Source: Opitutales bacterium (GTDB lineage Bacteria > Verrucomicrobiota > Verrucomicrobiia > Opitutales > UBA953). From it: a stretch of 64,000 bases of DNA. The stretch is from NCBI GenBank assembly GCA_017440935.1, contig JAFSAO010000022.1:1-64000 (forward strand), in the 5' to 3' direction. Shown here piece after piece: positions 1 to 64,000 of the stretch (within the stretch, counting starts at the first letter, position 1; every line of letters starts with the position of its first letter). Below the pieces are notes generated by a model. It searched no databases and was not told where the DNA came from. It was given only the letters and a program-made list of their open reading frames with translations. A program made the translations under genes and the position numbers.

Positions 1-93
1 AATAACATTCGTAGTGTAAAATTAATTACAAATAAAATAAATAAATCCTCCAATAAATACCCTAAAACACCACAGACACACACCCGCCCCCAT

Positions 94-139
94 AAAAAAA
101 AAGTTCCCGGAAGAACAATCTCCCCCGGAAACTTAAAAA
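94..139 (-). terminator. Intrinsic terminator after the RGG-rich gene
   Basis: Arms at 101-110 and 125-134 pair with one mismatch and are flanked by A-runs, which read as a T-run on the minus strand. It lies about 20 bp past the stop of the gene ending at 160. Nothing else is visible in bases 1-93. Confidence 0.6.
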
Positions 140-159
140 AGAAATAAAGGAAAACCCAA

Positions 160-1002
160 TTACGCCGCAGACGAATTGTTTCCTCCACCTTGCGGGCGTG
201 CTCCGGAATTTCCGGAACGCGGTCCGCGATGATGACGTCCTCGACGATTTCCGCCACGGAAATCACGTTTTACGTTGTGATCGTTCTTTCCGCCCTGGAA
301 ATTCTTTCCTTGCTTGTTGCGATACTTCCCTCCGCGACGTTTCTTGTCGTGTTTCTTTTTTTTCGCATTCAAACCGAAAATCGAAAGAATTTTCGCCTTA
401 AATTTTTGCCAGAATGAAGGATCTTTTTCCTGTTCCGGAATCGGAGCCGGCTCAATGATGAGCTTCGCCCGATTAGAGTTGGTATTCGATTGCGGATGGC
501 GACGTCGCACGGCTTCCGGCGTTTCTTTCAAGCACCAGCCTTGCGCGCTCGGCGATTCCTCTTTGGAAGGAGTTTCCGTTTTTTCTCGGCGTTCCCGCGC
601 ACGACGCGGTTCTTTGTCTTTTTCGTAGCCGTCCACAAACTTTCCGGAAAGCGTTTCTTTAACTTCTCCGGGGTTTTCGACGATACCAACGGAGCGAGAC
701 GCATTGACCTTTCCGTCGCGCTGCCCGCGTCCGGAATTCCCGCGACGCAAACCACGACGACCGTGTTTCTTTTCGGAAGTTTTTCCGGTAACGGGAACAG
801 TTTCTTCCGCAGACGCGGAAATCGGGCTAAGCGGAAGCGCTTCACTATGCGAGGCTTCGAGCGAGGAATCGACGAGGCGTTCCTGTTTTTGTTCTTCCGC
901 AGGCGCGGATTCGGGAGCAGACGCAACGGGTTCTTCCGTCGCAGGGGGAATGACGACCGATTCCGCAACTTGCGGGGCGTCCTGTTTTTGTTCTTCTGTC
1001 AT
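160..1002 (-). CDS. RGG/lysine-rich low-complexity protein of unknown function
   Basis: A 280-aa protein in three zones. The N-terminus (about 1-70) is acidic, rich in Glu, Pro and Ala. The middle (about 75-190) is strongly basic and Arg-rich. Around 195-215 is a short helix-like segment FWQKFKAKILSIFGLN, followed by a Lys/Arg/Gly tail with several RGG or RRG tripeptides and an NNSSAA end. RGG-type tails are known from nucleic-acid-binding proteins, so RNA or DNA binding is a reasonable inference, but no folded domain is recognised. It is last in a minus-strand series after the methyltransferase and hpt genes, with a 240-bp gap upstream that may hold its own promoter. A terminator follows the stop. 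Confidence 0.6.
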   Translation of the reverse strand: MTEEQKQDAPQVAESVVIPPATEEPVASAPESAPAEEQKQERLVDSSLEASHSEALPLSPISASAEETVPVTGKTSEKKHGRRGLRRGNSGRGQRDGKVNASRSVGIVENPGEVKETLSGKFVDGYEKDKEPRRARERREKTETPSKEESPSAQGWCLKETPEAVRRRHPQSNTNSNRAKLIIEPAPIPEQEKDPSFWQKFKAKILSIFGLNAKKKKHDKKRRGGKYRNKQGKNFQGGKNDHNVKRDFRGGNRRGRHHRGPRSGNSGARPQGGGNNSSAA

Positions 1003-1244
1003 TGCAGTTATGTTTACTTGGGTTGTTGCTTGTCTTCGCTTACCCGCGGGAAACGCAAGAAAAGGTCGGCGATTATCGTTGGCATTGTTTGCATTCCCTC
1101 GAAAGGGATTTATTCCGACTTTGACGGCAAAAACTTCGTCAATGGCACATTATCGGCACGGACGATTCCGGCGGAGCAGTTCGAAGAACTGTGAAAATTT
1201 TTCGTATTCAAAAGAAATTTACACTGCCACTCAATGCTAAATTT

Positions 1245-1808
1245 CTATTTCACAACGCCCGCCCACCACGGTTCAACGGGATTGTGTTCCCCGCAGGTTA
1301 AAATCTCCGCACGAGCACGCATCTTCCCCAGCCAGTCCGCAATTTGAGCCGATTCCTCAAAACCTCCCGCGTGTCGCGTGTAAACCGTCAGCGAAATGAA
1401 TCCGCCCGGCGCAAGCATTTCCCACGCCGCATCGAGTGCACGTAACGTCGTTTCCGGCAATGTCGTTATCGCGTGGTCTCCTTTCGGCAGATAACCGAGA
1501 TTAAAGAAAACGGCATTGACGTTCCCGTGCCACTCCGATCCGAGCGTTTCCGCCATTTTTTCATGTCCGCACAAGAATAATTCGACATTTCCGCCAAGCC
1601 CGTTTTTTGCCAACCGCGCCCGCGTTGCCTCTAGTGCCTCAGACTGAACATCAAACGCAACAACCTTCCCGCTCGTTCCCGCGAGTTCCGCAAGGAAGGC
1701 GGTGTCGTGCCCATTCCCCGCCGTCGCGTCCACGGCGAAAATACGGGAAATTCCGCCCAACCGTTCCCGTGCAAAATCATGCGCACGGCTCACCAAATTA
1801 ATTTTCAC
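1245..1808 (-). CDS. mnmM: Class I SAM methyltransferase, YtqB/MnmM-like (tRNA wobble-uridine modification)
   Basis: This 187-aa protein matches the YtqB/MnmM family in length and motifs. It has an SAM loop DATAGNGHDT at 27-36, an acidic residue after beta-2 in FDVQ at 52-55, GHE at 81-83, the family hallmark NLGYLPKGD at 103-111, and an aromatic-rich C-terminal EHNPVEPWW. MnmM enzymes methylate 5-aminomethyl-2-thiouridine in tRNA; assigning that reaction here is by family only. The gene lies 41 bp downstream of hpt on the same strand. A generic rRNA-methylase-like name would be the conservative alternative. Confidence 0.75.
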   Translation of the reverse strand: MKINLVSRAHDFARERLGGISRIFAVDATAGNGHDTAFLAELAGTSGKVVAFDVQSEALEATRARLAKNGLGGNVELFLCGHEKMAETLGSEWHGNVNAVFFNLGYLPKGDHAITTLPETTLRALDAAWEMLAPGGFISLTVYTRHAGGFEESAQIADWLGKMRARAEILTCGEHNPVEPWWAGVVK

Positions 1809-1849
1809 CTTTTGAGAACGAACGGACTTTAACGAGAAAAAAATTCGGA

Positions 1850-2395
1850 TTAAAGCGCTGATGCATCAATTTTCCCGACGTACGGCAAGGTGCGCCACGC
1901 ATCATTCAAATCCAGTCCGTAACCGACAACAAAAACGTCCTCAATCGGGAATCCGACATAGTCCGCCTTTCCGGGCACAACGCGCCGCGACGGCTTGTCG
2001 AGCAAAACGCAAGTGCGCACATCCTTCGCCCCATGAACCTCTGCCGCGAGACGAATCTTCGCAAGCGTATGTCCGGTATCGTAAACGTCGTCGATAATAA
2101 TCACGCGCCGATCGCGAAATTTATCCGCTGGGAAACCGCCGATAATCTCCGGTGCACCGTTAGAGCGCGTTCCCGCGCCGTAAGACGATACGCGGACGAC
2201 CTGCACGTCGACGTGAAAATTCAGCTCGCGCAACAAATCCGCCGCAAAGAAAATTGCACCGTTGGCGAGCACCAAGGCAATCGGCGGAGCTTCGTCCGCT
2301 TCGAGTATCGTTGAGAAATCGCGAGAGATCTCCTGCGCCATTTCCTTCACGCGAGCGCAAATTTGTTGCTCGGTAAACAGAGGTTCGATTTCCAT
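1850..2395 (-). CDS. hpt: Hypoxanthine phosphoribosyltransferase
   Basis: This 181-aa purine-salvage enzyme transfers phosphoribose from PRPP to hypoxanthine or guanine in the cytoplasm. The PRPP-binding loop VIIIDDVYDTGHT is intact (about 98-110), the flexible-loop region SSYGAGTRSNG precedes it, and the C-terminal FVVGYGLDLNDAWRTLPYVG is the usual purine-contact and closing segment. Length is typical. The ATG at 2395 lies 16 bp after the AsmA-like gene, suggesting cotranscription; no strong Shine-Dalgarno is seen. Confidence 0.93.
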   Translation of the reverse strand: MEIEPLFTEQQICARVKEMAQEISRDFSTILEADEAPPIALVLANGAIFFAADLLRELNFHVDVQVVRVSSYGAGTRSNGAPEIIGGFPADKFRDRRVIIIDDVYDTGHTLAKIRLAAEVHGAKDVRTCVLLDKPSRRVVPGKADYVGFPIEDVFVVGYGLDLNDAWRTLPYVGKIDASAL

Positions 2396-2411
2396 TGTCT
2401 ATATGAAAACC

Positions 2412-4520
2412 TCACGGAGCGAAAATATCCAACAAATTTTCTGCGGGAACGCCTTCTTCTGAAGAATGTCTAATTTTTCGACCGGACGCGGCATCCATCA
2501 AATCTTCAAAAAAACGCTCCGAACCCGCTGCAGCGGTTCCGGAAAATTCCACCGGTCGCACCGCAACAAAACCGTCCTCCCCCGGAAGTTCCGCCCCGCG
2601 CAACACACCGAGCGTGCGCAACGACTCGGCAAGCGCCCCACAAACTTCCGGCTGCGCAAAAAACTTCAGCGGCCAAAACTCCGGAGCCTCGCCGGCAAGC
2701 GGTCGCGCCGCCGCGTTCCCGCGGATTTTCAGATCCTTTCCGACCAATCCGAAATCCTCGCAAACCAAATCTCCGCCCACCCGATAATACCCGCGCGCGC
2801 TCAATTCGGCATACGAAAAATCCGTCAGCAAATCTTTCACAAATCCTGCGGCTTCCGCCAAACTCGCCGCGCGCGGCTCCAAGTTCCGCGTCAACCCGCC
2901 GAACATACTTGCAAGGCTTCCGCCGATTTTCAGAACATCTCCGGCAAGCCGGATTTTTTTGCTGTCAGCGTTAAAAATACGCACACGCCCGCTCCCGACA
3001 TTTTTCATACTGAAATTCACGGCAAAGGATTTTTCGAGATGCTCGGGCAAATCCGCTTCGGCAGAAAGGCAAAAATCCAAATCAAACCGACCCTCAATCG
3101 GCGCAGGATTACGGGAACGCAACGCGGGAATGACTTGGTGAATCTCAATCCCGCGGCCCGCCAAAGTCCCTCCGAAACGGTAATGCGGCGCCTTTTTCGA
3201 AAAATCCAACGTAAACGCGCCTTCCGCGTTCCCGCGATAAAGCTCGGGCAATGTATATCGGAGTTCAATACATTTTTCATTCACGGAAAAACGTCCGCGA
3301 TGCTCCCCAAATTCGTTTTCGGGGAAAACAACGCGCTCCACGCAAAAATCCATCGTCCCGGAAACACCGTTCCAAAGCGCTTCCGCAGGAGAATCCGCCT
3401 TCGTGGGAAGAACGACATTTTCCGCCTTCGACTTCACATCGGCAATTGCGGGAACAGGAACAGATTCCGGCTTTTCCGCGACGGAGCCCGAAGGCGTTCC
3501 CGTAGAAAGTTTCGATACAGAAGCGCTGCTCGAAATTGCCGGGCGCGCCGCGCTTTCCGAGCCAAATTTTTTCGCCGGCACAGAATTATTCCAACCGCGA
3601 AAGAGCAACCCCGCACGCAAAATGTCGGAGACAACAAGCGTTTCCGCGTTCATTTCGCCGGAAAAAATCAGTTGTCCTTCCCCGAATGCCAAATGCGAAA
3701 AATTCACTTCCGCGCAGGATTTTTGTCTCCCGAAAAGTTCCGCCGAAAACGTTCCCGTCGTTCCGCCGCCGCGCTTTGCCGCGAAATTCAACGCGGGAAT
3801 CTCGATTTCTCCGTAGCGCGAACGCAAATTTTTCAGAGAAAGTCGGGCTGATTTTCCCCGCCCGGAAAGTTCAAACGTTCCCGCCGACACATTGTTGATT
3901 TTTGAAAAAATCGGTTGTGCGAGCAACGCCGCAAAGTCTCCGCAAACGTCCCCGGAAAGGCTCAACGGTTCCGCTCCGACAAAATCGCCGCGAACGTTCC
4001 CTTCCGCGATACGCGTTCCCGCACGGGAAATGCGAAGGTTTTCCGCAAAAAACGACCACGCCAGCGGCGAACCGAGCGTAAATTTTTCCAACGGAGCCCA
4101 CGGCAAAAAATTCGCTCCGATTTGCTTCGCACTCGCCGAAAACGCAAGCTGCCGCCGCCCGCGCGCATCGTCCAGCGCAAAACCTTCGCAGGAAAAGTCG
4201 CGGAACGACGGCGTTCCCGAGAAGAGTCCGCGCGTGCCGTTGTGCCGCGCGGAAAATTTTTCCACACGCAAACGTGTTCCGTCGGGAAGCGTTACCGAAG
4301 CTCCGCTCAGCGAAATTCTGTCGGAAATCAGAAAATCGAAATGCAACGCATCGAAATGCACTTCAATTCCCTGTTTCTCCAAAATTCCCGTCACCCAAAA
4401 CCGTTGCACCGCCGCATTGTTAAGCGCAATCAGCGTTCCCGCGAAACCGACAACAGCAACCCCCGCGCCCCACACAAAAGCGCGAAGTATCCGTCGCCGC
4501 CATTTCGACTTTTTGGTCAT
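2412..4520 (-). CDS. AsmA/TamB-like inner-membrane-anchored protein
   Basis: A 702-aa protein with basic residues and one N-terminal membrane segment (about 15-33), then a long beta-rich region with no catalytic motif. The layout of one N-terminal anchor plus repetitive beta strands (for example the region following HFDALHFDFL) is that of AsmA/DUF748/TamB-type proteins, bridge-like proteins implicated in lipid transfer to the outer membrane. A Ser/Pro/Ala-rich linker falls at about 320-385. Neighbours MsbA, ExbD and lipoprotein genes fit an envelope role. The family call rests on architecture, not a clear motif. The gene carries about ten GGGAACG-type words. Confidence 0.55.
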   Translation of the reverse strand: MTKKSKWRRRILRAFVWGAGVAVVGFAGTLIALNNAAVQRFWVTGILEKQGIEVHFDALHFDFLISDRISLSGASVTLPDGTRLRVEKFSARHNGTRGLFSGTPSFRDFSCEGFALDDARGRRQLAFSASAKQIGANFLPWAPLEKFTLGSPLAWSFFAENLRISRAGTRIAEGNVRGDFVGAEPLSLSGDVCGDFAALLAQPIFSKINNVSAGTFELSGRGKSARLSLKNLRSRYGEIEIPALNFAAKRGGGTTGTFSAELFGRQKSCAEVNFSHLAFGEGQLIFSGEMNAETLVVSDILRAGLLFRGWNNSVPAKKFGSESAARPAISSSASVSKLSTGTPSGSVAEKPESVPVPAIADVKSKAENVVLPTKADSPAEALWNGVSGTMDFCVERVVFPENEFGEHRGRFSVNEKCIELRYTLPELYRGNAEGAFTLDFSKKAPHYRFGGTLAGRGIEIHQVIPALRSRNPAPIEGRFDLDFCLSAEADLPEHLEKSFAVNFSMKNVGSGRVRIFNADSKKIRLAGDVLKIGGSLASMFGGLTRNLEPRAASLAEAAGFVKDLLTDFSYAELSARGYYRVGGDLVCEDFGLVGKDLKIRGNAAARPLAGEAPEFWPLKFFAQPEVCGALAESLRTLGVLRGAELPGEDGFVAVRPVEFSGTAAAGSERFFEDLMDAASGRKIRHSSEEGVPAENLLDIFAP

Positions 4521-4572
4521 TTTGGGAAAAACTCAAATTTCGCCGCCGCGCCTCTCCGCGCGCGCAAACGCC

Positions 4573-4929
4573 TTACTCAAGTTCGTGAGGAATTTTCGTG
4601 TAAACTTTACCCGACTTCACACTTTCCAGCACGCGCCGGATATACGGCACTATTTCCGGCTGATTCGTGTAAACTTCAGGATTCACGGAAAGATACACCG
4701 GCTTGCCCTCAACGGCTTTTCCTTTGGCACGGATGAATTGAGCAAATTCGCCGGGCTTAACAATCATGCCGTCGTAGCGAATGTAGCCGCGATGATCGAC
4801 TTCGACGACTTCCATCTTCGCCAGATTCTCGCGTGCGCGTTCCCGCCGGGACGCACACCCGGAAAGCGTTCCCGCCAAGCAAATCGCGGCAAGCGTAATC
4901 AAAAACCATTTTTTCAAAGCGTTTTTCAT
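4573..4929 (-). CDS. Lipoprotein with ExbD/TolR periplasmic-domain-like region
   Basis: A 118-aa protein with a signal peptide and lipobox LSGC, so cleavage before Cys of GCASRR is expected. The mature part (IRYDGMIVKPGEFAQFIRAK, then paired strand and helix segments to SGKVYT) follows the order of the small ExbD/TolR periplasmic domain: strand, loop, helix, strand, helix. It directly follows exbD on the same strand, with a 60-bp gap. I infer a lipid-anchored partner or decoy of the ExbD periplasmic domain; no known family member with this name is recognised. Confidence 0.55.
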   Translation of the reverse strand: MKNALKKWFLITLAAICLAGTLSGCASRRERARENLAKMEVVEVDHRGYIRYDGMIVKPGEFAQFIRAKGKAVEGKPVYLSVNPEVYTNQPEIVPYIRRVLESVKSGKVYTKIPHELE

Positions 4930-4989
4930 AAATTATTTTTCGTTTCGGGGAATAAAAAACAACGTAAAGCCCGCGGGAACGCCTTCAGG

Positions 4990-5403
4990 TCAATCCGCAT
5001 TCGGCCGCGCCAGCAGGCGAATTTCCAGACCGTTCCGGCGCGCTTCGTCCACGGCGAAAATTGCGTATTTCATCGCCGCATCTTCGTCCGCAATAATCAC
5101 GGCATCCGACAACTTTTGCCCGCCCGCAATCCGCGTGAGGCGGCTCGAAAGTTCCTCTGCGGGAACGCGCTCGGAATTGACGAAAAACTCTCCGTTTTTA
5201 TTGACGGCTATCACCAGCTGCGGCGCATTTCCTTCCGCTTCGGCGGCAGAATCCGACTGCGGCGGTGTAATTCCGAGCTGCCGCAAATCATCAAACTTCA
5301 TGCTCATCAAAAAAAAGAAAATCAACACCGTCATCACGTCGATGAGCGGCACGATGTTGATTCCCGTTATGCGCTTTCTGCGAGCCGGAAGCAGCGGATT
5401 CAT
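4990..5403 (-). CDS. exbD: ExbD/TolR-type biopolymer transport protein
   Basis: A 137-aa single-span protein starting MNPLLPARRKR. The membrane helix INIVPLIDVMTVLIFFFLM carries the conserved Asp that forms the proton path with ExbB/TolQ; the periplasmic domain follows. I chose the ATG at 5403; an upstream TTG at 5451 gives 16 more residues but is a poor start. The gene comes 51 bp after the phosphatase. Its likely ExbB partner is encoded far away at 44508-45059. Energising a TonB-like or Tol-like process is inferred. Confidence 0.85.
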   Translation of the reverse strand: MNPLLPARRKRITGINIVPLIDVMTVLIFFFLMSMKFDDLRQLGITPPQSDSAAEAEGNAPQLVIAVNKNGEFFVNSERVPAEELSSRLTRIAGGQKLSDAVIIADEDAAMKYAIFAVDEARRNGLEIRLLARPNAD

Positions 5404-5454
5404 ACGCGAAGCGTAACACACAAGCCCGATACGGTCAAATTCTGCCCGCAAAAA

Positions 5455-6915
5455 CTAAATTGCGCGTATGGTGACGAGTGTCAGGTCGTCCGCCGGTTCG
5501 TTCCCGCCGGTAAACGAGTTCAATTCGCGTAAAACAGCTTCATTGATTTTTTCCGCCGGCAAATCGTGAGATTTTTCGAGCACGGCACCGAGCCGTGCGG
5601 AGCCGAATTCTTCCCCGTCGGCATTCAGTGCCTCGGTCAAACCGTCCGTGTAAAACACAAGCACGTCGCCCCGGGAATACGATCGAGAAATTTCGGTAAT
5701 CGTTGCATCGAAAACTTCCGGCTTGGAAATTCCGATGGCGAGACCCTTGGAATCAAGAAATTCAATTTCGCTTTCCCCGCACTCGATGAGGTGGTTGGAA
5801 ATAAGAATCGGGCGCTCGTGTCCGCCGCGCGCGATAGAAAGTGTGTTGCGCTGCGTATCGATAAACGCGCAGGCAATCGTGATAAACATACCGCGTTTGA
5901 ACGAATGCATCATGGCTCGATTGAGTCCGCGAAGCAAGTCGGCGGCAGAAATTGCGCTCCGCGCGACGTGCTGAAAATTCGTTCGGCAAATCGCCATAAG
6001 AAGGGCTGCGGAAATGCCGTGCCCGGAAACGTCTGCCACAATAGCTGCGATACGCCCGCCGCCGAGATCGAACACGTCGTAAAGATCTCCGCCGATTTTT
6101 TGCGCAGGCTGATACACCGTCGCGATATCAAGCGAATGCGCTTGCGGAATATACTGCGGGAGCAGCAGTTTTTGAATGCTTCCCGCAAGACCGAGTTCGC
6201 GATCAAGACGCAATTTTTCCGCCTCCACGGAAAACAGGCGGCGCATTTTCAGCGAAGTCGCAAGCTGTTCGCCGAGCACGCCGACGAGGTGAAGTTCCGC
6301 CGGAGTGAATTGTCCGCCGTGACGCGGATTTGCTACCGCAATAATCCCCGCGAGTTTTCCTTCAAAAAAGAACGGAACAGCGAGTAGCGATCGCGGGAGC
6401 GCCGGCGGAGATTTTATTTGAACGGCGCCGTCACGCACCGGAAACGCGTTGATAAGCCCGCCGCTTTTTTTCAAAACGACTTCGGAGAAAACGGAATCGC
6501 CGATGACGTATTTTTTCCCGCGAAAAAGCGCCCGGAGCACGTCCATGCGACTCGCGTTTTTCAGCTTCTCGGGAAAACCGTCGAGAAACGGAAACAAGCC
6601 CGACATACTCGCGGGAACGAGGTCTCCGCCCTCCACCGTAAAAATGCATCCGCTCATTGCGCGCGTCCCGCGAACGGCTGTCCGCAAAACACTGTCAAAC
6701 AAGCGCATTTGCGAAATTTCGTGATCGCCCGCTTCGCCGCTGAACGTATCGGAAAGCGCATGGAGAAAATCCACCGCAATCTTTCCGGCATAACGTTCGT
6801 GCTGAAGGCTCGCCTCAAGTCGCGCAAATTCAAATTTCCAACGTTTCCGCCAATAATAAACGGAAGCAACGGATGCCGCGACAGCGGCTGCGACGACCTC
6901 GGGAACGCCGATCAT
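5455..6915 (-). CDS. Membrane-anchored GAF + SpoIIE-type PP2C serine phosphatase
   Basis: A 486-aa protein: N-terminal membrane anchor (about 3-20, then a basic YYWRKRW stop-transfer), GAF-like domain (about 60-220, with LLAVPFFFEGKLAGIIAVAN), a linker helix beginning RLDRELGLAGSIQKLLLPQ, and a C-terminal SpoIIE/RsbU phosphatase domain with metal-binding KIGGDLYDVF and VADVSGHGISAALLM, ending ADDLTLVTIR. Such proteins dephosphorylate anti-anti-sigma factors or other response partners. The start is set at the ATG overlapping the msbA stop codon as TAATG, which implies translational coupling; a longer ORF starting at 6969 would overlap msbA. Confidence 0.85.
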   Translation of the reverse strand: MIGVPEVVAAAVAASVASVYYWRKRWKFEFARLEASLQHERYAGKIAVDFLHALSDTFSGEAGDHEISQMRLFDSVLRTAVRGTRAMSGCIFTVEGGDLVPASMSGLFPFLDGFPEKLKNASRMDVLRALFRGKKYVIGDSVFSEVVLKKSGGLINAFPVRDGAVQIKSPPALPRSLLAVPFFFEGKLAGIIAVANPRHGGQFTPAELHLVGVLGEQLATSLKMRRLFSVEAEKLRLDRELGLAGSIQKLLLPQYIPQAHSLDIATVYQPAQKIGGDLYDVFDLGGGRIAAIVADVSGHGISAALLMAICRTNFQHVARSAISAADLLRGLNRAMMHSFKRGMFITIACAFIDTQRNTLSIARGGHERPILISNHLIECGESEIEFLDSKGLAIGISKPEVFDATITEISRSYSRGDVLVFYTDGLTEALNADGEEFGSARLGAVLEKSHDLPAEKINEAVLRELNSFTGGNEPADDLTLVTIRAI

Positions 6916-8747
6916 TACGAGATTTTCTCCATTGCCTGCTGGTCGTAAAGCCCACGGTAAAGCGGGCAACTTTCGTAAATTTCCTCGTGCGGACCGTCGG
7001 CAACAATTTTTCCTTCGTCAAAGACCAAAATACGTTTTGCCGTGCGGATCGAGGAAAAGCGGTGCGCGATCATAAACGTCGTGCGCCCGCGAACGAGTTC
7101 TTCCAGCGAAACCTGAATTTGCGCTTCGCTTTCGGTGTCGAGCGCAGACGTTGCTTCGTCGAGAATCAGAATCGGCGCATCGCGCAAGAAAGCGCGAGCA
7201 ACGGCAATGCGCTGGCGCTGACCGCCGGAAAGGCGCCCGCCGCGCTCGCCGACGACCGTATCCCAGCCGTTGTCGAGCGATTCGATAAATTCGAGCGCTG
7301 AAGCGCGTTTCGCGGCAGCGATTACTTCTTCGCGCGTAGCGTCAAGACGCCCGATGAGAATATTATTATAAATGGTGTCGTTAAACAGAATCGGTTCCTG
7401 TGAAACGATGGCAATGTTTTTACGCAAATCGGCGAGGCGGACGTCGCGAACGTCGATTCCGTCGACGGCAACGCTTCCGATGCTCACATCGTAAAAGCGC
7501 GGAATAAGATTCACGAGGGAACTTTTTCCCGCACCGGACGGACCGACGAGAGCGATGGTGTCTCCGGGTTTTGCCTCAAACGAAACGCCGCGCAACACGG
7601 GAACGTCGTTATAACCGAACGTAACGTCCTTGAAATTGATTTCCCCGCGAACAACTCCGAGCGGGTGCGGATTCGCGGGATCGGCGACTTCGATCGGCGC
7701 CTGCCAAATTTCCTCCAAACGCGCGAGCCCGGCAGTCCCTTCTTTGACTCGATTGTTGATTTTCCCGAGTTTTTTAATCGGGTCGTAAGCAAAATAAAGT
7801 GCGCCGACGAGAGCAATCACGGTATCTTGGTCGAGCTTCGCCGCCGCCGCCTGATAAACCGCGAACGAAATGGAACACGCCGCGATGATTTCGATGAGAG
7901 GCGTCAGCATTTTGTCGTATTTCACGCACTTCATCTGAAGCGCAAAGAAATCACGCACGCATTTTCGGAAACGGGAACATTCGCGTTCTTCCAAATTGTA
8001 GGCGCGAATTTCGCGAGGTGCCTGCAAACTTTCCGAAAGCACGCTGGAAAGCTCTCCCGCACTCACGAGCATTTTTTTGGAGCGTTTCAAAAGGCGTTTC
8101 CCGATGAATTGCACGGGAAGCACGGAAAGCGGAACCACACAAAGGCTGAGCAAAAACTGCTGCGTTGCCGCACTTTGGAACGCCGACCAAACAATAAAGC
8201 CGACAGCACCGACAAGTGTAAACGGCTGGATTACGAGGTCGTTCGTCACTTCGACGAGAACGGTTTTAACGAGCATCGTGTCGCCCGTCGTGCGGCTGAG
8301 CAAATCCCCGGACCTATTTTTCCCGAAAAACCCCAAGTGCAAATGTTGCAAATGCGTGAAAAGTTTCATGCGGATGGATTCGAGCACTCGAATTCCGCAA
8401 AGATTGAGCAGATACGTGTTCCCGAACATCGCCACACCGCGAATAATGAAAACGAGCGGCATCAGCAACAACGCGAAAATCAGCACATAATTCGCGGGAA
8501 CGACGAGGTGAATATCCGGAAGCCACGTCGCGGAAATTCCGCCGAAAAGTTCCTGCGAACTGTCGAAATTGATCAGTTCCAAATCCTGCGGTTCCGTTCC
8601 CGCGAAAAGCACGGGAAGCACTTTTTTCAGCATCAGAGGAAGCCCGAAGCCGCTGGCGATCCCGGACAGCGCCCCGCAAAGCAACGCAATGACAAACGTG
8701 CCGATTACGGGCTTCAACATCGGATAATAGGGGAGAAATTTTTTCAT
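6915..8747 (-). CDS. msbA: MsbA-type ABC exporter (lipid/multidrug flippase)
   Basis: A 610-aa half-transporter: N-terminal six-helix ABC exporter domain (about 1-330), then a nucleotide-binding domain with Walker A GPSGAGKSS (near 400), the LSGGQRQRIAVARAF signature (near 504) and Walker B ILILDEATSALD (near 525). The family flips lipid A precursors or exports hydrophobic compounds. I start at the ATG at 8747 (MKKFLPYYP), which gives normal family length; the longer ORF adds 40 low-quality residues. It overlaps the phosphatase gene by the TAATG junction. Confidence 0.88.
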   Translation of the reverse strand: MKKFLPYYPMLKPVIGTFVIALLCGALSGIASGFGLPLMLKKVLPVLFAGTEPQDLELINFDSSQELFGGISATWLPDIHLVVPANYVLIFALLLMPLVFIIRGVAMFGNTYLLNLCGIRVLESIRMKLFTHLQHLHLGFFGKNRSGDLLSRTTGDTMLVKTVLVEVTNDLVIQPFTLVGAVGFIVWSAFQSAATQQFLLSLCVVPLSVLPVQFIGKRLLKRSKKMLVSAGELSSVLSESLQAPREIRAYNLEERECSRFRKCVRDFFALQMKCVKYDKMLTPLIEIIAACSISFAVYQAAAAKLDQDTVIALVGALYFAYDPIKKLGKINNRVKEGTAGLARLEEIWQAPIEVADPANPHPLGVVRGEINFKDVTFGYNDVPVLRGVSFEAKPGDTIALVGPSGAGKSSLVNLIPRFYDVSIGSVAVDGIDVRDVRLADLRKNIAIVSQEPILFNDTIYNNILIGRLDATREEVIAAAKRASALEFIESLDNGWDTVVGERGGRLSGGQRQRIAVARAFLRDAPILILDEATSALDTESEAQIQVSLEELVRGRTTFMIAHRFSSIRTAKRILVFDEGKIVADGPHEEIYESCPLYRGLYDQQAMEKIS

Positions 8748-8771
8748 GAAATTTGCAAATTTCGGCAGGTT

Positions 8772-8812
8772 AAGAAAGAAAACATTCCCGCGCTTTTTCG
8801 GGCGCGGGAACG
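8772..8812 (-). terminator. Terminator with GGGAACG-bearing stem after the LamG gene
   Basis: A nine-bp stem TTCCCGCGC/GCGCGGGAA (8785-8793 and 8802-8810) is followed on the minus strand by a T-rich stretch. It sits between the LamG/PEP-CTERM gene and msbA. Confidence 0.6.
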
Positions 8813-8820
8813 GAGAAAAA

Positions 8821-9660
8821 TTATTTACGGCGGCGGCGCACCAACGCGAGAGCCGCAACGGCGGCACCGAAACCGGCGATCAGCGGGAACATCGACGGCT
8901 CGGGAACGCGCGCGCCGTCACCTTCGTCCCACATCGCGACGACTTCTTTTTCCGTGAGCGGACGCGTCCAAATCGCGTAGTCGTCGATATACGCCCAATG
9001 ATTGTTTGAACCCGGAGCGGAAAACGCACCGTTCCCGGAACCGCCGACGAGCGTTTCAATACCCGTGCCGATTACGCCCGCAGGAATTTTCTGCGGATTG
9101 CCGAGACGCTTGCCGTCGCCGTAAAACGTTACCGTTCCCGCCTTGCGGTCAACGACGAGCGCAACGTGGTGCCAATTACCGTCGGTCATCTTCGGAAAAC
9201 CGATATTGACGTGCGTTCCTCCGACGGAGAGCGAAAGATTCTTTCCGTCGATTGCCGTAATCGCCCAGCCCGGGTCATTCGGTTTGAGCCAGTCTTTGTT
9301 GCCGGAAATCATCGCCGGAGTGTTGCCGGTCTTTTCGGTTTTGAACCAAAACGCGACAGAAAAGCTGTCCTGAAAATAGCCGTCGAGCTCGCCGAGATTG
9401 ACGGCGTAGTTGTTCGGCTCGGTGCTTCGCCCGTTCCCGTTTTTAAACGAGGCGGAATAAACGAATTTGCCTTCCGTAAGGCGCGCCGTCGGACGCATCC
9501 CGAAAATGCTGGCTTCTCGATCCTGTCCGCAAACGTTTTTTACGGGATCTTTGGCATCGTCAAAATCCATGTAATACAAAAGTCCTTCGTCGCGACGCGC
9601 GAACAACGCACACGGGAGAGCAAGGGCGGCAATGAAGCAAAAGCGAAAGATATTTTTCAT
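8821..9660 (-). CDS. LamG-like (concanavalin A-fold) PEP-CTERM secreted protein
   Basis: A 279-aa protein with a signal peptide (MKNIFRFCFIAALALPCALF), a LamG/laminin-G-like domain with its usual strand motifs (FSVAFWFKTE, DGNWHHVALVVDRKAGTVTFY, AYIDDYAIWTRPLTEKEV) and a C-terminal sorting tag: VPEPS, a hydrophobic segment, then RRRRK. PEP-CTERM tags are processed by exosortase, usually with exopolysaccharide production. The ATG at 9660 gives a clean signal peptide; the longer ORF running to 10050 overlaps pstA and is rejected. Carbohydrate or surface binding is inferred from the fold. Confidence 0.85.
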   Translation of the reverse strand: MKNIFRFCFIAALALPCALFARRDEGLLYYMDFDDAKDPVKNVCGQDREASIFGMRPTARLTEGKFVYSASFKNGNGRSTEPNNYAVNLGELDGYFQDSFSVAFWFKTEKTGNTPAMISGNKDWLKPNDPGWAITAIDGKNLSLSVGGTHVNIGFPKMTDGNWHHVALVVDRKAGTVTFYGDGKRLGNPQKIPAGVIGTGIETLVGGSGNGAFSAPGSNNHWAYIDDYAIWTRPLTEKEVVAMWDEGDGARVPEPSMFPLIAGFGAAVAALALVRRRRK

Positions 9661-9743
9661 CACGAAAAATAATGAAATGCCCCTGTTTTTAAGGCAATCA
9701 TGAAAAGCAGGAATTTGAAGACGAAAAATTCGGGCGCACAGCG

Positions 9744-10646
9744 CTATTTCTTCGCTTTCGCACGGTCGCGGAAGGCGATGCGCGTAAGAATGTTTACGGC
9801 GAGAACGGCGACGGCAATGACGAGCGCGGCGCCCCAGCCCGCCGTGTGCATTTCTTCGAACGGTGAATTTGTCGCGTATTCCGTGATCAAAACCGGCATA
9901 TTTGCCGTCGGCTCGGAGAAAAACCCGGTCGGCCAGGCGTCGGCAAACATCGCGGTAAAAAGCAGCGGAGCGGTTTCGCCGGAAACGCGCGCGAGCGAAA
10001 GCAAAATTCCCGTAAGCAAACCGTTTTTTGCTGCTCGGCAAACGATGCAAAGCGTCGTCCGCGCACGCGACATGCCGAGCGCGAGCCCGCTTTCGCGCAA
10101 CGCGTCCGGCACCATCGCAAGCATATCTTCCGTCGTTCGCATAATCAGCGGGAACATGATAATCGCCAGCGCGACCGCTCCCGCGAATCCGGAAAAATGC
10201 CCCGTCGTTACCACAAGAATCGTGTAAACGAAAAGCCCGACGATGATCGACGGCATTCCCATCATGACGTTTGCGCTGAAACGCAACATCGCGCCGAGCT
10301 TGCTCTTTCGCCCGAATTCCGAAAGATAAATTCCGGCGGCAACGGAGAGCGGGACCGCGAGCGCGGCGGCGCAGAGCGTGATGAAAAGCGTTCCGAGCAA
10401 AGCGTTGGCAATGCCGGAATCGGGAACGCCGTAGGGCTTGGACGGATTGCTCAAAAAACCCCAGTCAATCGCGGGAACGCCGCGCGAGACTACCGTGAAA
10501 AGAATCCACGCCATCGCAGCGACTGCAAGCGCAACCGCGAAAACGGAAAACACGCGGACTCCGAAATCCGCCGTTTTGCGGAAAAACAAAGGTCTGCGTG
10601 CGGGAAACGCGCCGGAAACGGAACTTTGGAAGGAAGAATTACTCAT
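9744..10646 (-). CDS. pstA: Phosphate ABC transporter permease PstA
   Basis: A 300-aa inner-membrane permease with six hydrophobic segments and the PstA signature region FPLIMRTTEDMLAMVPDALRESGLALG plus the downstream EAA-type loop ARVSGETAPLLFTA. It pairs with PstC to pass phosphate delivered by PstS. It lies downstream of pstC, separated by a 110-bp palindromic repeat. No pstB ATPase or phoU follows in this window, so these must be elsewhere or supplied by another system. Confidence 0.93.
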   Translation of the reverse strand: MSNSSFQSSVSGAFPARRPLFFRKTADFGVRVFSVFAVALAVAAMAWILFTVVSRGVPAIDWGFLSNPSKPYGVPDSGIANALLGTLFITLCAAALAVPLSVAAGIYLSEFGRKSKLGAMLRFSANVMMGMPSIIVGLFVYTILVVTTGHFSGFAGAVALAIIMFPLIMRTTEDMLAMVPDALRESGLALGMSRARTTLCIVCRAAKNGLLTGILLSLARVSGETAPLLFTAMFADAWPTGFFSEPTANMPVLITEYATNSPFEEMHTAGWGAALVIAVAVLAVNILTRIAFRDRAKAKK

Positions 10647-10661
10647 GGTAAAAATTGGAGA

Positions 10662-10774
10662 TTAGTGAATAACGAATAGTGAATAACGAACAACGCATTC
10701 TTCAAAATTTTTGCTCCGCAAAAATCTTCGCACTGAATTATTCATTATTCATTGTTCGTTATTCATTCTGATTA
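10662..10774. repeat. Family-1 palindromic repeat (copy C), pstC-pstA gap
   Basis: The ends are imperfect inverted copies of a GTGAATAACGAATAGTGAAT-like sequence with a central hairpin ATTTTTGC/GCAAAAAT. It begins at the pstC stop codon and matches the copies flanking atpE in arrangement and centre. Confidence 0.8.
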
Positions 10775-11713
10775 ACTTCTTTCTCCGCGCTTGGCAGAAG
10801 TAAGGTGCAAGTAATATTGCGCGAAAACCTGAATGCCGAAAGCCATCACGAGCAACACGAGCCCGAGCGCGAAAAGTGCGCTGCGCTGAAGCCCGTCCGC
10901 TTCCGCAAAGTTGTTTGCGAGCGTCGCGGCAATCGTCGTTCCCGAGTCAAAAAGTGCCGCGGGAACGTCCATAATATTTCCGATGACGAAAAGCACCGCC
11001 ATCGTTTCGCCAAGTGCGCGACCGAGCCCGACAAACACGCCGCCGAGCAAGCCGCGCACGCCGTATTTCATTACAACATCTTTCGCGCATTCCCACTTTG
11101 TGCAACCGATTCCGTAAGCGGATTCGCGCAAAACGGCGGGCGTCATTTTAAAAACATCGCGCATAATCGCGCAGACATACGGCAAAATCATCAGCGCAAG
11201 AATCAGCCCCGCCGTAAAAAATCCGAATCCGTTGAAACCGTGTTCGCCGACCAAAAGCCCGCCGAGCACGGGAACGGCTTGCAGATTTAAAGTTTCCGCA
11301 AGAAACGGCTGGACGTAATTTTGCATCAGCGGAGCGAGCACGAAAAGCCCCCACATGCCGTAAATCACGCTCGGAATCGCCGCGAGCAAATCAATCGCCT
11401 GCGAGAGCACGCGCCCGATTGCCGGCGGCGCATCCGTCAGATAAAGCGCGGAAACGAACGCAAGCGGAAGCGCGACGGCAAGCGCAATCGCCGTTGTCAG
11501 GAGCGTTCCCGCGATCGACGGGAACGCTCCGAATTTTCCGGCAACGGGATCCCATTCCGAGGAAAATAAAAACCCGAGCCCGAACTCGCGCCACGCCTCG
11601 CTCGAATTGACAAAGAGCTGAACGAAAAAGCTCAACATCAGCAAACCGATCAGGCAAGCGCATGCGAGGCAAAACGTTTTGAAAAAGGAATCTGTAGCTT
11701 TTAGCGGATTCAT
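10772..11713 (-). CDS. pstC: Phosphate ABC transporter permease PstC
   Basis: A 313-aa multi-span permease. PstC hallmarks include SSEWDPVAGKFGAFPSIAGTL near the N-terminus, ALPLAFVSALYLTDA, and the cytoplasmic loop with RESAYGIGCTKWE and GRALGETMAVLFVIGN. It forms the channel with PstA. The start codon at 11713 is preceded at 11761-11789 by a direct repeat shared with pstS, so phosphate-starvation control is likely. Confidence 0.93.
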   Translation of the reverse strand: MNPLKATDSFFKTFCLACACLIGLLMLSFFVQLFVNSSEAWREFGLGFLFSSEWDPVAGKFGAFPSIAGTLLTTAIALAVALPLAFVSALYLTDAPPAIGRVLSQAIDLLAAIPSVIYGMWGLFVLAPLMQNYVQPFLAETLNLQAVPVLGGLLVGEHGFNGFGFFTAGLILALMILPYVCAIMRDVFKMTPAVLRESAYGIGCTKWECAKDVVMKYGVRGLLGGVFVGLGRALGETMAVLFVIGNIMDVPAALFDSGTTIAATLANNFAEADGLQRSALFALGLVLLVMAFGIQVFAQYYLHLTSAKRGERS

Positions 11714-12037
11714 TGCTTGTGTATTTCTGCAAACATTTTCGCCGAAGAATATTTAGCCGATATTCGGACTTCGTTAGTTTTTCGTTAAATCGTTTTTTAT
11801 TAACCACGGAACGCACAGAACGACACGGAAGTTTTGTTTTTCCCACAGATGAAGCAGATGAAAACGGATTTCTCTTATCCGATCTCAACACCATAAAGTT
11901 TTTTTCGGGTGCACAAATAAAACGCTTGCCTCGCGTTTTTTTTTTGCAAAATCACTCCTCACAATTGAGTCAAAAATTCATCGCAACAGATTTTCGACGA
12001 ACCAATCCTTTTAACCCAACAACTATACAAAAATAAA
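11714..12037. other. Divergent intergenic region between pstC and the PEP-CTERM gene
   Basis: It holds the pstC Pho-box-like site, then a copy of the ACCACGGAA-type repeat near 11794-11830, then AT-rich DNA up to the start of the plus-strand PEP-CTERM gene at 12038. A specific promoter for that gene cannot be called confidently. No gene or RNA is recognised. Confidence 0.5.
11761..11789 (-). promoter_or_regulatory. Pho-box-like direct repeat upstream of pstC
   Basis: On the minus strand two repeats TTAACGAA and CTAACGAA are spaced at 11 bp, followed by CGAATA and then a TAAATAT that could be a -10 element. Nearly the same 29-bp arrangement occurs upstream of pstS, at similar distance from the start. 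Direct repeats with an 11-bp period are the known form of PhoB/PhoP sites; the assignment is inferred. Confidence 0.65.
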
Positions 12038-12967
12038 ATGAATAAGTATATTACAATCTCCGCTCTCCTCGCCGCAGGAAGCACGTTCGCTAACGCGGCT
12101 TACGTTTGGACCGGGGCGGCAGGAACGTCCGAATGGAGCAACAAAGATAATTGGAGCTTTACAGGTGACAGCACTTGGACGGCTGATTCCAATGGTCCGG
12201 GGACCTCGGGGTCTAATATGTGGGACGAAATCCTATTTGACAAAAGTCAATACACGACTGCTCCGACAGCACCAACCTCTCTCGAAGGCTGGAATGTCAA
12301 ACTTTCTCTTAAAAATGGAGCCGATGTCACTCTGAATTCGTTTGGCAAGTGGCAAACCGGAGGGGAGTCTTACATCAATGTAGATTCGACATCAAAGCTG
12401 ACAATTAGCTCAGCCAACAATTTTGCCTACAGAGGCTCCGCCGCTAATTTTAATATTCTGTCTTATGAAGGATTAACCCTGACCAATTCTGTTTGGAGCT
12501 ATTCAGACGATATTGATTTCAACATTAATCTTGGAGAGCTCGGGAGCGTTTATGCGAATTGGTCTCTAAGCGGTAACATCAACATCGTATTCTCTGCGGA
12601 CTTAAAATATTCCGAAATAAACGCCGGACAGTATACATCTGAAGTTTCAGAAGACGGAAAATACCGCCTTGTTACGCGCCTTCTTTGGAAGAACGACCAT
12701 GACAACGGTGGTCTCATTGACGGAGATCACAACTTCACTTTCAATGGAGAGGTTTTAGCCAAATCTGACACAAGCCTTGAGGCAAATGAGGAAAGCCTTG
12801 GAAAATATTATATTGAAAAGGTTTACGGAGGTCCCGGAAGCCACAATGTTACAGGTAAAAACATTGTAGTAAGTTACGTCGAAGCGATTCCGGAGCCGTC
12901 GGCATTCGGGTTGCTCGCCGGATTGGGGGCTTTGGCGCTCGTCGGAGCGCGTCGCCGCCGCCGCTAA
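12038..12967 (+). CDS. PEP-CTERM secreted beta-rich protein
   Basis: A 309-aa protein with a signal peptide ending near NAA, a region with the PATR-like opening VWTGAAGTSEWSNKDNWS, a beta-rich Ser/Asn/Gly body, and a C-terminal IPEPS, hydrophobic segment and RRRRR tail for exosortase-type sorting. It sits alone on the plus strand between pstC and pstS and ends in a shared bidirectional terminator. It contains no GGGAACG word and looks more AT-rich than its neighbours, which may mean recent arrival. Function is unknown. Confidence 0.8.
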   Translation: MNKYITISALLAAGSTFANAAYVWTGAAGTSEWSNKDNWSFTGDSTWTADSNGPGTSGSNMWDEILFDKSQYTTAPTAPTSLEGWNVKLSLKNGADVTLNSFGKWQTGGESYINVDSTSKLTISSANNFAYRGSAANFNILSYEGLTLTNSVWSYSDDIDFNINLGELGSVYANWSLSGNINIVFSADLKYSEINAGQYTSEVSEDGKYRLVTRLLWKNDHDNGGLIDGDHNFTFNGEVLAKSDTSLEANEESLGKYYIEKVYGGPGSHNVTGKNIVVSYVEAIPEPSAFGLLAGLGALALVGARRRRR

Positions 12968-12990
12968 TGAGAGCTTAAAATTAAAGCTTA
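12966..12990 (+). repeat. Family-2 repeat after the PEP-CTERM stop codon
   Basis: GAGCTTAAAATTAAAGCTTA and the following AAGAA match the repeats found after the atpA, atpG and atpF stop codons, in the same orientation relative to the gene. Confidence 0.6.
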
Positions 12991-12993
12991 AAG

Positions 12994-13035
12994 AAAAGCG
13001 TTCCCGCGAAACAAATTGCGGGAACGCTTTTTTTA
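12994..13035. terminator. Bidirectional terminator built from two inverted GCGGGAACGC words
   Basis: The arms AAAAGCGTTCCCGC (12994-13007) and GCGGGAACGCTTTT (13018-13031) are exact complements around a 10-nt loop, with A and T runs outside. It separates the convergent PEP-CTERM gene and pstS. Confidence 0.92.
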
Positions 13036-13068
13036 TTTCCGTGGTTTCAGTGTTTTCCGTGGTTTATT
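13036..13068. repeat. Family-3 ACCACGGAA-type repeat at the pstS stop
   Basis: Two tandem copies of CCGTGGTTT lie directly after the pstS stop codon. Related sequence occurs near 11794 and, as ACCACGAA/ACCACAAA, around dinD. Confidence 0.5.
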
Positions 13069-14116
13069 GAAGTTTTTCGCGGATGAGCGAAACGACGTTT
13101 TCGGGAATCGGGACGTAATTCAGGCGCGCCGCCGAAGAAGCGCCTTCGGTGAAACACCAGTTGAAATAATTTTTCAGCGCCGCCTGCGTTCCCGCGTCCG
13201 CATCTTTTCGTATCAGGATATACGTTACGCCGGTGATCGGCCACGATTCCGCTCCGGGCTGGTCGGTGAGCATCATCAGAAATCCGGGTGCGTTTTTCCA
13301 ATCGGCGTTTGCCGCGCTTGCCGCAAAGCTCTTTGCCGTCGGCGCGATGAACGTTCCCGCGCGGTTTTCAAGCTGCGCACAATTTAATTTCGCTTCCACG
13401 GCGTAAGTGTATTCGGTGTAGCCAATGCTTCCGCGAATTTTGGCAACGTTGTTGCACACGCCGGGATTTTTCTGTCCGCCGATGCCGACCGGCCATTTGA
13501 CGGACGATCCCGCGCCGATTGCGTTTTTCCACTCGCCGGAAATTTTGCTCAGATAATCCGTAAAAATAAACGTCGTTCCCGAGGAATCCGAGCGGCGAAC
13601 AACCGTGATTTTCAAATCTTTCGGAAGCCGCACGCCGGGATTGATTTTCGCGATCGCGGGATCGTTCCAGTTCGTGATTTTTCCGAGAAAAATATCCGAG
13701 AGCACAGCGCGGCTGAGCTTGAGTTCGCCGGATTTTACGCCGGGAATATTGACGATGACAACCACGCCGCCCGTAAGCATCGGGAATTGAATCAGCCCGG
13801 CTTCCGCCTGCTGCTCCGCCGTGAGCGGATTATCCGTTCCCGCAAAATCCACCGTTCCCACCTTGATTTGACTGAGCCCCGCTCCGGAGCCGAGACTCTG
13901 GTAGTTGACACTCGCGTTGCCCGTCTGCGTGTAAGCATAAGTCCACAGCTGATAAACCGGAGCCGGGAACGACGCGCCCGCGCCGTTGAGCGTAATTGCA
14001 TTCGCTACGTTTTTTTCCGCCGGAATCGTATTTTCCGCGTCGCCGCAACCCGACGAAAGAAACGCGGATGCCGCCAAAACCGAGGCAAATGTTCCGATGA
14101 GTAATTTCTTTTTCAT
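13064..14116 (-). CDS. pstS: Phosphate-binding protein PstS (lipoprotein)
   Basis: A 350-aa periplasmic phosphate receptor. The signal peptide ends in a lipobox LSSGC, so it is lipid-anchored. PstS motifs are clear: LNGAGASFPAPVYQLW, YQSLGSGAGLSQI, VDFAGTDNPLT and RSDSSGTTFIFTDYLS, whose Ser/Thr/Asp residues bind phosphate, and GSIGYTEYTYA. It is separated from pstC/pstA by an oppositely oriented PEP-CTERM gene, and carries its own Pho-box-like site upstream. Confidence 0.95.
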   Translation of the reverse strand: MKKKLLIGTFASVLAASAFLSSGCGDAENTIPAEKNVANAITLNGAGASFPAPVYQLWTYAYTQTGNASVNYQSLGSGAGLSQIKVGTVDFAGTDNPLTAEQQAEAGLIQFPMLTGGVVVIVNIPGVKSGELKLSRAVLSDIFLGKITNWNDPAIAKINPGVRLPKDLKITVVRRSDSSGTTFIFTDYLSKISGEWKNAIGAGSSVKWPVGIGGQKNPGVCNNVAKIRGSIGYTEYTYAVEAKLNCAQLENRAGTFIAPTAKSFAASAANADWKNAPGFLMMLTDQPGAESWPITGVTYILIRKDADAGTQAALKNYFNWCFTEGASSAARLNYVPIPENVVSLIREKLQ

Positions 14117-14174
14117 AACGTTTTTATGAGGATTGATTTTGTTCCTCCATTTTCGTGTTCCCGTGTTTAACGCG

Positions 14175-14203
14175 TATTCGGGATTTGTTAGATTTCCGTT
14201 AAA
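14175..14203 (-). promoter_or_regulatory. Pho-box-like direct repeat upstream of pstS
   Basis: The minus strand reads TTAACGGAAAT followed by CTAACAAATCC and CGAATA, the same 11-bp-period repeat as upstream of pstC. It lies 59 bp from the pstS start. The thioredoxin-like gene starts divergently at 14284, so the site could influence both. Confidence 0.65.
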
Positions 14204-14283
14204 AACAAAATCGCGGGAACGCTCCGACTCTCCCTATAAAACAGTTGAAATTAAAGATTCTTTCTCTTACAAAAGGATTCATT

Positions 14284-15276
14284 ATGAAACCCCACAAATT
14301 CTATACCCTTGGATTAACGCTCTGTGCCCTCGCGTGCCCAATTTTTGCGTGGGCAATTCCCTCGGCGGAAACGGATCTCGCCGTCGCCGCGGAAAAAGCG
14401 AAAGCAACGCAAACACCGATGCTCGTCGAATTTACCGGTTCGGACTGGTGCCCGCCCTGCAAACAACTGCGGAAAACCGTTTTGGATACTCCGGCGTTTG
14501 AAGAATTCCTCGCCCAAAAAGGCTGGATTTACGTCGAACTGGATTTCCCGCGCAAGCCCGGAGCAATCCCGCCGGAACTCATGAAGGCACGCGAAGAAAT
14601 CATGATGCGCTACGGCGTTCGCGGCTTCCCGTCGATGTTGCTTCTCGATTCCGACGGAAACCCCTACGCCATCATCGTCGGCCCGGGAAAATCGCCCGCA
14701 GATTATTTTGACAAACTGGGCAAGGCGGAAGCTCTGAAAAAAGAATTTAAGTCCTCCGTCGTCGCCGCTCAAAAACTGCGCGGATTCGCACGCGCCGAAG
14801 CCCTCGCCGCCGCACTCGCGAAGCTCCCGCTACATTTCCAGACGTTCCAAACGGTTCTGATTCGCGACATCATCGCCGCGGACCCTGACGACCGCTTGGG
14901 CTTTGCCAAAAAAATACGCGACGGCGAAATGCTCCTCGAACAACAAAAAATGATCAAGGCGTTCTTTGAAACCACGCGCGGCAGACAAACACCCGAACAC
15001 CTTCAGAAAACCCGAGCCGAAGCGCTGAAACTCTTGGAAAACAAAGACCTGCTTCCGCCGATTCGCTTGGCGCTGAACAAGTTCATCAGCGACGGCTACG
15101 CGATCGAGCACAATCTCGAAAAAGCACTCGAATACCTGAAAGCCGCGCAGGCGTCCGATCCCGACTCCCGCGAAGGCAAGCGCCTCGTTTCCTGGGTTCA
15201 AAATATGGAACGCATTCTCGCATCCATCAAGGAATCCGAAGCACAGTCGAAAGCCGACTCCGACGCGAAAAAATAA
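14284..15276 (+). CDS. Secreted thioredoxin-fold protein
   Basis: A 330-aa protein starting at ATG 14284 with AAAGGA a suitable distance upstream. A signal peptide (about 1-24, ending FAWA) leads into a thioredoxin fold: MLVEFTGSDWCPPC with the redox CPPC motif near 52-55, and YGVRGFPSMLLLDSDG with the cis-Pro. From about 150 to 330 is a helical region with a long Lys/Glu-rich C-terminus of unknown role. DUF255/DsbE-like periplasmic reduction or disulfide handling is inferred. Confidence 0.82.
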   Translation: MKPHKFYTLGLTLCALACPIFAWAIPSAETDLAVAAEKAKATQTPMLVEFTGSDWCPPCKQLRKTVLDTPAFEEFLAQKGWIYVELDFPRKPGAIPPELMKAREEIMMRYGVRGFPSMLLLDSDGNPYAIIVGPGKSPADYFDKLGKAEALKKEFKSSVVAAQKLRGFARAEALAAALAKLPLHFQTFQTVLIRDIIAADPDDRLGFAKKIRDGEMLLEQQKMIKAFFETTRGRQTPEHLQKTRAEALKLLENKDLLPPIRLALNKFISDGYAIEHNLEKALEYLKAAQASDPDSREGKRLVSWVQNMERILASIKESEAQSKADSDAKK

Positions 15277-15294
15277 TTCCGTCTCCTCCGATGG

Positions 15295-15337
15295 CAAAAA
15301 GCGTTCCCGCAACCTCTCGCGGGAACGCTTTTTTTTA
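15295..15337 (+). terminator. Terminator from inverted GCGGGAACGC pair
   Basis: Arms AAAAAGCGTTCCCGC (15296-15310) and GCGGGAACGCTTTTT (15319-15333) pair perfectly around an eight-nt loop, 20 bp past the thioredoxin-like gene. Confidence 0.92.
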
Positions 15338-15446
15338 CGGTTTTCCCGCGCAAAAACAACACAGCCGTTCCCGTGAACGCTTGATTCGCAAAGCATTTTT
15401 CGCCAAACTTGCGCAAAACCCCAACTTCTTCGGGAGAAGACAAGTT

Positions 15447-16292
15447 ATGACGAATACTCCGACCAACCTTTCCCAAGCGCCGGACAGCATTAAAGCGGAA
15501 AATGTGTCCGCCGCAAAAATCAGTCTGCGCAACGTCAGCAAAACCTTTCGCTCGCGCCAAGGCAGCGTGCTTGCGCTGGACAACGTCTCGCTCGACGTCG
15601 CAGAAGGCGAATTCCTCTGCCTCGTCGGCCCCAGCGGCTGCGGGAAATCCACGATTCTGAACCTGATCGCCGGACTCGACACCGCCACGGAAGGCGAAGT
15701 CCTGATGGAAGGCGAACCGATTACCGGCCCCGGGCGGGAACGCATGGTGATGTTTCAGGAAGCGGCGCTGTTCCCGTGGCTGGACGTTTTGCAAAACGTC
15801 ATGTTCGGGCTTCGCCTGAAACCGAATCTGAACAACGCCGAGCGAGAAGAAGTCGCCATGTTCTACCTCAACCTCGTCGGTTTGCAAAAATTTTACCGTT
15901 CGCACATTCATGAACTTTCCGGCGGGATGAAACAACGCGTTGCCCTCGCGCGTTCTCTCGCGCCGAACCCGAGAATCCTGCTGATGGACGAGCCTTTTTC
16001 CGCGCTCGACGCCATGACGCGGGAACAGCTCTACGGCGACCTCCAACGCATTTTCGTGCAACGGCAAAAAACCATCGTTTTCGTCACGCACAATATCCGT
16101 GAAGCCGCCTGCCTCGGCGACCGCATCATTTTGCTTTCGCCGAATCCGGGACGCATCGCGCACGATTTCCGTGTCAATCTCCCGCGTCCGCGCGACATCA
16201 ACGATCCCGCGCTTTCGCAAACATCCATTCCGATTACCGCCGCGCTGAAAAATCATTTGAAAAAATCCGGCAAAATCGCCGAAGCCGACTGA
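15447..16292 (+). CDS. ABC transporter ATP-binding protein, nitrate/sulfonate/taurine type
   Basis: A 281-aa ATPase with Walker [21 protein letters not shown]-loop [19 protein letters not shown], signature [16 protein letters not shown], Walker [14 protein letters not shown] and switch histidine VTHNIREA. The QEAALFPWL and ALDAMTRE features are typical of SsuB/TauB/NrtD. The start at 15447 has a purine-rich GGGAGA upstream; the longer ORF would run back into the terminator. It precedes the fused binding protein-permease gene by 55 bp and forms one importer with it. Confidence 0.9.
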
Positions 16293-16347
16293 CGGGAACG
16301 CCGTTCCCGCCGTTTTTCAGATTTTTAAATTTTTGGATAAATAAAAA

Positions 16348-18060
16348 ATGAAAAAATCCGTTTTCTACATTTTGTTTTTTGTCGTTTTGCTCGGCGTGCT
16401 CGAAATCGTCGGACGCAGCGATTGGCTCTCCGCATTCCAACTGCGCAAGCGCGCATCGGCGGATTCCACGGAATTGCGCATCGGCTATTTCCCGAACATC
16501 ACGCACGCGCAAGCGCTCATCGCCCGACAAATGGAACTCGAAGGACGTTCGTGGTATGCGCCGCGCCTGCCGAAGGGGACAAAACTTTTCTGGCAACCAT
16601 ACAACGCCGGTCCCGCGGCGATGGAAGGACTCACACTCGGCACAATCGACATGAGCTACGTCGGTCCGTCTCCGGCAATCATGGCGTATATTCAGCGCGG
16701 CGGAAGCGTGCGCGTCGTCAGCGGAAGCGCAGAAGGCGGTGCCGCGCTTGTTGTGCGGCAAGACATTGCCGCCTCCACCGCAAAGGATTTTGTCGGGAAA
16801 GCCGTCGCCACGCCGCAGCTCGGGAACACGCAGGACGTTGCCTGCCGCGCATGGCTGATTAAAAACGGAATCCCCGTCACTGCATCCGGCGGAAAAGTTC
16901 AAATCGTTCCGACCAAAAATCCGGACCAGCTTGCACTTTTCAAGGCGGGAACGCTCGAAGCCGCGTGGACGGTCGAGCCGTGGGTTTCGCGTCTCGAACT
17001 CGAAGCCGGCGGAAAAATCGTGCGCGAAGATTTTGAAACCGTGACCACGGTGCTCGCGTCGGCAACCGACACGATTTCGCGCCGCAAACCTCTGCTCATG
17101 GCGTTTGCGAAAGCTCACGCGGAGCTAACGGCGTGGATTAACGCACACCCGGAAGAAGCCAAGATTTTGCTTCAACGCGCCCTCACGCGCGAAACGCATA
17201 CGGAGTTCCCGCAACGCATCGTAAACAACGCGTTCCCGCGTATTCGTTTCGTTGCGGAACTGAACCAAACGTCTCTGCGCTCTTACGTGGAAGACGGTTA
17301 TACGGCAGGTTTGATTCCGGAAAAAATTGATGTCGCCGCGCTCGTGTCGCTCGAAAACCCGGACAGCGCCGCAAACGACTCCGGCATTTTCCCGCTCCCG
17401 TCAAAGATTTTGATTTTCCTCTGGGAAGGCTTGCTCGACGGCTCGATTTTGAGCGCGCTTTGGGTAACGCTTCGCCGCCTTGTGCTCGGGTATGCCATCG
17501 GCTTCGTTATCGCTATTCCGCTTGGTCTTTTGCTCGCACAAAGCCGATTCATGCGCGACACGCTCGGCGTGCTCGCTCTCGGATTTCAATCGCTTCCGAG
17601 TGTTTGCTGGGTGCCGATTTCGCTCGTTATTTTCGGACAAGACGAACGCACGATTCTTTCGGTCGTTGTCATGGGTTCGGTTTGGTCTCTGATGCTCGCT
17701 ACGGAAAACGGTATTCGAAGTGTGCCGCCGCTTTACTTGCGCGCCGCTCGCACGATGGGCTCAAAGCATTTTCATTTGTGGACACGCGTTATGTTCCCGG
17801 CGGCGCTCCCGTCGATTTTCAGCGGCATGAAACAGGGCTGGGCGTTCGCGTGGCGCTCGCTGATGTCTGCCGAAATTTACGTCTATATTCTGAGCGGAAT
17901 CGGGTTAGGCTGGATGCTTAACGCCGGACGCGAAGAAATGAACGTGGAAAAAGTTTACGGCGTGATGCTCGTCATTATCATCGTCGGGCTCGTCATGGAC
18001 CGCCTCTGCTTCGCTCCCGTTGAACGTTGGTTGCGGGAACGCTGGGGCTTAGAGAAGTAG
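16348..18060 (+). CDS. Fused substrate-binding protein and permease of a SsuA/SsuC-type importer
   Basis: A 570-aa single reading frame. An N-terminal membrane anchor (about 4-20) is followed by a complete NMT1/SsuA-like binding domain (about 40-345): LRIGYFPNITHAQALIA, YNAGPAAMEGLTLGTIDMSY and AAWTVEPWVSRLE are typical. A linker then leads to a BPD-type permease (about 350-565) with LWVTLRRLVLGYAIGF, the SLPSVCWVPISLVIFG signature and an EAA loop. In most genomes these are separate genes. The fusion ties receptor to channel; the likely substrate is a sulfonate, nitrate or similar small molecule, not determined. Confidence 0.88.
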   Translation: MKKSVFYILFFVVLLGVLEIVGRSDWLSAFQLRKRASADSTELRIGYFPNITHAQALIARQMELEGRSWYAPRLPKGTKLFWQPYNAGPAAMEGLTLGTIDMSYVGPSPAIMAYIQRGGSVRVVSGSAEGGAALVVRQDIAASTAKDFVGKAVATPQLGNTQDVACRAWLIKNGIPVTASGGKVQIVPTKNPDQLALFKAGTLEAAWTVEPWVSRLELEAGGKIVREDFETVTTVLASATDTISRRKPLLMAFAKAHAELTAWINAHPEEAKILLQRALTRETHTEFPQRIVNNAFPRIRFVAELNQTSLRSYVEDGYTAGLIPEKIDVAALVSLENPDSAANDSGIFPLPSKILIFLWEGLLDGSILSALWVTLRRLVLGYAIGFVIAIPLGLLLAQSRFMRDTLGVLALGFQSLPSVCWVPISLVIFGQDERTILSVVVMGSVWSLMLATENGIRSVPPLYLRAARTMGSKHFHLWTRVMFPAALPSIFSGMKQGWAFAWRSLMSAEIYVYILSGIGLGWMLNAGREEMNVEKVYGVMLVIIIVGLVMDRLCFAPVERWLRERWGLEK

Positions 18061-18091
18061 AAATTTGCCCCGGAAAATTTCTACTTCACGT
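18050..18091 (+). terminator. Hairpin overlapping the end of the ABC fusion gene
   Basis: AGAAGTAGAAATTT just before and over the stop codon is complementary to AAATTTCTACTTC about ten bases later. No long T-run follows, so termination is uncertain; it could be another palindromic repeat. From 18092 to 18190 only a GCCTGATGCTTAG family-4 fragment is seen. Confidence 0.4.
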
Positions 18092-18190
18092 GCCGGGATT
18101 TTTGCCTTCGCCGACACCGAGCGAAGCGACAAGGAACAAATCTTTGAAGTCTTAGCTCAAGGCTCGACGCCTGATGCTTAGTGCCAAAAA

Positions 18191-19108
18191 CTATTCTGCG
18201 TCAAAAATCGCGGAGACGTAATTTTCGACGGAGAACGGCTGAAGGTCTTCCGGCTTTTCTCCAAGACCGACATAGTAAATCGGAATCCGGAGTTCCCGCC
18301 AAATGCCGACGAGTGCTCCGCCGCGCGAGGTTCCGTCGAGCTTGGTTACAATCAGCCCGGTCAGCTTAAACGCTTCGTGGAAAATTTTTGCCTGCTCAAT
18401 GGAATTGGAACCGAGCGTCCCGTCCACTACCAGCCAGCGATGATGCGGAGCGGACGCATCGAGCTTCGCGACCACGCGGGAGATTTTTTTCAGTTCCTCC
18501 ATCAGGTGTGACTTCGTATGCAATCGCCCGGCAGTATCTAAAATCGCAATACGTTTTCCGCGGGAACGCGCCGCCTGCACCGTATCGAATGCGACGGCGG
18601 CGGAATCCGCACCGTGACGCCCGGGAACGAGGTCGAGTTTCAGGCGTTCCGCCCACGCGGCGATCTGCTCATTTGCGGCAGCGCGGAAAGTATCGCAAGC
18701 GCCCAGAATAACACTGTCTCCGTTTTGTCCGAAAAGATGAGCGAGTTTAGCGGCGGTCGTCGTTTTCCCGGCACCGTTGACGCCGACAAGCGCAATGACT
18801 TCGGGAACGTTTTCCGGCGCGGGAACGAACTTTGCCTCCGCACCTTCGAGGACACGCGTCAGCACTCGTTTCCCGATTTCGGCGGCGGCGCGTCCGTGTA
18901 AATCTTTCTCCTTCGCATAAGCACTGCGAATTTCATCAAGAATTTCCTGCGCGGTTTCCACGCCGAAATCCGCGCCGTAAAGAGCTTCTTCAAGCTCCTC
19001 AATGGACGCAGCATCGAGTTTTTTTGAAAAAATTCCGCCAAGCGAACCGAACAGTTTCGCCGTTTTTTTGAAACCGTCCTTAAATTTTTGAATGAGAGAA
19101 CCGAACAT
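18191..19108 (-). CDS. ftsY: Signal recognition particle receptor FtsY
   Basis: A 305-aa SRP GTPase, the membrane-targeting receptor for Ffh/4.5S RNA complexes. The N-domain is helical, the G-domain has P-loop GVNGAGKTTTAAKLA near 108, DTFRAAANEQ, DTAGRLHTKSHLMEELKK and the guanine-specificity motif TKLDGTSRGG; the C-terminal GLGEKPEDLQPF is the family closer. It has the short N-terminal form without a long acidic A domain. Confidence 0.96.
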   Translation of the reverse strand: MFGSLIQKFKDGFKKTAKLFGSLGGIFSKKLDAASIEELEEALYGADFGVETAQEILDEIRSAYAKEKDLHGRAAAEIGKRVLTRVLEGAEAKFVPAPENVPEVIALVGVNGAGKTTTAAKLAHLFGQNGDSVILGACDTFRAAANEQIAAWAERLKLDLVPGRHGADSAAVAFDTVQAARSRGKRIAILDTAGRLHTKSHLMEELKKISRVVAKLDASAPHHRWLVVDGTLGSNSIEQAKIFHEAFKLTGLIVTKLDGTSRGGALVGIWRELRIPIYYVGLGEKPEDLQPFSVENYVSAIFDAE

Positions 19109-19198
19109 CCGGAAAAAATTAGAAATTAGGAATTAAAAATCAGGAAAGAGAAGCAAAAACTAATTTCAAACTTCTCATTCCTAATTGCGCGAAGCGTT
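19109..19198. repeat. AT-rich inverted repeat between ftsY and nusB
   Basis: TTAGAAATTAGGAATTAAAA near 19120 is matched in inverse by CTCATTCCTAATTGC near 19173. It belongs to the style of intergenic palindromes seen elsewhere, with no gene. Confidence 0.45.
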
Positions 19199-19684
<486 letters not shown>

Positions 19685-19697
19685 AAAAAAAAAGAAA

Positions 19698-20318
19698 TCA
19701 GTTTTTGTGAAAAGGATTGTTCCCGCCGAAAGAAAAACCGCCGGGAGCATCGTCGTCTTCGTCATCTTCGTCGTGCAGGAAATTGCTACCGAAAATTTCC
19801 TCGTTGCGTTCCCGCTCGATGTCGTCGCGGTCGAGTTCTTCGAGGTAGCGCGCGAGGCGCAAACCGGACGCGGCAATATCGAGTGCGGCAAGAGCAAATT
19901 CCGCGCCGCGGTCGGTTTCGCCAAAAACTCGTTCGTCCGCCTGCGCCTCGTTGTTGGTCACGATAATTCCGTTGATGACGGGAACCTGCGTATTAATGCC
20001 GATTGCCTGAAGCGCCGTCGCCGTGCCGTTGGCAATGATTTCGTGGTGCGGAGTTTCGCCGGCGATAACGACGCCGAGCGTAATAATGCAATCGTAGTCG
20101 CCCGTGAGCGCGAGCATATTGGCGATGTAGGGAAGTTCGTTCGCCCCGGGAACGCGCGTAATATCAATTCCGTTCGCGGGAACCTTGGATTCGCGGAGTG
20201 TTTGTCGAACGCGGGAAATCAAATGATCGACGTGCTTCGAATTATAGCGGGAAGCGACGATTGCAAAACGTAAATCAGAACGCGCTTCCGGTCGGTGAGT
20301 CGGTTTATTTTTGCTCAT
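19698..20318 (-). CDS. ribH: 6,7-dimethyl-8-ribityllumazine synthase with acidic C-terminal tail
   Basis: A 206-aa lumazine synthase in riboflavin biosynthesis. Core motifs are FAIVASRYN, RVPGANELPY, ITLGVVIAGETPHHEIIANG with the catalytic His, and PVINGIIVTNNEAQADER. The usual enzyme ends near residue 155; here about 45 residues follow, including HDEDDEDDDAPGGF and a Gly/Phe end. The tail would decorate the outer or inner face of an icosahedral shell. nusB begins 13 bp after it. Confidence 0.94.
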   Translation of the reverse strand: MSKNKPTHRPEARSDLRFAIVASRYNSKHVDHLISRVRQTLRESKVPANGIDITRVPGANELPYIANMLALTGDYDCIITLGVVIAGETPHHEIIANGTATALQAIGINTQVPVINGIIVTNNEAQADERVFGETDRGAEFALAALDIAASGLRLARYLEELDRDDIERERNEEIFGSNFLHDEDDEDDDAPGGFSFGGNNPFHKN

Positions 20319-20400
20319 GAAAATTTATCAAAAAAGAAATTTAACTCTGCGAATTTGAAAGAACATTTTTCAAAAAAAAAGAACGAAACGCGGGAACGAA

Positions 20401-20673
20401 TCACACGGGAAGCGGCGCTTCCGAAAGATTTTTCTTCCGCCAGGATTTGCGCCAACCGGCGCGATGCTTCGCGATCCAATCATACATGGCGTGAACGTAG
20501 CCGACATCGTAACCGGCGTGTTCGCTCAGAAACCACTTATGCCGCATGATTTCCTCGCGCTCCGCCGCCGCTTCACGATACAGACTGGACTTTGCCGCGA
20601 CCGTTTGCACCAGCCGCGGAGAACGCAAAGCCTGCGCCGATTTCGGCGAGCCGGATGCTCTTCTCGGTTTCAT
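20401..20673 (-). CDS. Small basic protein resembling the C-terminus of DUF4032 proteins
   Basis: A 90-aa protein. The segment HKWFLSEHAGYDVGYVHAMYDWIAKH is like the conserved end of DUF4032 family members (general pattern HKWYLSE...DVG..A...Y). The N-terminus is basic and short. It is a stand-alone small version; biological role unknown. It lies between the big PEP-CTERM gene and ribH, same strand, about 80 bp before ribH. Confidence 0.6.
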   Translation of the reverse strand: MKPRRASGSPKSAQALRSPRLVQTVAAKSSLYREAAAEREEIMRHKWFLSEHAGYDVGYVHAMYDWIAKHRAGWRKSWRKKNLSEAPLPV

Positions 20674-20715
20674 ACCTTGTGCAATATGCTCCGAAACAGC
20701 TTTTTTTCAAGCCCA

Positions 20716-20757
20716 AAAACGGAGCGTTCCCGCGAGAAAGAATCCCACGGGAACGCA
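20716..20757 (-). terminator. Terminator from inverted GCGTTCCCG pair
   Basis: GCGTTCCCG at 20724-20732 and CGGGAACGC at 20748-20756 pair exactly; the minus strand then has a short T-run. It follows the 1033-aa PEP-CTERM gene. Confidence 0.75.
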
Positions 20758-20785
20758 ATTGTTATCGCAAATATTTCGGAATTCG

Positions 20786-23700
20786 CTACTTGCAATTGCC
20801 GTCGGGTTCGCGACGACGGCGGCAGGAAGCGGCGAGCGCGAGAGCAAACGTTCCCGCGAGCAAGCCGAACGCCGAAGGTTCCGGAACAAATGTAATTCCC
20901 CAACCGCCCGAAACGTTCCCGTATTTATAAAATGCGGAATTCAACGCCTCACCGTTTTGCAAAACGTCAATCTTTTCAATTTTTTCAAAAGAAGAATTTC
21001 CGCTGACGAGCGTAATCACATCCCCCTTTTCGTAAGTGCTGTTGTAGTCGAGAACGACGGTAATCGTCGTTGCCAGCGCAGAGAGCATCGCGCCGTCTGC
21101 GACGGAAATCACGGCATCCTGCGCAGCGCGCGTCTCCGGTTTTTTAACGTAGAAAACCATTTCGTTGCCGGAAAATTCTGTGTTCGCCGTAAGCGTGACG
21201 CTCGCCGTTGTAACGTTCCCGCTCGCGTCCGCGCTTCCGATTTTCCACGCGCTGGCGAAAATCGTCCCCGCGTTAAGCGAAAACGCGCCCTGCGTGAAAT
21301 GAAGTTTTTCCGCGACGGAAACATTTCCCGAAATCTGCGCCGCAGATTGACCGACGGACTTGAGCGACATCGTTCCGTCCGATGCAAGCGCATCGCCCGC
21401 TGTCGTAATCGTTGCTCCGTTGAGCGAAACGGAGGCATCCGTTCCCGTCCAAAGCCCGACGAGTTTTCCGGTTCCGTCTCCTTCTCGCGTTGCGGTAATC
21501 GTTCCCGCAAGCGTAACCTCTCCGGAGGCGACGTATGCGCCGTAAACATTTCCCGTCCCCGAAACGGAAACCTTCGTGCTTTCCGTAAGGGTCATGTTCG
21601 TATTTTCGGCGTAAATGCCGTAAGCGTTCCCTGTTCCCGTAAGGGTGATTGTGCTTCCCTTCAAATTGAGGCTCCCTGTGTATCCCTTAGCGTAAACACC
21701 GTAAAAATCGCTATTCCCGGCAGAGCTGCTCCGGTTTTCCGGGGTAACCGTCGTCACGTAATCGGAAGCACTTTCCGTTCTTTTGACGGAGATTGTCGCA
21801 GTGCTCAAATCAAGCTTTCCCGCTCCTTCGAGATACGCACCGTAGGCGTTCCCGTAAAATGATTTTACAGCAATATTCCCGGTGAAACATTGGAATAATG
21901 CGTTCGTCGCGGTCTCCGCAAATCGGATTCCGTAAGCGCTCCCGTCGACGGTGTTGGATTCTGATATAATATTCGTCAGTCCCGTGGCGTCTATGGTTGC
22001 GTATCCGTCCAAGTAAACTCCGTAAGCATATTGAGAATCCACTGCCGAAAACGACTTCAGGTTGGAAACGCTGACCCTTCCCGTAGCATAAAAACCGTAG
22101 GCGTTCCCGCCGGCGGCAATTGCCGTAAAGGAATTTCCCGGCATGTGGTAAGCCTCGTTGTCTCCTTCAAGGTAAAGCCCGTAGGCAGAAGGCGTTATTC
22201 CCGGCGCGCCGTAGGCATACGCCGTAAACTGCGAGTTTGTAATAGTCAGCCCCGACGAATCTCTTCTGGCGTGGTTGAACACGCCGACCCCGCCGTCGCT
22301 TTCTGTCGTTTCGCCGGAAAAGTCTTTCCCGTAAGCCAAGCCGTAGCTGTCGCGGGCGCCTCCCGGTTTGACCGAAATCGAAGAATTATCGACCGTAAAA
22401 TCAACATCTTTTCCGATTACAATTCCGCCGGCGCGCCCGTAGTCGTCGGAGTCCGACTGTCCGACAGTTTCCACCGAGATATTCAGGCGGCTCAAAACCT
22501 CGCCGACGGACATTGTTTCCGTTCCCGTGTTGTCGTAAACGAATCCGGCGGACATTCCGACATTTGACTTGGCGGAAATCGTTAAATCACTCATCGAGCC
22601 GACCGACGCGCCGTTGTGCATGTAAACGCCGACCGCCATTTTTTCCGGGTCCTGCGAAGTGCTTGTTGCCGTGATGTCGTAATTTGCAAACGCTCCGGAA
22701 ACGGTCCCGCCTTTGGTCTCGGAAATTTCGTTCCCGTTTTCATCCAATGTGCTCTTCCCACCCAGAGAAATACCGATTACGTCTCCGGGCGCTTTCACAG
22801 TGAGTTTTGCTTTTTCTCCCGTGCTGACGACATTCCCATCGGCGTCGGTCAAGCCGTTGAGGCTTCCCGCTTTTCTATCCAAATAGATGCCGACGGCGTC
22901 TTCGGTATAAGCGCGAATGTCCAGCGCCGCAGAAAGATTTCCGCCGTATGTGCCGCCTTTGACCCCGAACGCCTTCCCGCCGGCGACACTTCCGTTGAGT
23001 TTAACGTCTCCGTCGATATGAGCGGTCCCGTCCTGATAAATTCCGTATGAGGTTCCGCTTGTGTTATGCGATTCGATCAAAAGGTTATTAAGTATCACGT
23101 CCCCGCTGATATAGGGCGGTTCTCCTTTGTCGTTCCCGTCCCCGTCCACGCCGCGCTGCCAAAATCCGGCGACATTCGCATTTTCACCAAAATACGAGAC
23201 ATTAAGACTTTCAGTAATTTTTATAAACCGAAACTTCTGCTGTGCGCCGTTCCCGCCTTGCTCGTGATAAATCCCGCAAACGGTAGCGAGTCCGTCGTAG
23301 CGCGAGCTGACCGAAACATTTTTTACATTGATTTCGCTGGAATTTGAGGCTTCCGGGTAGAGATCCTTAATGTGATAGCCGGCGACGATCGTGTCTCCGG
23401 AGTAATGACCGGCATCGTTGCTCCCTCCGGAACCGTCCGAGGAAAAATCAATCCCTTCTCCCGTTTGGCTCTCATTTTTAGATCCGCTAATTGTGACTTT
23501 GCCGTGAACCCCGTCCGTTATGTCAATCAGAATGTTTATCAATTTTGCTTCGACTTTTACGCCTGTGACAACAACGTCAATTAACAGTTTAATCGCCTTT
23601 GACGTAGCGCCACCCAAATCCGGAACAAAATCCTCGCGCGGTCTGTTGGCTGCGATTTCCTCCTCCGTAAGGATGTCCGTCCGCCAATATTCTTGGTCGA

Positions 23701-23887
23701 TATCGTCGTAAAAGCCTTCCGCTTTAACTTCAGGTATCCACGTCGGAGTCGTTATGGCGGTTTCGGAATCCGTCGTTCCCGTGTCAGAAGTTCCTGTATT
23801 TTCCGTTCCCGCGGATTCCTCTGCGCAGAGTGAAGCGGCGGCAAACAAAGTGAAAACAGAAAGCCCGGTCAGTTTTCTAATAGTCAT
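20786..23887 (-). CDS. Large PEP-CTERM surface protein with autotransporter-like beta-helix body
   Basis: A 1033-aa protein: signal peptide (MTIRKLTGLSVFTLFAAASLCA), a Glu/Thr/Ser-rich linker, then a long body of Gly/Asn/Ser-rich beta-strand repeats of the YGIYAEN / YGAYLEG type (about 250-830), which is how a right-handed beta-helix passenger looks, and a VPEPS sorting signal with hydrophobic segment and CRRRR near the end. There is no beta-barrel. So a passenger-like body is anchored by the exosortase route. Adhesion or surface-layer function is inferred. A terminator with inverted GGGAACG words follows. Confidence 0.82.
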   Translation of the reverse strand: MTIRKLTGLSVFTLFAAASLCAEESAGTENTGTSDTGTTDSETAITTPTWIPEVKAEGFYDDIDQEYWRTDILTEEEIAANRPREDFVPDLGGATSKAIKLLIDVVVTGVKVEAKLINILIDITDGVHGKVTISGSKNESQTGEGIDFSSDGSGGSNDAGHYSGDTIVAGYHIKDLYPEASNSSEINVKNVSVSSRYDGLATVCGIYHEQGGNGAQQKFRFIKITESLNVSYFGENANVAGFWQRGVDGDGNDKGEPPYISGDVILNNLLIESHNTSGTSYGIYQDGTAHIDGDVKLNGSVAGGKAFGVKGGTYGGNLSAALDIRAYTEDAVGIYLDRKAGSLNGLTDADGNVVSTGEKAKLTVKAPGDVIGISLGGKSTLDENGNEISETKGGTVSGAFANYDITATSTSQDPEKMAVGVYMHNGASVGSMSDLTISAKSNVGMSAGFVYDNTGTETMSVGEVLSRLNISVETVGQSDSDDYGRAGGIVIGKDVDFTVDNSSISVKPGGARDSYGLAYGKDFSGETTESDGGVGVFNHARRDSSGLTITNSQFTAYAYGAPGITPSAYGLYLEGDNEAYHMPGNSFTAIAAGGNAYGFYATGRVSVSNLKSFSAVDSQYAYGVYLDGYATIDATGLTNIISESNTVDGSAYGIRFAETATNALFQCFTGNIAVKSFYGNAYGAYLEGAGKLDLSTATISVKRTESASDYVTTVTPENRSSSAGNSDFYGVYAKGYTGSLNLKGSTITLTGTGNAYGIYAENTNMTLTESTKVSVSGTGNVYGAYVASGEVTLAGTITATREGDGTGKLVGLWTGTDASVSLNGATITTAGDALASDGTMSLKSVGQSAAQISGNVSVAEKLHFTQGAFSLNAGTIFASAWKIGSADASGNVTTASVTLTANTEFSGNEMVFYVKKPETRAAQDAVISVADGAMLSALATTITVVLDYNSTYEKGDVITLVSGNSSFEKIEKIDVLQNGEALNSAFYKYGNVSGGWGITFVPEPSAFGLLAGTFALALAASCRRRREPDGNCK

Positions 23888-24077
23888 GGGTTCTTATTGA
23901 TGAAGAAAAGATGAAAGGGAGATTTTGCACATTGTGAGAATCGGAACGCAAGAACAAAAACACAACCAAAAAGGTAATCTTTATTTCGCACAAAAAATGC
24001 CGATCCGACGGGAACGGCATTTTCGGACAAGCATTTTGCGATACCGGAGCGCGGAAATCCCGCGACGGGGACAATGC
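23888..24077. other. Intergenic region after atpC, before the large PEP-CTERM gene
   Basis: It contains the atp terminator and the PEP-CTERM gene's upstream region. Nothing else is recognised. Confidence 0.5.
23991..24024 (-). terminator. Terminator of the atp locus
   Basis: AAAATGCCG is complementary to CGGCATTTT around an inner TCC/GGA pairing with one mismatch; the minus strand continues into a T-run. It is about 50 bp past the atpC stop. Confidence 0.75.
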
Positions 24078-24488
24078 TTAGTGCTTGGATTTGACAAGCT
24101 TTTGCGCGATGGCGAAGCGGGCGACGGCTTCGAGGCGTTCGAGCTCGGCGGGATCGATTTCCTTTTGGTGGCGCGCCGCTTCGAGCGCGGCTTCGGCGCG
24201 TTTCTGTGCATCTTCCACGGCAGAAAGATCGATCGCCTTGACATCGATGGCGGCTTCGGCAAGCACGCTCACGCGGTCGGCGAGCACGCGCGCGTAGCCT
24301 TTGTCGACGGCGAGCTTCGTCGTTCCCGCGCTTGTTTCCACGTCGATTTCGCCGGGTTCGATTTCCGCCGTCAGCGGAATGTGCCCGGGAAGAATCCCGA
24401 GCTCGCCGCTCGTCGTCGGAAGCGTCACGGAATTGACGTTTTCCGCCTGATAAACAATGCCTGTGGGAGTTACGATTTCAAAAGTCAT
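24078..24488 (-). CDS. atpC: ATP synthase epsilon subunit
   Basis: A 136-aa F1 central-stalk subunit. The N-terminal beta-sandwich is clear (MTFEIVTPTGIVYQAENVNSVTLPTTSGELGILPGHIPL), followed by the two-helix C-terminal domain (AQKRAEAALEAAR). A good AAAGGA ribosome site precedes the ATG. It is the last atp gene, separated from atpD by an inverted-repeat cassette with a four-helix-bundle gene. Confidence 0.95.
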   Translation of the reverse strand: MTFEIVTPTGIVYQAENVNSVTLPTTSGELGILPGHIPLTAEIEPGEIDVETSAGTTKLAVDKGYARVLADRVSVLAEAAIDVKAIDLSAVEDAQKRAEAALEAARHQKEIDPAELERLEAVARFAIAQKLVKSKH

Positions 24489-24510
24489 ATGTTTTCCTTT
24501 TTTTTATTTA

Positions 24511-24546
24511 ATGAATAGTGAATAATGAATAGCGAATAACGCAGTG
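24511..24546. repeat. Left inverted repeat of cassette 1 (family 1)
   Basis: A 36-bp sequence whose reverse complement matches 24926-24961 at 34 of 36 positions. It lies 23 bp upstream of the atpC start. Confidence 0.9.
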
Positions 24547-24556
24547 CTGAAAGGCT

Positions 24557-24940
24557 TCAGATTTTCTCTTCGAGAAAAATCCGGCGTTTCGTTGTATTGA
24601 TTGTTGCCGTGAGCATTTTTATTAACTCAACGCAATCCGCATACAGGGACTCAAACTGTGTCTGTGTAATAAATTCCCCTTCAAGCAGAAGCTCCAACCA
24701 ATATTCGGTTTCCGCAGCTTCCTTTAACGCAATGCTCATTTTTGAAACGAAATCTTTTTTGCTCTGTGCGTATCCCGCTTCGCAAATATTCGCGCCGATA
24801 CTCGTTCCGCTCCGAAGAAGCTGAGCAGACAAAACACGTTCACGCGTCTTATCCGTCAAATATCGATTCAGTTTCACAATCCGCATTGCAAACTTCTTCG
24901 ACTTTTCTCTCAACTTATTTTCAGACACTGCGTTATTCAC
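24557..24940 (-). CDS. Four-helix-bundle protein, 23S rRNA intervening-sequence (IVP/S23) family
   Basis: A 127-aa all-helical protein of the TIGR02436-type four-helix bundle family: KKFAMRIVKLNRYL, LSAQLLRSGTSIGANICEA and AETEYWLELLLEGEFI are the family signatures. Family members are often encoded within 23S rRNA intervening sequences and their role is unknown. The start codon is GTG at 24938-24940, inside the right inverted repeat. The gene separates atpD from atpC and has different style and composition from its neighbours, so it looks inserted. Confidence 0.88.
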   Translation of the reverse strand: MNNAVSENKLREKSKKFAMRIVKLNRYLTDKTRERVLSAQLLRSGTSIGANICEAGYAQSKKDFVSKMSIALKEAAETEYWLELLLEGEFITQTQFESLYADCVELIKMLTATINTTKRRIFLEEKI

Positions 24941-24961
24941 TATTCATTATTCACTATTCGT
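24926..24961. repeat. Right inverted repeat of cassette 1 (family 1)
   Basis: Matches 24511-24546 in inverted orientation (34/36). It begins just past the atpD stop codon and contains the GTG start of the four-helix-bundle gene. Confidence 0.9.
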
Positions 24962-24966
24962 TGGTG

Positions 24967-26388
<1,422 letters not shown>

Positions 26389-26500
26389 TTAAGAGGTTTT
26401 GGTGTTATAAAAAAAGAAGTGTTCCCGCAGATAGATACAAACGTTTCCGGATATTTTTCAAAAGCTTCGCGTTAAAAACATTCGTGGCGGGTTGTGTTCA

Positions 26501-26530
26501 TTTCTTTAAGCTTTAAGCCCTAAGCACTCA
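26501..26530. repeat. Family-2 repeat after the atpG stop
   Basis: TTTCTTTAAGCTTTAAGCCC then TAAGCACTCA, the same family and orientation as after atpA and atpF. Confidence 0.7.
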
Positions 26531-26535
26531 ACTTT

Positions 26536-27435
26536 CTATCCGGCGTTGGAGGCGGCGAGTTCGTTGATTTCGTTGGTGATGGCGGCTTGGCGCGCCTTGT
26601 TGTATTCGAGCGAGAGGGAATCGACGAGGTTTTTCGCGTTGTCCGTCGCGGCTTTCATCGCGACCATGCGCGCGGACTGTTCGGAAGCCTTTGCTTCCAA
26701 AATCGCCTGATACAAGCTCTGCTTGAAAAACAGCGCGGGAAGCCCTTCGAGAATCGTTCCCGCGTCGGGCGCGAACGACATTTCGCGGTCGTCTTCGAGC
26801 AGCTTAAATTCTTCCTTTTTGCCTTGCGCGGCAAACTGCGCCTGCATGCGTTCTTCCAAGTTCCCGAGCGGCACGAGCGTCGCCATTGTCGGCACCTGCA
26901 CAATCGTGTTCTTAAACTGCGAAAGCACAATTTCGATCGTGTCGATCGTTCCCGCGAGGTATTCCTTGATCAAAAATTCCCCGATCGGGCGCACTTCGGA
27001 AAAGTTCACGCGGTCGCTCACGGTGAAATCCGCCACGAGGTCGCGTTTCGACCGTGCCACGAACTGCGTCGCTTTTTTTCCGACGGTGAAAAACTTTGCC
27101 GGCGTTCCCGCGGGAACATTTTTGTTCAAAAAGCGAAACAGATTGGAATTGAGACCGCCGCACAGTCCTTTGTCCGTCGCGATAACGACGATCCCACGCG
27201 TTTTCACGGGGCGTTCCTGCATGAGCGGATGCGAAAAATCGCCCGACAAATCAAGCCCGCGCAACGCCGTCGCCAAAATCCGCGAAAGCAACATCGCATA
27301 CGGGCGCCCGGAAGTTGCGGCGTCCTGCGCGCGGCGCATTTTCGACGATGCGACCAGCTGCATCGCGCGCGTGATTTGCCCGGTGTTCGTCACCGAACGA
27401 ATACGATTTCGAATTTCTCGTAAGCCTTTAGCCAT
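26536..27435 (-). CDS. atpG: ATP synthase gamma subunit
   Basis: A 299-aa central shaft subunit. The N-terminal helix MAKGLREIRNRIRSVTNTGQITRAMQLVA, TDKGLCGGLNSNL and the C-terminal SARMVAMKAATDNAKNLVDSL are the conserved gamma features. About 150 bp separate it from atpD, partly filled by a family-2 repeat. Confidence 0.97.
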   Translation of the reverse strand: MAKGLREIRNRIRSVTNTGQITRAMQLVASSKMRRAQDAATSGRPYAMLLSRILATALRGLDLSGDFSHPLMQERPVKTRGIVVIATDKGLCGGLNSNLFRFLNKNVPAGTPAKFFTVGKKATQFVARSKRDLVADFTVSDRVNFSEVRPIGEFLIKEYLAGTIDTIEIVLSQFKNTIVQVPTMATLVPLGNLEERMQAQFAAQGKKEEFKLLEDDREMSFAPDAGTILEGLPALFFKQSLYQAILEAKASEQSARMVAMKAATDNAKNLVDSLSLEYNKARQAAITNEINELAASNAG

Positions 27436-27447
27436 TTGGAAAAAAGA

Positions 27448-27476
27448 TTAGAGCTTAATGCTTAAAGCTTAAAGAA
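27448..27476. repeat. Left inverted repeat of cassette 2 (family 2)
   Basis: A 29-bp sequence whose reverse complement equals 27892-27920 except one base. It lies 12 bp upstream of the atpG start. Confidence 0.9.
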
Positions 27477-27507
27477 GGTGTAAGTTTTAAGAAAAAGCAG
27501 TTTAAGG

Positions 27508-27882
27508 TTAAATTGATTGTTTGTTGCGACGAAGCCCGCTAAGCATTCTTGCAATTTCCTGAATGAGAGCCCCTAAGTCCTCAAAGCGTTCCCGCGAAAT
27601 GTAGCCCAAATCCTCCGCCAGTTGAAGTTGGCAAAAAACTTCCATCAACGAACCGTAAGCGATTTCGATAAAACGGATTTGATCTTTCGGGGATTCCTTT
27701 GCACTTCCTTCGGCGATGTTTGAAGGGACGGAAATCACGGCTCGCCGCAATTGATCCGCAAGCGAAAAACGCTCCGCGTGCGGGAACGATTCCAACACGG
27801 AGTAGACGCGTTTCACCAGCTCGCGCGACTTCTGCCACACGAGCAATTTTTGAAACGAGAAAAACGCGTTGGGACTTTCCAT
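27508..27882 (-). CDS. Four-helix-bundle protein, IVP/S23 family (second copy)
   Basis: A 124-aa helical protein with the classic signatures FQKLLVWQKSRELVKRVY, FPHAERFSLADQLRRAVISV and PSNIAEGSAKESPKDQIRFI. It is a divergent second family member, not a duplicate of the one at 24557. ATG 27882 is preferred over a TTG two codons earlier, with GAGAG upstream. It is bracketed by family-2 inverted repeats and sits between atpA and atpG. Confidence 0.9.
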   Translation of the reverse strand: MESPNAFFSFQKLLVWQKSRELVKRVYSVLESFPHAERFSLADQLRRAVISVPSNIAEGSAKESPKDQIRFIEIAYGSLMEVFCQLQLAEDLGYISRERFEDLGALIQEIARMLSGLRRNKQSI

Positions 27883-27891
27883 CTTCAAACT

Positions 27892-27920
27892 CTCTTTAAG
27901 CTTTAAGCATTAAGCTCTAA
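27892..27920. repeat. Right inverted repeat of cassette 2, overlapping the atpA stop
   Basis: Matches 27448-27476 inverted (28/29). It overlaps the last codons and stop of atpA, supplying LELNA and the TAA. Confidence 0.9.
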
Positions 27921-29450
27921 GCTTTTAGCCGCATAAGCGGCTTTCCACTGCGAGCAAGCGGCTTTGATTTTGCCTTCGAGCTCGTCGTCCAGTTTCGCTT
28001 TAGTGCGGATTTCCGTGAGCGTTTCCTTCGCGGAGGTTTCCAAAAATTCCTGAAGCGCGAGCGAGGCGGCGAGCGTCTTTTCCCGCGGGATGTCCGCAAA
28101 GAAATCGTGCTGCATCGCCCAAATCAACGCGATTTGCGAGGCAACCGGTTTCGGTTCGCCGGGACCTTGTTTGAAGAGCTCGACGAAGCGGTCGCCCTTG
28201 TCGAGAATCGTTTTCGTCGCCGCGTCGAGGTCGCTCCCGAACTGCGCAAACGCCGCCATTTCGCGATACTGCGCGAGCTCGCCTTTGACCTTCCCCGCGA
28301 CTTGCTTAAACGCCTTGATCTGCGCGGAGGAACCGACGCGGGAAACCGACAAACCGACGGAAATTGCCGGGCGCACGCCTTGGTTGAACAAGTCCGTTTG
28401 CAGGAAGATTTGCCCGTCCGTAATAGAAATAACGTTGGTCGGAATGTAGGCGGAAACGTCGCCCGCCTGCGTTTCGATAATCGGGAGCGCGGTGAGCGAA
28501 CCTTTCCCCGTCAAACGCGCCGCGCGTTCGAGCAGGCGGGAATGCAGGTAGAAAACGTCGCCCGGATACGCTTCGCGCCCGGAAGGACGTTTCAGAATCA
28601 AAGAAATCTGGCGATACGCGGCGGCGTGCTTCGACAAGTCGTCGTAAACGACGAGCGCGTCCATGCCGTTTTCCATAAACCATTCGCCGATTGCCGCTCC
28701 CGCGAAAGGCGCATACATCTGGTTTGCGGCGTTTTCCGACGCTCCCGCGACGACGATCACGCAGTATTCGAGCGCTCCCGCCTTTTCGAGTGTCGCAATC
28801 AGGCGCGCCACGCTGGAATTTTTCTGCCCGACGGCAACGTAAATTGAGTAAACCGGGCGGAAATTCGGGTCGCCCGAAGCCAAGCCTTCGCGGTTGATGC
28901 GCGCTTGGTTGATGATGGTGTCGGTCGCAATCGTTGTCTTGCCCGTCGAACGGTCGCCGATGATGAGTTCGCGTTGTCCGCGACCGATCGGAATCATCGC
29001 GTCGATCGGCATGATGCCGGTTTGGAGCGCCTGATTGACGGGTTCACGCGGCATGATGCCGGGAGCGATTTTTTCAATCGGCGCGCGCTCGGCGGCGTTG
29101 ATCGGGCCTTTGCCGTCCACCGGATTGCCGAGCGTATCGACAACGCGCCCGAGCAATTCCTTGCCCACGGGAACGCTGAGCAGGCGTCCCGTCGTCTTGC
29201 AGGTCATGCCTTCTTTGAGCGTCGAAGTATCGCCCATGACCACGACGCCGACAATGTCCTGCTCCAAGTTAAACGCGATACCTTCAAGCCCGTTTTCAAA
29301 CGCGAGCATTTCCGTCATTTGCGTTTTGGAAAGCCCGTCGACTTTCGCCACGCCGTCGGCGAGTTCAATAATCGTGCCGACGTTTGCCTTCTCGGGTTTA
29401 GCGTCGAGCGAAGCAATCGCCGACCGAATATCTTCAAGAATCTGACTCAT
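27903..29450 (-). CDS. atpA: ATP synthase alpha subunit
   Basis: A 515-aa F1 subunit with P-loop [18 protein letters not shown] near 163-180, [48 protein letters not shown] and [12 protein letters not shown]. The C-terminal LELNA and stop codon lie in a family-2 repeat, so the repeat has rewritten the end of the protein. The next atp gene upstream (atpH) is 2.4 kb away because two unrelated genes intervene. Confidence 0.98.
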
Positions 29451-29500
29451 AGTTGTGATTTCGTTTTAAGTTTTTTTGTTTTTGTTAAAGGGATTGAAAA

Positions 29501-30424
29501 TTAACAGCCGCCGCCGCATCCTCCACGGAAACGGGATTTCGATTTCTTTGCCGTTAGCCAATAAGCAATTAATGTTTTTTGGAGTTCGGAAAACTGATCC
29601 TGCAATTTAACGCTAATCGGAGGCGTTGCCAAAAAATAAAGGAGTGCATGGAAATCGCGATCACCTTGAAGTTCCAACGGGACTTTGAGAATGTCTGATT
29701 CACGGGAACGCCACCGGGAAGCACTCCTTAGCAGGAGAAAGTATTCGTAAATTTTTTGAGGATTATTTTCCGCCCAGTCGAGCAAGGCGTCGCGCTCCCG
29801 TGCGAGAAGACGCTCGCGTTTCCCGATTAAATATTTTTGGCGAATATACATAAATTTCGCCATTTCTAATGCCAAGTTCCCATCTCGAATTTTCGTTGTT
29901 TTGGGAAGTTCGAGAATCGGTTTGTATAATTCTTCCGGCGAGTCATTTTCCGCTTCCGAGAAAATATCGGCTACAATTTTCAGACTCATCTCGAATTGTT
30001 CCCTGGCAAGCTCCGGTGCCAAATTTTTCATTTCGGAAGAAAGTAATTCTTCGAGAAAACGCTCTTTCGCCTGGATGTCAACAAGGGCGATTGACTCCAA
30101 CCACCGATTTCCGCTCTTACAAAAATCGTCAAACGGCATACGCCACCCAAGCAACTCATTGTAAGTTTTCTTATTTTTTTCAAATCGTTCCCGTGCTTTT
30201 TCCTGCGTTTTTAAACTCGGAATCTCAACAACAACATTTCCGGAAGAAACTTCGCGGGAAACCGGCTCATCTTCGTCATAGAAATAACCAAACCGCAACG
30301 CCTTTTTCTCGTATTTTTGCGTTTTCGCGGTTTTTTCTCCGTACATAACAGGACCTGCCGGACGCGCAAAAAGCAAACTGCATCCGACAAAGAAAAAAGC
30401 CAAGATCGTTGAGAGATTATTCAC
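29501..30424 (-). CDS. Unrecognised secreted protein with GGCGGGC tail
   Basis: A 307-aa protein with a probable signal peptide (hydrophobic FFFVGCSLLFA), a charged, mostly helical body and an RGGCGGGC end. The GTG start at 30424 overlaps the end of the preceding gene by a few bases, so the two are translationally coupled. I do not recognise the family. It is one of two cargo-like genes between atpH and atpA. GGGAACG words are few here (two seen). Confidence 0.6.
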   Translation of the reverse strand: MNNLSTILAFFFVGCSLLFARPAGPVMYGEKTAKTQKYEKKALRFGYFYDEDEPVSREVSSGNVVVEIPSLKTQEKARERFEKNKKTYNELLGWRMPFDDFCKSGNRWLESIALVDIQAKERFLEELLSSEMKNLAPELAREQFEMSLKIVADIFSEAENDSPEELYKPILELPKTTKIRDGNLALEMAKFMYIRQKYLIGKRERLLARERDALLDWAENNPQKIYEYFLLLRSASRWRSRESDILKVPLELQGDRDFHALLYFLATPPISVKLQDQFSELQKTLIAYWLTAKKSKSRFRGGCGGGC

Positions 30425-31799
30425 TGGATTGCCCCGGACAAAAATCTTTTTTCACTGAAATACTTAATCCTGTTCCGGACCACAGTACGCCATCAGAATC
30501 AACGCTTACGAGTTTAATTTTTTTACACGTTGCAACCTGAACACTCTTCGGTGAAATCTCTTTCTTGTAGTCTCTCTCATCATTCTCTGTTTTCTCTATT
30601 TCAACTAATTCCTCTTCAGAAGCGACCGTCCACCTAACAGGAATTTTCCACGTTAACGTCCCAAGTATAGCTCCTTCTTCTGCATCCAAAAAATCCTTAC
30701 TATTAAAGAAATCGTAAGGAAATTCAAATATGCCAAACCCGACAGTATCTTCCCAATCGTTTTCTTTCTTTAAAGCCATAAGTTCAGTTCCAGGTTCATG
30801 GACTGTCCCCGACATTCCCGAAAATATTCCTGTTGCACTCCTCTCTCCAATGCATTCCCAAAATCGAGCACCGGCGAATGAAACATCAGTAGGGTGTACT
30901 ACTACTTTATATTTTGTTGTCATTCCTACCTCGGCTCGGACAGTCACTTTTTCTCCCGAATCAAGCTTACTAACCGTTTCATAGAACGCATTTCGTTCAT
31001 CAATAATTTCCTCGCCTATTTGGAATTCCGGACAGACAACAGAAATAAAATCCTTTAAAACCTCTCCGTCCGCAAACATCGCAAGTAAAACAACATCCCC
31101 ATCCACATAAAACCTATCCCCTAGAATTTCAATATTCCCCGCAGTTGGCGGAGTAATCGTCAACACGCTTCCATCGGCAAACTCAAGTCGTACAGACGAA
31201 GGTCCTTCCAACTCCAAACTTTCATCATCTTTAGAGCGAATCCAAATTTTTAAAGATTCCCCGACTCCGATTTTTCGGCGCTCTGAAATCGGATAATTTT
31301 CTGTTAGCCCCGCATTTCCCGCATTCGGCGGAGCATAGAGAAAGCCGATGTGTAGCTTCCTTAAAGACCGTTTCAGAATAATTGTTACGTTAAGAGAACA
31401 TGGACCGCCGATGGTTTCGTAATTCCCGCTAAGAGAAAGGCTGTCAGAGGGAGAGCTTATCCATTGCTTTGTTTCATCCTCGCTCGGATTATGCAAGGTT
31501 GAGCTCGCTGAAATTTCCCCGATATTCACAGTTGCGGTATCATCAGAAGAAACACGTACGGAATAAAGATTCGCGGAGTATTTAATGTTGCAGGAAAATG
31601 CTGCCGTAAATTTTTGTTGGTAATAGGGTGCTGTTCTTGAAAACCCAAACGAAATCGTTGTTATTTCATACGCGCCGGAAATCTCCCGTGTAACAGCAGG
31701 AATTATGCTTTCCGCCAAGCCTTCAGGGGGCTCATCGCCCCCGCATGTAAAAGACCAACCGGAAATAATGTCCTGCCAATCCAATGTTTCTGTGCTCAT
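30417..31799 (-). CDS. Unrecognised 460-aa beta-rich protein
   Basis: No signal peptide, membrane segment or known motif is seen. The sequence is beta-rich, with repeated Ser/Thr/Gly strands and a region ADGSVLTITPPTAGNIEILG like Ig-like or carbohydrate-binding folds. A good AAAGGA ribosome site precedes ATG 31799. No GGGAACG word falls in it and it is more AT-rich than the atp genes, so recent arrival is likely. It overlaps the next gene (ending at 29501), forming a two-gene unit inside the atp locus. Confidence 0.6.
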   Translation of the reverse strand: MSTETLDWQDIISGWSFTCGGDEPPEGLAESIIPAVTREISGAYEITTISFGFSRTAPYYQQKFTAAFSCNIKYSANLYSVRVSSDDTATVNIGEISASSTLHNPSEDETKQWISSPSDSLSLSGNYETIGGPCSLNVTIILKRSLRKLHIGFLYAPPNAGNAGLTENYPISERRKIGVGESLKIWIRSKDDESLELEGPSSVRLEFADGSVLTITPPTAGNIEILGDRFYVDGDVVLLAMFADGEVLKDFISVVCPEFQIGEEIIDERNAFYETVSKLDSGEKVTVRAEVGMTTKYKVVVHPTDVSFAGARFWECIGERSATGIFSGMSGTVHEPGTELMALKKENDWEDTVGFGIFEFPYDFFNSKDFLDAEEGAILGTLTWKIPVRWTVASEEELVEIEKTENDERDYKKEISPKSVQVATCKKIKLVSVDSDGVLWSGTGLSISVKKDFCPGQSSE

Positions 31800-31847
31800 T
31801 GCTTTATCCTTTCGTTTGAGTTATTTATTTGTAGAGGAAAAGACATT

Positions 31848-32258
31848 CTACGCGGAAGCGAGAGAGGCGCGGAGGCGGGCGAGCGTTCCCGCAAGCGAGG
31901 CATCGTAAACATCGTCGCCGACCTGGACGCGCAAGCCGCCGAGAAGCGCGGCGTTTTCCGTGGAGACGGGAATAATCGGGCGATTATAAATTTCGGAAAA
32001 ATGCGCGGCGATGGCGTTTGCCGTTCCCGTAGCGAGCGTTCCCGCGTATTCGATGCGAGCTTCGGAAAAACGCAGTTCGCGGGCAACGGCGGCGTAAAAG
32101 ACTTCGAGAATCGGGCGCAATTGAGCCGGCGGGAACGCCTTGCCGACTTCCGCGAGCACCACACGCACGCGTTTTTCGTCGATACGCCCGTCCGCCCCGC
32201 GCGAGAGCTCCGTGAGCCGCGCCGTAACCTTCTGCAAATTTTTATCTTTCTTAGCCAT
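31848..32258 (-). CDS. atpH: ATP synthase delta subunit (short)
   Basis: A 136-aa protein, shorter than the usual about 175-180. The C-terminal signature VSTENAALLGGLRVQVGDDVYDASLAGTLARLR is standard for delta/OSCP; the N-terminal helical domain is reduced. Its position between atpF and atpA is the canonical order. Whether the short form reflects lineage style or truncation by nearby insertions cannot be told here. Confidence 0.85.
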   Translation of the reverse strand: MAKKDKNLQKVTARLTELSRGADGRIDEKRVRVVLAEVGKAFPPAQLRPILEVFYAAVARELRFSEARIEYAGTLATGTANAIAAHFSEIYNRPIIPVSTENAALLGGLRVQVGDDVYDASLAGTLARLRASLASA

Positions 32259-32283
32259 TTTCTTTTAAAAATTTATTTTTTAG

Positions 32284-32319
32284 AGAAACCACAAATTTCA
32301 CGAATGAACACGAATTTTA
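32284..32319. repeat. Family-3 repeat between atpH and dinD
   Basis: GAGAAACCACAAATTTCACG then AATGAACACGAAT. A near-copy lies at 33194-33230 and an inverted relative at 33271-33303, so dinD is bracketed by this family. Confidence 0.75.
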
Positions 32320-33177
32320 TTCCGAAGATTCGAGCGTAAAATTTTCATTGCTTAAAAGCATTCGCCGTTCCCGCTCGATTTGCGGAATGCCTTTCGGCGG
32401 ACACGGCAAGTCTTCCGGTAAAGTTCCGCCGAGCTCTTTTATCGTTTCGCGAACTTTTTTTCCGACTTCGTAATGAGCGGAATTTGCGGCGGTTTTTCCC
32501 GTGATGTTTTCCCGACGGATTTTCTCCTCCGCTTGCGTCGCACGGAAAAGGTTCGCGGCAAGTTCCGTGCTACCCATGTGATCGAGAATTTTTTGATTTT
32601 TCTTCAGACCTTTGTGCGCGTGAATCGCTTTCGCGTCCATGCCGCCGTAAAGCCCTTTGTAGCCATGATTTTGGAATATTGCGTAGTCCAATTCCGTGCG
32701 AACTCCGGCTTGTTTGGCTGTTTCGACAAGAGCTTTGTTGTGTTCCCGCAACTCGTTGCGCAAGAACAATCGTCGATCCTCTTCGCTGAGAGCCTTAAAC
32801 GCAGCATCATCCGCAAGCTCCTGTCTCCGCGTTTGAATCGCGAAATACGTTTGTCCAAGCGCGATAACGGGCTTCGACGGATCGCCGTTTTGAACGATAA
32901 GGTAACATGCGTAGCGCGAGAGGTGATAATCTTCGATTTCGCGCTTCGATCCGGAGCCAAGATCGACCATTTTCACCTCAAGGTGAAAATGGTCCGAAAC
33001 CGTTGCTCCTGCCGTTGCGCAGGCGATTTTCGCCTTCTCGATAAGTTGTTTAAACTTTTCCCAGCGGCTGTATTCCAGCACGGGGAAAAGCTCGCGCGCC
33101 GACCAATATTCTCCGCCTTCGGCATGGACGTGTCGGAGTGCTTCAAATGTTCGGTTATGCTTTTCGGGAACGGTCAT
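32317..33177 (-). CDS. dinD: DinD-like DNA-damage-inducible protein
   Basis: A 286-aa protein matching DinD/BRO-type proteins: TFEALRHVHAEGGEYWSARELFPVLEYSRWEKF at the N-terminus, then IEDYHLSRYACYLIVQNGDPSKPVIALGQTYFAIQTRR. DinD is an SOS gene product that modulates RecA in E. coli; the same role is only inferred. The gene interrupts the atp operon between atpF and atpH and is bracketed by family-3 repeats. No clear LexA box is recognised. Confidence 0.88.
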   Translation of the reverse strand: MTVPEKHNRTFEALRHVHAEGGEYWSARELFPVLEYSRWEKFKQLIEKAKIACATAGATVSDHFHLEVKMVDLGSGSKREIEDYHLSRYACYLIVQNGDPSKPVIALGQTYFAIQTRRQELADDAAFKALSEEDRRLFLRNELREHNKALVETAKQAGVRTELDYAIFQNHGYKGLYGGMDAKAIHAHKGLKKNQKILDHMGSTELAANLFRATQAEEKIRRENITGKTAANSAHYEVGKKVRETIKELGGTLPEDLPCPPKGIPQIERERRMLLSNENFTLESSE

Positions 33178-33193
33178 GTGTTTTTATTTTTCG

Positions 33194-33303
33194 GAGAAGA
33201 AACCACGAATCTCACGAATGAACACGAATGTTTTTAACGCAAAGTAAAAAAAGAATTCCGTGGTTAAAATCATTCGTGGAATTTGTGTAATTCGTGGATT
33301 CTC
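33194..33303. repeat. Family-3 repeats between dinD and atpF
   Basis: A direct copy of the repeat at 32284 (GAAACCACGAATCTCACGAA and following) and an inverted partner with ATTCGTGGAATTTGTGTAAT. Together with 32284 these surround dinD. Confidence 0.75.
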
Positions 33304-33336
33304 CTTTCTTTAAGCATTAAGCTTTAAGCTCTAATC
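33304..33336. repeat. Family-2 repeat at the atpF stop
   Basis: CTTTAAGCATTAAGCTTTAA-like repeat, starting immediately after the atpF stop on the minus strand, same orientation as after atpA and atpG. Confidence 0.75.
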
Positions 33337-33891
33337 TTTCTTGATCTCCTTGGCGGCGGCTTCGGCGAGGCGGGATTTTTCCGCGGCGGGAAGATCGCGG
33401 GCGAGGAGCTTGGCTGTTGTTTCGACAACGAGCGCGGCGACTTCGCCTTTCAGGTCGGCAAGCATTTTTTCGCGTTCCCGCGCGATATTTTCGGCGGCGC
33501 GCTTTTCGGTTTCCTCGGCACGGGCGATCGCGTCCTGCGCGGCTTTTTCCACCGTTTCCTTGGCGGCTTTGCGGGCGGATTCGATGACGGCGGCGGCTTC
33601 CTGCGCGGCTTGCGTCATTTTCGCCTTGTAGTCGGCTTCGGACTGCGCGAGCTTTGCCTTCATTTCATCGGAAAACTGCAAACCTTCCGCAATTTTTGCC
33701 TGTCGCTCGGCAATCGTTTTCATCAGCGGGCGGAAGCCGAAATACCACACGACGAGCGCGAGCACGGCAAAGCTGATGATTTGGACGACGAGCGGTCCGG
33801 CTTCGATGCCGAATTTCGTCGTCACCTGTGTAAATTTATTTCCGCCTTCTGCGGCGGCGGGAACGGCACTGGCTAAAATTTGAGCAAACAT
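33331..33891 (-). CDS. atpF: ATP synthase b subunit
   Basis: A 186-aa peripheral stalk subunit: one membrane segment (about 30-50, QIISFAVLALVVWYFGFRPL) then a long coiled coil (KLAQSEADYKAKMTQAAQEA through AREREKMLADLKGEVA). It is a standard bacterial b subunit. It is followed by dinD, not directly by atpH. Confidence 0.95.
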   Translation of the reverse strand: MFAQILASAVPAAAEGGNKFTQVTTKFGIEAGPLVVQIISFAVLALVVWYFGFRPLMKTIAERQAKIAEGLQFSDEMKAKLAQSEADYKAKMTQAAQEAAAVIESARKAAKETVEKAAQDAIARAEETEKRAAENIAREREKMLADLKGEVAALVVETTAKLLARDLPAAEKSRLAEAAAKEIKKD

Positions 33892-33932
33892 TTTTTACGT
33901 TGGGAAAAATTGGATAAATAACCGTTAGGGGG

Positions 33933-34044
33933 AGTGAATAATGAATAGTGAATAATGAATAACGCAGTGTTCAAAGTTTTTGCTCGTTTGAGCAAAAACC
34001 TTAGCAATGAGCTATTTGTTATTCACTATTCATTATTCACTAAC
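33933..34044. repeat. Family-1 palindromic repeat (copy A), between atpE and atpF
   Basis: The long inverted ends GTGAATAATGAATAGTGAAT / ATTCACTATTCATTATTCAC enclose a GTTTTTGCTC/GAGCAAAAAC hairpin and CTTAGCAATGAGC. It starts right after the atpE stop. Copy B on the other side of atpE is the same element inverted. Confidence 0.85.
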
Positions 34045-34048
34045 TTTC

Positions 34049-34270
34049 TTACGCCAAGAAGAGCACGTAGAACGCGATAGCTTCGGCAAGAGCCATGCCG
34101 AGAATCGCGAGAACGAGGATCTTCCCGAACGCGCCCGGATTGCGCCCGACGGCTTCGACAGCCTTGCTGCCGACCCATCCGACGCCGATAGCTGCCGCCG
34201 CGCAACCGAGTGCGACGTGGAGGCTTCCGTCAACGGCTGCTGCCGCTTGTGCGAGGAGTGCTGTAATCAT
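34049..34270 (-). CDS. atpE: ATP synthase c subunit
   Basis: A 73-aa two-helix proteolipid of the rotor ring: GAGs ALGCAAAAIGVGWVGSKAVEA in helix 1, the polar loop with GRNP, and GMALAEAIAFYVLFLA in helix 2 with the ion-carrying Glu. Sodium-type polar residues are absent, so proton coupling is the likely type. ATG 34270 gives the right length; the longer ORF adds 20 residues. It lies between two inverted family-1 repeats. Confidence 0.95.
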   Translation of the reverse strand: MITALLAQAAAAVDGSLHVALGCAAAAIGVGWVGSKAVEAVGRNPGAFGKILVLAILGMALAEAIAFYVLFLA

Positions 34271-34353
34271 GTTATTATACCTTTTGTTATTGTGGGTTAT
34301 TGTGGATTCCGGCGTGAACGCTCTCGGCATCCTCCCGCGCGGAAAAAGTTTTT

Positions 34354-34464
34354 TAGTGAAATAATGAATAGTGAATAGCTAATAGTTCATTGCTAAGGTT
34401 TTTGCCGTTGGCAAAAACTTTAAACACAGCGTTATTCGTTATTCACTATTCATTATTCACTAAC
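34354..34464. repeat. Family-1 palindromic repeat (copy B), between atpB and atpE
   Basis: The inverse of copy A: its reverse complement matches A over most of the length, including the central hairpin. It begins in the last codons of atpB, giving the final Ser-Glu and stop. Confidence 0.85.
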
Positions 34465-35325
34465 TTCTTCATGGCTGTCGTCGTGGTTCGTAATCAGCCC
34501 GATGTAAACCGCCGAAAGTAGCGTAAACACGAGGGCTTGAACAACGCCGACGAGAATTTCCAGGAAGTAAAAAGCCGTAAAGTAGCCGGTCGAATGCATT
34601 AGCGTTTCGCCGCCGAAAACGTTCCCGAAGAGACGGAACGAAAGCGAAACCGGACGGAAAACAATCGAGATGATTTCGATAAATCCGACCGCGAAAAACA
34701 CGAGCGAGAGAAAGTAGTAAACCGCCGCGGGAACGTCGCGCTTGTCCGCTTTGTTCCCGAACCAGTCAAAAAACACCGCCTTCGGTCCCGCGTATTTGAA
34801 AATCAGAATTGCCCACGCGCCGAAGGAAACGAGCGCAAGCCCGAGCGTGCCGTTCATATCCGCACCGAGCGCGCGAAACAGCGGGACGAAATGCTCGGTT
34901 TCCGTGCCGTCGGCGGCAATCGCCGTTTCGTGCCAACCGATGGTTCCGACACCCGGAATCAGCCCCGCCCAATTCTGCGCAAGAATGAAAAAGAAAAGGC
35001 AAATCAACAGCGGGAACGCCGCCGGGAACGCTTTTTTCCCGAGAATCGGCTCCAAAATTTCTTTAAACATTCCGATGACGGTTTCGATCGCGTATTGCCC
35101 TTTCGACGGGATGAGTTTCGGTTTTCCGCAGGCAAGGCGAATCAGCACAATCAGCAGAATCGCCACAATCCACGCCGTTACGATACTGTTCGTAATCGGC
35201 AACGAAAATCCGTCCCAAAGCGGAATCTCGAAGAGTTTTTCTGCGGCTTCCGTCGCCGCCGAAGCCGCGGGCGCCGCCATCAGCAACGCCGCAATACAGG
35301 GTAAAAATTTCATCAAACGAGTCAT
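34453..35325 (-). CDS. atpB: ATP synthase a subunit
   Basis: A 290-aa multi-span stator subunit. The helix with the essential Arg is PVSLSFRLFGNVFGGE, and ALVFTLLSAVYIGLIT forms the last helix. The N-terminal about 25 residues resemble a signal-peptide-like extension. This is the first gene of the atp locus; no atpI precedes it. The final SE and stop are encoded in a family-1 repeat. Confidence 0.95.
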   Translation of the reverse strand: MTRLMKFLPCIAALLMAAPAASAATEAAEKLFEIPLWDGFSLPITNSIVTAWIVAILLIVLIRLACGKPKLIPSKGQYAIETVIGMFKEILEPILGKKAFPAAFPLLICLFFFILAQNWAGLIPGVGTIGWHETAIAADGTETEHFVPLFRALGADMNGTLGLALVSFGAWAILIFKYAGPKAVFFDWFGNKADKRDVPAAVYYFLSLVFFAVGFIEIISIVFRPVSLSFRLFGNVFGGETLMHSTGYFTAFYFLEILVGVVQALVFTLLSAVYIGLITNHDDSHEEVSE

Positions 35326-35484
35326 GTCTCTAACGCTATCCGATTATGCACGCGGGAACGTTCCTTGTAAAACGAGTTTTCCGCACCCGCGCAAATTTTT
35401 CGCAGAGATTACACCCGAGAGAACGAGCGTTCAAGAGGAAAGAAAAATGCTTTTCCCCCAAAAAAAATTTGAATTTTACAAAAT
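35326..35484. other. Region between polyprenyl synthetase and atpB
   Basis: About 160 bp with no gene. It should contain the atp promoter, but I cannot fix a clear -35/-10. One GGGAACG word is near 35355. Confidence 0.4.
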
Positions 35485-36498
35485 TCAGGAAATTTTGCGG
35501 ACTTGAGACGCGACAAAGTCCGACATCGCGAGCAAATACTTTGCGCCTTCCGTTTCGGCATAAGGCGCGAGCGCGTCTGCCGCGAGCTGTGTTTCCTTCA
35601 GGAAATACGCCCGACTTTCGTCAAAAATTCCGGCATCGCGCATTTGAGAAACGACCTCTTTGATACCGAGCGTTCCCGCGGCAACTTCCGCGAGGAAGCG
35701 TTCCCGCGCCGCCGCGTCCAGTTTTTGCAGAAAAAGGATTTCCGGAAGCGTAAATTTCCCGCTGGCGAGATCCGTGCCGAGCGTTTTTCCGATGGTTGTT
35801 TCGTCGCCGAGATAATCGACAATGTCATCAAAAATCTGATACGCGCGCCCAAGATGGCGACCGAATTTTGCGAATGCCTTTCCTTTTTCGAGCCCGCCGC
35901 CTGCGAGCGTTGCGCCGAGCAATGCGCTGACTTCGAAGAGCTCGCCGGTTTTCATCTGAATCATCGCAAAATAATCGTCGAGCGAAACGGACGCGTTCCC
36001 GCGCTCGGCGGTTTGCCAAATTTCGCCGGTGCAAATTTCGCGCGTTGCGCTCGCAAGCGCGCGGCAAAGTTCCACGGCGTCAAAATCAGACATCAGCTTG
36101 AGTGCATGTGCGAAAATCGCGTCACCGAGCAAAACGGCGGTGTGCGAACCGTATTTCGCAAAGAGCGTGGGCGAGGAGTGGCGGATTTTTGCATCGTCCA
36201 AAATATCGTCGTGAACGAGAGTCGCGAGGTGAATCAGCTCCACCGTGGCGGCGGCGCGAACGAGTTCCGGCGAAACCGTTTCCTCATTTTCCCAGCCGGA
36301 AAAAAACACGAGAGCCGGGCGCAGGCGTTTTCCGCGATGCGTAAACGTGTAGCGCAAACTTTCCCGCGCGGCGGGCGCAAATTCCTGCACCTGCTCTTCC
36401 AAAAACGCATCAAGCGCCGCCAAGTGATTTTTCAGCGGAGCAAAAATGCCGCTGGCGTTCAGCGTTTCCGTGAGCGGCTTTGAAGAGTTTTTTTCCAT
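35485..36498 (-). CDS. Trans-isoprenyl diphosphate synthase (polyprenyl synthetase)
   Basis: A 337-aa all-helical prenyltransferase with first Asp-rich motif HDDILDDAKIRH and second FDDIVDYLGDETTIGKTLGTDLASGK. It makes long-chain isoprenoids for quinones or undecaprenol-like carriers; the chain length is not assignable by eye, though IspB/HepT-like. It follows gltX by 36 bp on the same strand. Confidence 0.9.
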   Translation of the reverse strand: MEKNSSKPLTETLNASGIFAPLKNHLAALDAFLEEQVQEFAPAARESLRYTFTHRGKRLRPALVFFSGWENEETVSPELVRAAATVELIHLATLVHDDILDDAKIRHSSPTLFAKYGSHTAVLLGDAIFAHALKLMSDFDAVELCRALASATREICTGEIWQTAERGNASVSLDDYFAMIQMKTGELFEVSALLGATLAGGGLEKGKAFAKFGRHLGRAYQIFDDIVDYLGDETTIGKTLGTDLASGKFTLPEILFLQKLDAAARERFLAEVAAGTLGIKEVVSQMRDAGIFDESRAYFLKETQLAADALAPYAETEGAKYLLAMSDFVASQVRKIS

Positions 36499-36534
36499 GG
36501 CTGAAAGCGGGAACGTATTTTCGTTAAGAGAAAA

Positions 36535-37911
36535 TTATTTCGCGAATTTTTCGACGAATTTTTTGACGCGGGAAAGCACGCGCTCCTTGCCGAGAAGCTC
36601 AAGCAATTCGTGCAAGCCGGGCCCGCCCGCCTGCCCGGAAACGGCAAGGCGCATCGGCGCAAAATAATCCGTCGGCTTCACGCCGTTTTCCGCGCCGAGC
36701 TTTTCAAAAAGCGCGTCAATCGTCGCGGGAGCGACGTCTGCCGCCGCTTCGAGCGCGGGAACGAGTTCGCGGCAACGCGCCGCGGGATCGCCGCGTTTGC
36801 TTTGCTTGGCGAGTGCCTTTTCGTCAATCGGGAAATCTTCCGTGAAAAAGTAGCCGACGAAGTTCGGGAGCGTGTCGAGCGCGTTCATCTTCGGTTTGCA
36901 CAGCGCGAGGACTTTTTGCAGATAATCTTCGTCCGTTTTGTCGTCGATAACTTTTGCTTCGCCGAGCACGGGAGCGGCGAGCCACGCGAAAGATTCGTCC
37001 GGAAGCGCGCGCAGATATTCCTGATTAAAAAACGCCATTTTGCGTTCGTCGAAACGCGCGTTCGCCTGGTGCACGTCGGCAAGGTCGAACTGCGCGATAA
37101 TGTCCTCAATCGGAAGAATTTCGCGTCCGTCCTTCGGCGTCCAGCCGAGCATGCAAAGAAAGTTGCGCACGGCGGCGGGCAGGAAGTGGCGCGACTGATA
37201 TTCTTCGATGAGCGCGCCGCGGTCGCGTTTGGACATTTTGCCCGAGCCTTCCGTTTTCAAAATCAGCGGAATGTGCGCGAATTTCGGCGGCTCCACGCCG
37301 AAAGCCTTGTAAAGCTCAACGTGTTTGCTCGTGTTGGAAAGGTGGTCTTCGCCGCGAATGACGTGCGTGATTTTCATCGCGATGTCGTCAACGACGTTGA
37401 CGAGGTGGAAAACGGGTTCGCCGTTCCCGCGCACGATAACGAAGTCTCGGTCTTCCGCGCGTTCGACGCGCCCGCGAATGATGTCGTCGATAATGACCGG
37501 CGCGGCGTGAACGCGTTCGTATTCCTTTTTCAGAAAATCGTCATAAACGGTTTCGCGTTCGCCTTCGAGGCGGAACCAAATCGCGCCGTCCTTTTCGTAG
37601 GCGCGCCCTTTGTCCATGAGTTCTTGGACTTTTTGCTTATAAAAATCGCTGCGTTGCGACTGAAAATACGGACCGTAATCGCCGCCGATTTGCGGACCTT
37701 CGTCCCAATCCATGCCGAGCCAGCGCATGGATTCGAGAATGACGTCGAGAAATTCCTGCGTGTTGCGTTCCTTGTCGGTATCTTCGATGCGCAAAACAAA
37801 CGTTCCGCCCGTGTGTCGGGCGTAAAGCCAGTTAAAGAGCGCGGTGCGTGCGCTTCCGATGTGAAAAAAGCCTGTCGGGCTCGGTGCAAAACGTGTGCGA
37901 ACTTCACTCAT
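36535..37911 (-). CDS. gltX: Glutamyl-tRNA synthetase
   Basis: A 458-aa class I aminoacyl-tRNA synthetase. [22 protein letters not shown] with the HIGH-type motif is at the start, and KMSKRDRG near 222. ATG 37911 ([11 protein letters not shown]) is chosen; the upstream 11 residues are not family-like. It probably cotranscribes with the polyprenyl synthetase. Confidence 0.96.
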
Positions 37912-37962
37912 GGTTTGAAAAATGCGTTCCCGCAAAGAAATCACGTTCCCCGCGTTCCCGCA

Positions 37963-37993
37963 AATTGAAATTTGCCGCAGGCAAATTTCAATT
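37963..37993. repeat. Perfect 14-bp hairpin
   Basis: AATTGAAATTTGCC, three-base loop GCA, then its exact complement GGCAAATTTCAATT. Confidence 0.9.
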
Positions 37994-38184
37994 AATCTCG
38001 AATTTCAAATTCCGAATTGCGAATGAAGTGCCGTCAAAAATTGAGAACGAAGACCTCCCGGTCTTCGGCGTAGCGGGAAAGAACTTCAATTCTTGTTCGT
38101 AATCCCGAGAATCACTCGTAGCCATACATTCCTTTTTCCATCCTTGGTAATCATTCGGGATTCGCAATTCGAGATTCGCAATTG

Positions 38185-38224
38185 ATTGAAATTTAGCGAA
38201 GCCAGCGCTTCGCTAAATTTCAAT
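38185..38224. repeat. Perfect 18-bp hairpin upstream of tilS
   Basis: Arms ATTGAAATTTAGCGAAGC (38185-38202) and its exact complement (38207-38224) with a CAGC loop. It is related in sequence to the hairpin at 37963 and lies 43 bp before tilS. Confidence 0.9.
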
Positions 38225-38267
38225 TTGCGGGAACGGGCGACAGAGACGCATAATAGCGCCGAAAACC

Positions 38268-39701
38268 ATGCACGCAACGGACTGGCAGGACAAAGCAATC
38301 GCGCTTTTTGAGAAAACGAAAGACTCGAAAATTTTCCGGACATTTCATTCGGAATTTGAAATTCGGGATTCGCAATCCGCAATCGCCGTTGCCTGCTCCG
38401 GCGGCGCAGATTCGCTCGCCGCGTTGCTTCTGACTTGGGCGAAATTCCCCGACGCGCGGGAACGCCTTTTTGTTTTGCATTTCGACCACGCCGTGCGCGC
38501 GGAAAGCGGTGAAGATGCGGAATTTGTCCGCGAAGTTTGCTCCGCGCTCGGCATCGGATTTATCTGCGAAAAACGCGTTTCCGAAAGCGGCGAAAAACTC
38601 GGCGAAACCGAGCTCCGGCGCGCCCGCCTGGATTTTTTCGCCCGCGAAATGCACGCCCGAAACTGCAAAATTCTCGTGCAGGGACACCAGCGGGACGACG
38701 TCGCCGAAACGCTTGTGATGCGCCTCACGCGCGGAGCGGGAACGGACGGGCTCGCCGCGCCGCGCAAAATTTCCCGCCAAGCCGACGGGCGCGTTTTCGT
38801 GCGCCCGCTCCTGGATTTTCCGAAAGCAAAAATCGTTTCCGCCCTGCGCGCTTGTGAAATTCCGTGGCGGGAGGATTCCACCAACGCGGGAACGGATTAT
38901 TTCCGCAATCGCGTGCGCAATCGCGTTTTGCCGGAACTTCGCGCCGCCGCGCCGTTTGAAAACATCGCACGTTCCCGCAAACTCGCCGAAGAAGACGCCG
39001 ACGCCTTAGATTTTTTCGCAAATGAAATTTACGAAAAAATCCAAGCATCGCCCGCCAAGCGCCAAGCCGTTTTTTGCCTGACGCCTGATACCCGATGCTT
39101 GAAACTTGTTTCTTTCCCGGCAATTGCGCGGCGCGTTTTGAGAAAAATTTTTGCCCAAGAAAAAATCGAAACCGACGGCGCAGCGGTCGCCGATGCGCTC
39201 GTCGAAGCGATTTGCGCGGGAACGCCTTTGAAAAAACAAATCGGCGACCGAGAAATCGTCTGGACGGGAACGGAATTACGTTTGAAAGAAGCGGACACCG
39301 CACGCCCCTGCGAAAACGAAAATTCGTCCGCAGAATTTTCTGCTCTCCCGTATTTTTTTGAAAAAGTTTTCGTCACCGAAGAACTTTTTGAAAAAATCCG
39401 CACGGGCGCATTTTCGCCGGAGGAAACGGTTTTTCTGGCGGGAACACCGGAAATTTTCGTCCGTGAACTTTTACCCGGAGAGAAATTCCGTCCGCTCGGC
39501 GCGCCGGGCGAAAAATCCGTTTTGAGAATTTTTACAGACAAAAAAATCCCCCGGGAACGCCGAAAAAATATCCCCGTTTTTGCCGACGGCACGGGAATTG
39601 CATGGATTCCGGGATTGCCGCCTGCGGAGCGCTTCCGAATCCGGGCGGCGGGAACGACGGCTCTGCGGTTGACTTACCGCCGCGAGGCTTTACCTTTATA
39701 G
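38268..39701 (+). CDS. tilS: tRNA(Ile)-lysidine synthase with two repeat-derived in-frame inserts
   Basis: A 477-aa enzyme that adds lysine to C34 of the minor tRNA-Ile so it reads AUA. The ATP pyrophosphatase loop ACSGGADSLAALLL is at 42-55, HFDHAVR and GHQRDDVAETLVMRL follow, and REDSTNAGTDYFRNRVRNRVLP is the family signature. The C-terminal domain (about 400-475) is present. Residues about 27-41 and 270-280 are encoded by intergenic repeat sequence copied into the gene, without breaking the frame. ftsH follows 49 bp later. Confidence 0.92.
   Translation: MHATDWQDKAIALFEKTKDSKIFRTFHSEFEIRDSQSAIAVACSGGADSLAALLLTWAKFPDARERLFVLHFDHAVRAESGEDAEFVREVCSALGIGFICEKRVSESGEKLGETELRRARLDFFAREMHARNCKILVQGHQRDDVAETLVMRLTRGAGTDGLAAPRKISRQADGRVFVRPLLDFPKAKIVSALRACEIPWREDSTNAGTDYFRNRVRNRVLPELRAAAPFENIARSRKLAEEDADALDFFANEIYEKIQASPAKRQAVFCLTPDTRCLKLVSFPAIARRVLRKIFAQEKIETDGAAVADALVEAICAGTPLKKQIGDREIVWTGTELRLKEADTARPCENENSSAEFSALPYFFEKVFVTEELFEKIRTGAFSPEETVFLAGTPEIFVRELLPGEKFRPLGAPGEKSVLRIFTDKKIPRERRKNIPVFADGTGIAWIPGLPPAERFRIRAAGTTALRLTYRREALPL
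38346..38386 (+). repeat. Repeat copy inside tilS (N-terminal)
   Basis: CATTCGGAATTTGAAATTCG plus the following bases match the intergenic repeats near 38000 and 38150. Translated in frame it gives about HSEFEIRDSQSAIA, just before the PP-loop. Confidence 0.75.
39076..39105 (+). repeat. Family-4 repeat inside tilS
   Basis: GCCTGACGCCTGATACCCGA and the following TGCTTGAAAC match intergenic copies near 18160, 45115, 48650, 49380 and 63750. In frame it encodes CLTPDTRCLK. Confidence 0.8.
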
Positions 39702-39750
39702 CTTTTATTTTCGCGCGCGCACGCGCAAGAGAAACACACACGAATTTTCC

Positions 39751-41805
39751 ATGGCACAGAACGAAGACGACAGTAAAAAACCGGCACCGCGCACCGATTT
39801 CCGCGTATTGCTGATGTGGGGCGCGATTATCGCCGTGCTCGCTGGCTTGCTGATTTACACACCGGGCGGAAAAACGCCTTCCCGCGAAATCACGATTGCC
39901 CAAGTCCTTGAATTTGCGAAACAAAAGAGCATCAGCTCAATTACGCTGAAAAACAATCCCGTCGGCGGAGCAAAAAATTATTACACCATCACCGGCGAAC
40001 TGCTCACCGCGCCCGCCGCGAAGAACCCGACGGAAGCCGGGCAGCCGCCCGCCGTCTCTCCCGTGCAAAATCTCGGTAAATTCAACGCGAGCGGCACGCT
40101 CTTGGAGGACGACATCAAACTGCTCCGCGATGCCGTTCCCGCGCAATCGTTTAAAGATACCCCCGCCGGATCACGCATGGGCGACCTGATTTGGGCGATT
40201 TTGCCGTCGCTCATTATCGGCGGAATTATTCTCTTTCTCATTTTCCGCTCCATCAAACGCGCGCAATCTCAACAATTTTTATTCGGACGTTCCCGCGCCA
40301 AACTTCTCGACAAGGAAAAATCAAAAGTTTCCTTCAAAGACGTTGCCGGCTGCGACGAAGCCAAAGAAGAAGTTTCCGAAGTCGTCGATTTCTTGCGCGA
40401 ACCGAAGCGTTTTTCCGAAATCGGCGGGCGCATTCCGAAAGGCGTTTTGCTCGTCGGACCTCCCGGCACGGGGAAAACACTCCTCGCACGCGCGGTCGCC
40501 GGAGAAGCGGACGTTCCGTTCTTCTCAATTTCGGGCTCGGACTTCGTCGAACTTTATGTCGGCGTCGGCGCTTCCCGCGTTCGCGACACGTTTGAACAGG
40601 CGCGCAAAAATGCACCGTGCATTATTTTCATCGACGAAATCGACGCTGTCGGGCGCCAGCGCGGGAGCGGTCTCGGCGGCGGGAACGACGAGCGCGAACA
40701 AACGCTCAACTCACTCCTCGTCGAAATGGACGGATTTGCTCCGCAGGAAGGCGTAATCGTCATCGCGGCGACCAACCGCGCAGATGTGCTCGATGCCGCC
40801 CTGCTCCGTCCGGGTCGTTTCGACCGCCAAGTCTACGTCGATTTGCCCGACCTCAAAGGACGCGAGGCGATTCTCCAAGTTCACGCGAAAAAGTTTAAAA
40901 TTTCGGAAAAAGTCGATCTCGCCTACGTCGCCAAAACAACAACCGGATTTGCGGGAGCGGATTTGGCAAATCTTTTAAACGAAGCTGCACTCGTCGCCGT
41001 TCGCGCGAAAAAAACCGAAATCGATATGGTTTCCGTCGAAGAAGCGCGCGACAAAATTTCCTACGGGCGGGAACGCCGCCGCGTGATGGACGACAAAGAC
41101 CGCGCCACCACCGCGTATCACGAAGCCGGACACGCGCTCGTGCAAGTCGTCGTTGACGACGGAACGATGCCGCTGCACAAAGTCACGATTATTCCACGCG
41201 GCGGAGCGCTCGGCATGGCAATGTTCATGCCCAGCAAGGACATTCTCGGGCGCACGAAAACGCAGTTGCTGAACACGATTTGCTCCACGATGGCGGGACG
41301 CATCGGCGAAAAAGTTTTCACGCACGACATCAGCTCCGGAGCATCGAGCGACATCAAAAGCGCCACATCGATGGCGCGGCGCATGGTTTGCGAATGGGGC
41401 ATGAGCTCGCTCGGACCCGTCGCGTTCGGCGAAAATCAGCAAAATCTTTTCCTCGGACGCGAAATCGCACGCACGCAAAACGTCAGCGAAGCGACTTTGC
41501 AAAATATTGATCGCGAAATTCGCGACATCATCGACAGGCAATACGAACGCGCGGAAAAAATCATTTCCGAAAACGCGGAAGCCCACAAAAAAATCGCCGA
41601 AGCCTTGCTTGAATACGAAACGCTCGACGGCGTTCACGTGAAGGAAATTCTCGAACACGGAGAAATCCGAAGCTCCGTCGAATACAAACCGCTTTCCGTT
41701 CGAGAAGAAGAAGCGAAAGAAAACGAAAACAAATCCGAAGACGTTTCCGCAGCCGAACCGACGGGAACGACAAACGCAGAACCGACGACGGAGCCCAATT
41801 CGTAA
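39751..41805 (+). CDS. ftsH: ATP-dependent zinc metalloprotease FtsH
   Basis: A 684-aa membrane AAA protease. Two membrane segments (about 15-34 and 150-168), Walker [19 protein letters not shown] near 235, Walker [16 protein letters not shown] region [20 protein letters not shown], and zinc site HEAGH at about 457-461, then a Glu/Thr-rich tail. It degrades membrane and regulatory proteins and is essential in many bacteria. The tail after the protease domain is long and acidic. Confidence 0.97.
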
Positions 41806-41841
41806 TTTTTCATTCTCCCGAGTTCCTCATTTTTTCGACTC

Positions 41842-42864
41842 ATGATTTTTCCGAAAAAAACTTTGACCGCCCTCGCCTTCGCCGCCGTTCCCGCGCTCGG
41901 CTTTGCCATGACCGAAACCGAAAAGGAACAGGTTCGGGAAATGTTTCGCGATCAAATGCGCGATGCCGTCGTCGTTTGCGTCAACGGAGAAATCATCACG
42001 CTGAACGACTTGCGCCGGGAAACCATGCGCTTCATTCCCGAACTGCGCCGCAACGCCAAGTCTCAAAGCGATTATCAGAGAAAAATTCAGGAACTGACGC
42101 AAGGCACGATTCAAAGCCTTACGGACACGCATTTGCTCGTCAGCGCGTTTGACGATTCCGGCGCTCAGATGGACGAAAATTACATCGAGCAACGCATCAA
42201 CGACATCATCGAACAGGAATTTGACGGCGACCGCTCAAAATATCTGCAAATGCTTCGCCAAACGGGAAGCAATCCGCTCGCCGACAAACGCCGTATGCGG
42301 GAACGCATCAAAGCCGCGAGCTGGGACGACCACATCGTTCAGTCCGCAGTAAGCGAAATTTCTCCCGCAGAAGTGAAAGCCGAATACGACGCGAATATTG
42401 AGCAATTCAAAAATCCGGCATCCGTCGAATACGCGCAAATCGTGATGTTTGCGGGAGCGTCGGAAACAGACGAGCAGGTTCGCGCCACGGCGAAACGCCT
42501 CCAGAAACAACTCGTTGCCAAAGAAACGGAATTTGAATCTGCGGCAAAATTTTTCTCGCGCGACGACTATCGCGCTAACGGCGGCTACGTCGGTTGGATG
42601 CCGCTTGCCGATCTTTCCGAACAGATCGTTCCCGCGTTTGAAAAAATCGGAGACGGAGAAGTTTCCGAGCTCATTGAACTTGATGCTCCCAACGGGAAAA
42701 TTTTCGTAATTTTGAAAAAAATCGCATCGCGCGAAGCGGGAATCACGCCGCTCAAGGACGTGCGCGCACAAATCGAAAACCAGTTGCGTTCCCGCAAAAT
42801 CCAACAGCGTCGCGCCGAAAAAATGGCGGAACTCCGCGACGAATATTACATTCGTTCTTATTAA
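41842..42864 (+). CDS. SurA/PpiC-type periplasmic peptidyl-prolyl isomerase
   Basis: A 340-aa protein with a signal peptide (MIFPKKTLTALAFAAVPALGFA), a SurA N-terminal-like helical region (VVVCVNGEIITLNDLRRE), and a parvulin domain (EYAQIVMFA through GGYVGWMPLADLSEQIVPAFEKIGDGEVSELIE). Outer-membrane-protein chaperone function is inferred; this fits a genome with a giant autotransporter. It follows ftsH by 36 bp and is likely in its operon. Confidence 0.88.
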   Translation: MIFPKKTLTALAFAAVPALGFAMTETEKEQVREMFRDQMRDAVVVCVNGEIITLNDLRRETMRFIPELRRNAKSQSDYQRKIQELTQGTIQSLTDTHLLVSAFDDSGAQMDENYIEQRINDIIEQEFDGDRSKYLQMLRQTGSNPLADKRRMRERIKAASWDDHIVQSAVSEISPAEVKAEYDANIEQFKNPASVEYAQIVMFAGASETDEQVRATAKRLQKQLVAKETEFESAAKFFSRDDYRANGGYVGWMPLADLSEQIVPAFEKIGDGEVSELIELDAPNGKIFVILKKIASREAGITPLKDVRAQIENQLRSRKIQQRRAEKMAELRDEYYIRSY

Positions 42865-42888
42865 TGCCGCCGACGGGAACGCCCGCCG

Positions 42889-43935
42889 TTATTTTTTCGG
42901 AAGAAAGAAATTCCGCTGACGCACGGAAATCGGGAGCGCAGCAATTTCCATCATGCGGAGAAAATCCTCCCACGCCGCACGTTTGGATTTGACCGAATCG
43001 TTGCGCAAGAGATACGACGGGTGATACGTCGCGACGACGGGAATGCCGCGAAAATCCAACGTCTTTCCCCGCATCGCGCCGATGCGCCGGTCGGGGTCGA
43101 AACCGAGCAACCCGTTCACAGCTGTCAAACCGAGCGCGACAATGACACGCGGACGAATAATTTCCGTTTGCGCCGCAAGATACGGCAGGCAATATTCCAT
43201 TTCGTCGGGCGTGGGCGGCCGGTTCCCGTAAAGCGTCGGAAGTTCCGGACGCCATTTCATAATGTTGCCGATGTAAACCTGCTCGCGCGAAAGCCCGGTA
43301 GCGGCAATCATTTTGTCCAAAAGTTTACCCGCGGGACCGACGAACGGGCGTCCGGCAGTTTCTTCTTCCGCTCCGGGAGCTTCGCCGCAGAAAAACACGG
43401 AGGCTTCCGCGTTGCCTTCACCAAAAACGAGATGTTTCCCTTTGTGCAGGTGCTCATTGCAAATCGGATCGCCGAGCATTTGATCGCAGAGCGCGGCAAG
43501 GCGTTCGGCGTTCGTTCCCGTCGCGGGAACGGCGGCAACACGCGCTTTACTAACGGAAACATCGAAGCTCGGAGCCTTTTTTTCCGGTGAAGCGGCAACA
43601 CTTTTTGCCGGAGACGATTTCGAGGAAACAATTTCGTCGAAAGAAATCGGCGGGAACGGCTCCGGCTCGAATGCGCGCGGATTCTGTTGCGGCGGCGGAG
43701 AAATCCGAGGCGGAGTTGCCGGCGTTTTTTTGGAGGAAACAGGCGACGGAGCCGGACGAACGGAGGCAACGGGAGCAGCATCAGCGCCACGCGTTTCCGT
43801 AGAGACACTTTCGCGCACGGCGGCGACGCGTTCCCGCAGAGCTTCAAGCGCTTCTTCGCTGACGAAAACCTCCGTCGTTCCCTCGTTTTTGAGGGCACGC
43901 AGGTTTCCGAGCAAAACCTCCAACTCCGCACGCAT
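42889..43935 (-). CDS. Family 4/5-like uracil-DNA glycosylase with altered cluster cysteines
   Basis: A 348-aa protein. Residues 1-140 form a Pro/Ala/Ser-rich low-complexity arm; the catalytic domain follows, with GEAPGAEEETAGRPFVGPAGKLLD at 184-207, GNIMKWRPELP at 223-233 and HPSYLLR at 305-311. The cysteines of the usual [4Fe-4S] cluster are only partly kept: C150, C159 and C249 are seen, but the usual Lys-Cys-Arg-Pro is K227-W228. So removal of uracil by this fold is likely, the cluster in doubt. Its convergent partner is the surA-like gene. Confidence 0.82.
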   Translation of the reverse strand: MRAELEVLLGNLRALKNEGTTEVFVSEEALEALRERVAAVRESVSTETRGADAAPVASVRPAPSPVSSKKTPATPPRISPPPQQNPRAFEPEPFPPISFDEIVSSKSSPAKSVAASPEKKAPSFDVSVSKARVAAVPATGTNAERLAALCDQMLGDPICNEHLHKGKHLVFGEGNAEASVFFCGEAPGAEEETAGRPFVGPAGKLLDKMIAATGLSREQVYIGNIMKWRPELPTLYGNRPPTPDEMEYCLPYLAAQTEIIRPRVIVALGLTAVNGLLGFDPDRRIGAMRGKTLDFRGIPVVATYHPSYLLRNDSVKSKRAAWEDFLRMMEIAALPISVRQRNFFLPKK

Positions 43936-43960
43936 TTTGATTTAATTGATAATTTAATAA

Positions 43961-43999
43961 CGGATAACGGATAGTTTTAAAAATTATCCATTATCCCTT
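43961..43999. repeat. GGATAACGGATA hairpin between UDG and hisI
   Basis: GGATAACGGATA is complementary to TATCCATTATCC around an AT-rich loop, one mismatch. It lies 7 bp after the hisI stop. It is another post-stop palindrome, or a weak terminator. Confidence 0.6.
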
Positions 44000-44005
44000 A
44001 AAAAA

Positions 44006-44434
44006 TTATTCCATTCCCGGGACAAAACGCAGAGTTTTGCCGTCCGTCAAATCAAGCGAACGATAGTAGCAACCGCGACGCGGGAGCCCGTTCTGACCTT
44101 TCGTGTGGCAAGCGCCTTTTCCGGCGGGACGCACGAGATAAAGGAGCGAATTTTGTTCGCAGTTAACGCGGACTTCGACGAGCTTCAAATAATCGCCGGA
44201 AGTTTTTCCTTTAATCCAAAGTTCGTTGCGGGACGTGCTCCAAAACGTTGCCATGCCTTCTTTTAACGTCGTTTCGAGCGCAAGCGCGTTCGCATAAGCG
44301 ACGATTAGGACTTCTTTCGTATCGGCGTCCTGCGCGACCACGGGAACGACATCGGACTCGCATTGCGCAACCGCTTTGCGCAGTTTCGTGAAGTCAAAAT
44401 TAAAAACGGAACCTTCTTCGATTTCTTTGCTCAT
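44006..44434 (-). CDS. hisI: Phosphoribosyl-AMP cyclohydrolase
   Basis: A 142-aa histidine biosynthesis enzyme without fused HisE. VVAQDADTKEVLIVAYAN, WIKGKTSGDYLKLVEVRVNCEQNSLLYLV, GKGACHTKG and RRGCYYR show the metal-binding Asp and Cys residues. It is a lone his gene here. Confidence 0.95.
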   Translation of the reverse strand: MSKEIEEGSVFNFDFTKLRKAVAQCESDVVPVVAQDADTKEVLIVAYANALALETTLKEGMATFWSTSRNELWIKGKTSGDYLKLVEVRVNCEQNSLLYLVRPAGKGACHTKGQNGLPRRGCYYRSLDLTDGKTLRFVPGME

Positions 44435-44507
44435 GATGGTAATTTATAAAAAAAAAGAGGAATGAGGGAAATTGCTTCGACGATTATTTCGCAACATTTT
44501 CTGATTA

Positions 44508-45059
44508 TCAATTATTATTCAGGCGCTCCACGACAAGCGCCAAGCGCGCGGAAAGCACTTCGATGCGACGCATAATGAAATTGTTTGCAAGAAGCACGGG
44601 CATCGCAATCAGCAAGCCGAGCATCGTCGTCGTCAACGCAAGCCCGACCCCGCGCACCAGCATTTGCTGATCCGGCATTCCGCCGTCCTCCGGAAAAAGA
44701 ATGTAGAGGCCGTAAACCGTCCCGAAAAGCCCGATTAGCGGAGCAATGGAAACGATGGACTCCGGAATAAACATACCGCGTTCCATACGGGAAACTTCAA
44801 TCCGCGCAAAAGCAGTAAGAGCCGCCGCGTCCGGTTTTTCCCGAAGTGCGAAATCGACGATACGCCCGCCGGCACTTTTCGGGAACGCTTTTGCCGCCGC
44901 CTCAAAATCTCCGGCAAGAATCAGCTCCAGCGCTTTTCGCGGCAGGATACGACTTTCGCGCAGAGCAATCATACGCTCAAAAATCACCGCCATTGCCAAA
45001 ACCGAGCAAAAGCCCAACGGCCAAATAAACCAGCCTGCGCCCTCAATAATCGTTTGCAT
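44508..45059 (-). CDS. exbB: ExbB/TolQ/MotA proton channel protein
   Basis: A 183-aa protein with three membrane segments: about 8-28, 103-125 and 140-165. ISIAPLIGLFGTVYGLYILF and GLALTTTMLGLLIAMPVLLANN are the conserved channel helices. ATG 45059 (MQTIIEGAGW) is preferred over the longer frame beginning at 45170. It is the likely partner of ExbD at 4990, though 39 kb apart. Confidence 0.88.
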   Translation of the reverse strand: MQTIIEGAGWFIWPLGFCSVLAMAVIFERMIALRESRILPRKALELILAGDFEAAAKAFPKSAGGRIVDFALREKPDAAALTAFARIEVSRMERGMFIPESIVSIAPLIGLFGTVYGLYILFPEDGGMPDQQMLVRGVGLALTTTMLGLLIAMPVLLANNFIMRRIEVLSARLALVVERLNNN

Positions 45060-45112
45060 GAAAGAAAAAATAACGCCGGAACCCCGGGAACGAAACGTAA
45101 AAATTAGATTTA

Positions 45113-45148
45113 GCGCCAAGCATCGGGCTTCAGACATCAGGCAACGCG
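45113..45148. repeat. Family-4 repeat upstream of exbB
   Basis: GCGCCAAGCATCGGGCTTCA and then GACATCAGGC, the inverse of the GCCTGATGCCCGATGCTTGG pattern. Confidence 0.65.
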
Positions 45149-45216
45149 TTAAGATTTTTGCCGAACGCAAAAATTTGGAATGAACACCTAAATTCCGGAG
45201 CCTGATATTTTAATCT

Positions 45217-45253
45217 GAAAAAAAACCTCCTTCGCCGTTGCGGGCGAAGGAGG
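45217..45253 (-). terminator. Terminator after the long GreA gene
   Basis: CCTCCTTCGCC and GGCGAAGGAGG pair perfectly around a six-base loop, followed on the minus strand by a T-run. This one does not use the GGGAACG word. Confidence 0.93.
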
Positions 45254-45308
45254 AAAACACATGAAAAACCAATTACAACAGCTTCTGTTATGATTGGAAA
45301 GGGATTGA

Positions 45309-47276
45309 TTATTTACCCGCACGGTCAACCCAGCGGGACATGGACTTAATAGACCATGTTTCCTTGTTGCCGTCAATAATCGTTTCAACAACATCGCCCA
45401 CAGCCTTGCCGATGAGCTTCTGCGCGAGTGGTGTTTTGTAGGAAAGAATGTTTTCTTCCGGATTGCTGTCCCACGCTCCGAGGATTGTGTAAACGACGGG
45501 AACGCCCGACGCGGGAACGAGCTCGACGACGGAACCGACACCGACCGTGTCCGTCGGAGTATCGGAAAAGTCCGTAACGTGCGCGCGTTCGAGCTCGGAT
45601 TCGAGCAAGCCCTTGCGAGCGAGCAACGTTTCCTGGTCCTGACGCGCCATTTTGTATTCGGAGTTTTCCTTGAGGTCGCCGTGTTCCTTCGCGACAGCAA
45701 TGGCTTCCTTGTTCGCAGGAATCTGAACTTTGATAATGTCTTCGAGCTCGTTGCGGCGTTCCTGCAAGGACCATTCGGAAACGATAAGCGCGCTGGAAAC
45801 TTCCGGTTCGTTGTCTTCGACGTTCCCGCCGGAGATGAGCGAAAGAATGCGCGGATAAATTTTGATGAAGCGGGCAAGAAGCGATTTTTTCATCAACGGT
45901 TCAAAGCCCTGATTCAAATTGAGTGCCTGCGCAAGGTCGCGAGCGATTTCTTCATTTGCGTTTTCGAGCAAATCCGGAATCAAACCGTAGTCGTCGCTGA
46001 GCTCTTCGGCGAGCTGGATACGACGATTCGACGTGGACATCACGGCTTCACGGTCAATCGCGTAGAGAATCGCGTTGAGAAGCTGGTGCGTCATCAACGG
46101 CTTAACGATTTTCTGATACTTACGGGAATTGCGGTTTTTGATCACCCAAATCAAAACCGGACTGCGGAGCGTCTGCCCGTCGAGCCATTCCTGAAGTTTA
46201 CGGGAAAGCAACTTATCTTCACCGCGTTCGACGAGGAACGTGATGCATTCGCCCGTGAATTTCCCCGTGCTGTCTTCAAGAAGTTTGAGCGTAACGTTTT
46301 TCCACTCGCCGTTTTCCGCATACACGCGGGAAAGCAGGTCGAGGAGGCGCTTCAGGCACGCGGGAGTTTGCGGAATCTGTTGCGCAACTTCGTTCAGTTC
46401 TTCCTGCGAGCAGGAAAGAATGACGGATTTGGACGTCGGTTCGAGCGAATCCACGTCTTCCTTAAAGAAGCGGCAAAGGTCGTTGCGCACCCAAAGACCG
46501 TAAAGGCATTCCGCCTTAGTGAGGCGCTTCGCAGCCTTAATCGCGTCTGTCAATTCTTCAAAAATCTTATGCAGGTCGCCGACGATTTCCGGGTCGCTTG
46601 CCTTGTAGTGGTGAAGCGGCTGCGGCATATTCGGGTCGGTCTGCGGAAGTTCGTCCGCCGCCTTAATCGAGGAGAATTGGAAAAGTTTTTCCGCGAGAAG
46701 AATTTTCTTCTTCGGATTTTTGTTGCGATAGTATTCTTCGAGAATTTCGCGTTCGGGGCTAACTTCGTCGTCCTTGTCGCGGAGCTCGAAATCGCCTTCT
46801 TTCTTGGCGGGAACGCCGACGGACGGGTCTTTGAGCAATGCTTTTTTCGTCGCGACCCACCATTTCTTCATCTTCGCGGGACCGAGCAGGCGACCGAGCA
46901 CGAGCTCAATTTCCGTCGCCGTCATTTTACGATCGGGAGCGACCGCCAAAATTTCCTTAACGAGCTGAACCGGATCATTTTTGATCAGCTTTTCGACCGT
47001 CGCGGCATCCGTGTGCTTACGGACGAGCAAATGGTTTTCCGGAAGGATTTCCAGTTTCCCGACGCTAAAGCCGGGATCCATGCGATGCCCGACTTTCCCG
47101 ACTTCAGGGAAATCGACGAGGAGGCGTTCGGCGGCGGAATCATAGCCCGTAATCTTCCCCAATCCCCACGCGCGGTGCATGCAGTATGCGCCGACTTTCA
47201 TGGCTTCCAACTGTTCGCGAACAGTCGAAAGTTCAGGATTTTTCAAAATCAAAGCGTCAATTTCTTCTCTGGTCAT
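45309..47276 (-). CDS. greA: Long-form transcription elongation factor GreA
   Basis: A 655-aa protein; ordinary GreA is about 158. The last about 165 residues are a complete GreA: coiled coil with acidic tip in EHGDLKENSEYKMARQDQETL and the FKBP-like C-terminal domain GVGSVVELVPASGVPVVYTI through LIGKAVGDVVE. The tip Asp and Glu are kept, so transcript-cleavage stimulation is expected. The first about 480 residues are mostly helical after a small beta-domain (WGLGKITGYDSAAERLLVDF). Chlamydiae also carry an oversized GreA. ATG 47276 was chosen over a frame starting 14 residues earlier. Confidence 0.85.
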   Translation of the reverse strand: MTREEIDALILKNPELSTVREQLEAMKVGAYCMHRAWGLGKITGYDSAAERLLVDFPEVGKVGHRMDPGFSVGKLEILPENHLLVRKHTDAATVEKLIKNDPVQLVKEILAVAPDRKMTATEIELVLGRLLGPAKMKKWWVATKKALLKDPSVGVPAKKEGDFELRDKDDEVSPEREILEEYYRNKNPKKKILLAEKLFQFSSIKAADELPQTDPNMPQPLHHYKASDPEIVGDLHKIFEELTDAIKAAKRLTKAECLYGLWVRNDLCRFFKEDVDSLEPTSKSVILSCSQEELNEVAQQIPQTPACLKRLLDLLSRVYAENGEWKNVTLKLLEDSTGKFTGECITFLVERGEDKLLSRKLQEWLDGQTLRSPVLIWVIKNRNSRKYQKIVKPLMTHQLLNAILYAIDREAVMSTSNRRIQLAEELSDDYGLIPDLLENANEEIARDLAQALNLNQGFEPLMKKSLLARFIKIYPRILSLISGGNVEDNEPEVSSALIVSEWSLQERRNELEDIIKVQIPANKEAIAVAKEHGDLKENSEYKMARQDQETLLARKGLLESELERAHVTDFSDTPTDTVGVGSVVELVPASGVPVVYTILGAWDSNPEENILSYKTPLAQKLIGKAVGDVVETIIDGNKETWSIKSMSRWVDRAGK

Positions 47277-47394
47277 AAGGTTTCTTTGATTTAACCACAA
47301 AAAAGAGTCAAAACGCAAGCAAAAGCGCGGGAACGCGGGATTCTACCGCACATTCCCTGAGACTCGTTCCCGTAAACCGTTGCAGGAAAAACAC

Positions 47395-48549
47395 TCAGAT
47401 TTTTCTCAATTCGACGGTTTGCGTCGGGAACGCGAAGCTGATTCCGGCATCCGAAAAACGTCGCAAAATTTCCAGATTCACCTCGTGCGCAAATGCGTTC
47501 GCGGCGGCGACATCGGAATCCGCGTAAGCGTAAATCACACGAATATTCAGTGTGGAATCGGTAAAATCGCTGAAAAACACCGTCGGCGGACTTCCGGGCG
47601 CAAGTTTCCCCGAATCGGTCAAAATACCCTTCACGATAGCCACGGCTTCTTCTATTTTTTTCGGCGGCGTATCATAAGTCAGCCCGAGATTCATTACGCG
47701 GCGGATTTTCTCGCGGGAAGAAATCGTCGTCACAACACGATTCGCAAGATCCGCATTCGGAATGGAAATCTCGTGATCGTCAATCGTGCGTAAACGCGTG
47801 GAACGCAAACCGATGCGCGTGACGGTTCCCGGCGTTCCCGTGCCGATATCGATAACATCCCCGATAGAAAACGGGCGATCAATGACGAGCATCGCCGTCC
47901 CGAAGAAATTTTTTACGGTGTCCTGAGATGCCAAACTGACGGCGAGTCCGCCGATCCCGATCATAGCGAGAATTTCCGCCGGGCTCGTATCCGTCACAAC
48001 ACGCACGCAAAGCAAAATTCCCCAGAAAACGACAAGCACCTGCAAAATCGCTCCCGCCAACGGTAACAGCAACGCAACCGCCGAATTGCGGTGATTTTTC
48101 TCCGCATAACTTTTTATGAAATGTATCGGCAACCGCACGAGGTTCCAAAGCACCTGCGTTTGTGCAACGATACCGAAAATCCAAAAAGCGCGGTCAAGCA
48201 ACGCCGCCGCCGCAACTTCACCGGGCGAATTCGCGGGAACGGGAAAATAAACCAGCCGATAAGCCAAAATTCCGGCAGAAAGCCCAAGCAACGGAAGCGC
48301 CCGGAAAAGCGCATCCGCAGCAATAAAAAACACGCCGCCCCGCCCTGTGCAACGGGAACGCAATTTTCCGGAAAGACACAGCAAAAAATATTTGAGAATT
48401 TTTCCGGCAGAAAGCCCGACGACAACGAGCGCAACAAAAATCAACGCATCAAGCCCGCTCGGGAACGCAGTTTTGACCGCATCAAAAAAAGAAACGGATT
48501 TTTCGGCGACAGCCTCTGCCGCAGCAATATTTTGCGCAAAAATTAACAT
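47395..48549 (-). CDS. MscS-family mechanosensitive channel
   Basis: A 384-aa small-conductance-type channel with an N-terminal signal-like segment (MLIFAQNIAAAEAVA), four or five membrane segments, the pore helix with ILAMIGIGGLAVSLASQDTVKNFFGT, and the cytosolic beta domain FSIGDVIDIGTGTPGTVTRIGLRSTRLRT. Relief of osmotic downshock is the family role. ATG 48549 is used; the longer frame adds 26 basic residues. Confidence 0.9.
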   Translation of the reverse strand: MLIFAQNIAAAEAVAEKSVSFFDAVKTAFPSGLDALIFVALVVVGLSAGKILKYFLLCLSGKLRSRCTGRGGVFFIAADALFRALPLLGLSAGILAYRLVYFPVPANSPGEVAAAALLDRAFWIFGIVAQTQVLWNLVRLPIHFIKSYAEKNHRNSAVALLLPLAGAILQVLVVFWGILLCVRVVTDTSPAEILAMIGIGGLAVSLASQDTVKNFFGTAMLVIDRPFSIGDVIDIGTGTPGTVTRIGLRSTRLRTIDDHEISIPNADLANRVVTTISSREKIRRVMNLGLTYDTPPKKIEEAVAIVKGILTDSGKLAPGSPPTVFFSDFTDSTLNIRVIYAYADSDVAAANAFAHEVNLEILRRFSDAGISFAFPTQTVELRKI

Positions 48550-48645
48550 CAGAAAAAATTCTCTATCACGAAAAGCGCCGTGGCGACGTTTTTCGTTCGG
48601 CTTAGTTTTTAAACGCAAAGAACTCAAAGGTTTTCATTTCTGTAT

Positions 48646-48679
48646 TTGCCTGATGCCCGAAGCTTGGCACTTTGCGCCA
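48646..48679. repeat. Family-4 repeat between mscS and slyD
   Basis: GCCTGATGCCCGAAGCTTGG followed by CACTTTGCGCC. It abuts the perfect terminator palindrome. Confidence 0.7.
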
Positions 48680-48719
48680 AAAAAGAGGGCGTTCCCGCGC
48701 GGGAACGCCCTCTTTTTTC
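48680..48719. terminator. 40-bp perfect palindromic terminator of two GGGAACG words
   Basis: AAAAAAGAGGGCGTTCCCGC is directly followed by its exact reverse complement. It can act on both strands, after slyD and against read-through to mscS. Confidence 0.92.
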
Positions 48720-48735
48720 GGAAGGGTTGCAAAAA

Positions 48736-49293
48736 TTAGTGGCAATGGCAGTCGCCGCCGCAACCGCCTTCGCCGTCACATTCGCAATCGCCGTCACATT
48801 CGCAATCGCCGCCGCAGGAACAACCGGAAGCCGCCGGGCGTTTCATCGCGATTTCCTCTTCGGTGGCTTCGCGCACGGATTTGATTTCGACGTCGAAAAA
48901 CAGCGTCGCTCCCGCGAGCGGGTGGTTCCCGTCGAGTTTGATTTTTTCGGCGGTTACTCCGACGACGGAAAATGCGTGAATCCCGCCGTTTGCGTCCTGT
49001 GCGTGAAAACGCATACCGAGTTCGATTTCGCCCGGAGCCTGAATTGCGCTGCGCGGCACTTCAATCACAAGCGCGGGATCGGAAACGCCGTAACCTTCTT
49101 CCGGAGCGACTTCAACGTGTTTTTTGTCGCCGACGGAAAGTCCTTCCATTTCCTTTTCCAAGCCGGGAATGATATTTCCCGCGCCTTGCAGATATTCAAG
49201 CGCTTCGCGCCCGACGGACGTATCGATCACTTTTCCGTCTTTGTCTTTCAGCGTATATTCAAACGCCACTACCGTATTTTTCGTAATTTTCAT
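48736..49293 (-). CDS. slyD: FKBP-type isomerase SlyD with Cys/His-rich metal-binding tail
   Basis: A 185-aa protein: FKBP half-domain, IF-domain insert, second half (MKITKNTVVAFEYTLKDKDG, GAGNIIPGLEKEMEGLSVGDKK, GNHPLAGATLFFDVEI), then a C-terminal tail of repeated Cys, Gly, Asp, Glu and His (CSCGGDCECDGDCECDGEGG, ending CHCH). E. coli SlyD has a similar metal-binding tail used in nickel and hydrogenase work; here no hydrogenase gene is nearby. The tail DNA has a tandem CACATTCGCAATCGCCGT repeat. Confidence 0.94.
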   Translation of the reverse strand: MKITKNTVVAFEYTLKDKDGKVIDTSVGREALEYLQGAGNIIPGLEKEMEGLSVGDKKHVEVAPEEGYGVSDPALVIEVPRSAIQAPGEIELGMRFHAQDANGGIHAFSVVGVTAEKIKLDGNHPLAGATLFFDVEIKSVREATEEEIAMKRPAASGCSCGGDCECDGDCECDGEGGCGGDCHCH

Positions 49294-49375
49294 CGCGGGG
49301 CATTGTAGAGCAGAAAAGGAAACGGGGAAAGTTTTTTAAGAACCCAAGGAAACCCTAATTTCTCATTCTTTAAAA

Positions 49376-49402
49376 GCTCTTTGCCCGATGCTTGATGTTT
49401 GA
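49376..49402. repeat. Family-4 repeat between the autotransporter and slyD
   Basis: TTTGCCCGATGCTTGATGTT and following bases, a partial copy. Confidence 0.55.
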
Positions 49403-49406
49403 ATCT

Positions 49407-49450
49407 AAAAAAAACGTTCCCGCGAAGAAATCCTCGCGGGAACGTTTTTT
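49407..49450 (-). terminator. Terminator of the giant autotransporter gene
   Basis: CGTTCCCGCGA and TCGCGGGAACG form the stem; A-runs and T-runs flank it. It is 9 bp past the stop. Confidence 0.92.
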
Positions 49451-49458
49451 TTTCGCGC

Positions 49459-52400
49459 TTAGAAGCGGGCGCGGAAGCCGACGTTTGCGGAGTGCGTAAC
49501 CGTATCGTCGAGGTCCGTTTCGTAGGAATAACCGCCGCTGACAGACCAGGTGTCATCAATGCGGTAATCCACGCGCGGTCCGATCGAAATCGTGTTTTCG
49601 TCCATCAGATAAGCCGTCGACGAGAACGCCGTTCCCGCGAGGTCGCCGGAAGCGAACGTCGCATCGATGTCCATGTCGGAATCGAGGAATTCGTGCGAGA
49701 ACGAAGCGTCGAAGCTGATACGCGTCCGTTCGCTTGCACGCCAGCTAAGCGTCGCTCCGATTTTTCCGCGCAACGACCAGCGTTCCATCTTTTCGATGTC
49801 GAGCGCCGTCTGCTTGCCGCCTTCTTCCGTGAAGGATTTTGCGTAAGCGTAGCCAAGGTCGAGACCGACATACGGAGCGAGGTCGAGACCCAGCTGCTCG
49901 TCAATCGTCCAGCCGGCGCCGAAGATGACGGATGCGTTCACGTCGTTCCCGTCGGTCGAGCCCGTAAGCGTTTCTCCGTTGTAGCCGGAATTGCGCTTCG
50001 TATCGAACGAGGTTGCACCCGCGCTCAAGCCGTAGCCGAAATACGCGTTTTCAAAGACGGACATTCCGTAGACGCCGAGGCGCGTGGTGTCGCCTTCGTG
50101 TTTACCCGCACCGTCGTGCAAGTCCGCCTTTGCCCAATCAAAGCCGAGGCTGACGCCGAAGATCGTGTTGCGGGAAACTGCAACGTCGAAGCCACCGATC
50201 GCGCCCGTGTGGGAAACGTCGTAGTTCGCGGATTCCGTTCCGTTGCCGTCGCCTTCGCGCTGAGAGCCGAGGATGTTCACAAACGGCTTGAACTGCTTTT
50301 GCGCGTTGGAAGCAAACGCACGTTCATAGCGGCGCTGTTCGAGGCGATCCCGCAGCAAATCATTTTCGAGAGCGACAAATCCGCTCTGCATTTCCACCAA
50401 GCTGCCGTAAGACACCGGAGAAAGCGCGACGAGCTTTGAATCCATCATTTCAGCGTTGGCGCGATCGCTCTTCAGGTAAGACCAGAGTGCCGACGTGCCT
50501 TTGCCGCGAATTGCCCCGTAGAGATCCTGCAAGCCGGACGGTGCCGTGTAATCGTTCACCGCGGAGACGACAACGATGTTGCCCTTCGCGTCGCGGCTGA
50601 CTTCAACCGGGCGCCCCATCACTTCCACTTCGACAACGTCTTCGAGATTGCGCTTCGTGTCTTTGTAGTTGTTGAAGATCGTGATATCGCTGTTGCTCAA
50701 ATCCGTCGTCGTATCGGCAGCGTAGATTTCGACCTTTGCCGGACCTTGCTTGCCCGACGCAAGATTTGTCGTTCCCGTGACATCGACCAACGTTTTGTTT
50801 ACGTTGCTTTCGTCGACATCGACAACGAGCGTGCCGTTGAGCGTGAAGTCACCGTTAACAACGTTGTTTCCGCCCGTTCCGTTTGCACGGAACATCGAAA
50901 CGGAGCTGGTTGCGCCGATATCGAGCGTCGCGCCGTAAGCAACAAACAGGCTTCCGTTCACGTCCGCACTCGGAGCGAGTTTCAACGTCGAATCCTTTTC
51001 GACAACATACAAGTTGCCCTTGCCCGCGTTACCGAAAGTCGTTCCCGCGACGTATTCTCCTCCGGAGAGGATCATACCGCCGTTCTGACCGAGAACGGAA
51101 ACGTCGATCGAGCCCGGCGTCGTCACCTTGAGGAACGCGCCTTGGTAAATGCCGGAAAACTTCGTCGATTCCGAGTAGCGCGCCACGTGTTCGCCGCCGA
51201 CGGAAAGACGAGCTCCGAGGCTCGTAAGATCAGCCTGCGAGACCGCCAATGCACCGGACTTCACCGCCACATTGCCCGAGAATCCGGCGTTATTCGTGCC
51301 CCATGCGTAAACGGCGTTGGGGAAGTTGTTCTTGCTCGAATCGGCATTGATGACGACATTGCCCGCGCCGGAGAGCTTATCCAGAGCTCCGCCGAGGTCA
51401 TGCGCCACTTCAAGCGTCGCGCCGCTGTCGATTTCCACATTTGCGACGTCGTCAAAAGACGCACCGCTTGTCAGGTTCACTTTCGCGCCCGAGGCGACGG
51501 AAAGCGTTCCCGCGAAGTCGGAAACTTCTCCGCTGATGTCGTAGCCGGCGGAGGAAGTATTTTTAATTTCGAGCGTTCCCGCGCCGGTAATCTTAGCCTT
51601 GTTCCAGCCGGTGTTGCCGAGGTCGCCCACGCTGATACTGTAAGTGCCTTCGATATCCAACGTCGAACCGGTATTCCAGCGGATTCCCGCGTTTTGAGCA
51701 AACGTGCTACCCGCCGCGACCGTAACGTTCCCGTCGATCGTGTTCAAGCGGTCCTTAGACGCGTTCGCGACAGTGAGCGTTCCGGAAGCCAACTCGAGCG
51801 TTGCGCCCTCCGCGACGGTGAGCTGATCGTTTTCGCCCATCTCCATGGTGTAACCGGAGCCGAGAGCGAGTTTCGCCGTTGCCGTTCCCGCGACTTCCAA
51901 GCGACCCGGAAGCGCGCTGTTAATCGTAACAACCGCATTGCCGTTGCTTGCGTCGGTATCGGAAATTTTCACGCCCCACTTCGCGTCAGTAGCAACCGTC
52001 GTAGCGAGCGTCAGCGTCGTGTTTGCGATTTCGAGCGTCGTTGAAGCGTCACCGGAAACTGTGCCGGCGAGGGTGTCGCCGCTTGCAAGCCCGTTCACGC
52101 TGAGCGTTGCGCCCGTGCCGAGCGAAATCGTTCCCGCGTTGGAACCGAAGTTTGCATTTTTCCATTCGAGTGTTCCGCCGTTGACATTCAACGCTTCCCC
52201 GCCGTTCTTACCGTAGGTGTAGCCGGAAACCGTCCACTTGCCGTCGCCCGTTTTTGTGAGCGAGCCGTCATACGCGCCGGCGAATTCGCCGCCGGAGATT
52301 CCCGTTCCCGCATTGAGAACGAGCGTGGTTGCGTCGCTGAGTGTAACGGTCGAATCGTAAACGACCGCCGCAGAAGCGTTTTCGTTTGAGAGCGTTACCG

Positions 52401-55400
52401 TTGCGCCGGAAAGCGTCGTTCCCGAAATCGTTTGTGCCGCAGTGCCGTTCGTTTTGAGCGTCGCATCGTTCAACGCGACGGTGCTACCGGAAATATCGCC
52501 GGAAACGGAAAGCGTCTTGCCTGCGTTGACGGAAACGTTTTTCGCGTCCTTCATTCCGGCGAGCTCGCCGCCGTCAACCGTGACGGTGCCTTCGCCTCCG
52601 AGAACGAACTCGGAAAGATTCGTGCCGTTGATTTTCGCGGAAGCGCCGTTCGCGACAGAGAGCGTTCCCGTCGTTTCGCCGTGCGCCTTGAGTTGTGCGG
52701 CGGAACCGAACTCAACCGAACCCGCGGCAACGGAGAACGTGCCGACGGAGCCGGAATCCGTATTCACCGTAAGCGTTCCCGCGCCGGTCTTTTCAAACGT
52801 TCCCGCACCGGAGAGCTTGCCCTTGAAGGTTTGCGCATTCGCGGTGTTAACGGCAATTGTCCCGTCCACCGCATTGAACGTAATGTCGCCTGTTGCCAAG
52901 CCGAAGACTGTTTCGGAAAGCGTCAGCGTTCCCGTCGTCTTCGTCCCGTCGTTATTTTCCTTGCCTGCGACGAATACAATCTTCGTCGATGCGTCCGACG
53001 AGAGCGTTCCGCCGGAAAGGTCGACCTCGCCCAACGCCTGAACCGCAGCGGCATCTCCGCTCAGCTCAATCGCATTTGCATACTGCCCGTCCGCCGTGAT
53101 TGAAAGAACCCCGTCGGAAACGGAAACGCCAGCCGTGCCGAGAGCTCCCGCGTTAGCGACGGTGAGCATACCGGTATCGACCGCGACCTTCGTAAGATTC
53201 GTCGAAGCGCCGCTAAGCGTCCAATCGCCCCACGAAAGTGCCAAAGTATTTGTCGCCGTCGAGCCGTCTGCGGCATCCGCAAAGGATAACGCGCCGAGCG
53301 TTCCCGTGCCGAGAAGTTCCAGCGTTGAACCGGACGTCGCATTTACTGCGTCAACGGAAAGCGAAAACTCTTCTCCCGTTGTTAAATCGTAACTGCCATA
53401 GAGCGCTCCGCTTCCGGTGAGGGAAACCGCTTTCAGCGCGACATCCGCTTCTGCGGCAAAAATCATCCCGCCGTTTTCAACACCGACACCGCGCGTAGCC
53501 GCTCCGGAGGAAAGCCACGCTTCCGTCGTGTTGTAAACATACAGGTAACCAACATCTGTCGCGCCGTCTCCGCCGGCAATCAATTTGCCGTCGAAGGAAT
53601 CCAAACCGCCGTTGGCGTAGAGGTATCCGCGAGCGACGAGCGTTCCCGTGCCGGAAAGTTTCTTCGCGAGCGTGTTCACCTCGTCGACGCTATCGCCGAG
53701 TTCGGCTTCCGCAAACACCGTCAACCTACCGTCAGCGGCGATAGCAACGTCCGCGTTCGACATCGTTGCGTAAACCTGCAAATCGCCTCCGTTTGCAGCG
53801 ATTGTGCCGTTAAATGCCATGTCTGACGTCGGTGTGAACCAGCCGGCATCGTCCCCTTCCAGAAGCACGAGCGTTCCCGTGCCGGATTTGGATACCGTGC
53901 CACCCTTTTCCGTCGTGGAAATCGCAGAAAGCGAAGAGTAAACGGGCAGATTGTCCTTCGTCCCGTCTCCCGTGACTTCAAAATTAAACGTCGCGCCGTC
54001 GAGAAGAACCTTCGGGCTAAGTTCCGACGAATAGTTCTGCCCCTTCACGCTAAGCGTGCCGCCGACAACTTTCAGCGTTCCCGCACCTTGGAGAACAGCG
54101 ATGTTTTCGGTATTTTCGAGCTTAAACGTCACGCCAGAGGAAAGATCAAGTGTTGAAACCTGCCCTTGGTAAGATTCGACAACGAGAGCTTTCGCCGTCG
54201 CGTCCGCCCCGGCGGTTGCCAGCTTCAACATCGATGCTGCTCCGAGGCTGACCGTTCCGGCTTTAATTTTGTCGGCATCCACCGTAAGGTTGACCAACCA
54301 TTGTTGCTTTGTCAGACCTCCGATTTCGATGTTGCCGAGTGCGACGTCTTTTCCGTTGCCGTTAATTGTCGCCGTGCGAACGGAATTGATATCCGTTCCC
54401 GCAAAGACCGTTAGAGCGGAGTCTGCTGCGGCAAAGCCGTTGAATACGGCGTTCGCATTCGGGTTGATCTGCACCGTAAGGCGCCCCGTTTCGGTTACCG
54501 CAAAATTACTGAAGGTCGCCGATTTTCCGGAGTTAATCTGAATGCGCGTTCCCGCGCCGTCGACGGTGTAGGACTTCGTTGCCGTCAGACCTTCGGAGAC
54601 AATCACCGTGCCTCCGGAGTGGACAAAGTCCGCATCGAGCGTTGCGTTAGAAGCGAACCGGAGCGAACCCGCTCCCTGTTTGTAGAGCGCCGCCGCATCC
54701 GTGCCGTAAGCGTTCACGTTTCCGGTCAACGCGAGGGAGGCTCCGCTTGCGACATTGATCAAAGTGCCGGCGACATCTTTTTCACCATTCTTGAAGCTCG
54801 TTCCCGATCCGACATAGAGATTGCCGGTGATTGACGCGTCCCCGACCACGGAAATCGTTCCCGCGCGGAATGCCTTGAAATCGCCGTCGACCGTCAGGGC
54901 TCCGGCGAGCGTGAGATTTTCGAGCGTCGAATTTTCGCCCGTTTCCGCGCCGTTGGCGATGTTGAGTGTGGCTCCTGCTCCAACCGCAAAGACCTTCGTC
55001 CCGATTGCGTTTCCGTCATCGGCGAGAGTCAGCTTTCCGCCGGAAACGGTGATACCGTCAAGTGCCGTGCCGCTCTGGATGACGAGCGTTCCCGCGCCTG
55101 CCTTCGTCAGCTTCGCGGTCGTTGCTGTCGCGTCTTTTTCGAGAGCATTGGAAATCGTTACCGTTCCGCGACCGTCGGCGACATCAATCGTCACCGCTTC
55201 GTTCCCGATAATAACTTTTTGTTCGAGCGTCGTTCCGCCGTTGAAGCCGAGCTTCGCGGCAGTTGTTCCCGTGGAATCGCCGAGTGTAATCGTCCCGTCA
55301 CCGAGCGATTGTTCATTGGAGACCCAGAGCTCGCCTCCGAAGATACGCATACCGCCCGTGAGACGATTGTCCACGGTAGCGTCAAACGTGACGTTCCCCG

Positions 55401-58400
55401 CGAGAATCGTAATGCCGTCGTCAACGTAGGTCGTATTTCCCTCTTCATCCGTTTTCGCAACGCCTTGGAGATAGGTCGCGACCTTCGCATCTTCGTCGGC
55501 GGATTCGTAGGCGGCGGTCACACGGAACTGACCGTTATCGGCAATATTGAAGATCATGCCCGCCGTATTGATCGGACCGGTTCCGTAAATTGTTCCGTCG
55601 ATTCGGCTTGCCGTTCCGACCAGCGTGATTGAACCCGCTTTGTTAAATTCGACAAACTTTCCTGCGCTGAACGCTTCGCCCTTTTCGATGAGACCGTTTT
55701 TCGTGACAACGTCCCACTTCGCGGCATCCCAGCCGTCCACGTTTTCCGTCTGAACCCAGTGGGCGACATCGCCGTTCCACTGCAAGGTTCCCGTAACCGT
55801 AATGTCGAGACTCGTCGCGTCCGCGTTGTAAACCAACTCGACGTCGCGCCCGAGGAAGATTTCTTCCTTAAAGACGCCGGCGAAGCTCGTTTCCGCCGTC
55901 AAGGCGTTCCCGTCGGCATCAACCGCATCGTTAAAATCAAGGAGCGTTGTCGTTCCCGAGAACGTCGCCTTGAACGCATCCGTGAGCACAACCGTGTTCC
56001 CGTCGCCCCACGTTAAGGTTCCGATTCCCGTTACCTTGCCGCCGAACGTCAGCGCCGTGTTCGCAACAGAAACATCCCCTTCAATCTTAGAAGTTCCGCC
56101 GCCGAGCGTCGCGGAGGCAAGCTTATCTGCGCTCGTTCCTCCGAGCTCAAGAGTTCCGCCTGTCAGCGTAGCGTTCTGCAAGCCAAACGCATCCCCTTCT
56201 CCAATCGTCAACGTGCGGTTTTCCAAATCGACTTTCCCGCCGGTCACGTTAAGCGACCCTCTAAATTCGTAAACGGCATCCGTATCGAGAACAAGTGTTC
56301 CTGCCCCCGTTTTCGTAAGCGTGTAATCGCCGGTCGAAAGATTTTCGCCCGTAAACTTCAACGTCCCGGAGGACACAGCAAGCGTAGAATCCGCAGAAAG
56401 CGTTAAATTGCTCGAAATCGTGTTTGTGCGATTATTCGCAGAAGTGAGTGTTCCCGCCAAGGCAAGCGTTCCCGCACCCTGCAAGGTCGAGCCGCCATTC
56501 GTAAAGGTCAGCGAAGAAAGCGTCAGAGTTTTGCTTTCCGCGATTTCTGCAATCGCGCCGTTGTCGAGCGTAAAGCTTCCCGTGTGGGTAAGATCTTCCG
56601 TGAAAAGAACTTTCCCGCTACGTTCGCTCGTAAGGACGACATTACCCGAGAGCGTTGCGCCCGTGCCGACGGAAACTACAGTCGAGGTTCCCGATGCCGC
56701 GAGCGCACCGCCGCCGAACGCGAACTCACCGCCAAGCGTAACGCTGCTCGTGTATTTCAACACACCGCCGTTAATCTGCGTTCCGCCCTTGTTAGCATTC
56801 GCCTGTCCGAGCGCGAGCGTTCCCGCCCCGGTTTTGATGAGAGTAGATGCCGTTGCGGCGACATAACCTTCTTCGCCTTCTGTGCCGGTAGCTACTTCCA
56901 CAGCTTCCGTGATCGAGCCGTTCAAGGTAATTACTTCATCGGCACCGACATCAAACGTCGTCGCGCCGCCGTTGAGTTTCAGATTAGCCGAAGAGGTCCA
57001 AGAAGTCGCGCCGTCGCGCACCCCAATCGAGACGTCTTTAACAACGACGGTTCCGCTAAGCGTCCCCGTACCATCTGCAGTCCCGATTTCAAGACGAGAA
57101 GCATCCCCGTCCGCGGATCCGGTAACGGAATCCGTTGCCTTTCCAAAAGTCAACGTTCCCGCAGAAAGAGTTGCACCTGCGCCGAGTGTTGTCGCCAAGC
57201 CCCATTGACTCGTTTTGATTATTGCAGAATCATAAGTCGCCTTTGCGCCAACAGTAAGCGCTTCGTTATCTTCAAACGAAGTTGTTCCCGCGACAGAGAC
57301 TTTCGCATTTTCGAGCACGGTCGTAATACGCCCGGTTTGTCCAGTCCCGACAAATGTAACATTCCCTCCGACAGAAAGATTTCCGCCGAGCGTCAGCGGA
57401 TTAGTAATTCCCCACGCGCCAGAAACAACATTTCCGCCAATAGTTCCGTTCGTGTTGATTGTTGCCGCAGACCCCGTAAGCGAAACATTTCCGGAAACAT
57501 TGATAGAGCTGTTTTCACCGGAAATTTCAAGTTCTCCGCTCGAAAGCGTCAAACCGCCAAGAGCAGAATCCGCCGTTCCGACCGCGCCGGAAAGAATAAG
57601 TTTCCCTCCGTCCTTCACCGTGAGCGTTCCCGCTCCGGAAATATTGCCGGAAGCCGTTGCTGTTCCCGCAACGCGGATTGCGCCGTCTGCCGCAACATCA
57701 ATATTTTTGGCAAACGCCCCGTCTGTGCTGTTGAAGAAGTTCAGCGAAGAACCGTTCGTCAAACGAACGAGACCTGCATTCGCAAGGTTGCTCGCGACAA
57801 CGCCGTCTTTGCCGGCGACAGCTAAATCCAGCGCATTCAGCTCAACAATTCCCGTAAACGTCGAACCCGTCAAATCCGCAGAAACGTAATTTCCGTCCGT
57901 ATTTGCAGCAGGGGAATTGATACGGAGCGTTCCCGTGCCGGCGAGCTTGTCGAGTTTTACAGAGCTGACTCCATTCGACATCGCGCCGCCCGTAACGGCA
58001 ACCGTTGCTCCTTCCGCAACGTCAATTCCGAACGTTTCCGTGCCCGTCCCGTTTGTCCCGAGAACAACAGTTCCCGCATCGACATCAAGCGTTCCCGTAA
58101 ACTTCGAGCGATCGCCGGAAAGCGTAAGCGTCTTATCCGCCGTCGCATAAAGAATTGTTCCCGCTCCGGAGAATCCGGTGTAAAGCGTCAAGTCGGAAGA
58201 ACCGGCAACCGTCGGCTGTCGCAGAATCAAAGTTCCTGCGCCCCCGATATCGAAGTTCCCCTTATAGAAATCGGAATTGGTTGCGAAGAATGCCAACGCT
58301 CCACTTTCAATAGAAATCCCCTTGGATGTGGTCAACGTCCCGCCGTTATCAATAATCCCGACACACGCGTCCGCGCCGACATCAACGGAAACGGAGCCGG

Positions 58401-61400
58401 CGACAACTTCGTCATCGACGACAACCTGAGCGCCCTTAGCATAGCCGACAACAGGAAGAACGTCCGTCCCGACGGAAGTTTCATTGAAGACAGCTGTCAT
58501 TCCGCTTTCGAATGCAACCAAAGACGAGTCGCCGTCAATAATCCAGTTCGCTTCGCCCCATTCGCCAACGCTCCCCGGCAAAGACCAAATGTATGCCGCC
58601 GGATCCCGTGCTTCTTTGAAATAAAGTGTGTTGGCATCATCCCCCGTTCCCCAGCTGAATACACCTGCTGCAACCGTTCCAATCCCGCTGATTGTAAGAG
58701 ACCCGGTTCCTCCGTTAAATTTCCCGTCGGTAGTGAGTTCTCCGAAAGCCGTTTCCCATGCGCTTTTTGTTTCGTCCGTAAACGTAAACAATTTTTGAGT
58801 TTCTTGAAGAACCAATTGTGCCAGTTTGAGTTCAACCGTCGCGCCGGACGTTACGGTAAAGTTTCCGGAAATTGTCGCCTGTGTCCTATCGGTGAAAAGC
58901 TCATCGACATAAATCATTCCCGTTCCGAGGGAAAGATTCGATAACGTAATAGAGGACGTTTCCGTTACTGAAAGCTGTAACGTTCCGCCGTCGGCAAGCG
59001 TAAGATTTTCAACGGTTCCCGATTCAACAACGACTTTTCCGCCTGTGGCAAATTTTGCATCGGCAAGGTCCAGTGTGCCGTTTCCGGTTTTCACGAGAGA
59101 AACATTGGAGAGCGTTCCCGCAAAAGCGCCGGAGGATACAGAAACGCGCGTCGAATCACTTACCCCCGTAAGCGCTCCCGTGGCGGCTGAAACTGTCTCA
59201 AATGTCATGTTTTGGAGCGCCTTGAATGTTGCACCGGAAGCGATTGAAAGATTTTTGTAACTCCCGTTTGTAACATTAACGGCAAGAAGCCCTTCCTTTG
59301 CGCTGAAAGAACCGCTAAACGCGCTTGTAAATTCCAAATCTTCAGTTCCGGATTTAGCTACCGTTCCCGCGCCTTCGAGTGCTCGCGAGAATGTTCCGCC
59401 GAACGCCAATTCAAGCGTCCCTCCCTCGGCGATATTTACGACTGCCGACGCAACACCGAGAGCTTCGTTTTTCGTCACTTTCAGTGTTCCCGCAGAAACC
59501 GTAGTCCCGCCGGAATAAGTGTTCGCCCCCGCAAGGGTAAACACTCCGTCGGTTTCTTTCACAAGAGCCCCGTCTCCGGAAATTGTATTGGCAAGTTCTC
59601 CGACGGAAGACTGAACTTTAATTGTCGAACTCGCGCCGAGCGCAAAACTTGCAGCATTGAACCGTGCCCCTACGAGAGTCAGAGTTACTCCGTCTGATAC
59701 CTTAACCGTTCCTGCCGTAAGAATACGGGTAAGGACGGAATCGCCACCGAGTGTCAGCGTTGCGCCTCCCATATAGAGCGCACCGTCTCCGCTCGAAGTG
59801 ATACTTTTCACGGAGAGATCCATTCCGCTCATGCGCAAAGCGCCTGCTGTTCCGATAATGAAATCAACCTCGGCTGCCGTGGCGGCAGAATTTACCTGAG
59901 AAATTTCCCCTCCCTGAATATCAATTGTCCCGGCGGTAATCGTCGTGTTTATCAGGTAGAAAGCGTTTGTTCCGGTCTTCGTCAGCTTATGTCCGTCAAG
60001 GTTCAACGTATTTGCGGCATATCCACCGGAAACCATCCCGAAACCGGAGGTTCCTCCGATTTCGGAATCCGCCGTGAGGGTGATTCCTCCATTGAGCTGA
60101 CGAGCGCCGGTTCCGATTTCCGCCCCTGTGTTGATCAACGCTCCGCCCGCAAGCGTGAAGTTTTCATAAAAACCATCCTTCGTCATGCCGTTAAGGTCAA
60201 GCGTCCCTCCGGTTTTTACGAAAACGCTAACCTTGTCCGTATGACTACCCGAATATCCGGCACCCAACGCTGTAATCGAGCCCAGCTTCAACACTCCGCC
60301 GGAGACGACCAAATCCCCCGTAAACGAGCCGTTGCCGCCCGTGAGGACCATTGTTCCCGTCCCGGATTTTTCGAATGTTCCTGCTCCGGAAATAGCCACC
60401 GGCAACGTGATATTCGCATCGTGAGCGAGTACGAGAGAGCCCCCCGAAATAGAAATACTCGTTGCCTGCGGGATGTTGTAGCCAAGATCAAGATTTAGTG
60501 TTCCCGCGTTGATTACGATAGCGCCGGAAAGCCCGGACAGATCGACGGTTTTATCCACCGTTACCGAACCGGAGCCATCCTTCGTGAGCCCGGCAACTCC
60601 TACAATCGCGGCCAATTCCGCGCCTTCCGCCTTGGAGAACGTGTAGTCATTACCCTCGGTGTTTGTAAATGCAAGTGCCGCAGGATTGACGACTCCGGAA
60701 ATTTTCACGGTTTTATTTGTTCCCGCATCTCCGAACGTAACACTGTCGCCTGTTTCAAAGGTTGAAACCGCTCCGCCGTCGTTATTTGTCCACGGTTGCT
60801 CGCTTCCTCCGGAAGTCCATGTAAACGCGGTATCCGTTCCCGCCCATGTCAAATAATAAACCGCACCTGCCGTGTATTTTTCAAGAACAAGAACTCCGCC
60901 TTGAACAGCAAAAGAAAGTTCGCTACGAGAGTTTATTTTCGCGCCGCTCATCCGCAGACTGTCGCTCGTAAGCCACGACGCATCATAGTCATCTCCAAGC
61001 CCGCTGACCAATTGCATTCCTTCAACAAGGCTCTGTGCGTCAAAAATGGTTCCCTCCGCCAATGTTGCAGTATTGGTTGAAGCAAACGCAGCAGTCGTAG
61101 TCGAAGCACTTGTCCCGAGGTTGAGAATCGCCCCTGCAACGGTTGTCAATGTTCCGACCGTTACCGTACCGGACTCCATACCGTTTTTGAGCGTAGTCCC
61201 TGCTGCCAACGAAACCGTTCCCGTGCCCAATGCCGTTGCATTTCCGGCAACGACCGTTCCCGCAGACACCGTTACATCGCCGGTAAACGTATTTGCCCCG
61301 GAAAGCATGAGAGTCCCTGCCCCGGCTTTCGTAATATTTCCGGCGCCGGAAAGCACCCCGCCAAGCGAGATGGTTGCGCCGACGCCTCCATCGGTCGACG

Positions 61401-63600
61401 CTCCGACCGAATTAACAACCCGAGTTTGTGTATCAATCGTAACGCTCCCGCCGAGAGCAATTCCGTCACTCGTTCCCCATGAATCCAACGCGCCAAGCGT
61501 CCCACCGTTAAGGTTAAAAACTTTTGCCGTACCGCTGTATGCGCTTCCGTCTGCCTTGATCCGAAGCCCATCCGACCCGACATTTAAACGCCCGCCGGAA
61601 AGCGTAACAATCGTAGAATGATCCGTCGCCCATGTCGATAATTGCCCGTCGAGGCAAATTCCGCCGATATTTACTTCCCCTCCGGAAATATTAAATTCTC
61701 CCGGAGAAGTCCACGAGACAACAGCCCAAGTATTTTCCGCATTTAAAACCCCGCCGGAAACGTTCAAAATCCCTTTTCCGTTGCCCCAGTGTCCGATTAA
61801 AACACCGACAGAAGTAGAATTGCTCTTCGTCGTTCCCGTGACATTTAAGAGACCTTTGGTGAGATTGTAGGTGGAATTTCCGGAGCCGGCGCTAAGGTCA
61901 TGCAAACGCAACGCTTCCGCCGTAACCGTTCCGCCGTTTTGCGTGATAGTTCCTCCCGTATTGGTCGAAACCCAGTTCGCCGTCAAAGTCGCATTTTCCC
62001 CGATTGTCATTTTCCCCGATCCGCGCACGACAAGCGTCCCCTCAACGGAGAACGTTCCCGAGACGGAAGACGTGCCGCTTATCTGATTATATTCGCCCAA
62101 GCTTGCGCTTCCGGCAAAATTGGTTGTGCCGTTATTGGTCCCTAACGTAAACCCGCCAAGATCTATAGCCCCGTTAATCGTGAGAGTTCCGCCTCCGCGA
62201 CGGACATAGGTTCCCGCGCCTGTAATCGTTGAATTTTCGTCAAACGTAAGATTGGCTCCGCCGTTTTGGTGAATTTCCGTCGTCCCGCTCAAAACGAGAT
62301 TCTTCGAGAATGTAACTGAAGAGCCGGAGATGAGTTGCATGTTCACACCGGAGGAAAGCGAAAGCGTATCGTTATACGACATCGCATTGAGGGTAAAATT
62401 CCCACCAAGGACGTTGACCCCTCCGGTAAATTTCGTCGCATCGAAACTGACACCGCTGTTATTGTCCCAAGTTGTGGAGAATGTTACACCGAGCGTTCCC
62501 GCGCCGGAAAAATTCGTCAAATTTACCTTCCCTGTTTGAGCCTCGGCAAAATTCACGGTTGCGCCTTCCGCGACACTCGCATTATCAAGCGGAGCGGCAT
62601 CAACGGAAAGCGTTCCCCCCAACACAGATAACGCACCGTTCTCTCCGAAAGAAATATTTCCGGAAACACTTCCCCCATCGGAAAAAGTCAACTTATTATT
62701 GATAACAATCGATGCAGAATCCGCCTCTGTACGAATCATCGCCGGACCGATCAACGAAACGGCATTGCCGGAAAACGTAACTGCCCCGCTTCCCTTAACG
62801 ATAATAGCATCCGTCGTAATTGCCGTTCCCGTGACATTAACGGCAGTATCCGCCGTCAACGTAAGTGCCGCGTATGTCCCTGCATCCTCCGTAGAATTTG
62901 TCCACGCCTCACTCCCGAACGCAGAATCCGTCCAATCAACCGCTGTTCCGTCCAGGGACACATCCACCTCTGTTCCGTCGTAGGCATTTGTAATGATGAT
63001 TCCGGCGACACAACCACGACCGTAATAGCCTCCTGTATCGTTTCGCACAGAGGTGATTGACAAGTCACCGAACAATCCGGAAACGGTAAAAGAATTGTTC
63101 CCGTTAATCGTTTTTTCCTGAGTTGCTCCCCACAAGTCATTTCCAACAATCCCCACTCCGGAACCGTCCCCGTAATAACTCGTCCCGTTGATTGTTTTCG
63201 CCGAAAATTTAGCGCCCCCCGTGTCCGTCGCCGCAAGAATCGTTACATCGTACGCGAGATAGGAGATCCCCGAAACCCCGATTGTAACTTCATTCCCGTC
63301 GTCAAGATACCCTTTGAGGACATTGTCCGAGACACCGTCAGCGTAGTTCCATACGTTCTTCGAGGTGTAAGTCAGCACCAAGTCCTCCAACGTCGTTCCC
63401 GTCGAATCCTTCAGTCCGTTGACGGTTCCCGACGCGCCCGTCGTATCATTCCAATTGCCGCCCATCGCGCCTTGCCCCGACGCAAAATTAATGCTTATGG
63501 ATTCCCCTGCGCCGTAGGCGGAAGGCGAGAACGCTACGGGAGCGAGGGCGGACGCGGAGAGGGAAGCGGCCGCGAAAAGGAGCGTCGAACGAAGTTTCAT
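49459..63600 (-). CDS. Giant autotransporter adhesin with PATR-type repeats, 4713 aa
   Basis: One unbroken frame of 14.1 kb. A signal peptide (about 1-30, ending SAYGAG) leads to a passenger of more than 4300 residues built from PATR-like units with the recurring core GAGTLVL or GSGTLxL, for example KAGAGTLMLSGANTFTGDVT. The last about 280 residues form a beta-barrel, from about FKPFVNILGSQREG to the C-terminal Phe of RARF, including AIGGFDVAVSRNTIFGVSLGFDWAKA. This is a type Va secretion architecture. The word GGGAACG lies mostly as the GT codons of these repeats, which explains its single orientation here. Surface adhesion or biofilm function is inferred. Confidence 0.9.
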   Translation of the reverse strand: MKLRSTLLFAAASLSASALAPVAFSPSAYGAGESISINFASGQGAMGGNWNDTTGASGTVNGLKDSTGTTLEDLVLTYTSKNVWNYADGVSDNVLKGYLDDGNEVTIGVSGISYLAYDVTILAATDTGGAKFSAKTINGTSYYGDGSGVGIVGNDLWGATQEKTINGNNSFTVSGLFGDLSITSVRNDTGGYYGRGCVAGIIITNAYDGTEVDVSLDGTAVDWTDSAFGSEAWTNSTEDAGTYAALTLTADTAVNVTGTAITTDAIIVKGSGAVTFSGNAVSLIGPAMIRTEADSASIVINNKLTFSDGGSVSGNISFGENGALSVLGGTLSVDAAPLDNASVAEGATVNFAEAQTGKVNLTNFSGAGTLGVTFSTTWDNNSGVSFDATKFTGGVNVLGGNFTLNAMSYNDTLSLSSGVNMQLISGSSVTFSKNLVLSGTTEIHQNGGANLTFDENSTITGAGTYVRRGGGTLTINGAIDLGGFTLGTNNGTTNFAGSASLGEYNQISGTSSVSGTFSVEGTLVVRGSGKMTIGENATLTANWVSTNTGGTITQNGGTVTAEALRLHDLSAGSGNSTYNLTKGLLNVTGTTKSNSTSVGVLIGHWGNGKGILNVSGGVLNAENTWAVVSWTSPGEFNISGGEVNIGGICLDGQLSTWATDHSTIVTLSGGRLNVGSDGLRIKADGSAYSGTAKVFNLNGGTLGALDSWGTSDGIALGGSVTIDTQTRVVNSVGASTDGGVGATISLGGVLSGAGNITKAGAGTLMLSGANTFTGDVTVSAGTVVAGNATALGTGTVSLAAGTTLKNGMESGTVTVGTLTTVAGAILNLGTSASTTTAAFASTNTATLAEGTIFDAQSLVEGMQLVSGLGDDYDASWLTSDSLRMSGAKINSRSELSFAVQGGVLVLEKYTAGAVYYLTWAGTDTAFTWTSGGSEQPWTNNDGGAVSTFETGDSVTFGDAGTNKTVKISGVVNPAALAFTNTEGNDYTFSKAEGAELAAIVGVAGLTKDGSGSVTVDKTVDLSGLSGAIVINAGTLNLDLGYNIPQATSISISGGSLVLAHDANITLPVAISGAGTFEKSGTGTMVLTGGNGSFTGDLVVSGGVLKLGSITALGAGYSGSHTDKVSVFVKTGGTLDLNGMTKDGFYENFTLAGGALINTGAEIGTGARQLNGGITLTADSEIGGTSGFGMVSGGYAANTLNLDGHKLTKTGTNAFYLINTTITAGTIDIQGGEISQVNSAATAAEVDFIIGTAGALRMSGMDLSVKSITSSGDGALYMGGATLTLGGDSVLTRILTAGTVKVSDGVTLTLVGARFNAASFALGASSTIKVQSSVGELANTISGDGALVKETDGVFTLAGANTYSGGTTVSAGTLKVTKNEALGVASAVVNIAEGGTLELAFGGTFSRALEGAGTVAKSGTEDLEFTSAFSGSFSAKEGLLAVNVTNGSYKNLSIASGATFKALQNMTFETVSAATGALTGVSDSTRVSVSSGAFAGTLSNVSLVKTGNGTLDLADAKFATGGKVVVESGTVENLTLADGGTLQLSVTETSSITLSNLSLGTGMIYVDELFTDRTQATISGNFTVTSGATVELKLAQLVLQETQKLFTFTDETKSAWETAFGELTTDGKFNGGTGSLTISGIGTVAAGVFSWGTGDDANTLYFKEARDPAAYIWSLPGSVGEWGEANWIIDGDSSLVAFESGMTAVFNETSVGTDVLPVVGYAKGAQVVVDDEVVAGSVSVDVGADACVGIIDNGGTLTTSKGISIESGALAFFATNSDFYKGNFDIGGAGTLILRQPTVAGSSDLTLYTGFSGAGTILYATADKTLTLSGDRSKFTGTLDVDAGTVVLGTNGTGTETFGIDVAEGATVAVTGGAMSNGVSSVKLDKLAGTGTLRINSPAANTDGNYVSADLTGSTFTGIVELNALDLAVAGKDGVVASNLANAGLVRLTNGSSLNFFNSTDGAFAKNIDVAADGAIRVAGTATASGNISGAGTLTVKDGGKLILSGAVGTADSALGGLTLSSGELEISGENSSINVSGNVSLTGSAATINTNGTIGGNVVSGAWGITNPLTLGGNLSVGGNVTFVGTGQTGRITTVLENAKVSVAGTTSFEDNEALTVGAKATYDSAIIKTSQWGLATTLGAGATLSAGTLTFGKATDSVTGSADGDASRLEIGTADGTGTLSGTVVVKDVSIGVRDGATSWTSSANLKLNGGATTFDVGADEVITLNGSITEAVEVATGTEGEEGYVAATASTLIKTGAGTLALGQANANKGGTQINGGVLKYTSSVTLGGEFAFGGGALAASGTSTVVSVGTGATLSGNVVLTSERSGKVLFTEDLTHTGSFTLDNGAIAEIAESKTLTLSSLTFTNGGSTLQGAGTLALAGTLTSANNRTNTISSNLTLSADSTLAVSSGTLKFTGENLSTGDYTLTKTGAGTLVLDTDAVYEFRGSLNVTGGKVDLENRTLTIGEGDAFGLQNATLTGGTLELGGTSADKLASATLGGGTSKIEGDVSVANTALTFGGKVTGIGTLTWGDGNTVVLTDAFKATFSGTTTLLDFNDAVDADGNALTAETSFAGVFKEEIFLGRDVELVYNADATSLDITVTGTLQWNGDVAHWVQTENVDGWDAAKWDVVTKNGLIEKGEAFSAGKFVEFNKAGSITLVGTASRIDGTIYGTGPINTAGMIFNIADNGQFRVTAAYESADEDAKVATYLQGVAKTDEEGNTTYVDDGITILAGNVTFDATVDNRLTGGMRIFGGELWVSNEQSLGDGTITLGDSTGTTAAKLGFNGGTTLEQKVIIGNEAVTIDVADGRGTVTISNALEKDATATTAKLTKAGAGTLVIQSGTALDGITVSGGKLTLADDGNAIGTKVFAVGAGATLNIANGAETGENSTLENLTLAGALTVDGDFKAFRAGTISVVGDASITGNLYVGSGTSFKNGEKDVAGTLINVASGASLALTGNVNAYGTDAAALYKQGAGSLRFASNATLDADFVHSGGTVIVSEGLTATKSYTVDGAGTRIQINSGKSATFSNFAVTETGRLTVQINPNANAVFNGFAAADSALTVFAGTDINSVRTATINGNGKDVALGNIEIGGLTKQQWLVNLTVDADKIKAGTVSLGAASMLKLATAGADATAKALVVESYQGQVSTLDLSSGVTFKLENTENIAVLQGAGTLKVVGGTLSVKGQNYSSELSPKVLLDGATFNFEVTGDGTKDNLPVYSSLSAISTTEKGGTVSKSGTGTLVLLEGDDAGWFTPTSDMAFNGTIAANGGDLQVYATMSNADVAIAADGRLTVFAEAELGDSVDEVNTLAKKLSGTGTLVARGYLYANGGLDSFDGKLIAGGDGATDVGYLYVYNTTEAWLSSGAATRGVGVENGGMIFAAEADVALKAVSLTGSGALYGSYDLTTGEEFSLSVDAVNATSGSTLELLGTGTLGALSFADAADGSTATNTLALSWGDWTLSGASTNLTKVAVDTGMLTVANAGALGTAGVSVSDGVLSITADGQYANAIELSGDAAAVQALGEVDLSGGTLSSDASTKIVFVAGKENNDGTKTTGTLTLSETVFGLATGDITFNAVDGTIAVNTANAQTFKGKLSGAGTFEKTGAGTLTVNTDSGSVGTFSVAAGSVEFGSAAQLKAHGETTGTLSVANGASAKINGTNLSEFVLGGEGTVTVDGGELAGMKDAKNVSVNAGKTLSVSGDISGSTVALNDATLKTNGTAAQTISGTTLSGATVTLSNENASAAVVYDSTVTLSDATTLVLNAGTGISGGEFAGAYDGSLTKTGDGKWTVSGYTYGKNGGEALNVNGGTLEWKNANFGSNAGTISLGTGATLSVNGLASGDTLAGTVSGDASTTLEIANTTLTLATTVATDAKWGVKISDTDASNGNAVVTINSALPGRLEVAGTATAKLALGSGYTMEMGENDQLTVAEGATLELASGTLTVANASKDRLNTIDGNVTVAAGSTFAQNAGIRWNTGSTLDIEGTYSISVGDLGNTGWNKAKITGAGTLEIKNTSSAGYDISGEVSDFAGTLSVASGAKVNLTSGASFDDVANVEIDSGATLEVAHDLGGALDKLSGAGNVVINADSSKNNFPNAVYAWGTNNAGFSGNVAVKSGALAVSQADLTSLGARLSVGGEHVARYSESTKFSGIYQGAFLKVTTPGSIDVSVLGQNGGMILSGGEYVAGTTFGNAGKGNLYVVEKDSTLKLAPSADVNGSLFVAYGATLDIGATSSVSMFRANGTGGNNVVNGDFTLNGTLVVDVDESNVNKTLVDVTGTTNLASGKQGPAKVEIYAADTTTDLSNSDITIFNNYKDTKRNLEDVVEVEVMGRPVEVSRDAKGNIVVVSAVNDYTAPSGLQDLYGAIRGKGTSALWSYLKSDRANAEMMDSKLVALSPVSYGSLVEMQSGFVALENDLLRDRLEQRRYERAFASNAQKQFKPFVNILGSQREGDGNGTESANYDVSHTGAIGGFDVAVSRNTIFGVSLGFDWAKADLHDGAGKHEGDTTRLGVYGMSVFENAYFGYGLSAGATSFDTKRNSGYNGETLTGSTDGNDVNASVIFGAGWTIDEQLGLDLAPYVGLDLGYAYAKSFTEEGGKQTALDIEKMERWSLRGKIGATLSWRASERTRISFDASFSHEFLDSDMDIDATFASGDLAGTAFSSTAYLMDENTISIGPRVDYRIDDTWSVSGGYSYETDLDDTVTHSANVGFRARF

Positions 63601-64000
63601 AGCTGAATAAAAAAGGGGTTAAAAAGGTTTTGTGGGGACAAAATTCTATTCTGTTGCGGGGATTTTACGCCGTTCCCGCGTAAACGCAAACCTTTTAATA
63701 AGCGGGAACGCGAGAGATTTTCAGGGGAATCAAAAACAAAAACAGCCCCAAAGCGCCAAGCATCAAATATCGGGCATCAGGCGAAGTGCTTTTGTGAAGA
63801 ATTGGATATTAGGGATTTTCGCTTTTGCTCCTAAAAACTCTGTGTAAAAAATAAAAAAAAGCCCTCTTTCCCTCTTGCTCCATTCCGGGTAAACAAAAAA
63901 AGGGAGACTCCCGCCCCTTTTCGGAGCGAGAGCCTTTTACCTCATTTTTTAATTGACTCTAAGAGAAGTAGAATCAGAATGAGAACCAGTACTAGTGATT
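63601..64000. other. Upstream region of the autotransporter and window end
   Basis: No gene. It holds two inverted GGGAACG words (63677 and 63705), a family-4 repeat near 63748-63783 (GCGCCAAGCATCAAATATCG), then A/T-rich DNA. Near 63870-63932 CTCTTGCTCC can pair with GGAGCGAGAG around a loop, and AAAAGGG with CCCTTTT inside it, which may be a terminator or the start of a structured RNA whose gene lies beyond the edge. The autotransporter promoter must be here but no clear site is called. Confidence 0.45.

Follow-up and report, generated by a model that had tools for sequence, protein, structure and literature searches.

The gene between atpD and atpC in the stretch of 64,000 nucleotides analysed here (the window, part of the 1.84-Mb draft genome G000) most probably belongs to a mobile cassette of a widespread class, which has the design of a 23S rRNA intervening sequence (IVS) and is carried in an mRNA. 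This reading comes from sequence comparisons, which establish the architecture of the cassette, its taxonomic breadth, a bias in gene orientation, nearly private arms and, at one junction, the swapping of an entire cassette among close relatives.

The gene, ivp1, matched the profiles PF05635 (E 9e-29; 100.2 bits against a curated cut-off of 33.8) and TIGR02436, "four helix bundle protein" (111.8 bits, above the curated cut-off of 24). It is kin to the solved structure PDB 2rld; a second IVP relative with a solved structure is 2gsc, from Xanthomonas campestris (XCC0516). The first-pass annotation had placed a four-helix-bundle gene here between 36-bp inverted repeats, the right one containing its GTG start, and all three points stand: the arms are inverted, 37 nt long and 95% complementary, with a spacing of 379 nt. 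What does not stand is the arm as a plain 36-mer, because each arm is an array of about four tandem 7-bp units, TGAATA(R)(Y). At up to three mismatches, a 21-bp segment of the arm was found 11 times in the window, with 0.00 occurrences expected from shuffles. The likeness to a 23S rRNA IVS that had been proposed, a stem with an IVP ORF in the loop, is supported by the arms and the PF05635 ORF, with mRNA rather than rRNA as the host, and we likewise found no transposase-like gene. Two kinds of feature had been overlooked, namely a second IVP cassette and three ORF-less stem-loops with ivp1-type arms. The coordinates of all these features are collected in the table.

Table. IVP cassettes, neighbouring genes and other heptamer elements in the window
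Feature	Position	Strand	Remarks
3' arm (relative to ivp1)	24510-24546	+	about 4 heptamer units TGAATAR plus AACGCAGTG
ivp1	24557-24940	-	127 aa; PF05635/TIGR02436; GTG start within 5' arm; clade-B IVP; relative of PDB 2rld
5' arm of ivp1 cassette	24926-24962	-	about 4 heptamer units, complementing the 3' arm; comes after atpD stop
atpD	24967-26382	-	one neighbour of ivp1 cassette
atpC	24078-24488	-	other neighbour of ivp1 cassette
Second IVP cassette	27443-27929		heptamer arms unlike those of ivp1
Arm of ivp2 cassette	27443-27474		AGCTTAA-type heptamers, upstream of atpG
ivp2	27508-27888	-	126 aa; PF05635 E 4e-39; also PF22296 bAvd E 8e-11; between atpA and atpG
Arm of ivp2 cassette	27894-27929		extends into atpA 3' end, provides atpA stop codon
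ORF-less TGAATAR stem-loop	33935-34042		between atpE and atpF; interior orientation differs among sister genomes
ORF-less TGAATAR stem-loop	34354-34462		between atpB and atpE; arm provides atpB stop codon
ORF-less TGAATAR stem-loop	10659-10767		different heptamer stem-loop in same gap of G007
Lone AGCTTAA-type array	26504-26518		between atpG and atpD
Lone AGCTTAA-type array	33308-33339		atpF 3' end

Congeners differ in what they carry at these junctions. At atpD-atpC, G005 has the same cassette with an IVP 91% identical to ivp1. In G001, G003 and G007 the arms of the cassette are of the TAACTGA type and its IVP shares 53-57% identity with ivp1; G002 has a bare 24-bp gap, and G006 an unrelated gene. 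At atpA-atpG, G000, G001, G003 and G007 carry ivp2 with AGCTTAA arms, G005 carries an AGATTAA-armed IVP of about 60% identity, and the gap in G002 is 27 bp. The word also changes in a similar way at the atpB-atpE gap, at position 65490 of contig C22 and at 10659, and the interior of the short atpE-atpF element is inverted in G005 and G007 relative to G000 and G003. Mobility, which the first-pass annotation had envisaged, thus gains from empty and differently occupied atpD-atpC junctions, where the gene and its brackets vary among relatives, as well as from further copies of the brackets at other places in the genome.

The informative sites of G000 show how the atpD-atpC junction changed. The atpD tail and atpC resemble G003 and G007 at most of these sites, while the final few atpD codons and the opening ~20 bp of atpC resemble G005. 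The G000 cassette was thus exchanged with very little flanking DNA, only ~9 bp on the atpD side and ~20 bp on the atpC side. A further G005-like patch inside atpD of G000 indicates that ordinary recombination also occurs in this region, and the cassette swap could itself be ordinary homologous recombination. In the sequences compared, what can be seen at this junction is one cassette taking the place of another rather than entering an unoccupied site; no near-identical genome offered a clean empty site, and the bare site of G002 is too diverged to be read base by base.

Across the genus, 22 true IVPs occupy seven sites, all in gaps between genes, and heptamer arms are visible in nearly all of them. 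The heptamer word changes between sites and often also between species at a given site. Identity among IVPs is 69-100% where the word is the same and 47-67% where IVPs at the same site have different words. The IVP tree of the genus is poorly resolved within its two clades. That several species have an IVP at the same junctions in constant orientation, that same-site IVPs are usually nearest relatives and that some cassettes are shared by orthology (the gat site) would also be expected of a useful small operon gene inherited vertically, with arms that serve as regulatory or mRNA-processing hairpins, grown by replication slippage and kept inverted by template switching between them. We regard this as improbable, because sister genomes whose flanking genes share 96-97% DNA identity have same-site IVPs that are only about 57% identical, with unrelated arms, and because mosaic breakpoints adjoin the cassette, three congeners have no IVP gene at all and many ORF-less copies are scattered over unrelated loci of one genome.

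These copies were counted with a degenerate TGAATAR pattern, which matched G000 84 times on both strands at up to two mismatches, with none for the reversed control. The matches group into about 24 places, and 19 complete short stem-loops (~105 bp) were recovered; in all, G000 has about 20-24 elements with these arms, and only the atpD-atpC copy has an IVP gene inside its arms. Common to the short elements are the arm, a segment like AACGCAGTG at the inner side and a TTTTTGC...GCAAAAA hairpin, and such dispersed copies sharing their ends with a gene-bearing copy are a criterion for MITEs and transposons. At up to one mismatch, TGAATAR matched 177 times in G005, 66 times each in G000 and G003, 18 times in G007 and 17 times in G001, and had no match in G002, G004 and G006, exactly the congeners without a PF05635 match. 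TAACTGA-type arrays numbered 22 in G003, 15 in G001, 14 in G005, 3 in G007 and 0 in G000. AGCTTAA and AGATTAA arrays are frequent in the genomes with IVP genes, but their reversed controls match too, and some AGCTTAA-type arrays are present in G004, which has no IVP. Since G003 has many TGAATAR elements and no TGAATAR-armed IVP was found there, the case for dependence of the elements on an IVP in trans falls short of proof.

The ends of the 19 short elements gave two negative results. Target duplications, which had been raised together with mobility, did not appear: none of the 19 has a repeat of at least 3 bp at the stem ends, where boundaries are hard to fix in arrays. In addition, the two arms of one element scored slightly lower as a pair than arms taken from different elements, probably owing to the asymmetric inner ends of each element. 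Because own arms were no better matched than swapped arms, selection for a perfect stem is not supported.

Beyond the genus, IVP genes were present in 141 of 195 Verrucomicrobiota genomes, and a GTDB scan found them in Bacteroidota, Planctomycetota, Acidobacteriota, Nitrospirota, Chloroflexota, Clostridia, patescibacteria and others. We sampled 154 IVP genes from many phyla, some loci being near-duplicates. The best self-match of the flank fell at a lag of 7 or 14 in 105 of the 154 upstream and 93 of the 154 downstream flanks, and at a lag of 8 in 28 and 22 respectively, while shuffles were flat. With a score threshold applied, 48.5% of the IVP flanks had arrays of lag 7 or 8, against 4.1% for control windows from the same loci (p 7e-51). 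Inverted arms (score at least 12) were found in 115 of 153 cases, compared with 16 for direct orientation and 3 for arms paired across different loci; about a quarter of the sampled IVPs are without clear inverted arms. Heptamer arrays accompany five of six cyanobacterial plasmid IVPs, the Pseudanabaena array being direct rather than inverted. No match to ivp2 was found in phages.

The words themselves are nearly private, with 62 distinct ones among 79 arms after removal of duplicates, and arm similarity falls from 0.83 through 0.49, 0.25 and 0.18 to 0.17 as IVP identity drops from at least 80% to below 40%. The mean purine content is 0.65 in the 5' array and 0.31 in the 3' array. In 110 of 145 cases the IVP gene is sense to both neighbours, and in 1 of 145 it is antisense to both, against 53 of 115 and 25 of 115 in an all-gene control from one genus. 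An explanation of the heptamers by stop codons in all three frames was rejected as not universal (sense 40% versus antisense 21% of arms).

These data also bear on whether the heptamer arrays could be an independent class of intergenic repeats, REP- or MITE-like and moved by something else, between which IVP genes were merely captured. Most TGAATAR elements are indeed ORF-less, many genomic arrays have no IVP between them, and other genes lie between different short-repeat arms (a DinD-like gene in G000 and a GxxExxY-like gene in G013). Nevertheless, such arms are found on IVP genes of many phyla, the word tracks the IVP lineage, and TGAATAR arrays are absent from the congeners without IVP genes, all of which makes simple capture unlikely.

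For the mobile cassette that we favour, the layout is a 5' tandem array of 7-mers (8-mers in other lineages), the IVP gene and a complementary 3' array, occupying the gap between two operon genes and sense to both. The cassette probably lacks a promoter of its own, so that the IVP would be expressed from the host transcript. In this transcript the arms may pair into a long stem, as suggested by the folding of the RNA of the ivp1 cassette stretch (z = -8.4 versus shuffles). From the folding, and from the published finding that the Coxiella IVS is cut at its first heptamer, we infer that RNase III probably cuts the stem, which would free the IVP message and leave both host frames whole. The heptamer is inherited and diverges along with the IVP, giving each lineage a nearly private word, and the ORF-less short stem-loops, to judge from their shared arms and inner ends, are probably non-autonomous derivatives. 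On this reading, essential operons such as atp are repeatedly opened at gene junctions without damage to the genes. We know of no catalytic motif in IVPs. A reverse transcriptase (PF00078) had no match in G000 and, among the congeners, matched only in G001 and G005; this lack of a match argues against movement driven by a reverse transcriptase from within G000.

Several known systems resemble the cassette in part. The 23S IVS of Coxiella burnetii has a 28-bp stem and an S23p ORF preceded by tandem GACAGAT heptamers, with an RNase III site at the first of these repeats (PMC4990558). The ivp1 cassette shares with such IVSs the long terminal stem of inverted repeats around the ORF, an ORF of the IVP/S23p family in the loop, a length of ~430-450 nt and tandem heptamers beside the ORF. 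It differs in its place in an intergenic mRNA gap, atpD-atpC, rather than a 23S rRNA helix, in its many same-armed ORF-less copies and in the exchange of heptamer types at one site; none of 20 sampled IVP loci had an rRNA match in Rfam. We therefore file the cassette apart from true IVSs, as IVS-like in design and located outside the rRNA that defines them.

Intergenic heptamer repeats have been described with the word TAACTGA in Beggiatoaceae, cyanobacteria and Bacteroidetes (PMC4679880), and with GGGAATC in Xanthomonas and GGGGA(C/T)T in Nostoc, two Xanthomonas genomes having 70 and 75 inverted heptamer pairs (PMC4692102). The roles discussed are G-quadruplex or translational, and the text of neither paper mentions S23 or 23S genes (PMC4679880, PMC4692102). 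These repeats share with the cassettes tandem 7-mers in gene gaps and, in Xanthomonas, inverted pairs, and the published TAACTGA is the same word, rotated, as in the arms of G001, G003 and G007. REPIN/RAYT systems and MITEs (PMC3116915) likewise have short paired-arm intergenic elements beside a gene-bearing form, whereas the cassettes have no transposase-like gene, no target-site duplication was seen and the arms are tandem 7-mers. The Avd family of diversity-generating retroelements is related to IVPs, a homology already noted (PMC10053308) and reflected in the bAvd match of ivp2; unlike such retroelements, G000 has no reverse transcriptase match. Apart from the Coxiella IVS itself, we found no literature linking IVP genes to heptamer arrays genome-wide (subscription papers and preprints being outside the scope). 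IVSs in 23S rRNA and heptamer repeats were already known.

23S rRNA IVSs have been known for decades and, to our knowledge, have no accepted origin. We also know of no function for the widespread IVP genes, nor of a mechanism for the heptamer repeats reported in several phyla. The association ties the three together and makes each testable. It predicts a source of the IVP genes; heptamer arrays should indicate existing or former IVP elements, and each IVP should recognise its own word. More tentatively, and leaning slightly towards doubt, we suggest that IVP proteins may be the protein half of pan-bacterial mobile elements, whose code would be a fast-evolving, lineage-private 7- or 8-bp word in both arms and which would spread by mutual replacement at operon junctions. 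The heptamer repeats of cyanobacteria, Beggiatoaceae and Xanthomonas and the 23S rRNA IVSs would then be members or remnants of one class.

Some further observations concern the surroundings of these elements. Three upstream genes take their stop codon and final residues from a heptamer array, namely atpA (27894-27929), atpB (34440-34462) and a gene near 65.4 kb of contig C22 (G000, position 65460). Two of the six cyanobacterial plasmid IVPs lie between cas6 and cas4 (Anabaena sp. 90, locus L320, and Pseudanabaena galeata, L324), and one is antisense between ribonucleotide reductase genes. At the IVP locus of a KSB1 bacterium (L174), two Acido-Lenti-1 RNA motifs (RF01687) lie nearby, at 2480-2525 and 3053-3098.

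Within the atp region of the window, CACGAAT repeats with 9-10 bp spacing, in both orientations, lie on either side of a DinD-like gene (32260-33310) found between atpH and atpF. A relative with 85% protein identity at another atp junction of G002 (atpG-atpD) suggests that this gene may have relocated between atp junctions. The atpD-atpC junction of G013, from another genus (L048, ~970-1460), holds an ORF, which we take to be GxxExxY-like, flanked by CACGAAT repeats with 10-bp spacing and an inverted copy on the far side; it perhaps represents a second class of short-repeat-armed cassette. The atpA-atpH gap (29501-31799) contains two inserted genes without assigned function (307 and 460 aa), and this gap is 47 bp in G003 and has related genes in G005. 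Adjoining atpC, positions 20786-23887 encode a repetitive 1033-aa protein with a PEP-CTERM-like C-terminal tail.
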